Assembly (NCBI GenBank): GCA_021372575.1
Contig: JAJFUE010000204.1
Span: forward strand, 1 to 34,653
Direction of reading: 5' to 3'
DNA from: a bacterium
GTDB taxonomy: Bacteria; Sumerlaeota; Sumerlaeia; MVZB01
DNA length: 34,653 nucleotides
Part shown: piece after piece, positions 1-34,653 of the stretch
Layout: each line of letters starts with the position of its first letter
How positions within the stretch are numbered: the first letter of the stretch is position 1
Program-made: the position numbers and the translations under genes
Notes under the pieces: model-generated
Database searches by the model: none
What the model was told of the DNA's origin: nothing
What the model saw: the letters and a program-made list of their open reading frames with translations, nothing else

Positions 1-1488
1 CGGCGGTTCATGCAGATCCTGGGCTCGGCGGCGGCGATCGACCAGACGATCGCCGACATGCATGAGTGCGGCGCGCTCGAGTTGCTGATTCCTGAATTCG
101 AGCAGGTCCGCGCGATGGTCCGCATCGACCACTATCATCACTATACAGTGGATGAGCACCTGATCAAGGCGCTCGGCGTGGCGCGGCGGCTGCGGTCCGG
201 CGAGATCGGACGCGCGACGCCGATCGGGCGCATCGCCGGCCAGGTTGAGCGCTGGGACCTGCTGTGCCTCGCGCTGCTCCTCCATGACCTGGGGAAGGGT
301 TTCGACCGCGGCCACGCGATTCGCGGCGGGCAGATCGCCCAGCGCATCGCCGGGCGGCTCGGGCTTTCGGCGGACGATATCGACACCGTGCGGTTCCTCG
401 TGATCTCGCATTTGAAGCTCAGCCACGCGGCGTATCGGCGCGACCCGTCGGATTCGAACGTGGCGCGGCACCTTGCCGAGGAGATCGGCACGGTCGAGCG
501 GCTCAAGCTGCTGTTCATCCACACGGCGTGCGACCTGATGGCCGTCAGCCCGGACATGTACAACGACTGGAAGGAGCAACTGCTGCTGGAGTGCTACATG
601 GGCGCGGCGGCGGTGCTCGGGGAACGACTTGAGTTTCTAGAGCGGCCGAAACCCAATCGCGAGCTCATCCGGCAACGCGTGATGGAAGTGATTCCCGAGC
701 AAATCCGCGCGATTGAACAAGGGCCGGAAAGCGGTGTTCCAGAGAATCCGGCCGAGCTCGAATCCGAAGTCGATGAGTTCCTGAAGGTCGCGACGAACCG
801 GTATTTACAGGCCGCGCTGCCAATCACGGTCGCGCGGCACTTTTTGATCCGGCGCGAACTCAACCCGGAGAACGTGATCGCGTGGCACCTCGTTCCCGAC
901 GGCGGGCGGGGCTTGAGCGAGCTGACCGTGTGCGCCTACGATATGCCCGGATTGTTCCACAACATTTGCGGCGCGCTGGCGGCGAAGGGGCTCAACATCT
1001 GGTCGGCGCAGATTTTTTCGACGACGACCGGCGAGGCGCTCAACCAGTTCCAGGTCACCGACATGGAGAACCGGCCGCTGCCGGCGGGGTTCCGGCTGGA
1101 GCGGCTGCGCAAGGATTTGAACCAGGTCTTATTGGGCGAAAAGACGATTCAGGAATTGATCGAGAAACACAAGGGCCGGCCGCGAAAGATGACGCGCGCC
1201 AACCGGCCGCTGCCGTCGATCGTGCTGTTCGACAACGACAGCTCGAAGAGCACGACGATCATCGAGGTGCGCACGGCGGACCGGATCGGCTTGCTGTATT
1301 TGATCACGGGAGCGTTGCTTGCGTGCCGGCTGGACGTGCAGCGGGCGATCATCGCGACGGAAGCGTACGGCGTGGTGGACGTGTTTTACGTGACGGATTT
1401 GGAATACAACAAAATATATAATGAGAAAACGCAACGGCAGATCGAGGAAGCGATATTGGCGGCGATCCAATCGCCGGGGATTCAGTAA
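1..1488 (+). CDS. glnD: Bifunctional uridylyltransferase/uridylyl-removing enzyme GlnD, C-terminal part (5' partial)
   Basis: GlnD attaches UMP to PII nitrogen-signalling proteins and removes it again, in response to glutamine. The frame is open to base 1, so the gene starts before the window. About 495 residues are present, against roughly 850-950 for the family, so the N-terminal nucleotidyltransferase domain lies outside. Visible parts are the HD hydrolase domain (HHYTVDEH near residue 45, then LLLHDLGKG near 93), which removes UMP, followed by two C-terminal ACT domains. The first ACT domain begins at LTVCAYDMPGLFHNICGAL (about residue 308) and the second at IEVRTADRIGLLYLITGAL (about 421); these sense glutamine. 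This HD-ACT-ACT order is diagnostic of GlnD. No PII or glutamine synthetase gene is seen in the window. The 3' end faces a convergent gene across a repeat-filled gap. Confidence 0.95.
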   Translation, partial: RRFMQILGSAAAIDQTIADMHECGALELLIPEFEQVRAMVRIDHYHHYTVDEHLIKALGVARRLRSGEIGRATPIGRIAGQVERWDLLCLALLLHDLGKGFDRGHAIRGGQIAQRIAGRLGLSADDIDTVRFLVISHLKLSHAAYRRDPSDSNVARHLAEEIGTVERLKLLFIHTACDLMAVSPDMYNDWKEQLLLECYMGAAAVLGERLEFLERPKPNRELIRQRVMEVIPEQIRAIEQGPESGVPENPAELESEVDEFLKVATNRYLQAALPITVARHFLIRRELNPENVIAWHLVPDGGRGLSELTVCAYDMPGLFHNICGALAAKGLNIWSAQIFSTTTGEALNQFQVTDMENRPLPAGFRLERLRKDLNQVLLGEKTIQELIEKHKGRPRKMTRANRPLPSIVLFDNDSSKSTTIIEVRTADRIGLLYLITGALLACRLDVQRAIIATEAYGVVDVFYVTDLEYNKIYNEKTQRQIEEAILAAIQSPGIQ

Positions 1489-1553
1489 AGCAAAGAAATT
1501 CGTTCACGCAAAAACGCAAAACGGCAAAAGGCGCGAAATATTATGCATTAACA

Positions 1554-1621
1554 GGAGGAAACGGAGGAAACGGAGGAAACGGAGGAAACGGAGAATGGAT
1601 CTCTGTTTCCTCCGTTTCCTC
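1554..1621. repeat. Nonamer tandem repeat with inverted partner, possible terminator hairpin
   Basis: The unit GGAGGAAAC is repeated 4.4 times at 1554-1593. After 11 nt the complement GTTTCCTCC follows, about 1.9 copies at 1605-1621. The two can pair over 17 bp into a strong hairpin just after the glnD stop. A transcription-end role is inference, since no T-run follows directly. Confidence 0.75.
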
Positions 1622-1637
1622 TTGTGAAAATGGTTTT

Positions 1638-1846
1638 GGAATTCTGGTTCGGAGTTCAAGCTTCAGCTTGCCCGGATACATGATCGAACCGATGCCGCGG
1701 TTCGGAGTTTGGGCGTGCGTGACCGTGGGTTGGTCCGGCTCGCAAGCTCACCGAACCAACCCACGGCTTTGAGATCGAACCGCTGCCGCGGTTCAAATTG
1801 CGGATAATCCGGGCAAACTAAAGTTTGAACTCCGAACAGGAATTCC
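1638..1846. repeat. 40-nt inverted repeat enclosing family A copy 1
   Basis: The arms 1638-1677 and 1807-1846 are inverted copies of each other with five mismatches in 40 positions. Each arm starts with GGAATTC and ends with TTGCCCGGAT when read inward. Each also contains its own small hairpin (CAAGCTTCAGCTTG on the left, CAAACTAAAGTTTG on the right). The 129-nt interior holds family A copy 1. Confidence 0.75.
1680..1794. repeat. Family A three-hairpin element, copy 1
   Basis: There are three consecutive stem-loops. The first is GAACCG...CGGTTC near 1685-1702. The central stem pairs CCGTGGGTTGGT with ACCAACCCACGG (12 perfect pairs, 1724-1766). The third is again GAACCG...CGGTTC near 1777-1794. 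The same order and nearly the same sequence recur at 7651-7766 and 26596-26709. The element lies between two convergent genes. Confidence 0.8.
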
Positions 1847-1850
1847 AACA

Positions 1851-3290
1851 TCAGCGTTGGGGAACGTGGATGAAGATGTCGCCGACGCTGTGGGTGCCGT
1901 TAGTGGGGTCGTAGGTGATGGCGGCGCGCTGGTCTGCGCGGTCAGGGCCGAGGCTGTAAAGCGTTGTGGTCGTGGGTTCGTCGATGCGGCGCAGCGGAAG
2001 TGTGGTGAACGGATCGGGCTGCTTTGCGGCGGATGCGGTTGGATTGAGAATCAGATCCAGCGCGGCGAGGTCGATCTGGCGCATGGCCTCGGTCGTTGTC
2101 ACACGGGCATTGGCCTCATCGTAGTTTGCCACAGGCGCGTTCATTCCAACCAACGGAAGCGTGCTCGATTCGGCAAACTGATCCAAGCGCGAACGGTTTT
2201 CGGAGATGCGTCCGGAGCCCAGATCGTCGAACGCCATCTCGTAGAACTTGTCGTAGTCGCGAATGATTGCGTCGGCCGACGATTTGACGCGCAAGGCGTT
2301 CGTTGCCGCGCTGAAATATTGCGTGACGGGCTTGACGTTCAGCGAGCTGAGTTCGTCGAAGACAAGAAACACATCGATCTTTTTGCCCCGATAATAGTTG
2401 CCACTGTTTCCATTGGGTTGGGAGCGCATGATTTCTTCAAACGAGCCGTTCAGATATTGGATGAGTCCCTGGCGCCCGGCGCGGTATTCGAGCTCGACGC
2501 ACGGGCGGATGTCGAGCGGCTTCGCGGCCGAGAGCTTGTCGCGGAGCCGCGTCGCGATCTCGTTTGGCATCGGCGCGTGCTCGAGCCACAGGCGCAGCTC
2601 GCGGTATCCGATCGACTTCATCGCGACCGCGACGAGCACGTTGATCAAACGCGGCTCGCTCACCGATTGCGCGAGCGTGTCGATCGCAACGAGGCAGTCG
2701 GCCGCGCCGGTGTAATCGTGCGCGTCACGGCGGCGTCTGCATTCAGCGGCAAGGACCCGGGAACTCTGCTGCGCCGTGAGGAAATTAATATACGGCAGCT
2801 TCGGCAGTTGGTCGTCAGGAATTCGGGCCGCCTGCTCGTTGCTGATCGACGGGAACCCGCCCGATCCGGCCAGCTTCAGTATGTTTGCAATCGTCTCCTG
2901 GTTCTGCTTCAGCCAATCGATTTCCTCGGGCGTGAGCGTGTCCCGCCTGGAGAAATACTGAAACAGCGTATCCGGGAAAAGCGTTCGCGACGTGAAGACG
3001 TCATTGATTTTGGGGATCAACACGGCGGCAGTTTTGTTGGGGCCGTTGGCCACAAATTTTTCGTAGTTGACGTTCGGCGCAGGGAACGGCTGCGGGTTTT
3101 TAGCGATCGTCTGCTCGCGATAAGCCATCATCGCCTTCGGCGGCGCGATCCGCTCCGGGCTGACTTTGCTTGTCGCGAAGATAAAAGTGACGATGACGAA
3201 CGGCAGCGCGAGGCAGAGGCACGCGACGGCAGCCGTCATGAGAAGCCAGCGTTTCCAGTGGCGGGCGGGTTTTTCGTCGGGAAGGGTCAT
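1851..3290 (-). CDS. Hypothetical membrane-anchored protein, 479 aa
   Basis: I do not recognise the function. The protein begins with a short basic cytoplasmic stretch (RHWKRW, residues 11-16), followed by one strong hydrophobic segment at about residues 17-40. The rest is soluble and probably extracytoplasmic. The middle part (about 180-250) is Ala/Leu/Arg-rich and helical (VLAAECRRRRDAHDYTGAADC), which recalls long helical hypothetical proteins common in planctomycete-like genomes; that resemblance is from memory and not a domain hit. The start is the first ATG. A nonamer repeat abuts it directly and no Shine-Dalgarno is visible, so the 5' end is less certain than the 3' end. It stands alone, divergent from the tlyA-type gene. 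Confidence 0.7.
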   Translation of the reverse strand: MTLPDEKPARHWKRWLLMTAAVACLCLALPFVIVTFIFATSKVSPERIAPPKAMMAYREQTIAKNPQPFPAPNVNYEKFVANGPNKTAAVLIPKINDVFTSRTLFPDTLFQYFSRRDTLTPEEIDWLKQNQETIANILKLAGSGGFPSISNEQAARIPDDQLPKLPYINFLTAQQSSRVLAAECRRRRDAHDYTGAADCLVAIDTLAQSVSEPRLINVLVAVAMKSIGYRELRLWLEHAPMPNEIATRLRDKLSAAKPLDIRPCVELEYRAGRQGLIQYLNGSFEEIMRSQPNGNSGNYYRGKKIDVFLVFDELSSLNVKPVTQYFSAATNALRVKSSADAIIRDYDKFYEMAFDDLGSGRISENRSRLDQFAESSTLPLVGMNAPVANYDEANARVTTTEAMRQIDLAALDLILNPTASAAKQPDPFTTLPLRRIDEPTTTTLYSLGPDRADQRAAITYDPTNGTHSVGDIFIHVPQR

Positions 3291-3291
3291 G

Positions 3292-3342
3292 GGGCTTCTG
3301 GGTCTTCTGGGTCCTATGCGTCCTATGGGTCCTATGGGAACC
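3292..3342. repeat. Nonamer tandem repeat (unit ATGGGTCCT)
   Basis: About five degenerate 9-bp units, consensus (A/C)TGGGTCCT, lie directly against the start codon of the minus-strand hypothetical. The reverse complement, AGGACCCAT, is the same unit as the tandem repeat at 33861-33908, and a related two-unit copy is at 23334-23351. Confidence 0.85.
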
Positions 3343-3384
3343 TATTCTTAAGACGAATGCCAAGCGCAAAAGTTGGAAAGAATT

Positions 3385-3419
3385 TTTCATCTTTCATCTT
3401 TCATCTTTCATCTTTCATC
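3385..3419. repeat. Heptamer tandem repeat, five TTTCATC units
   Basis: Five exact copies of TTTCATC (35 nt) end about 15 nt before the tlyA-type start codon. They occupy the place where a ribosome-binding site would be expected, and none is visible. Confidence 0.9.
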
Positions 3420-3434
3420 TTTTATATCTAAGTG

Positions 3435-4247
3435 ATGAAGATTCGGCTCGACCAGGCCCTTGTTGAGATTGGATTGGCACCTTCGCGAGAGCGGGCGCAG
3501 GCTCTGATTCGGGCTGGGGTGGTGGTGGTCGGCGACCATCGGATCGATAAGCCGGGGCACAAGGTCGATCCGGCGGCCGAAATCAGGCTCAAGGGCGAGG
3601 TTTGCCCGTACGTGAGCCGCGGCGGGCTCAAACTGCAATCGGCGCTCGATGCGTTCGGGATCAAGGAGCTTGGCGGCGCGGTCGCATTGGACATCGGAGC
3701 ATCGACGGGCGGCTTCAGCGATTGCCTGCTTCAGCGCGGGGCGTCGCGCGTGTGGGCGGTCGATACGGGCAGGGGGCAGCTTCATGAAAAGTTGCGGCAG
3801 GACGGGCGTGTCACGCTCCATGAGCAGGCCAACGCGCGGCAGTTGACGACGGAATGGACCGGGGGCAAGCCGGTCGATGTGGTCGTCATCGACGTTTCGT
3901 TTATCTCGCTGCGGCTGATTTTCCCGCCGCTGGTCTCAGTGGTTGCACCGGGGGGATGGGTGCTGGCGCTTGTGAAGCCGCAGTTCGAGGCCGGGCGGGA
4001 CCAGGTCGGCAAGGGGGGTGTCGTGCGCGATCCGGCCATTCATCGCAGAGTTCTCACCGAGTTTGCTGATTTCGTTCAATCCGAAGGCTGGCGAATTTTG
4101 GGGATCAGCCGGGCCGAGCCGCCGGGGCCGGCGGGAAATCGCGAGTTCTTTTTCTGGCTCGATCGCGGCTCTGGGCGTGCGGCGCTGGCGCGGGAGGCAA
4201 TCCAGTTGGCGATTGATGCCGCCTTGTCGTATCATGTTAAATTGTAA
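3435..4247 (+). CDS. tlyA: TlyA family rRNA 2'-O-methyltransferase (S4 plus FtsJ-like domain)
   Basis: The 270-residue protein has an N-terminal S4 RNA-binding domain (residues 1-60, RLDQALVEIGLAPSRERAQ). The family's conserved YVSRGGLKL follows at about 59-67, then a Rossmann methyltransferase with the SAM-binding loop LDIGASTGGF at 85-94. Later family motifs are VIDVSFISL (about 150) and LVKPQFEAG (about 180). TlyA proteins methylate ribose in 16S and 23S rRNA; the old name hemolysin A is misleading. A GTG at 3432 immediately precedes the chosen ATG at 3435 and could be used instead. No Shine-Dalgarno is seen; the upstream sequence is a heptamer tandem repeat. NAD kinase follows 22 bp downstream on the same strand. 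The same TlyA-NAD kinase neighbourhood is common in bacteria. Confidence 0.9.
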   Translation: MKIRLDQALVEIGLAPSRERAQALIRAGVVVVGDHRIDKPGHKVDPAAEIRLKGEVCPYVSRGGLKLQSALDAFGIKELGGAVALDIGASTGGFSDCLLQRGASRVWAVDTGRGQLHEKLRQDGRVTLHEQANARQLTTEWTGGKPVDVVVIDVSFISLRLIFPPLVSVVAPGGWVLALVKPQFEAGRDQVGKGGVVRDPAIHRRVLTEFADFVQSEGWRILGISRAEPPGPAGNREFFFWLDRGSGRAALAREAIQLAIDAALSYHVKL

Positions 4248-4269
4248 ATGCCCTCGAGGCGGCTGTCGC

Positions 4270-5241
4270 GTGAGTTCAACCAATTTGTCCGCTCAATCCA
4301 CATCCCCAACCGGCCAGGCCTTGGAACGGTTGATCATCTATGCCAATCCGGCCAAGGCCGGCGTCGGCGACGTCGTTCAGAAAATCCATGCATGGGCTTC
4401 GAGCCGCAACCTGACGATTTGCCTGACGGAGGATCTGGCGAGCCTGTCGAACGGCTGGCCGCGGCCCGCCGAGATTTATCCGTGCGCGAATCACACGACT
4501 TCGCCGCTGCGGCCCGGCGGCTCCGAACTGCTGGTTTGCCTCGGCGGCGATGGCACGCTGCTGCATGGCGCACGGCGGTTCTGGCCTCTCTACACGCCGG
4601 TGCTCGCTGTCAACATGGGGTCGCTGAGCTTCAACGCCAGCGTCGATGTCGAGCACATGGTGAGCGCGATCGAGGACTGGGAAGCTGGACGCGCCGGCAT
4701 CAGCGAGCGCATGGTGCTGAGGGTATGTCGCCGGCGCGACGGCGAGGTGTTGAACGAGGCGATCGTGCTGAATGACGTGGTGCTCTCCAAGCACAGCGAC
4801 GCGCGGCTGATTCACGTCGAGCTGCGCCAGGGGGGCGAACTCGTGAGCGGCTTCGCGGCCGACGGGCTGATCGTCGCGACGCCAACGGGCTCGACGGCAT
4901 ACAACCTGTCCGCCGGCGGGCCGATTGTGATGCCGACGCTGAGGGTGATGGTGGTGTCGGCGATTTGCCCGCACACGCTTGCGGCGCGGCCGGTGGTTTT
5001 GCCGCCGACGCCGTCGGTGCAGATGCAGTTCGTGCCGCACATGGGGCGGCGCCAGGCGAAGCTGTGGCTCGACGGCCAGGAAGAGTGGCCGGTCGAGCCG
5101 GGGGACAAAATCGAGGTCGAGGCCGACCCGCTGAGCCTGCGGCTGATCACGCTCGAATCGTTCAGGTATTTCAGCCGACTTCGGCAAAAGCTGAGCTGGA
5201 GCGGCAAGATCATCGAGAGCCGCGACGAGGACCAGTTGTGA
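4270..5241 (+). CDS. nadK: NAD(+) kinase
   Basis: This enzyme phosphorylates NAD to NADP. At 323 residues it has the family signature GGDGT at 92-96 (VCLGGDGTLLHG), the NMGSLSF substrate strand near 115, and the glycine-rich TPTGSTAYNLSAGGP at about 204-218. The frame stays open upstream into the tlyA-type gene, but the GTG at 4270 is preferred. It is preceded at good spacing by GAGGCGG, and homology begins just after it (LERLIIYANP at 18-27). The stop TGA overlaps the ATG of the TPR gene, so the two are probably translationally coupled. One small deviation is SLSF where most family members have a glycine (LGF) in the NxGxLGF strand. Confidence 0.92.
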   Translation: MSSTNLSAQSTSPTGQALERLIIYANPAKAGVGDVVQKIHAWASSRNLTICLTEDLASLSNGWPRPAEIYPCANHTTSPLRPGGSELLVCLGGDGTLLHGARRFWPLYTPVLAVNMGSLSFNASVDVEHMVSAIEDWEAGRAGISERMVLRVCRRRDGEVLNEAIVLNDVVLSKHSDARLIHVELRQGGELVSGFAADGLIVATPTGSTAYNLSAGGPIVMPTLRVMVVSAICPHTLAARPVVLPPTPSVQMQFVPHMGRRQAKLWLDGQEEWPVEPGDKIEVEADPLSLRLITLESFRYFSRLRQKLSWSGKIIESRDEDQL

Positions 5242-7523
5242 TGCGTCATCAACACATGGATGGATGTCCGTTTCAGCGCTGTTTCGGTTACGCGCTGATG
5301 CTGATGCTGGCCGTTGCGGCGGTCGGCTGCACGTGGCTTACGGCGCTGCGCGCCGAGGCCGCGGCGCCGGGGGGCGATCAGGAGCGGCTCGACGCGCTGT
5401 ATCTGGAAGCGCGGCTCCTGATGTCGGTGCATCAATATCAAGAGGCCGCCGAGCGGCTCGACCAGGCGCTGGACCTGCCCAATTGCACGCCGGAAGTCTA
5501 TGTTTCGCGCGCCGAGGTTTACGTGGAGTCGGCCGACGGCGTTGAGCCCGCGCGCAAGCTGCTCGACGAAGGCCTCAAGCGTTTCCAGGACGACCCGAGC
5601 CTGTTGATCGAGAAGGCGCAGGTCGAGGAACAGGCCGGCCGCATCGACGAGGCGATTGCGTTGCTCGAGCGCGTGCTGGCGAAGCAGCCCAACCGCCGCA
5701 GCGTCCTGGAGCGGCTCGCCCAGCTGCATCTCAAGAAGTTCCGCACGATTCGCACGGCCGACCAGCTCAAGGGCGAAATCAACGGGCTGATCAGCGTGTA
5801 TCAGCGGATGCTCGCCGGGTCGAAGGGGATCGAGCGCATACCGCCGCTGCTTGTGCTGAGCTCGCTCTACCTGCGCGTCAACAAGGGGGACGAGGCGCTC
5901 AAGATGGCCAAGGAGGCGGCCGCGATCCGGCCCAACGACACGCGGCCGCAGCTGGCGCTGGCCAACGTCAACCAGTATCTCAACCGGCCGGCCGACGCGC
6001 TGGCGGCGTATCGGCGCGCGCTGGAGATCAACCCGAGCCTGGACGACGCGCTCAAGGGCGTGAGCGACCTGCTGCAAAACAACCCGGACAAGATCGTCGA
6101 TTTTTACCGGGGGCTTGCGAAGGACCGGCCCAACGCGGCGTCGGTTCAATTCCAGTTCGCGCAGCTTTTGATCCAGGCGCGCCGGTGGCAGGAGGCCGAA
6201 TCGGTGCTGCGGCGCATCCTGGGCGGCCACCCCGAGCACGAGCAGGCGCACCTGGCGCTGATGACGGTGCTGCGCTCGCAGAAGCGCGTGTCGGACGCGC
6301 TCGAGGTCGGCATGGCGGCGCTCAAGACGGACCCGACAAACACCGATTTCCTGAGCGCGGAAGGCGAGGCGCTCCGCGAGCTCAAGACGCCGCAACAGAG
6401 GTCGGAGTGGTATCGGCGGCTGGCGAACGGTTTCGAGAACCAGAAGGAAGTGCAACTGCTGATCGGACGCGAGCTGGTGCGCGAGGAGCTCTGGCCCGAC
6501 GCCGAGAAACAGCTCGACTCGATCCTCAAGAAGTGGCCGGGCGACGTCGCGAGCCGGCTGGCGCGGGTGCGCGTGTGGCTTGCGCTGAAGAAGGTCGATA
6601 AGGCCGCCGACGAGGCGCGCGCGCTCGCGGCCGAAAAAAGCGAGCTTGCGACCGTCGTCGCGCTGGCCGTGGCGGAGAACATGAACAGCAACGGCCGCGC
6701 GGCCGACGCGATCCGGTTCATCACCGAGATGCGCCGGCTGAGGCCGGACGACGAAGGGCTTGTCGTGTGGCAGGGCTGGGTGCTGTTCGGCCAGAAGCGC
6801 AACGACGAGGCGCTGGCGATGCTCGAGCAGTTCCGCGCGGCGCACCCGGCGAGCTTCGACGTGATCTCGATCCTCGTCGATGGCTATGCCGAGCAGGGGC
6901 GCTACGACAAGGCGCAGGCCGTGCTGGACGGGGTGCCCAAGTCGCTCATGGAGCAGAAGGGCGACGACATCCTGCTGCTGCGGGTCACGCTCGACCGGCG
7001 CCGCCACAAGCTGCCCGAGGCGCTCGCGGCGATGCAAAAGCTCATCACGCGCAACCCGAACAACGCGGGTTACTGGCTGCAGCTCGGCATCATCCAGCAG
7101 GACCTGGGGCAAATGAGCGAGGCCGAGCGGTCCTACATGCGCGCGATCGAGCTCGATCCGAAGGACCCCGAGAACTACAACACGCTCGGATATTTCTACG
7201 CCGAGACGAACCAGAAGCTCGACATCGCGCTCGACCTCGTGACGCGCGCGCTTTCGCTCAAGCCGGACGCCGGCCACATCGTCGATAGCCTGGGCTGGGT
7301 GTATTATCAGCGCGGCGATTACAAGAAGGCGGTCGAGGCGCTCGGCCGCGCGGTCAAATTGATGGGTGACCGCGAGGACCCGGTGGTCTATGACCACCTG
7401 GGCGACGCGTATGCGAAGACGGGCGACACCACGGCGGCGCTCGAGGCATGGCGTAAGGCGCTCGAGCTCAAGCCCGAAAAGCCGGAAGCGATCCGGAAGA
7501 AGATTGATTCAAGCGCGAAGTGA
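5241..7523 (+). CDS. Tetratricopeptide repeat protein with N-terminal export signal
   Basis: The 760-residue protein begins with a hydrophobic stretch at about residues 14-30, ending in AVAAVGC. That could be a weak lipobox or an uncleaved anchor. The rest is TPR helices from about residue 45 to the end, for example VLERLAQLHLKK, AERSYMRAIELDPKDPENYN and AALEAWRKALELKPEKPEA. TPR arrays bind partner proteins. The C-terminal array, with DSLGWVYYQRGDYKKAVEALGRA, resembles the TPR block of outer-membrane biogenesis or secretion lipoproteins; the partner is unknown. The ATG start overlaps the nadK stop (TGATG), which fixes the start well. The 3' end faces the endonuclease III-like gene across two repeat elements. 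Confidence 0.85.
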   Translation: MRHQHMDGCPFQRCFGYALMLMLAVAAVGCTWLTALRAEAAAPGGDQERLDALYLEARLLMSVHQYQEAAERLDQALDLPNCTPEVYVSRAEVYVESADGVEPARKLLDEGLKRFQDDPSLLIEKAQVEEQAGRIDEAIALLERVLAKQPNRRSVLERLAQLHLKKFRTIRTADQLKGEINGLISVYQRMLAGSKGIERIPPLLVLSSLYLRVNKGDEALKMAKEAAAIRPNDTRPQLALANVNQYLNRPADALAAYRRALEINPSLDDALKGVSDLLQNNPDKIVDFYRGLAKDRPNAASVQFQFAQLLIQARRWQEAESVLRRILGGHPEHEQAHLALMTVLRSQKRVSDALEVGMAALKTDPTNTDFLSAEGEALRELKTPQQRSEWYRRLANGFENQKEVQLLIGRELVREELWPDAEKQLDSILKKWPGDVASRLARVRVWLALKKVDKAADEARALAAEKSELATVVALAVAENMNSNGRAADAIRFITEMRRLRPDDEGLVVWQGWVLFGQKRNDEALAMLEQFRAAHPASFDVISILVDGYAEQGRYDKAQAVLDGVPKSLMEQKGDDILLLRVTLDRRRHKLPEALAAMQKLITRNPNNAGYWLQLGIIQQDLGQMSEAERSYMRAIELDPKDPENYNTLGYFYAETNQKLDIALDLVTRALSLKPDAGHIVDSLGWVYYQRGDYKKAVEALGRAVKLMGDREDPVVYDHLGDAYAKTGDTTAALEAWRKALELKPEKPEAIRKKIDSSAK

Positions 7524-7650
7524 TGGCGGCGGTTCAACCGGAGTTTCAGTCCGCGTCGATGCGGATGCGAATTTGTCATCGGGCTGATCCTCGCTGCAGC
7601 ACCGTTTCAGGCGACTGCTGTCGCACCGTGCGGTGGGGGGTGAGGCATTC

Positions 7651-7766
7651 ATGATCGAACCGGTAAACCGGTTCTGAATCACCGGCGCGTGTGTCCGTGG
7701 GTAGGTTCGTCGAACAAGTTCTCCGAACCAACCCACGGCTTGGAGATCGAACCGCTTCGCGGTTCC
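7651..7766. repeat. Family A three-hairpin element, copy 2
   Basis: Hairpin 1 is GAACCGG with CCGGTTC (7-bp stem, loop TAAA). The central stem pairs CCGTGGGTAGGTTCG with CGAACCAACCCACGG (15 positions, one mismatch). Hairpin 3 is GAACCGC with GCGGTTC (loop TTC). This is the best-formed of the three copies and again lies between convergent genes. Confidence 0.85.
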
Positions 7767-7805
7767 AAGTTCCTTGCGCGCCGACAAAATTCGTGCTGTT
7801 AAAAT

Positions 7806-7990
7806 GGGAGCCTCATACAAAAGTCTCAACCAGGACCAACGCAGAGGGAAACCGTTGAAACGGTTTCCCGAAGGAAGGGTAGCGTGGACCCCGCGATGAA
7901 TCGCGGGGTTACGAGGATGGGTGCTTAATCATCGAGCGCTTGGGGGCTGATGGGTGACGGCGTTCTCTCCTCTTTTTGCAAGAGGCTCAC
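7806..7990. repeat. Family B palindromic element, copy 1 (MITE-like)
   Basis: The 185-bp element has terminal inverted repeats: GGGAGCCTCATACAAAAG on the left and CTTTTTGCAAGAGGCTCAC on the right. Inside are two perfect palindromes with a 2-nt GA centre: an 11-bp stem beginning GGGAAACCGTT (7847-7870) and a 10-bp stem ACCCCGCGAT (7889-7910). It aligns along its whole length with 8736-8922. It encodes no transposase, so it would be non-autonomous if mobile. Confidence 0.85.
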
Positions 7991-8752
7991 GGTTCTTGCG
8001 GGCGACGGAATTTTGCGAGTGCTGTCTAGTTTTTTGAATTCGCGAAACAATCGCGGCGCGAGAGCGGGCATTTGCGGCAGAGCGGCGTCGGCCGGCAGAA
8101 GTTGTTGCCGATCCACACCAGCAGCGCGTGGTATTCGTTGTAAAGCGGGACGTCGGGGTCGATGCCCGCGCTGAACAATGCGCGCGCCGATTCGTAGTCG
8201 TCGTCGGCGGCGAGGAGGCCGTGGCGCCGGCCGATGCGCAGCGTGTAGGCGTCGATCACGAACGAGAGGCGGCCCAGCGCGTAGAGCAGGATCGAATCGG
8301 CGGTTTCAGGGCCGACGCCATATACCGCGATGAGCGATTGGCGCAACGTTTCGGTCGGCCAGGTTTCGAGCTCCTTGAGGCGCAGCTTGCCGCCGGGTGC
8401 GAAAAACTCCGCGACGGCTTTCAGGCGCTTTGATTTCAAATTGTAGTAGCCGGAGGATTTGATGAGCGGCGCGATCTTTTCGGCGTCGAGCGTTGCGAGT
8501 TTTTCGAGGTCGAGAAGGTTTTCCGCGCGCAACACGGATAATGCCTGCACGACGTTTTTCCACGCGGTGTTCTGGGTCAGCACGGCGCCGATGACGATTT
8601 CGTCCAGGCCCTGGCGAACGCCGGTGTGCTCGGCCGGCCACCACGCGCGCGGCCCGGAGGCGGCAAGCATCACGTCGAACAGGCGACGGACAAGATCGCG
8701 GGTGGTGGAGTTCTCGGTTGGCAATGCAGTAAACCGTGAGCCTCTTGCAAAA
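7974..8752. repeat. 21-nt perfect inverted repeat flanking the endonuclease III-like gene
   Basis: The 21 nt at 7974-7994 are the exact reverse complement of 8732-8752. These are the inward-facing ends of B copies 1 and 2, extended by a shared ACGGTT. The enclosed segment contains only the endonuclease III-like gene. Confidence 0.85.
8026..8724 (-). CDS. Endonuclease III-like DNA glycosylase (HhH-GPD family)
   Basis: The 232-residue protein matches the HhH-GPD base-excision superfamily. It has LTQNTAW (49-55), a helix-hairpin-helix with GVGPETA (136-142) and the conserved catalytic aspartate in FVIDAY (D158). The C-terminal cysteines C210, C216, C219 and C226 form an iron-sulfur cluster motif. 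The catalytic lysine of bifunctional endonuclease III (GVGRKTA) is replaced by glutamate (GVGPETA). This points to a monofunctional glycosylase such as the MagIII/MIG-like group rather than an AP lyase. The cysteine spacing is C-x5-C-x2-C-x6-C rather than the usual x6-x2-x5. The start is TTG; the next in-frame ATG would remove part of the conserved N-terminus. The gene is bracketed by two family B elements. Confidence 0.85.
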   Translation of the reverse strand: MPTENSTTRDLVRRLFDVMLAASGPRAWWPAEHTGVRQGLDEIVIGAVLTQNTAWKNVVQALSVLRAENLLDLEKLATLDAEKIAPLIKSSGYYNLKSKRLKAVAEFFAPGGKLRLKELETWPTETLRQSLIAVYGVGPETADSILLYALGRLSFVIDAYTLRIGRRHGLLAADDDYESARALFSAGIDPDVPLYNEYHALLVWIGNNFCRPTPLCRKCPLSRRDCFANSKN

Positions 8753-8922
8753 GTTTCAAACAGGACGAACGCGGAGGGAAACCGTTGAAACGGTTTCCCG
8801 AAGGAATCTGTGCCTCGACCCCGCGATGAATCGCGGGGTTACAAGGATTAGGTGCTTTACCATCGAGTGCTTGGGGGGGAGAAACGCACGTGCGTTCTCT
8901 CCTCTTTTTGCATGCGGCTCCC
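8736..8922. repeat. Family B palindromic element, copy 2 (MITE-like)
   Basis: The 187-bp element has left terminus GTGAGCCTCTTGCAAAAG and right terminus CTTTTTGCATGCGGCTCCC. It carries the same two perfect GA-centred palindromes as copy 1 and lies in the same orientation. Unlike copy 1 it also has a third palindrome, around ACGCACGTGCGT near 8884-8895. It occupies the upstream region of the endonuclease III-like gene. Confidence 0.85.
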
Positions 8923-8954
8923 GTTAAAACAGTTTGAGTCGCTATGGTGCTTAA

Positions 8955-8978
8955 AACCCCTCGTTGAAACGAGGGGTT
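8955..8978. terminator. GA-centred perfect palindrome, possible terminator
   Basis: AACCCCTCGTT pairs perfectly with AACGAGGGGTT around a 2-nt GA centre. It lies about 50 nt past the purA stop on the minus strand. The stem is strong but no clear T-run follows, so the terminator role is uncertain. It has the same architecture as the palindromes inside family B. Confidence 0.5.
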
Positions 8979-9026
8979 AATCTGATTTGGTTCATGGTTG
9001 ATGGCTCGAAATTCCGCATTCCGCAT

Positions 9027-10340
<1,314 letters not shown>

Positions 10341-10422
10341 TCACGAGCCCGATGGCTCGAATCGAACCCAATACGATAGACAGCGGAGGCGGGAAAATCA
10401 ATCAATATCGGGCCGGCGGGGT

Positions 10423-11358
10423 TCACTTGTTGGGATCGTAAATTTTGATCGAGGCTTCCTTGCGGAGCTGCTCGATGAGTTTTGTTCGTTCGCGCGCGAA
10501 GGCGTCGGCGAAATAGACGTCGCGCATGTCGCGGCGGTCGGTGAGCTGAAGCAGGTGCCAGCCGTCGCCGCCCCACACCGGATCAGAGATGTCGTTCATT
10601 TGCAGTTCGAGCGCGGCGTCGCGCAGCGCGGGGTTCAGCGAAGACGGATCGAGCCAGCCCAGGTCGCCGCCGGCGCGGCGGGTTGCCGCGTCCTGGCTGT
10701 TGGCGCGGGCCAGTTCGCCGAACCTGGCCGGGTCGGACGCGGCCTTGCGCGCCAACGCAAGGGCGGTCTTGTAGGCTTTCCCGGCCTCCGCGCCGTCTTC
10801 CTGCCGGTCGCGCACGGCAATCAGGATGTGCGCCAGGCGCACGGTCTCGGCGGGCTTTTTCTGTTCGCGCAGCTTCTTTTCGAAATCGGCGATGCTGGCG
10901 GCGTCGGTCTTGACGCGCCGCGCCACGACCTGCGTCGAGAGCAGCCGCCGCCGTTCGCGCCGGCTCAGCATGTCGCGGAATTCGTTGAACGAGAGGCTGT
11001 GGTCCTTGAGGTATTTCTCGAGGGCGTCGTGGGAGCCGAGCTGCTTTTCGAGTTCCTGGATCATGCGATCGACGTCGCGCGCAATGGTGATGTCGTCGAT
11101 CTTGATTTCTTCCTTTTGCGCGCGCTGCACGAGCAGGGCCTCATCGACCAGCAGGGTGAGCGTGCGCCGGAACCCCGCGCCGGCGATGCCGGCGGAGGTG
11201 ATGTCGCCGATGGGCACGTCCTCGTCGAGGGCGGCCTCGCGCAGCTGACTGAGCATGATGACCTCGCCGTTGACGCGCGCGACGATCGCATCGGCCGGCG
11301 CGGCGAAAGCTGAACCCGCGAGGAGGAGGAAAAGGACTGAATAAAGCAGTCGTCTCAT
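10423..11358 (-). CDS. SurA-type periplasmic peptidyl-prolyl cis-trans isomerase
   Basis: The 311-residue protein starts with a signal peptide (MRRLLYSVLFLLLAGSAFA, residues 1-19). A SurA N-terminal chaperone domain follows (VARVNGEVIMLSQL, 26-39, to about 150). It ends with one parvulin/PpiC domain at about 165-280, with LAHILIAVRD, RFGELARANSQD and GGDLGWLDPSSLNPAL. E. coli SurA has two parvulin domains; only one is present here, which is common outside Proteobacteria. The family chaperones outer-membrane proteins in the periplasm, so the gene supports a two-membrane cell. It sits between the PEGA lipoprotein gene and purA on the same strand. Confidence 0.88.
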   Translation of the reverse strand: MRRLLYSVLFLLLAGSAFAAPADAIVARVNGEVIMLSQLREAALDEDVPIGDITSAGIAGAGFRRTLTLLVDEALLVQRAQKEEIKIDDITIARDVDRMIQELEKQLGSHDALEKYLKDHSLSFNEFRDMLSRRERRRLLSTQVVARRVKTDAASIADFEKKLREQKKPAETVRLAHILIAVRDRQEDGAEAGKAYKTALALARKAASDPARFGELARANSQDAATRRAGGDLGWLDPSSLNPALRDAALELQMNDISDPVWGGDGWHLLQLTDRRDMRDVYFADAFARERTKLIEQLRKEASIKIYDPNK

Positions 11359-11375
11359 TTGAGGAAATCCGAAAT

Positions 11376-11466
11376 CCGAAGAAAACCTTTCGAATCAGTT
11401 CGGTTTAGATAATTCGAATTTCGGATTTGTTTCGAATTTCGGAATTCGGATTTCGAATTTTTCTTC
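11376..11466. repeat. Degenerate TTCGAAT/TTCGGAT short repeats
   Basis: The gap between the PEGA lipoprotein and the SurA-type gene is filled by AT-rich 6-8 bp units such as TTCGAAT, TTCGGAT and ATCCGAA on both strands. They overlap into imperfect hairpins. No clear promoter or terminator is recognised. Confidence 0.65.
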
Positions 11467-11468
11467 CT

Positions 11469-11834
11469 TTACTGGATGGGCACGGCTTCCTTCGGCTGCA
11501 GCGGCTCGAGCACGTAGGTGCGGGTGCGCGTGTCGGGAATGGGAATGGGGATGAGTTCCATGATCAGGTCGGTCGGCATCAGGAACCACGGCGGGGTGCG
11601 GAAATAATCGTCGTCGATGTTGATGCGCTTGTAGCCGGGCTTCTCGATCGAGTAGTCGTAATGCCAGTACCAGATGAACGGGATCGTGACGGGGGTGGCG
11701 CCGTAGGGCTTGCCGCGCCAGATCACTTCGGCGCCCTCGGGTTCGGAATGGATCACGACGCGCGACCGGATGCAACCGGCGCCGAGGATCGCGACTGCGG
11801 ACAGCAGCAGTGCCAGCATGAGCAGCTTCTTCAT
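11469..11834 (-). CDS. PEGA-domain lipoprotein
   Basis: The 121-residue protein has a lipoprotein-like signal (MKKLLMLALLLSAVAILGAGC, cysteine at 21). A PEGA-type beta domain follows: VVIHSEPEGAEVIWRGKPYG then TPVTIPFIWY, about 26-58. PEGA modules are found in exported envelope proteins; their binding partner here is unknown. The frame is open further upstream, but the ATG at 11834 is preceded by GGGAGGG and begins the signal peptide. It overlaps the stop codon of the upstream lipoprotein gene by 4 bp, indicating one operon. Confidence 0.82.
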   Translation of the reverse strand: MKKLLMLALLLSAVAILGAGCIRSRVVIHSEPEGAEVIWRGKPYGATPVTIPFIWYWHYDYSIEKPGYKRINIDDDYFRTPPWFLMPTDLIMELIPIPIPDTRTRTYVLEPLQPKEAVPIQ

Positions 11835-12397
11835 CGTGGTTGACCCTCCCGGGCGAACGCCGGCAGTTCGAGTGGCTCGCCGCGGGCGGCCTGATCGGCG
11901 TACTCGGCCAGAACTCTGAGTTGCCATGCCGAGGCTTTCGCGACGGCCTGCACGAGCGGATAAATGTCTCGCTCCTGGCGGCAGGCCCGCGTGACGGATG
12001 AATTGGGGACGATGTCGCCGGTGGCCGTCGAAAGGAGCCGGGCGTTCAGGACGTAGTTGCCGCCGCCGGCGCGCGTGAGCGAGCCGATGACGACGTAGTC
12101 GGCGTTGGCGCGCAGGCCGACATCGACGGGGCTCATCTGGCGCGCGATGGCCTTCTGCATCAGCGACTGCATGCCCTGGCGCGTCACCATTGCGACGCGC
12201 GGCTGATTGACGAGGTTTTGTTCCATGAGCTCGGCGAGCGAGGGCCCGTCGGGGACGCCCGGCTCGGAGAGGGTGCTTTCGAAATCAAGGACGAGGACGC
12301 GCGGATCGCGGATGGTCTGGCGGGCGCAACCGGCCAGCGCCATCGACAGGATCAGCATGAGCAACAACGGGGAGAAAAACCGACTGGAGCGCTGCAT
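11831..12397 (-). CDS. CsgG/LpoB-like lipoprotein
   Basis: The 188-residue protein has a clear lipobox (SMALAGC, cysteine at 24). The mature part recalls the CsgG/LpoB/FlgO fold: RVLVLDFES, then LAELMEQNLVNQPRVAMVTRQGMQSLMQK, and ADYVVIGSLTRAGGGNYVLNAR. In that fold a short-lived regulator or envelope-assembly lipoprotein combines a strand like this with VGLRANADYVVIGSL. The assignment is by pattern and medium in strength. It starts 5 bp after the rph stop and overlaps the PEGA lipoprotein, so rph and the two lipoproteins are likely cotranscribed. Confidence 0.7.
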   Translation of the reverse strand: MQRSSRFFSPLLLMLILSMALAGCARQTIRDPRVLVLDFESTLSEPGVPDGPSLAELMEQNLVNQPRVAMVTRQGMQSLMQKAIARQMSPVDVGLRANADYVVIGSLTRAGGGNYVLNARLLSTATGDIVPNSSVTRACRQERDIYPLVQAVAKASAWQLRVLAEYADQAARGEPLELPAFAREGQPR

Positions 12398-12402
12398 TGC
12401 GA

Positions 12403-13185
12403 TTACCTCGCGGGAGTGGGGGAAGCGGAACCTTCGGGTTCGATCGTCACGTATTGCCGCTGGATTTCGATCAACCTGGCGACGCCGCCGGCCGCCAGCG
12501 CCTGCATCTGCGCAAGCTGCTGGGCGTCGAACGGCTGGGCCTCGGCCGTGCCCTGAATTTCAACAAATTTGCCGGCGCCGGTCAACACCACGTTCATATC
12601 GACCTCGGCCTGCACGTCCTCGAGGTAGCACAGGTCGAGGGCGGGTTGGCCCTCGACGATGCCGACGCTGACGGCGGCGACGTAATCCTTGATCGGCTGG
12701 ATGGAAAGCTTGTTCGTGGCGCGCATTTTCTGGACGGCCAGCGCCAGCGCGACGAACGCGCCGGTGATCGAGGCGCAGCGCGTGCCGCCGTCGGCCTGGA
12801 TCACGTCACAGTCGAGGATGATGGTGCGCTCGCCGAAGCGCGCCAGGTCGAAGATGGCGCGCATGGAGCGGCCGATGAGGCGCTGGATTTCGTGGCTGCG
12901 GCCGCCGATCTTGCCGCGCACGCCGTCGCGCATGATGCGCTGGGCGGAGCTGCGCGGCAGCATTGCGTATTCGGCGGTGATCCAGCCCTTGCCAGTGCCA
13001 TAGACGTGCGGCGGGACGCGGTTTTCGAGCGTCGCCGTGCAGATCACGCGCGTGTTGCCGACCTCGATCAGGCACGAGCCCTCGGCGTTGGGCAGGTAAT
13101 TGGGTGTGATCGTCACCGGTCGCAACTGATCAGGGGCGCGTCCATCGACTCGAATCACGGTTGTCTCCTTCGTCTCTGCGGCCAT
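12403..13185 (-). CDS. rph: Ribonuclease PH
   Basis: This phosphorolytic 3'-5' exoribonuclease trims tRNA 3' ends. The 260 residues match the family throughout. Examples are RVDGRAPDQLRPVTI (12-26), a TAEYAMLPRSSAQR block near 70-83, the phosphate-binding GRSHEIQRLIGRSMR near 95-109, and CDVIQADGGTRCASITGAF near 125-143. The frame extends to 13212, but the ATG at 13185 is preferred because GGGGTGAG lies upstream at fair spacing and homologs begin near here. It heads the minus-strand run of lipoprotein, SurA-type and purA genes. Confidence 0.95.
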   Translation of the reverse strand: MAAETKETTVIRVDGRAPDQLRPVTITPNYLPNAEGSCLIEVGNTRVICTATLENRVPPHVYGTGKGWITAEYAMLPRSSAQRIMRDGVRGKIGGRSHEIQRLIGRSMRAIFDLARFGERTIILDCDVIQADGGTRCASITGAFVALALAVQKMRATNKLSIQPIKDYVAAVSVGIVEGQPALDLCYLEDVQAEVDMNVVLTGAGKFVEIQGTAEAQPFDAQQLAQMQALAAGGVARLIEIQRQYVTIEPEGSASPTPAR

Positions 13186-13239
13186 TCGGCTCACCCCGCC
13201 AGCAAAGCACATCGCGCCGGCACTTGCAAGCTTGCGGGA

Positions 13240-13310
13240 TTTACGATTTACGATTGACGATTGACGATTTTTTTCGTGCTCGTGCTCGTGCTCGTAATCG
13301 TAATCGTAAT
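13240..13310. repeat. Heptamer and hexamer tandem repeats between divergent genes
   Basis: Four heptamers (two TTTACGA, then two TTGACGA) occupy 13240-13267. After a T-run come six hexamers at 13275-13310: exactly three CGTGCT followed by exactly three CGTAAT. The tract lies between rph (-) and a glycosyltransferase (+), where promoters of both would be expected. Confidence 0.9.
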
Positions 13311-13391
13311 CGAGAACCCCATTCGCCCGCTGGTCCCCCGCTCACGCTCGGGCTACTGCAATCACGATTCACCTGTTGACCTTCTTGGCCG

Positions 13392-14588
13392 ATGATGGTT
13401 CAGTTTGTCGGAAAGGTTTTCGCACGCATGGCCTCACCACGCACGGTTCTCATCCTGACTCCCAGCTCGCGGCTGCTTGGCGCGCGGCGCAGCCTGTTGG
13501 CATTGGCCGAATCGCTCGACCCTGAGCGCTGGCGCGCGATCGTCTGCGGCCAGGACTACGGCCAACTCGGCGAGGCGCTGGCCGAGCGCAACATCCCGAT
13601 GGAAGTCGTCAAGCTCGGCTGGTGGCGCAAGGGAAAGTATTTTTTGTGGCGGCCGTTCGCGATCAGCCGGCTGGCGTCGCTGGCGCGGCGGCTCAAGGTC
13701 GATCTTCTGCATTGCAACGAAATTTATCCGAACCCGTATGCCGTGCGCGCGGCGCGGCAGGTGATGGCGCCCGGCGGCTCGCCGCGGGCGGGGCGGCCGA
13801 TCCCGGTCGTCACGCACATCCGGCTCGACATCAAGCCGAACATGGTGCCGAAGTATGATTTGCTGCGCGCCGAGAAAATCGTCGTGCCGTCGGCCGCGCT
13901 GGCGCGCGACCTGGATGAGTTCGACCACGAAGGCAAACTGATCGAGGTCGTTTACAACGGCGTGAACCTCGACGAATTTCGGCGCACGCGGAGCCGCGAA
14001 GTGGCGCGGCTGCAGGTCGGGCTGCCTGCGGATGGCATTCTATTGGGAGCGATCGGTCAGATCGGACCGCGCAAGGGGGGCGACATCATCCTCGAGGCGT
14101 TCGAGCGGCTGGCTCTGAAATGGCCCTCGATGCGCCTGCTCTTCCTCGGCGACCCGCATCGCGGCCAGGAGAATTTCGCCAACAGCCTGCGTGCGTGGGC
14201 GACGAAGCCGCCGCTGGCCGGCCGCGTCCATTTTGTCGGATTCACGCCGCAGGTGCTGCCGTATTACGAGGCGTGCGACATCAACCTGCTCATCTCGCGG
14301 CAGGAGGGTTTCGGGCGCACGATCATCGAGGCCGGCGCGCTTGGGATTCCTTCGATCGGCGCGAAAGTCGGCGGCATTCAGGAGATCATCGTCGATGGCG
14401 TGACCGGCCGGCTGGTTCCGCCCGAAAACGCGGATGCGCTGGCCGAGGCGATCGAAGGCATGCTGCGCGACGAGGCGTTGCGCCGGCAGATGAGCGAGGC
14501 CGCGTTCCGCCGCTCCGTACAGGAGTTCTCGATCGCCGCGCACACGCGGCGGATGATGGATTTGTACGACGAAGTATTGGAAGGCTAA
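13392..14588 (+). CDS. Glycosyltransferase, GT4-like (GT-B fold)
   Basis: The 398-residue protein is a retaining GT-B transferase. The N-terminal half carries LLHCNEIYPNPYAVRAAR and VVTHIRLDIK. The C-terminal half has the usual landmarks LGAIGQIGPRKGGDIILEAF, HFVGFTPQVLPYYEACDINL, and the donor-binding E-x7-E motif EGFGRTIIE. VGGIQEIIVDGVTGRLVPPENADALAEAI follows and is typical of GT4. Donor and acceptor cannot be read from sequence. Start choice is open: ATG at 13392 or 13395, or ATG at 13428 (MASPRTVLILTPSSRLLG), which begins the fold directly. A second glycosyltransferase follows on the same strand. Confidence 0.88.
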   Translation: MMVQFVGKVFARMASPRTVLILTPSSRLLGARRSLLALAESLDPERWRAIVCGQDYGQLGEALAERNIPMEVVKLGWWRKGKYFLWRPFAISRLASLARRLKVDLLHCNEIYPNPYAVRAARQVMAPGGSPRAGRPIPVVTHIRLDIKPNMVPKYDLLRAEKIVVPSAALARDLDEFDHEGKLIEVVYNGVNLDEFRRTRSREVARLQVGLPADGILLGAIGQIGPRKGGDIILEAFERLALKWPSMRLLFLGDPHRGQENFANSLRAWATKPPLAGRVHFVGFTPQVLPYYEACDINLLISRQEGFGRTIIEAGALGIPSIGAKVGGIQEIIVDGVTGRLVPPENADALAEAIEGMLRDEALRRQMSEAAFRRSVQEFSIAAHTRRMMDLYDEVLEG

Positions 14589-14600
14589 GAATTAGATTTC

Positions 14601-14708
14601 AATGAGAAATGAGAAATGAGCAATGAGAAATTTAAAATGATAAGCAATTCGCCTTCAGAAGCATGACCCCGAATTCCGTTTCTCATTGCTCATTTCTCAT
14701 TTCTCATT
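14601..14708. repeat. Perfect 30-nt inverted repeat of AATGAG-type units
   Basis: The arm 14601-14630 begins AATGAGAAATGAG and is the exact reverse complement of 14679-14708. The spacer is 48 nt. A third, direct copy with one mismatch is at 18535-18564. The pair would form a 30-bp AT-rich hairpin between two glycosyltransferase genes, starting 13 nt after the first one's stop. Confidence 0.92.
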
Positions 14709-14724
14709 CAATTTGTATTAACTT

Positions 14725-15846
14725 ATGCAATTCATCTTCCACACACCCCACGCATGGCGCGGCATTTGGCAGCGGCCGCATCATTTGGCCGTCGAGTTCG
14801 CGCGGCGCGGGCATGAGGTCGCGTGGTTCGAGTCGCGCTACCTGCGCTGGCTGATGAACCGCCCGCGCGAATTCCTGCGCGCGCGCACCGAAACGCCGGC
14901 GCCGGGATTGAGCGTGCGGCCGGTCGCGCTCGTCAACGGCGAGCGCCTGCCGTTCATCCGCGCGCACAACAAATACTGGCTCGCGCACGCGCTGAACAGC
15001 GTTCCCGCGGAACACCCGCGCGTGCTGTGGCTTTACAACCCGCACGAGGCGCACCTGGCGAACAGCGTCGCGCACGATATCCTGATCTACGACATCATGG
15101 ACGAGTATCAGGGGTTCCCGTGGTCGCCGCGCACGATCGCGGAAGAAGAATCCGAGCTTCTCTCGCGCGCCGACTGGGTGTTCGCCGGCACGGGCGCGCT
15201 CTACGACGCCAAGCGCCCGCAGGCCGAGGGAAAAATCGAATGCATCCTGAGCGGCGTCGATGTCGAGCTGTTTGCAAAGTTCGTAGTTCCTCCTTCAGGC
15301 GGAGATCCGGAATTCGAACGGTTCCGCAAACACTTCAAACACGTCGCCGGTTACGCCGGCATGATCGATCTGCGGATCGATCAGGAGCTGATTCTGGCCG
15401 CGTCGAAGGCGTTGCCCGAGTGGGGTTTCGTCCTCATCGGGCCGGTTCGCGAGGCCGTTTCCGCGCTGCAAACCCTGCCGAACGTTCTGTTCACCGGCGC
15501 GAAGCCTTACGATGCGCTTCCGGCGTATTACCATCAGTTCGACGCGGCGTTGCTGCCGTTCATCGAGAACCCGCTCACGCGGCACATCAATCCGACGAAG
15601 ATGCTCGAATACGCGGCGGCGGGGGTGCCGATCGTCGCGCGCGCGCTGCCGGACGTGATGCGCTTCTACAGCGATGGCGCGTGGCTCTACACGACCGCCG
15701 ACGAATTCATTGCGGGCCTGCGCGAGATCGAAACCGGAAAGACTGCGGAGAAAATCGCGGCATCTAAAACATGGATCGCCGACCGCACGTGGTCCGCGAT
15801 CGCCGACCAGATGCTCAACCGCCTGGCGAACCTCTCAACCCGTTGA
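14725..15846 (+). CDS. Glycosyltransferase, GT-B family, TuaH-like
   Basis: The 373-residue protein begins QFIFHTPHAWRGIWQRPHHLAVEFARRG, the opening of group-1-like transferases that handle surface glycans. Other landmarks are VLWLYNPHEAHL, YDIMDEYQGF, ADWVFAGTGALYDAK, then in the C-terminal half GYAGMIDLRIDQELI and NVLFTGAKPYDALPAYYHQFDAALLPF, and NPTKMLEYAAAGVPIVA near residue 290. The YDxMDE motif recalls the TuaH/teichuronic acid type, but substrate is unknown. Residues 186-193 (FVVPPSGG) are encoded by a palindromic repeat inserted in frame. The ATG directly begins the fold. No strong Shine-Dalgarno is seen. Confidence 0.85.
   Translation: MQFIFHTPHAWRGIWQRPHHLAVEFARRGHEVAWFESRYLRWLMNRPREFLRARTETPAPGLSVRPVALVNGERLPFIRAHNKYWLAHALNSVPAEHPRVLWLYNPHEAHLANSVAHDILIYDIMDEYQGFPWSPRTIAEEESELLSRADWVFAGTGALYDAKRPQAEGKIECILSGVDVELFAKFVVPPSGGDPEFERFRKHFKHVAGYAGMIDLRIDQELILAASKALPEWGFVLIGPVREAVSALQTLPNVLFTGAKPYDALPAYYHQFDAALLPFIENPLTRHINPTKMLEYAAAGVPIVARALPDVMRFYSDGAWLYTTADEFIAGLREIETGKTAEKIAASKTWIADRTWSAIADQMLNRLANLSTR
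15280..15304. repeat. Palindromic repeat inside a coding sequence
   Basis: TCCTCC (15288-15293) faces GGCGGA (15298-15303) around a TTCA loop, with one mismatch. It encodes VVPPSGG in frame. From memory, this peptide recurs in unrelated proteins of Verrucomicrobia-like genomes as the translation of a dispersed palindrome. Confidence 0.5.
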
Positions 15847-15880
15847 TCGGACGATCAGTATGTGTTTAGCGCGCGTAATT

Positions 15881-15904
15881 TTAAACCGTTTCAGCGGTTT
15901 TATT
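15881..15904. terminator. Bidirectional terminator-like hairpin
   Basis: AAACCG and CGGTTT pair around TTTCAG, flanked by T-rich sequence on both strands. It is the only structure in the 89-bp gap between two convergent genes. Confidence 0.5.
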
Positions 15905-15935
15905 AAGACGCCAAGCACATTCGACGATCGGCGGA

Positions 15936-17321
15936 TCAGAATAATTTTCTCCAGAAAATCCGAATCCGTTGCGACACGGGCATCGGATAAGTCACGGCAA
16001 ATATGCCCTGTGCGTAGTCGATCGAATATTTCCCGCCGCGCGCATAGCGCTCCACGATGTCACGCAACCTCACGTTGGTCAGTTCCATCGGGAAATCGGC
16101 AGGGCCGATCGGGATTGCACGATTGAAAGGAAGACCGATTTCGCTTCGGTTGAGCCGCAGCGATTTCATAATGAAATCTTTCATTTCCATGTTGCTCGTA
16201 AACTTCACGTAGGGCACACGCAGATCGAGCGGATCGGCGACCGATGCGTTCTCGGGCGGCAAACCCGGAATGGAAGGCAATTGCAGAAATACGCGATGCC
16301 GCCGCGGCTGCCTCGTGATCGTGTAGGAAACGATCTCGCGAGTGTTGTCGTAGCGCCGCGGCATGAAGTATTGGTTATGGATACCCAGATATTGCGGCCG
16401 GATTTCGTTGCCGTCCTTGTCGAGAGCCGCGATCTGCACGCCAAGGGGCCGGTTCGGCGGCCACAAGAAGAAGAAATCCTCCTGCTTGTTCGCGACCGAT
16501 GTTGACGGAGTAAAAGAGTAACGCCCGCGATTGTCGTACGAGGCATCGCACGCGTACGGGAAATGGTGAATCAGCCGCACGACGCACGAGCCGGTCGTCA
16601 GGCCTGCGCCGTCTTTGGCTGGAACGGAAATTTTCTCGGCCGGGCCCGTCGCGAACTCGAGCATGATCTCGACGGGCGCCGATTCGAGCGTGCACGCGAA
16701 CGAGTCCACGTTCAAAAAACCCGGTTCGCTGACTGAAACCCACCCGACCGAAATAGGCTGGCGCGATTTGACGTCGAAAATTTTCATCGCGACGACGTTC
16801 ATGTTTCGCTCGGTCACGGGCTTGTCCTGCTTGAACCGAAGCCGCAGGCGGGGGAAGGTTGGGAACTCGTTCCAGCCGCCGCCCCAGTTGCTCGAAATCG
16901 TTTTTTGGGCGTTCCGCGCCGGATCGTATTCGATGCGGGTCAGTCCCGCGCTGGTCTGCTGGATCGCGACCCAGATCGAGCTCAGGTTGAGATCCTCGCC
17001 GTCGAGCTTAATCGTTTCGCCCGGCTTCATCGTGTGCGTTTGAAAATCGTAAGCGTTGGGCGACGGGCTCCCGGGTTCGACAAAGCCCATCACCATTTGG
17101 TTTGTGGAAGTCGTCACGCGAAGGCTGCTCAGGACGCCGGGATTGATCTGCACCGGCGGCACGGGCGACCCGTGCGCGTCGTCCCATTCGGTGGTCGGGC
17201 GAAGCGAAGCATTCGAATTTCCCGCGCGCATTCTGGAGTTGTTATACGCGAGCGCGATTAAAACAAGCGAGACAAGTAAAATTGACGCAAACTCGGTCCA
17301 GCGTTTTTTGGCGTTATTCAT
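15936..17321 (-). CDS. Hypothetical membrane-anchored protein, 461 aa
   Basis: I do not recognise the family. The preferred start gives MNNAKKRWTEF followed by a hydrophobic anchor at about 12-26 (SILLVSLVLIALAY), so the bulk is probably periplasmic. The mature part is beta-rich with no catalytic motif I can name. The last 80 residues (FIMKSLRLNRSEIGLP, then LRDIVERYARGGKYSIDYA) resemble secretin/TonB short N-terminal (STN) patterns, a weak inference. The frame is open 162 bp further upstream, but the ATG at 17321 overlaps the stop of the upstream glycosyltransferase by 8 bp, suggesting coupled translation. It may serve the same surface-glycan process. Confidence 0.75.
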   Translation of the reverse strand: MNNAKKRWTEFASILLVSLVLIALAYNNSRMRAGNSNASLRPTTEWDDAHGSPVPPVQINPGVLSSLRVTTSTNQMVMGFVEPGSPSPNAYDFQTHTMKPGETIKLDGEDLNLSSIWVAIQQTSAGLTRIEYDPARNAQKTISSNWGGGWNEFPTFPRLRLRFKQDKPVTERNMNVVAMKIFDVKSRQPISVGWVSVSEPGFLNVDSFACTLESAPVEIMLEFATGPAEKISVPAKDGAGLTTGSCVVRLIHHFPYACDASYDNRGRYSFTPSTSVANKQEDFFFLWPPNRPLGVQIAALDKDGNEIRPQYLGIHNQYFMPRRYDNTREIVSYTITRQPRRHRVFLQLPSIPGLPPENASVADPLDLRVPYVKFTSNMEMKDFIMKSLRLNRSEIGLPFNRAIPIGPADFPMELTNVRLRDIVERYARGGKYSIDYAQGIFAVTYPMPVSQRIRIFWRKLF

Positions 17322-18507
17322 GAGCACCAGCAACCATCGATTCGTAATGGGCTGACAGAATCCGTGCCGCATGCGTCCAAGTGAGCGTGTCGAGTTTTTC
17401 GCGTGGGATCGCGGAAGGATAACTGGCCGTGCGAATGAGCGCGGTGAAATTGCCGATGTCGCCGATATGGAGCCACGGCGCAACCGATTCGAATCCGCGC
17501 ATGCCGAACGGGGTCGTGACGACCGGCAGGCCCGCGCCGAGCGCCTCGGCCAGCTTGATGTTGCTGCCCGAGCCGCTCAGCATCGGGTTGATCGCGACGT
17601 CGGCGGCCTGGAGCAGTTCCAGCACGTCCGGGAGCGATTCGATCAGGCGCACGTTGGGTTGTGTCGGGGGCGCAATGAGTTTCGTCACGCGGCCGGCGAT
17701 CACGTAGTGGATCGGTTCGTTCGCGGTCGCGGGCGCGATTTTGTTGATGATCAGCTCGGCGGCCTCGCGGTTGGGCTCGACGGCCGCGCCGATGAATACC
17801 GCGATTTTAATATTGTCATTAAAATAAAATTTGCGGCGCAGGCGCGCGCGGGATGACGCGTCCGGCGGCTGAAAGCGGTTCGCGTCGAAACCGTTCGGCA
17901 CGACGGCGAGCCGGGGGGGCTTGATCCCCGCGTTGGCCGCCATCCACCCGGCGTCTATGTCGCTGCATGCCACCACGCCGTCGGAGCCCTTGAGCGCGCG
18001 AAGCTCGGCGTCGAGCAGCCGCCGCTTGAAGGCGGTTGAAAACGGGAATCGCTCGATGCGCGGCGCCCACCAGGTCGATTCGACATTTTGCGCGCCATAG
18101 ATCACGGCCGGCTTGATCGGGATCGATTCGAGCGCGCGCGAGAACCACGGTAGCTCGAAATGGATGAGATCGAATTGCCCCGCTTCGATCAGATTCGCAA
18201 GCGACGGCGCGAGGCCGACGAAGAAGACCGGCAATTCGCACGCCGGCACGAGCCGCAGCTTGTCCAGCGCCAGCGCGAGGTCGAGCCGCAGCGAGTGGTG
18301 CTCGGTGATTGAAAGCCGGTCGCGAACGAGGCTGTTTGTGCCGTGATTGCGCGACAGCCATGAATGAAGCTCGACCGTGTGGCCGAGTCGCGCGAGCTCG
18401 GCGGCGAGATGATGCACGCGCAGCTCGCCGCCGTAAATGGGCGAGACCATCCGGCCGGTGGCGAGGATCAGGATGCGCAGGCTGCGGGTGGGGGCGGCGT
18501 TGGACAT
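17314..18507 (-). CDS. Glycosyltransferase, GT4-like (GT-B fold)
   Basis: The 397-residue protein begins the fold at LRILILATGRMVSPIYGGELRVHHLAAELARLGHTVELHSW. Later landmarks are FDLIHFELPWFSRAL, VIYGAQNVESTWW, SDIDAGWM, VVPNGFDANRF (about 230), VFIGAAVEPNREA, and the C-terminal SGSGSNIKLAEALGAGLPVVTTPFGMRGF. That last block is the nucleotide-sugar binding region, where the first glutamate of the usual E-x7-E is replaced by G/S-rich sequence, as in sub-groups with GSGxxxKxxE. Donor and acceptor are unknown. Its end overlaps the hypothetical gene downstream by 8 bp. The upstream flank holds an AATGAG-type repeat. Confidence 0.87.
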   Translation of the reverse strand: MSNAAPTRSLRILILATGRMVSPIYGGELRVHHLAAELARLGHTVELHSWLSRNHGTNSLVRDRLSITEHHSLRLDLALALDKLRLVPACELPVFFVGLAPSLANLIEAGQFDLIHFELPWFSRALESIPIKPAVIYGAQNVESTWWAPRIERFPFSTAFKRRLLDAELRALKGSDGVVACSDIDAGWMAANAGIKPPRLAVVPNGFDANRFQPPDASSRARLRRKFYFNDNIKIAVFIGAAVEPNREAAELIINKIAPATANEPIHYVIAGRVTKLIAPPTQPNVRLIESLPDVLELLQAADVAINPMLSGSGSNIKLAEALGAGLPVVTTPFGMRGFESVAPWLHIGDIGNFTALIRTASYPSAIPREKLDTLTWTHAARILSAHYESMVAGAHE

Positions 18508-18534
18508 GCGGGGATGTTAACAATAATTAATGCC

Positions 18535-18564
18535 AATGAGAAATGAGAAATGAGCAATGCGAAA
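18535..18564. repeat. Third copy of the 30-nt AATGAG-type repeat
   Basis: 29 of 30 bases are identical to the arm at 14601-14630. It lies in the 60-bp gap between a glycosyltransferase start and the metallophosphoesterase stop, both on the minus strand. Confidence 0.9.
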
Positions 18565-18567
18565 GTA

Positions 18568-19335
18568 TTAATGCAGGAATTCGAATTGCCAGGGGTTGGT
18601 CCGCAGGATCGCCATTGAGCCGTCGCGGTGCGGGATGCGGCGGGCGGAGGGGAGGTTCAGGCAGGCGCAGAGCGTGTTGCCGATGCGGAAGGGCTCCGGT
18701 GGATTGTCGTAATGGCCGTAGAACGCAAAGCGAGGCGAGATCGTCTCGATGAGGCGCGTGATGCGTTTGCTGCCGGTCGGGAACTTGTCGCGCAGGCCTT
18801 TGTTCATCGGGGCGTCATGAAGCAGAAGGATGTCGATGGCGGGCTTCGTGCGTTCGAGCTCGTCGATCGCGGGCGGGTAAATGTATTTGTGGACCGGCTG
18901 TTCGTTCGGGATCGGGAACTTGCCGAAGCGGTATTCCATCCCGCCGAGGCCCGAGATCGTGATTGTGTCCCGGTCTTTGTGGAATTCGCGCACGCAGCCG
19001 GGCGGAAGGAACACGAGCCGGCCGGCCGGGTCGATTGCGCCGTCGCGGACCTCGCGCAGGAGCGCGTAATTTTCGTTGTTCCCATGAACGAACCAGGTCG
19101 GGATGGGGACAGGCTTTTCGCCGCTGACGTACGGCGCCGCGCCGAGGAAGAATTCGTCGGCGTGGCGGCGCTTGGGGTCGGCGGCCTTCATTTCATCGGC
19201 GTTGCGCCACAGTTCCATGTCGCCGATCTGGAGGGCGAGGTCGATCTTTTCGCCGGTCGAAGACTCGTGTTCTTCGCAAAGGGAGTAAACCGCGGGCAGG
19301 TTGCCGTGAACGTCGCCAAAGAGGGCTATCAGCAT
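18568..19335 (-). CDS. Calcineurin-like metallophosphoesterase
   Basis: The 255-residue protein has the metal-binding motif series of the family: GDVHGN (7-12), IGDMELW (37-43), HGNNEN (84-89), LLHDAP near 173-178 and FYGHYDNPP near 207-215. Together these bind two metal ions and hydrolyse phosphoesters. The substrate cannot be told from sequence. The enzyme is soluble, with no signal peptide, so it is cytoplasmic. The start ATG has GGAG upstream. It stands in the same orientation as the kinase and glycosyltransferase genes but is separated from the kinase gene by a repeat-rich gap, so it is probably a separate transcript. Confidence 0.88.
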   Translation of the reverse strand: MLIALFGDVHGNLPAVYSLCEEHESSTGEKIDLALQIGDMELWRNADEMKAADPKRRHADEFFLGAAPYVSGEKPVPIPTWFVHGNNENYALLREVRDGAIDPAGRLVFLPPGCVREFHKDRDTITISGLGGMEYRFGKFPIPNEQPVHKYIYPPAIDELERTKPAIDILLLHDAPMNKGLRDKFPTGSKRITRLIETISPRFAFYGHYDNPPEPFRIGNTLCACLNLPSARRIPHRDGSMAILRTNPWQFEFLH

Positions 19336-19384
19336 GATGGGCTCCGGAAAATGGATATGCGATATTTTCTCACAAAATTCAGTT

Positions 19385-19425
19385 CACGAAAAACACGAAA
19401 ATGCCCACGAAAGACACGAAAATGC
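19385..19425. repeat. Two tandem 20-nt units
   Basis: The units start CACGAAA and end ACACGAAAATGC; they differ at one base and are separated by one nucleotide. Confidence 0.85.
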
Positions 19426-19440
19426 AGATAGCGCATTTTA

Positions 19441-19697
19441 TTTGAAACCGTTGAAACGGTTTTCCGCAGGAAGGGTACTTCAACCCCGCGATAAAGCGCT
19501 TGTCATTCCCCAAATTCTCTTTGCCCCGAAGGGGCCGCTGCGCTTCGCCGGGGGCTACTCGCGGACGCACCTTTGGTGCGTTCACATCGCCAGTCGCGGC
19601 CTGAATGCAATTATTTGCTCATTATAACTTGGGGAATGGCAAGCGATGAATCGCGGGGTAACGAGGATGGGCGCTGGATCATCGAGGGGGCGTTCTA
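19441..19697. repeat. Family B element, copy 3, degenerate and interrupted
   Basis: The ACCGTTGAAACGGTT palindrome is at 19447-19461, and the left half of the ACCCCGCGAT palindrome is at 19483-19492. After a 155-bp insertion the right half resumes at 19648 (GAATCGCGGGGT) and continues into GAGGATGGGCGCTGGATCA, matching copies 1 and 2. The outer terminal repeats are not recognisable. Confidence 0.8.
19493..19647. mobile_element. Element C: 155-bp MITE-like insertion inside family B copy 3
   Basis: It has terminal inverted repeats GCTTGTCATTCCCCAA (19498-19513) and TTGGGGAATGGCAAGC (19629-19644), 15 of 16 matching. It is flanked by the 5-bp direct repeat GCGAT (19488-19492 and 19643-19647). 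Removing it restores the uninterrupted family B palindrome seen at 7889-7910 and in copy 2. Internal hairpins are CCCC/GGGG (19524-19534) and ACGCACC/GGTGCGT (19565-19581). There is no reading frame for a transposase. Confidence 0.85.
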
Positions 19698-19731
19698 AAG
19701 TGTTTTAAGGTCGAGTCAAGTAACACCCGAC

Positions 19732-20973
19732 CTAACGTTCCTGCTCGGCGGGGAGCTTGACGGTGAACGCCGTCGGGCCGCCGGGCTTGCTTTCGACGCT
19801 GATCGTGCCGCCCAGTTCCTCGACGATCATGCGGCAGATCGAGAGGCCGAGGCCGGTGCCTTCGCCCTCGGGCTTGGTCGTGTAGAACGGATCGAAGATG
19901 CGGTCGAGTGCCTCGGGCGGGATGCCGGGGCCGGAGTCGGTGATGCGGACGACAACGGTGGAACCGTCGCCGGCCGTCGTCTCGATCGTCAGCCTGCCCT
20001 GGCCCTTCATCGCCTGGTAGGCATTCAGGATCAGGTTCGAAAAGAGCTGCACGAGGCGGTAGGGGTGCGCAAGGATCGGCGGCAGGCCGGGGGTGTCCTT
20101 GCGTTCGACCTCGATGGCGCGGCGTTCGTAGCGAACCAGATTCAATGAAAACTCCAGGATCGGGCCGATGTTGACGAATTCCTCGCCGGCGCGGTCGGAC
20201 TGCACGAAGCGCTCGATCTGGCTCTCCTGCAGGATCTGGAAGAACAGCATCGTCTGGTGGCGCACGTTCTGCAGGCCGGTGGCGGCGCCGGAAAAATCGC
20301 CGAGCGCGTCGCTGAGGTCGTCGAGGCTGTGGCGGATGTTGAGGATCGGCTTGCGCAGGTCATGCAGGATGCCCGCGGCGAGTTGTCCGCCAAGCGCGAG
20401 CCGCTCGAGCCGGATGAGCTCGCGGCGGCGGTCGTTGAGCTCGATGACCGTGCGCTTGAGCGAGCTTTCCTGGCTCAGCACACGCGCAAGCAGCGCGACG
20501 AGCATCAGCATGACCGAGATGGCGACGGCCCAGATCGCAACGTTAATGAACGTGAGCGTTGAGCGGTTGAGGTCGAGGTAAATGTAACCCCACGGCGCGC
20601 CCGGGTCGCCCAGCGGCTCCCTTTGCCATTTGGCGAGCTGCCCGGCCCAGCCATCGCGGTGATCGGCCCAGAACGAGATCGGGTAAATCGGGTGTTCGCG
20701 GCCGCCGACGATTTTCGTGAGCACGGCGTTGTTGATGTAGGAGGACGATTGACGGGTCTGTTCCATGAGCGCGCGCAGGCGGCGGAAGCGGACGAGCGTG
20801 TCGCCGCCGGGGCCGAACAGAATCTCGTCGCGCCGCAACAGCGCGGCCGCGTTTTCCGCCACCCGATGGATCTCGCCGGCCGCGTTCTGGCGGAGCCACG
20901 CAAGCAGCCACAGCGTCGCGATCAGCACGGCGATCGCGAGGGCGGCGAGGAGGCGGTTGAGTTTAAGCTCCAA
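19732..20973 (-). CDS. Sensor histidine kinase
   Basis: The 413-residue inner-membrane kinase has transmembrane helices at about 8-27 and 141-163. The roughly 110-residue periplasmic sensor between them has no family I can name. A linker helix (RRRELIRLERLALGG) leads to the phosphoacceptor H204 in AAGILHDLRKPI, a variant H-box. The ATPase domain has the N-box LFSNLILNAYQAM, G1 DSGPGIP, the F-box DRIFDPFYTTKPEGEG, and G2 TGLGLSIC. No receiver domain and no response regulator gene is nearby. The gene starts 13 bp after the stop of the PhnD-like binding protein gene on the same strand, so the two are very likely one operon and one sensing unit. Confidence 0.93.
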   Translation of the reverse strand: MELKLNRLLAALAIAVLIATLWLLAWLRQNAAGEIHRVAENAAALLRRDEILFGPGGDTLVRFRRLRALMEQTRQSSSYINNAVLTKIVGGREHPIYPISFWADHRDGWAGQLAKWQREPLGDPGAPWGYIYLDLNRSTLTFINVAIWAVAISVMLMLVALLARVLSQESSLKRTVIELNDRRRELIRLERLALGGQLAAGILHDLRKPILNIRHSLDDLSDALGDFSGAATGLQNVRHQTMLFFQILQESQIERFVQSDRAGEEFVNIGPILEFSLNLVRYERRAIEVERKDTPGLPPILAHPYRLVQLFSNLILNAYQAMKGQGRLTIETTAGDGSTVVVRITDSGPGIPPEALDRIFDPFYTTKPEGEGTGLGLSICRMIVEELGGTISVESKPGGPTAFTVKLPAEQER

Positions 20974-20986
20974 TGCGGATGGCCTC

Positions 20987-22057
20987 TTATCGAACTTCCG
21001 GGAGTGTTGGTCGCGGTCCCGCGGCCGACGGCCGCTGGGTGGCGCCGATGCGCGCCCACTGGTCGAGCGCGCGCTGAACGCTTTCGTAGGCGCGTGGCAC
21101 GGCGTCCTCGACGCGCAGGTCGCGGTCGAGCGTTTGCGTGTTGAAGAACTCGCGGAGCACCGGCTTGAGCTCGCGCCCGACGTCGGACAGCAGCGTCGCA
21201 GGGACGCGCGACGGCAGCAGGTCTCCGCGGATCAGGATCGGGTCGGTCGGGAACGGCGCGGTCTTCAGGACGATGCGGCAATACCGGCTCAGCGTGTCGG
21301 TTGTGTGGTTGGCCTTCGCGATCGACCCGAGCGTCGCGGCGAGGGCGCCTTCGCGGCACGCGCCGAACGGCGCCAGCCCCGAAACGACGTGCGAAACCGC
21401 GTCGGTATCGGACCCGCAGAACCACGTTTGACCGGGCCGGCTGACGTTGTATGGCGGCGCCGACAGCGTCAGCAGCGGGAAGAGGTATCCGGCCGCCGAG
21501 TCGATCGAGACCACGGCCAGCGGCGAATTGGCGATCGCCCGGGCCAGTTCGGGCTCCTTGAGCGGCTGTTTCGTGAAAAGCGGGCTCGACGGGCCGACGA
21601 TGACGACGCCGCGCCGCAGGATGCCGTTGCCGTGGCCGTAGTCGAAATCGCCGCGCCGGCGGCTTTGCAGCATCGGCTCGTAATCGAACGGCGTTTGCGT
21701 CTCGCCGGCGCTCTGGCGGAAGTAGCCGTAAATGATCGCCGTGCAGAGGACCAGGTGCAGGTTGCCCGTCCGCATGAGCTGGAGCATCTCGCCGGAGCTG
21801 GAGATGGGGATCATTTCCACGCCGGAGAAGCCGGCGCGTTCCATGGCGCTCACCAGGTTTTTGCTCGAGAGGATGGCGTCGCTCAACCGGTGGCTCAGGG
21901 CATCGCCACCGAACGGGTCGTCGGCCGGGACGAAGTCGGAGCCGTCGGTGAGATAGCCGATTCGCAGCGGCGCGGTCGCGGTCGCGGGGGCCGCATGCGA
22001 CAAGCTGACTAGCCCGCAGCAGTGCGCTATGATAAGGATGATGGAGATCAGCCGCAT
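20987..22057 (-). CDS. PhnD-like periplasmic substrate-binding protein
   Basis: The 356-residue protein has a signal peptide (MRLISIILIIAHCCGLVSLSHA) and a PhnD/phosphonate-binding-like type II fold. Landmarks are LRIGYLTDG (31-39), GNLHLVLCTAIIYGYF (98-113) with the following RGVVIVG, and LAVVSIDSAAGYLFPLL. No ABC permease or ATPase is adjacent; instead a histidine kinase follows 13 bp downstream. That arrangement resembles AioX-AioS, where a PhnD-superfamily protein presents a ligand to a kinase, so signalling is more likely than uptake. The ligand is unknown. The frame is open to 22195, but the ATG at 22057 starts the signal peptide. Confidence 0.8.
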   Translation of the reverse strand: MRLISIILIIAHCCGLVSLSHAAPATATAPLRIGYLTDGSDFVPADDPFGGDALSHRLSDAILSSKNLVSAMERAGFSGVEMIPISSSGEMLQLMRTGNLHLVLCTAIIYGYFRQSAGETQTPFDYEPMLQSRRRGDFDYGHGNGILRRGVVIVGPSSPLFTKQPLKEPELARAIANSPLAVVSIDSAAGYLFPLLTLSAPPYNVSRPGQTWFCGSDTDAVSHVVSGLAPFGACREGALAATLGSIAKANHTTDTLSRYCRIVLKTAPFPTDPILIRGDLLPSRVPATLLSDVGRELKPVLREFFNTQTLDRDLRVEDAVPRAYESVQRALDQWARIGATQRPSAAGPRPTLPEVR

Positions 22058-22142
22058 GTGCGGCGCAGCTTTCTTGGGTTGAGTGATCGCGCGTCCGGCC
22101 CTCGCGCCGGCTTCGATCTTCGGCCTGCGCCCGGGAGCGATT

Positions 22143-23327
22143 GTGCCACATATTACGCCACAGCAGAACTTAGAAACAAGCGGGTCGGTTGGCAATCAAA
22201 AACTGGCCGGCGAGAACGGGGGATTCGCGCCGGCTCGGCGGCTGCGCCTGACCAACCGCGTCACGGTCGAGGGCGCGATGTTCATCAGCCTGGCGCTGCT
22301 GATCGGGGTGGCGGCGATCAACACCGGGACGAACCTGCTGTACCTCGTCCTCGGCGTGATGCTGGCGATGCTGCTCACGTCGGGGCTTCTTTCGCGCAAC
22401 AACATGCGCAAGCTGGGGATGGCGCGGCACTACCCGCTGACGGTCCATGCCGGCGAGCCGTCGCAGGGCATGATCGAAGTCATGAACAACAAGCGGACGG
22501 CGCGCGCGTATTCGCTGGGCGCCATGGACGAGCTGGTCGGGCCGGTCGATTCGTGGATGCCGGCGGAGCGGCACGGCGCGCGGGGATTCGCCGGCCAGAT
22601 CGGCAAGCGCGAGCGCGCGTGGTGCCCCGTTACGATCGAGCTCGCCGAGCGCGGCATTTACAAGTTCGACCGCGCGCGACTCGTGTCGCGCTACCCGTTC
22701 GGGTTTCTCGAACACACGGTTTATTTCGAGCAGAAGGGAAGCGTGCTGGCTTATCCGCGGCTGTTTCCGGCCTCGGTGTTCATGCAGCTTTCGCCGCGCG
22801 TTCTCGGCGAGATCGACAACAACCGCAAGGGCGTCGGCATCGGGATTTTCGGCGTGCGCAACTACGAGGCCGGCGACCCGGTGCGGTTCATCCACTGGAA
22901 GCAGTCGGCCAAGGGGCAGGGGCTCAAGACGAAGGAATTCGAGGAGGAGGTCGCCCAGAGCTTCCTGCTCATGCTCGACCTGCGCTGCCCGGCCAACCCG
23001 CCCCGGGAAACGCTCGAGCAGTTCGAGAACGCGGTGAGCCTGGCGGCGTCGCTGGCGCGGCACCTGATTCGCGACAACGCCGCCGTCGGGTTGTGGACGT
23101 CGGCCGGCAACATCGGGATCGGCAGCGGCACGCATCATCTGAACCGCATCATGCGCACGCTGGCGTGCGTTCAGCCGCAGCCGCCCGACGCCGTTGCGGC
23201 GACCCCGCCGCGCGGCCTCGGACGCATGACGCACCTGGGGTTCCAGTTCCAATCGGCGGCGCCGTTCCCCGGGCTCGGCGGCGCCGACTTCCATGTCATC
23301 GACGTGCGCAAGCTGAAAACAAAATAA
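22143..23327 (+). CDS. DUF58 family membrane protein
   Basis: The 394-residue protein has two adjacent transmembrane helices (about 45-65 and 69-85, AMFISLALLIGVAAIN and YLVLGVMLAMLLTSG), then a beta-rich region, then the DUF58 signature. GEIDNNRKGVGIGIFGVRNYEAGDPVRFIHWKQSAKG (about 220-256) carries the family's near-invariant HWKxSAK-like motif. A von Willebrand A-like segment follows (SFLLMLDLRCP). DUF58 genes usually neighbour a MoxR-type AAA ATPase; none is visible here. The start is chosen as GTG at 22143 because GGGAG lies five bases upstream; GTG at 22083 is an alternative. It is divergent from the PhnD-like gene. Confidence 0.83.
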   Translation: MPHITPQQNLETSGSVGNQKLAGENGGFAPARRLRLTNRVTVEGAMFISLALLIGVAAINTGTNLLYLVLGVMLAMLLTSGLLSRNNMRKLGMARHYPLTVHAGEPSQGMIEVMNNKRTARAYSLGAMDELVGPVDSWMPAERHGARGFAGQIGKRERAWCPVTIELAERGIYKFDRARLVSRYPFGFLEHTVYFEQKGSVLAYPRLFPASVFMQLSPRVLGEIDNNRKGVGIGIFGVRNYEAGDPVRFIHWKQSAKGQGLKTKEFEEEVAQSFLLMLDLRCPANPPRETLEQFENAVSLAASLARHLIRDNAAVGLWTSAGNIGIGSGTHHLNRIMRTLACVQPQPPDAVAATPPRGLGRMTHLGFQFQSAAPFPGLGGADFHVIDVRKLKTK

Positions 23328-23333
23328 AAGGCG

Positions 23334-23351
23334 ATGGGACTCATGGGACCC
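23334..23351. repeat. Two-unit nonamer (ATGGGACTC ATGGGACCC)
   Basis: This is a short member of the nonamer family seen at 3292-3342 and 33861-33908, in the 105-bp gap between the DUF58 and PilT genes. Confidence 0.6.
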
Positions 23352-23432
23352 AATTAGCAAACGGCGGGGTTGTGTGTTTCGACGGATTTCGATTACGATG
23401 GCGGCGAGCTTGAATTGGAAGAGGTGGAGCCG

Positions 23433-24485
<1,053 letters not shown>

Positions 24486-24488
24486 TTC

Positions 24489-26008
<1,520 letters not shown>

Positions 26009-26009
<1 letters not shown>

Positions 26010-26596
26010 TGGCTATGAGAAATTTTAACGACATCGTAATCCTGATTGAAAGTGATTTTGCTGAAGCGCACGATCTTTTGACGGAAGAGACGCTTCGGGT
26101 GCGTAATTCTGTCGGCGAAACTCTGCTGCACTTTTTTGCTGTGGAGAGGAATATTGCTGCAGTCAAACTCCTTCTGGACAAAGGCGCTGAGATTGACCCA
26201 ATCGATACCGGACACAGAACGCCTCTTATGGAAGCCGCGATGCTCGGACACTCCGACATCGTGCAATTGTTATTGCAATACGGCGCCGATCCAAAATTAC
26301 AAGCTCATGGTGAAACCGCGCTGCGCAATGCTCTCTCGAGCCGCATGTATGAGGTTGCCGACATCCTGATCGAAGCCGGCGCCGATGTGAATCAGCGTGA
26401 TCCAATGGGCGAAACGATTTTGTTCGAGGCAGTCCGGACCGAAGATGTTGACATGATTCGATATTTGCTCGGAAAAGGCTGCAACGAGAATATCAAAAAC
26501 ATCAACAAGGAAACTGTCCTCGACATGGCTCTCGAGAATGAAGACTATACAATCGCGGAAATACTGAAACAGGCCAGACGTTCTAAGCATAGCTGA
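26009..26596 (+). CDS. Ankyrin-repeat protein
   Basis: The 195-residue protein consists of about five ankyrin repeats, for example GETLLHFFAVERNIAAVKLLLDKGAEIDP, RTPLMEAAMLGHSDIVQLLLQYGADP, TALRNALSSRMYEVADILIEAGADVNQ and TILFEAVRTEDVDMIRYLLGKG. Ankyrin arrays bind other proteins; the partner is unknown and no signal peptide is present, so it is probably cytoplasmic. The start ATG overlaps the stop of the glycosyltransferase gene and has AAGGA upstream. Base composition is clearly lower in GC than its neighbours: 29 of 60 bases at 26041-26100, against 45 of 60 at 24901-24960 in the adjacent gene. Recent acquisition is possible. Confidence 0.85.
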
Positions 26597-26709
26597 TTAT
26601 CGAACCGGTAAACCGGTTCTGTTCCATGCTCGATTTGACCGGGGGTAGGTTTGGCTCGCATGCTCGCCAATTCAACACCCGGCTTTGGGATCGAACCGCT
26701 TTGCGGTTC
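26596..26709. repeat. Family A three-hairpin element, copy 3
   Basis: Hairpin 1 is GAACCGG/CCGGTTC with loop TAAA, as in copy 2. The central stem is more degenerate (GGGGGTAGG facing CAACACCCGG). Hairpin 3 is GAACCGC/GCGGTTC with loop TTT. It runs from the ankyrin stop codon to within 16 nt of the mfd stop, so it fills nearly the whole convergent gap. Confidence 0.8.
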
Positions 26710-26724
26710 CATTATTGAATCGTT

Positions 26725-29700
26725 TTATTCCGGGTTGGGCAGGGCTTCGAGCAGGTCCGCGAGCGCGGAGAGGATCTGGTTTTCGCTGATGTCCTCGTCG
26801 TCGCGGACCTCGAGCGTGATTGAATCGCCGAGTCGGCGCAGCTTCGTGAACGTGCCGCGCGCGGCCGAGGCGCGCTCGGCGAGCGCTGTCGCCAATTCAA
26901 CCGAGAACACCGGCGCCGTGAGCCGCACTTCGTAAGTGTCCGCGTTGTGCCGCACGATGTCGATGCGCCACGGCGACGCCGCGAGCCGCACACGGCACGC
27001 GTCGATCAGCCCCACCGCCGGCTGCGGCAGCTGGCCGTAGCGATCGACAAGCTCGTCCAGCAGCGCGTCGAGTTCTTCCTTGTGCCGCGCGCTCGCGACG
27101 TCCTTGTAAAACCGGATGCGCTGCGATTCGACGGGGATGTAATCGTCGGGGAAGAACTGATCGACCGGCCATTTGACCTCGACCGGCCACAGCGGCTCTT
27201 CCTGCTCCTGGCCTTTTAAATCGTTCACCGCCTCCTCGAGCATCTGGCAATACATCTCGAAGCCGATGTCGGCGATCGCTCCGTGCTGCTCGGAGCCGAG
27301 CAGGCTGCCCGTGCCGCGGATTTCCATGTCGCGCATCGCAAGCTGGAACCCGACGCCGAGCTCGGTGAATTCCTCGAGCGCCTCCAATCGGCGCACGGCC
27401 TGCGGCGTGATGGCCTGGCCTGGCGGCAGCACGAGGTAGGCGTAGGCCTGGCGCACGTCGCGCCCCACGCGGCCGCGCAACTGGTAAAGCTGCGCAAGCC
27501 CCATCGCATCGGCGCGGTTGATAATAATGGTATTGACATTGGGAATATCGATGCCGTTTTCAATGATCGTCGTCGAGACGAGGATGTCGTACTTGCCGTT
27601 GATGAAATCGAGCATGATCTTTTCGAGCTGGCGGTCATCGGTCTGGCCGTGCGCGACGACGAGGCGCGCCTGCGGCACGATGTCATGGATGCGCTTGGCG
27701 ATGTCCTGGATCGACTCGATGCGGTTGTGGACGAAATAGACCTGCCCGCCGCGGTTGAGCTCGCGCAGGATTGCCTCCTCGAGCGCCTCGCGGTCCCAGT
27801 GGATCGTGCGCGTCTTGATCGGGTGGCGGTCGGCGGGCGGGGTGTTGATCACGCTCAGGTCGCGCAGGCCCGACAGCGCCATGTAGAGCGTGCGCGGGAT
27901 CGGCGTCGCGGTGAGCGTGAGGACATCGACGTTCTCGCGCAAGGCCTTGATTTTTTCCTTCTGCGCCACGCCGAAGCGCTGCTCCTCGTCGATGATCAGG
28001 AGTCCCAGGTCCTTGAACTTCACGTCGCGCGACAGCAGCCGGTGCGTTCCGATCACGAGATCGACGCCGCCGATGGCGAGCTGCTCGATCGTCCTGCTTT
28101 GTTGTTCGGCGCCCGTGAAGCGCGACATCGCCGCGACCTTGAACGGGTAGTCGGCGAAGCGCTCCGTGAACGTGGTGAAGTGCTGCTGCGCCAGCAGCGT
28201 CGTCGGCGCGAGCAGCGCGACCTGGCGCTTTTCGGTCAGCGCCTTGAACGCGGCGCGGATCGCGATCTCGGTCTTGCCGTAGCCGACGTCGCCGCACACA
28301 AGCCGGTCCATCGGCTTGGGGCTCATCATGTCCTGCTTGACGGCCTCGATCGCCTCCAATTGGTCCGGTGTTTCTTCATAAATGAACGACGCCTCGAACT
28401 CGCGCAGCCACACGGTGTCCGGTCCGGACGCGTGGCCCTCGGCGGCGGCGCGGCGCGCGTACAGCGCAAGCAGCTCGCCCGCCATCTTGCGCACGGCCTC
28501 CATCGACTTCTTCTTGCGGCTCTGCCAGCGCTTGCCGCCGAGCTTGTCCAGGGCCGGGGCCTTGCCGTCGGCGCCGGCGTACTTCTGCACCATGTGCAGC
28601 TTATCAACCGGCACGAGCAGCTTGTCGCCGTCCTGGTAGGTGAGCTCGAGCAGCTCAGAGAGCTTGCCATCGACCTCCTGCCGGCGGATGCCCTCGAACA
28701 CGCCGATGCCGTGCTCCATGTGCACGACGTAGTCGCCGCGCTTGATCTCGGTCGGGCTCGTGACGGCCTTGCCCTTGAAACCGCGCCGATATATATGCCT
28801 TCTCTTGTATCGGCCGAAAATCTCGCGGTCGGTGACGACGAACATGCCGGCCGCCGGGCAGTGGAATCCCTCGTGCAGCTCTCCGATCGCGAGCTGCACC
28901 TCGGGGCACGGCGTCATCGCCGTGTCGGGCACGCGCGTGAAGCGGTCGGCCTGGTCGAGCGCCATCGCGGGGATCTCGTGCTCGCGCAACAGCTCGTCGA
29001 GCCGCATCACCTGGCCGTTGTTGTCGCACACGATCATGACGCGGTGGTTCTTGCGCAGGCGCTCGCGAATCAGCTCCACGTAGGCCGCGAACTGCGACGG
29101 GATCGACTGGAACGATTGCGTGGCGAGCGGGAAGACCGGCCAGTCGGTCTCCTCGGCAGCGAGGTCGGCGAAGTCAATGTTGCGGTGGCGCGCGATCGCC
29201 TCCTCGATGTCCGCGCTGCTGAGCAGCCAGTCGCCGGGCTCGAAGTCGTGCGCGGCGAAAAAGTTGGGCGGCTCGTCCTCGCGCGGGCGCGTCCGGTGGA
29301 TGTCGTTCCAATGCCGCGCGGCGATGTCGCCGAAGTGGATCATGCGCTGCTCGATGCGGGTCGGGCCGTCGCGCACGAGCAGCGTCTCCGGCGGCAACAG
29401 GTCGAAGAAAGATCCGAGTCCTTCGCCCGATTCGAGCGCGGCGAGGCGGGGGGCCTGGATCGTCGCCGGCAGGAGGCGGATCGATTCGATCTCGTCGTTG
29501 CGCGGCCGCGAGCGCTGCGTCACCGGGTCGAACTGCCGGATCTGCTCGATGTCCTCGCCAAACAGGTCGAGGCGCCACGGCAGGTCGGCGTCGGGCGGAT
29601 AGACATCCATGATCGAGCCGCGGATCGAAAACTCGCCGGGGCTCTCGACGAGCGCCTCGCGCTCGTAGCCCATCGCGACGAGGCGTCTCGCCAGATCATC

Positions 29701-30207
29701 GACGTCGAGCTTCTGGCCCCACGCGATGTCGATGATGTCGCGCTCGAGCGCCTCGCGGACGCGTGTCCTGAACAGAATGGCGTCGATCGGCGCGACGATG
29801 ATCGGCGGCTCAGAGCCCGGCTTCGGCGCAAGCAGCCGCGCGATGGCGCGCCACTGCGCCGAGAGGATGTGCAGGACCGGTTCGGTCGGCTCGAACGGAA
29901 GCGTATCGTAGGCGGGGAAAATGAAGGGCTTGAGCCCAAAGAATTGGAGCCCGTCGGTCAGCGCTTCGGCGCGGTCGAGCGAGCTCGTGAGCACGAACAC
30001 CGGTTTTTGCGCCGCATTGTGAATGAGCGCCAGGACGGCGGGCGTGGCGCCTCCGCGCAATTCACTGACAACCAGATTATCATTGGAAGAATGAACCGCG
30101 TCGAGCAAACAGGTCGTTTTGTCCCCGCGCGCGAACCGTTCCAGGAGTTGGTCCACCATTCGGCGCAACATCAGCGAAGACAGTTTAACATGGGCCGGAA
30201 GGGGCAT
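26725..30207 (-). CDS. mfd: Transcription-repair coupling factor Mfd
   Basis: Mfd pushes stalled RNA polymerase off DNA damage and recruits the UvrAB repair proteins. At 1160 residues it has normal length. Domain order is a UvrB-like N-terminal part (for example FPAYDTLPFEPTEP, SIRGSIMDVYPPDADLPWRLDLFGE), the RNA-polymerase-interacting domain (DYVVHMEHGIGVFEGI, about 491), and the RecG-type translocase. The translocase has Walker A GDVGYGKTE at about 637, the DEEQ box IIDEEQRFGV near 735 and TATPIPRTLYMALSGLRDLSVI. The C-terminal TRCF domain follows. The frame is open to 30333, but the extra N-terminus is unlike the family; ATG 30207 (MPLPAHVKLSSL) is preferred with moderate confidence. It is convergent with the ankyrin gene and divergent from tex. 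Confidence 0.96.
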   Translation of the reverse strand: MPLPAHVKLSSLMLRRMVDQLLERFARGDKTTCLLDAVHSSNDNLVVSELRGGATPAVLALIHNAAQKPVFVLTSSLDRAEALTDGLQFFGLKPFIFPAYDTLPFEPTEPVLHILSAQWRAIARLLAPKPGSEPPIIVAPIDAILFRTRVREALERDIIDIAWGQKLDVDDLARRLVAMGYEREALVESPGEFSIRGSIMDVYPPDADLPWRLDLFGEDIEQIRQFDPVTQRSRPRNDEIESIRLLPATIQAPRLAALESGEGLGSFFDLLPPETLLVRDGPTRIEQRMIHFGDIAARHWNDIHRTRPREDEPPNFFAAHDFEPGDWLLSSADIEEAIARHRNIDFADLAAEETDWPVFPLATQSFQSIPSQFAAYVELIRERLRKNHRVMIVCDNNGQVMRLDELLREHEIPAMALDQADRFTRVPDTAMTPCPEVQLAIGELHEGFHCPAAGMFVVTDREIFGRYKRRHIYRRGFKGKAVTSPTEIKRGDYVVHMEHGIGVFEGIRRQEVDGKLSELLELTYQDGDKLLVPVDKLHMVQKYAGADGKAPALDKLGGKRWQSRKKKSMEAVRKMAGELLALYARRAAAEGHASGPDTVWLREFEASFIYEETPDQLEAIEAVKQDMMSPKPMDRLVCGDVGYGKTEIAIRAAFKALTEKRQVALLAPTTLLAQQHFTTFTERFADYPFKVAAMSRFTGAEQQSRTIEQLAIGGVDLVIGTHRLLSRDVKFKDLGLLIIDEEQRFGVAQKEKIKALRENVDVLTLTATPIPRTLYMALSGLRDLSVINTPPADRHPIKTRTIHWDREALEEAILRELNRGGQVYFVHNRIESIQDIAKRIHDIVPQARLVVAHGQTDDRQLEKIMLDFINGKYDILVSTTIIENGIDIPNVNTIIINRADAMGLAQLYQLRGRVGRDVRQAYAYLVLPPGQAITPQAVRRLEALEEFTELGVGFQLAMRDMEIRGTGSLLGSEQHGAIADIGFEMYCQMLEEAVNDLKGQEQEEPLWPVEVKWPVDQFFPDDYIPVESQRIRFYKDVASARHKEELDALLDELVDRYGQLPQPAVGLIDACRVRLAASPWRIDIVRHNADTYEVRLTAPVFSVELATALAERASAARGTFTKLRRLGDSITLEVRDDEDISENQILSALADLLEALPNPE

Positions 30208-30458
30208 CAAGGCGGCGGTCGGATTTATTTTGTCGCAGAGAAGCAGAGAATGGCCGAGAGCGCAGAGAAGATCTTTTTTTACGCCAGGACGCCAAGACCG
30301 CCAGCAAGATAAATATTTCCCGGATCGGGTCAAAACATTTTCGCGCTCTTTCGTGACCTTCTTTTCTGACCGCAGCCGCTTGAGTAAACCGTCCGTCTTT
30401 GTTACAAAGTCAGGGTTGCGCGTGAGGGCGAACTAGTTCAAACAAGGAATTCCGATTC
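30208..30458. other. Divergent intergenic region between mfd and tex
   Basis: These 251 bp hold degenerate short repeats (CAGAGAA units at about 30236-30270, ACGCCA units at about 30281-30305) and the likely tex promoter. No gene is apparent. Confidence 0.7.
30380..30408 (+). promoter_or_regulatory. Putative sigma-70-type promoter for tex
   Basis: TTGAGT (30380-30385) and TACAAA (30403-30408) are separated by 17 nt, the preferred spacing, and lie about 50 nt before the tex start. Consensus matches only; not tested. Confidence 0.4.
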
Positions 30459-32762
30459 ATGAGCGATATTCAACTGAACGAAAAACATGTCATCAAGATC
30501 GCGTTGGAGCTGGGGCTGAAGGTACAGCAGGTCGTCGCGGTGGCGACGCTGCTTGCGGAAGAGGCGACGGTGCCGTTCATCGCGCGTTACCGCAAGGAAG
30601 CCACCGGCGAGATGGACGAGGTCCAGATCGCGGCCGTGCGCGACCGGCTCGAGCAGCTCGCCGAGCTCGACAAGCGCCGCGAGGCGATTTTGAAATCGCT
30701 CGAGGAGCGCGAGCTTTTAACGGACGCGCTCAAGGCGCAGATCCAGGCCGCCGAAGTGCTCGCGGTATTGGAAGACATCTACCTGCCGTTCCGGCCGAAG
30801 CGCCGCACGCGCGCCACGATCGCGCGCGAGAAGGGGCTCGAGCCGCTCGCCAAGTCGATCATGGAGCAATCCGAAGAACTGGATGTCGATGCCGAGGCCG
30901 CGAATTACGTGAGCGAAGAGAAGAAGGTCGAGTCGGCCGAGGATGCCCTCGCCGGCGCGCGCGACATCATCGCCGAGACAATCAGCGAAAACCAGCACGC
31001 GCGCGCGGCGATGCGCGACCTGTTCGCGAAGAAGGGCGTGATGAGCTCGAAGGTCGCGTCGGGCAAGGACGCCGACGAGAAGGCCGCCAAGTTCAAGGAT
31101 TACTTCGAGTGGAATGAGGCGGTAGCAAGCGCGCCGTCGCACCGGCTGCTCGCGATGTTCCGCGGCGAGAACGAAGAGGTCCTCAAGCTCGAGGTCGCGC
31201 CGCCGGAGGCGGAAGCATCCGCATTGCTCGACGGGATTTTCATCAAGAACCAGTCCGCATCCGGCCGGCAGGTCAAGCTTGCCGTTGACGACGGCTACAA
31301 GCGCCTGCTCGCGCCGTCGATGGAGACCGAGATTCGCCAGGAACTCAAGAAGCGCGCCGACGAGGAGGCGATCCGCGTGTTCGCGCAGAACCTGCGCGAG
31401 CTTTTGCTTTCGGCGCCGCTCGGCCAGAAAAATGTCCTCGCGCTCGACCCGGGTTTCCGCACCGGCTGCAAGCTGACCGTGCTCGACCGCCAGGGTAAGC
31501 TCGTGCATCACGACGTGATCTATCCGACGCACGGCGACCGCCAGCTCGCCGAGGCCGCCGACAAGGTCAAGGGCTTCGTGAAGTTCTTCGAGATCGAGGC
31601 GGTCGCGATCGGCAACGGCACGGCGAGCCGCGAGACCGAGCAGTTTGTGCGCTCGCTCGAGCTGCCGGCCTCGATCGCGGTCGTGATGGTCAACGAAAGC
31701 GGCGCGTCGATTTACTCGGCTAGCGAGGTCGCGCGTGAGGAATTCCCCGACCAGGACGTGACGGTGCGCGGGTCGGTGTCGATCGGGCGGCGGCTTCAGG
31801 ACCCGCTCGCCGAGCTCGTCAAGATCGACCCCAAGTCGATCGGCGTCGGCCAGTATCAGCACGACGTCGATCAGCCGATGCTCAAGAAAGGCCTCGACGG
31901 CGTGGTCGAAAGCTGCGTCAACAGCGTCGGCGTCGAGGTCAACACCGCGAGCCGGCAGTTGCTGACGTATGTATCGGGCCTCGGGCCGATGCTCGCCGGC
32001 AACATCATCGAATACCGCAACGAAAACGGCGCGTTCAAGTCGCGTGCCGAGCTCAAGAAGGTCAAGCGCCTCGGCCCCAAGGCGTTCGAGCAGTGTGCGG
32101 GATTTCTGCGCATTCGCGACGGCAAGAACCCGCTCGACGCCAGCGCCGTGCACCCCGAAAGCTATTCGATCGTCGAGAAAATGGCCAAGGATTTGGGCTG
32201 CTCGATTCAGGATCTGATGCGTGACTCAGCCCTGCGCCAGCGCATCAAGCTCGACGCCTACATCACCGACAAGGTCGGCCTGCCGACGCTCAATGACATC
32301 ATGAGCGAGCTCGCCAAGCCCGGCCGCGACCCGCGCGACAAGTTCGAGGTCTTCCAGTTCTCGGACGAGGCCAAGGAAATCGGCGACCTCAAGCCGGGCA
32401 TGAAGCTGCCGGGGATCGTGACGAACGTCACGGCGTTCGGCGCGTTTGTCGATATTGGCGTGCACCAGGACGGCCTCGTGCACATCAGCCAGTTGAGCGA
32501 CACGTTCGTGAAGGACCCGGCCGACGTCGTCAAGGTGCACCAGCGCGTGATGGTGACGGTACTCGAGGTCGATGTGCCGCGCAAGCGCATCAGCCTGTCG
32601 ATGAAGAGCGCGCCGGGAGAAGCCCCACGCCGCGACGCGAATGCAACCGGCCCGCGTCCGCAGCAACGGCCCGGCCAGGGCGGCCAGCGCGGTCCCGCGC
32701 CGCAGCCGAAGAAACCGCAGAAATTCAACTCGCTGTTCGACCAGTTGAAGAACCTCAAATGA
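30459..32762 (+). CDS. tex: Tex family RNA-binding transcription accessory protein
   Basis: The 767-residue protein follows Tex from end to end. The helical N-terminus has VPFIARYRKEATGEMDEVQI (about 38-57). The YqgF/RNase H-like domain begins VLALDPGFRTGCKLTVLD near 326. The helix-hairpin-helix block is LLTYVSGLGPMLAGNIIEYR then KRLGPKAFEQCAGFLRI (about 500-550). The C-terminal S1 RNA-binding domain is PGIVTNVTAFGAFVDIGVHQDGLVHISQ (about 650-680). Tex proteins bind nucleic acid and affect transcription; exact targets are debated. After S1 comes a disordered Pro/Arg/Gln tail (about 725-750) and a short KFNSLFDQLKNLK end. AAGGAA precedes the ATG at about 10 nt. Confidence 0.95.
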   Translation: MSDIQLNEKHVIKIALELGLKVQQVVAVATLLAEEATVPFIARYRKEATGEMDEVQIAAVRDRLEQLAELDKRREAILKSLEERELLTDALKAQIQAAEVLAVLEDIYLPFRPKRRTRATIAREKGLEPLAKSIMEQSEELDVDAEAANYVSEEKKVESAEDALAGARDIIAETISENQHARAAMRDLFAKKGVMSSKVASGKDADEKAAKFKDYFEWNEAVASAPSHRLLAMFRGENEEVLKLEVAPPEAEASALLDGIFIKNQSASGRQVKLAVDDGYKRLLAPSMETEIRQELKKRADEEAIRVFAQNLRELLLSAPLGQKNVLALDPGFRTGCKLTVLDRQGKLVHHDVIYPTHGDRQLAEAADKVKGFVKFFEIEAVAIGNGTASRETEQFVRSLELPASIAVVMVNESGASIYSASEVAREEFPDQDVTVRGSVSIGRRLQDPLAELVKIDPKSIGVGQYQHDVDQPMLKKGLDGVVESCVNSVGVEVNTASRQLLTYVSGLGPMLAGNIIEYRNENGAFKSRAELKKVKRLGPKAFEQCAGFLRIRDGKNPLDASAVHPESYSIVEKMAKDLGCSIQDLMRDSALRQRIKLDAYITDKVGLPTLNDIMSELAKPGRDPRDKFEVFQFSDEAKEIGDLKPGMKLPGIVTNVTAFGAFVDIGVHQDGLVHISQLSDTFVKDPADVVKVHQRVMVTVLEVDVPRKRISLSMKSAPGEAPRRDANATGPRPQQRPGQGGQRGPAPQPKKPQKFNSLFDQLKNLK

Positions 32763-32859
32763 CAATTCGCGAAGCGCCGACAAAACCCAAGGGGCAACTT
32801 GATCCGGTGCGGAACATGAAGTAATATTGTCGTGGGTTCGGCTTCTCAAATTAAATTGG

Positions 32860-33219
32860 GTGAATGAGTTGAAGAGCCTCAAAAAGATCGCCTCGGCGAT
32901 TTCCCCAAAGCCTTCACTGGAATATTTCGTTTATCGAGCGCCTTTTTACCTAAACATGATCAGTGTCGGGTATATCTGGTATTTCTGTTGGATGAACGGG
33001 ACCGCTGCTTTCGACGATAAATCCGGCAGAATGGGGATTGCGCTCGTGGTCGCGGTTTTTACCTATCTGACCGCGCTGATCGAAGCCGCTACCTCGTTCA
33101 ATAAATGGCGGGAGTCGGATCGCGCCGGGTTGTATTATCTCGTCATCGTGCTGGTTGTTTCGGTCGCAACCTTCCTTGTCCAGGGTTGGTCAGAGATAGG
33201 ATTGGGTCCCACGGTTTAG
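32860..33219 (+). CDS. Small hypothetical membrane protein, 119 aa
   Basis: I do not recognise the family. It has three likely transmembrane helices: LNMISVGYIWYFCWMNG, IALVVAVFTYLTALIEA and YYLVIVLVVSVATFLV. Between helices 2 and 3 is the basic loop NKWRESDRAG. GTG at 32860 is taken as the start; TTG at 32827 would add 11 residues, and neither has a good ribosome site, so the start is uncertain. GC content is low for this window (25 of 60 bases at 32941-33000), suggesting an acquired gene. It is on the same strand as tex, after about 100 bp. Confidence 0.6.
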   Translation: MNELKSLKKIASAISPKPSLEYFVYRAPFYLNMISVGYIWYFCWMNGTAAFDDKSGRMGIALVVAVFTYLTALIEAATSFNKWRESDRAGLYYLVIVLVVSVATFLVQGWSEIGLGPTV

Positions 33220-33393
33220 GTTCATTTATGATCGGAGCGCCAACGGCGTTTTTCATCCCAGCCTGGGGCGAAGCGCAGCGCAGCCCCAGGAGAAGATCGC
33301 ATATCAACACCGGAAGCGCTGAAGGCGCGGCAGAAACGGATGGCATCAATCGTCTTCCGATTCGCGCATCCATTTAATTAATTAAAATATGCC
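33220..33393. other. Intergenic repeat region before blaI
   Basis: The region contains a palindrome with arms CCTGGGG (33262-33268) and CCCCAGG (33284-33290). Its loop includes CGAAGCGCAGCG, the reverse complement of which lies inside element C (19536-19547). The rest holds no gene I can support. Confidence 0.65.
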
Positions 33394-33423
33394 TTGACGC
33401 CCGGGGTGGTCCGGATGTATGTT
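33394..33423 (+). promoter_or_regulatory. Putative promoter of the BlaI-type repressor gene
   Basis: TTGACG (33394-33399) and TATGTT (33418-33423) are 18 nt apart, and the sequence around is AT-rich after a long GC-rich stretch. The start codon is 37 nt beyond the -10 box. Confidence 0.5.
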
Positions 33424-33434
33424 TTAATTCATTA

Positions 33435-33445
33435 GATGTAACATC
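33435..33445. promoter_or_regulatory. Candidate BlaI operator (GATGTAACATC)
   Basis: The palindrome GATGT-A-ACATC lies between the -10 box and the start codon, where a repressor would block transcription. BlaI/MecI operators contain TACA/TGTA-type dyads; this fits in style. Autoregulation is inference. Confidence 0.4.
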
Positions 33446-33459
33446 ATGGGGGATTTGCC

Positions 33460-33840
33460 ATGGTCAGGCCGGCTTCGAACTATCCGACGGATTTGGAACT
33501 GGAGATCCTCAAGGTCCTGTGGCGCGACGGGCCGTCGGTCGTGCAGCACGTGCGCGACGAGCTCGCGCCGGCGCGCACGCTGGCCTACTCGTCCGTCATC
33601 ACGATCATGAACATCATGACCGACAAGGGCTATCTGTCGCGCGCGAAAGAGGGCAAGGGTTACCGTTATAAGGCGCGCGTCAAGGAGCGCGCGACGAAGC
33701 GCCAGATGCTGGCCGACCTCGTCGATCGCGCGTTCGACGGCTCGGCCGCCGCCGTGATGCTCAACCTGATCGAAACCAAGGGAGTCGATCCCGCCGAGCT
33801 CGACCAATTGCGCGAGATCCTGAAAAAAATTGAGGAATGA
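33460..33840 (+). CDS. blaI: BlaI/MecI/CopY family transcriptional repressor
   Basis: The 126-residue protein has the family's winged helix: YPTDLELEILKVLWRDGPSVVQHVRDEL (8-35), then SSVITIMNIMTDKGYLSRAKEGKGYRYKA (44-72), the recognition helix and wing. The C-terminal dimerisation helices follow to about 126. BlaI-type repressors bind operators until cut by a membrane M56 peptidase that sees a signal. The adjacent gene encodes such a peptidase. GGGGGA precedes the ATG at good spacing. No beta-lactamase is visible, so this is more likely a general stress or envelope circuit than an antibiotic-resistance one. Confidence 0.92.
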   Translation: MVRPASNYPTDLELEILKVLWRDGPSVVQHVRDELAPARTLAYSSVITIMNIMTDKGYLSRAKEGKGYRYKARVKERATKRQMLADLVDRAFDGSAAAVMLNLIETKGVDPAELDQLREILKKIEE

Positions 33841-33860
33841 CGAGCCATTCTCACAAGACT

Positions 33861-33908
33861 CATAGGACCCATAGGACCCATAGGACCCATAAGACCCATA
33901 AGATCCAT
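33861..33908. repeat. Nonamer tandem repeat (unit CATAGGACC) between repressor and peptidase genes
   Basis: Five 9-bp units, three CATAGGACC followed by CATAAGACC and CATAAGATC, lie in the 97-bp gap. Rotated, the unit is AGGACCCAT, the reverse complement of the unit at 3292-3342. Confidence 0.9.
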
Positions 33909-33937
33909 CGCCGATTGAATGAAAAGGACGGCACGCC

Positions 33938-34653
33938 ATGATCGCCGAGCCGGAATTCTGCGTGAGAGTTTGCGAGACGCTGTTGCACTCGCTGTGGCAG
34001 GGCGCGGCGATCGCCGCGGCGGCGCTGGTCGCCGGCAGGCTGATGCGGCATCGGTCGGCGCAGGCGCGATACGGCCTGTTTGTGATGGCGCTCGGCATTG
34101 TGGCGCTCTGCCCGGCGGCGACGTTTTGGTGGCTGGGGCCTGACTCGATCGCGCCGGCCAGTACTCGGCCCGAAACGCGCGCGACCGCGCAGGCCGACGC
34201 CGTCGCGCCGGTTGCATTGCCGAGCGCGGCAAACGCATCAGCAGCCGCCGCATCGCCCGCCGTTGCGACTCCGGCGGCAACGAACGAATTCACGCTCCGC
34301 CAATATGCGCCGCATTTCGTGACGGTCTATGCGGTCGGCGTGGTGGCGATGATCGCGCATCTTCTGTTCGCGCTGCGCGGCGGCGTCCGGCTGCGCAGGA
34401 AATCACTCAAGATCGAAGACCTTGCCCTGGTCGATTCGCTTTCCCGCGCGGCGCGCGTGATTGGCTTGCCCTTCGTGCCGGCGCTGGCGTGGTGCGAGCG
34501 CGTCGGTGCGCCGACGGTCGTCGGTATCGTCCGCCCCGCGATCCTGATCCCGCTGAGCCTGGCAAACGGCCTGAGCCCCGAGCAGGTCGAGCTGCTGCTC
34601 ATGCACGAGCTCGCGCACCTCAAACGCCACGACCACTGGGTCAACCTCGCGCA
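33938..34653 (+). CDS. BlaR1/M56 family membrane metallopeptidase (3' partial)
   Basis: The gene runs off the end of the window with no stop; 238 codons are visible. Start is ATG 33938 with AAGGA nine bases upstream. There are hydrophobic segments at about 21-35 and 46-68, a Pro/Ala-rich linker at about 70-120, another segment near 130-145, then the zinc motif HELAH at 223-227 (LLMHELAHLKRHDHW). This order matches BlaR1-type M56 peptidases, which sense a signal outside and cleave a BlaI repressor inside. The C-terminal sensor lies beyond the window, so the ligand cannot be judged. Pairing with the repressor gene upstream supports the assignment. Confidence 0.9.
   Translation, partial: MIAEPEFCVRVCETLLHSLWQGAAIAAAALVAGRLMRHRSAQARYGLFVMALGIVALCPAATFWWLGPDSIAPASTRPETRATAQADAVAPVALPSAANASAAAASPAVATPAATNEFTLRQYAPHFVTVYAVGVVAMIAHLLFALRGGVRLRRKSLKIEDLALVDSLSRAARVIGLPFVPALAWCERVGAPTVVGIVRPAILIPLSLANGLSPEQVELLLMHELAHLKRHDHWVNLA

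Follow-up and report, generated by a model that had tools for sequence, protein, structure and literature searches.

The third copy of a palindromic repeat, which we call B, is split at its axis by a short insert that is very likely a member of a MITE family that prefers REP axes and is mobilised in trans by a DDE-type transposase. The repeat lies in the 34,653-nucleotide stretch of DNA analysed here (the window), contig C67 of G000, a MAG of 4.63 Mb and 214 contigs. The other genomes used in the comparison were G001, a family-level relative from another genus, one contig of which corresponds to the MAG ADurb.BinA292 of candidate division BRC1 (Sumerlaeota), and a third genome, G002.

The split repeat and its insert

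Comparison with other copies sets the length of the element in the window at 145 bp (positions 19499-19643, no strand assigned). It begins with the terminal inverted repeat CTTGTCATTCCCCAAAT (19499-19515, plus strand) and ends with CTTGCCATTCCCCAAGT (19627-19643, minus strand), which matches the left repeat at 15 of 17 positions. Other copies run from CTTGTC to GACAAG, the window copy having GGCAAG at its right end. On either side of the element stands a 10-bp target duplication, CGATAAAGCG on the left (19489-19498) and CGATGAATCG on the right (19644-19653), the two being identical at 8/10 positions, and outside these are the outer arms of the split palindrome, ACCCCG (19483-19488) and CGGGGT (19654-19659), all on the plus strand. 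The first hairpin of B, AAACCGTTGAAACGGTTT, can be recognised from its sequence at 19445-19462 (plus strand), and it is likewise present upstream of most B copies, both empty and filled. When the flanks of the window copy are joined without the left 10-mer, the result is ACCCCGCGATGAATCGCGGGGT, which is identical to both of the empty targets in the window, B copy 1 (7888-7909) and B copy 2 (8818-8839), each on the plus strand.

The initial annotation had described B copy 3 as interrupted at its palindrome by an insert with terminal inverted repeats and no transposase, had pointed to the intact palindrome elsewhere in the window, and had proposed that a 155-bp deletion would restore it. All of this holds, the 155 bp corresponding to the element plus one duplication. 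Its finer details have to be redrawn: the borders it placed at 19493-19647 shift to those given above, the inverted ends are genuine but measure 17 bp with 15 matches instead of 16 bp with 15, and the 5-bp GCGAT it took for the duplication overlaps only part of the real one.

The window copy has no room for a transposase gene and is an internally shortened version of a form of ∼290 bp: its left part (query 13-73) and its right part (query 67-201) match the copies on contigs C1, C4, C11 and C45 separately, with more sequence between. An Rfam search of the insert region gave no match. The neighbouring genes are metallophosphoesterase-like and histidine-kinase-like, both on the minus strand. Other palindromic structures are found elsewhere in the window. 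One has 47-nt arms that are 85% complementary (1631-1677 and 1807-1853) and is adjoined by GGAAACGGA-type repeats in inverted orientation (1548-1628), the whole structure covering 1548-1853; at 14598-14711 there is an inverted repeat whose 33-nt arms, 97% complementary and composed of AATGAGAAATGAG units, enclose a loop of 48 nt.

Copies in two genera and the search for a transposase

At two mismatches or fewer, the end sequence CTTGTCATTCCCCAAAT has 38 matches in G000, compared with 0 for a reversed-pattern control, although a few of the two-mismatch matches probably arose by chance. The ten complete copies used from this genome measure 95-316 bp. G001 has an element that keeps these ends but differs in its interior; it matches in about 40 places, many of them truncated, and its complete copies are mostly 206-208 bp. 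Among 40 genomes of the phylum, the end sequence was found in G000 and G001 only. A wider search for the exact end in one genome per species, covering 84,980 species, returned five matches, of which the only family member was the BRC1 relative, and none was found in the viral contigs searched. The proposal in the initial annotation of a non-autonomous element directed at another repeat, which would lose its footing if the insert had no further copy, or none with common ends or duplications, is thus supported: other copies share the ends, and many of them occupy the axis of a palindrome and are flanked by target duplications, the length of these being 10 bp and not the 5 bp expected.

The interiors are diverse. 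In G000, the elements on C79, C10, C19 and C124, and also those on C26 and C135, have an end in common but not an interior. Four of these loci (L132 on C79, L133 on C10, L139 on C19 and L144 on C124) represent a second element type, with the left end CTTGTCATTCCCCAAA as its only shared part and with inverted internal blocks that recur at other places in the genome; its right end was not recognised. A third interior type, at L207 (C135, ∼1-60), seemingly holds the 5' end of a group II intron, and at L041 (C43, 1555-1627) an element with the common end sequence contains a group II intron that matches Rfam RF00029. Many matches in G001, for example L105, L108 and L113, consist of the inner block alone (∼query 97-202) without CTTGTC ends, and this block may be a separate repeat nested in the MITE.

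Inverted ends combined with a duplication of fixed length are the signature of DDE transposition and, as none of the copies could accommodate a transposase, the family would have to be transposed in trans. A transposase with matching ends, which the initial annotation had suggested looking for, did not emerge: with DDE_Tnp_1 and Transposase_mut (PF01609 and PF00872) as queries in G000, G001 and G002, no matching autonomous element was found. The DDE_Tnp_1 genes are of the IS1182, IS4 and IS1634 types in G000, with others in G002, and no DDE_Tnp_1 locus in the three genomes has CTTGTC-type ends. Transposase_mut is represented by a remnant only in G000 and by one gene in G002, and the element-rich G001 has neither domain. 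The single IS4-type transposase of G000, on C171, belongs to an IS bounded by other ends, GAATGGCACTGACTTAAGC. The sequence inward of unpaired ends consisted of repeats without coding capacity and, in one case, a group II intron, and no transposase was seen there. Multi-copy ISs are easily missing from MAGs, and the MAGs compared here are incomplete.

Target duplications and target repeats

The length of the target duplication stands out clearly when the flanks of 20 complete copies (10 per genome, with two doubtful pairs excluded) are compared at lengths from 3 to 16. Left and right flanks are identical at a fraction of 0.59 of positions at length 10 and at 0.32 or less at every other length. 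Re-paired flanks give 0.43 at length 10 (sd 0.03), a value raised by the small number of families to which the targets belong, and the observed identity was reached in 0/2000 permutations. Two copies have perfect 10/10 duplications, one on C1 of G000 (CGATTTATCG) and one on C66 of G001 (CACTTCAGTG). By our own classification, the G000 copies with flanks from a single site (window, C4, C113 and C1) have 7-10 matches out of 10, and those with flanks from different sites, 6/10 of the complete copies, have 1-6. Such mixed flanks require either recombination between copies or mis-assembly of the draft MAG, and the split in match counts is the pattern expected if copies have recombined. The same has been proposed for ISRm22, some copies of which have non-matching duplications ascribed to recombination between copies (PMC1525189). 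The nested repeats appear to recombine, which bears on the origin of mosaic repeats and on rearrangements.

Repeat mis-assembly might also have joined the insert into the palindrome of the window copy itself, given that G000 is a draft MAG of many contigs and that several other copies have mismatched flanks. We consider this exceedingly improbable, because the window copy is flanked by both halves of one B repeat and by an 8/10 duplication, and its ends are common to dozens of copies across two separate MAGs.

The targets concentrate at the axes of three or more families of repeats, and a few copies lie in poorly palindromic sites. In G000, the B axis CCCCGCGATNNATCGCGGGG flanks 14/36 ends (by the script's motif) and the axis of a second repeat, C, GTAGCCCGAGCGTGAGCGAGGGACTAC, is found at 10 ends on one side and 4 on the other; in G001, a repeat termed R1, CCCGCCACTTCAGTGGCGGG, flanks roughly 15/35 ends. 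Empty sites are numerous, for B in G000 and for R1 in G001. A search for other mobile elements at B axes yielded 15 matches to B half-sites lacking the other half next to them, 12 of which adjoin the present element and three unrelated sequence. In repeat C, insertions on the two sides are one base apart in register, which counts against the main explanation, as do the mixed flanks, the imperfect 8/10 duplication of the window copy and the failure to find a transposase with these ends in the searches described above.

Matches to Y1_Tnp number 13 in G000, 2 in G001 and 5 in G002, and two of the target repeats are found beside such genes. R1 stands on both sides of a RAYT gene on C26 of G001, and a B variant lies ∼340 bp from the RAYT domain of C76 in G000. 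A B-type array also adjoins the RAYT of L155 in G002 (C417, ∼1880-2330), where no fewer than five tandem units, each made of AAACCCGTTGAAACGGGTTT and CCCCGCGATGAATCGCGGGG, recur with an 84-bp period, and its two hairpins resemble those of B. As interspersed palindromes flanking Y1_Tnp genes, B and R1 have the appearance of REPs associated with RAYTs. Repeat C begins with GTAG and thus resembles GTAG-type REPs (PMC3733652); no tie to a RAYT was found for it. Another RAYT gene (L158, G000 C118:35460-35801) has a hairpin beginning GTAGCCCCCGGCG on both sides, in inverted orientation, and the same hairpin is part of the MITE interior; REP-type hairpins seem to be built into the MITE itself.

A RAYT could in principle have spread insert and arms together, as a larger nested-palindrome unit of REPIN type measuring at least 177 bp. 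Insert and arms do indeed make one palindrome that, as ssDNA, folds into a long hairpin (-52.6 kcal/mol, z -6.9), G000 has its 13 Y1_Tnp matches, and the copies on C11, C23 and C30 have B arms too. Yet this reading is largely refuted by the range of flanks, as the same ends occur amid quite different outer sequences (B, C, R1 and non-repeat sites), and intact B stands alone in many places. Nor do filled B repeats form a lineage apart: mean similarity is 0.58 between filled repeats, 0.60 between filled and empty ones and 0.59 between empty ones, and, because filled repeats are no more alike than empty ones, the insertions are independent events, as opposed to the amplification of a single composite. 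Y1 transposases are not expected to leave a direct duplication of 10 bp, and the insert has terminal inverted repeats and such a duplication, whereas REPs and REPINs have subterminal hairpins instead of inverted ends and make no duplication. We regard joint spread by a RAYT as quite improbable and continue to favor a MITE that entered pre-existing repeats.

Target recognition

If the insert is indeed such a MITE, a DDE-type transposase would recognise its 17-bp inverted ends in trans and make cuts with a 10-bp stagger at the axis of targets that are symmetric, usually of the form CCC[C/G]-N10-[C/G]GGG, and the staggered cuts would lead to duplication of the 10-bp apex. RAYT-associated REP palindromes would present such targets many times, so that the element accumulates there, and REPs would act as intergenic safe havens. 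The ends themselves carry a common half-site: CC is present outside the junction, at positions -14/-13, in 31/36 and 33/36 ends of G000 and in 27/35 and 28/35 ends of G001, and nearly all targets read roughly CCC[CG]-N3-T-N2-A-N3-[CG]GGG, where T occupies -7 and A occupies -4.

Instead of the symmetric sequence, an extruded hairpin, either a cruciform or a single-strand apex, might guide insertion. In favor of this, the targets reconstructed for several copies score 8-10 complementary pairs out of 11, where random sites average 2.9, and the axis is used in three different palindrome families. However, the copies on C113 (G000) and C15 (G001) have 8/10 duplications at poorly palindromic sites that score only 4 and 5 of 11, so that a perfect hairpin seems unnecessary, and nearly all ends have the CC half-site in common. 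We are inclined to think hairpin guidance the less likely possibility, and the site sequences lead us to prefer a transposase that reads a symmetric sequence to one that reads a cruciform. One tentative idea is that the mini-transposon lineage has specialised on RAYT REPs generally, its transposase reading a palindromic architecture, such as symmetric GC arms spaced by one helix turn or perhaps a hairpin that is extruded, and not one sequence, and thus following the REP family that happens to be abundant in a given genus. If true, one mobile repeat parasitises another. With independent insertions in different REP-like families in two genera, recognition of sequence and recognition of structure can be compared.

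Relation to known systems

The initial annotation had likened the insert to IS1397, a comparison that does not survive the length of the duplication. IS1397 belongs to the IS3 family and duplicates 3-4 bp, lengths at which flank identity in the 20 copies is at background. Like the present element, IS1397/ISKpn1 and ISPsy8 (IS3 family) insert inside REP/PU palindromes, but they encode transposases and ISPsy8 duplicates 3 bp, whereas here 10 bp are duplicated and there is no gene. Considering axis targeting together with a duplication close to one turn of the helix in length, the IS4 family, and for example ISRm22, appears to be the better parallel. IS4-family transposases are DDE enzymes with a YREK motif. 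ISRm22 of Sinorhizobium meliloti (IS4 family, subgroup IS4Sa) likewise inserts at the axis of a REP palindrome (PMC1525189; subgroup PMC2266710); it differs in being autonomous with its own transposase, in having 6-bp duplications according to Tobes and Pareja, and in being confined to one REP family in one species. Duplications in the IS4 family are ∼10 bp or about one helix turn (9-13 bp), and some members have conserved outer target arms (PMC2266710). The 10 bp found here fall in this range, which would indicate a likeness in working and not membership of the family.

Bacterial MITEs such as RUP, NEMIS/Correia and Nezha are non-coding, measure 70-300 bp, have terminal inverted repeats of 15-30 bp and make a target duplication (PMC3733652). 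The present family resembles them in its small size, its non-coding nature, its shared ends of a length within that range and its duplication of fixed length; it differs in its marked preference for REP axes and in that no cognate IS was found here. Pneumococcal BOX, RUP and SPRITE elements insert into one another, the part of that work considered here reporting no fixed axis (PMC3049150). In relation to REPs, REPINs and their RAYTs, the targets B and R1 look like members, and the inserted element, with its terminal inverted repeats and duplication, is a guest in REPs and not itself a REP. A partial literature search found no earlier description of a gene-less, REP-targeting element in Sumerlaeota, and an earlier report is possible. 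REP targeting is known for autonomous ISs of five IS families (PMC1525189), and MITEs themselves are common; what is new here is a gene-less element that uses several target families and can be compared between two genera.
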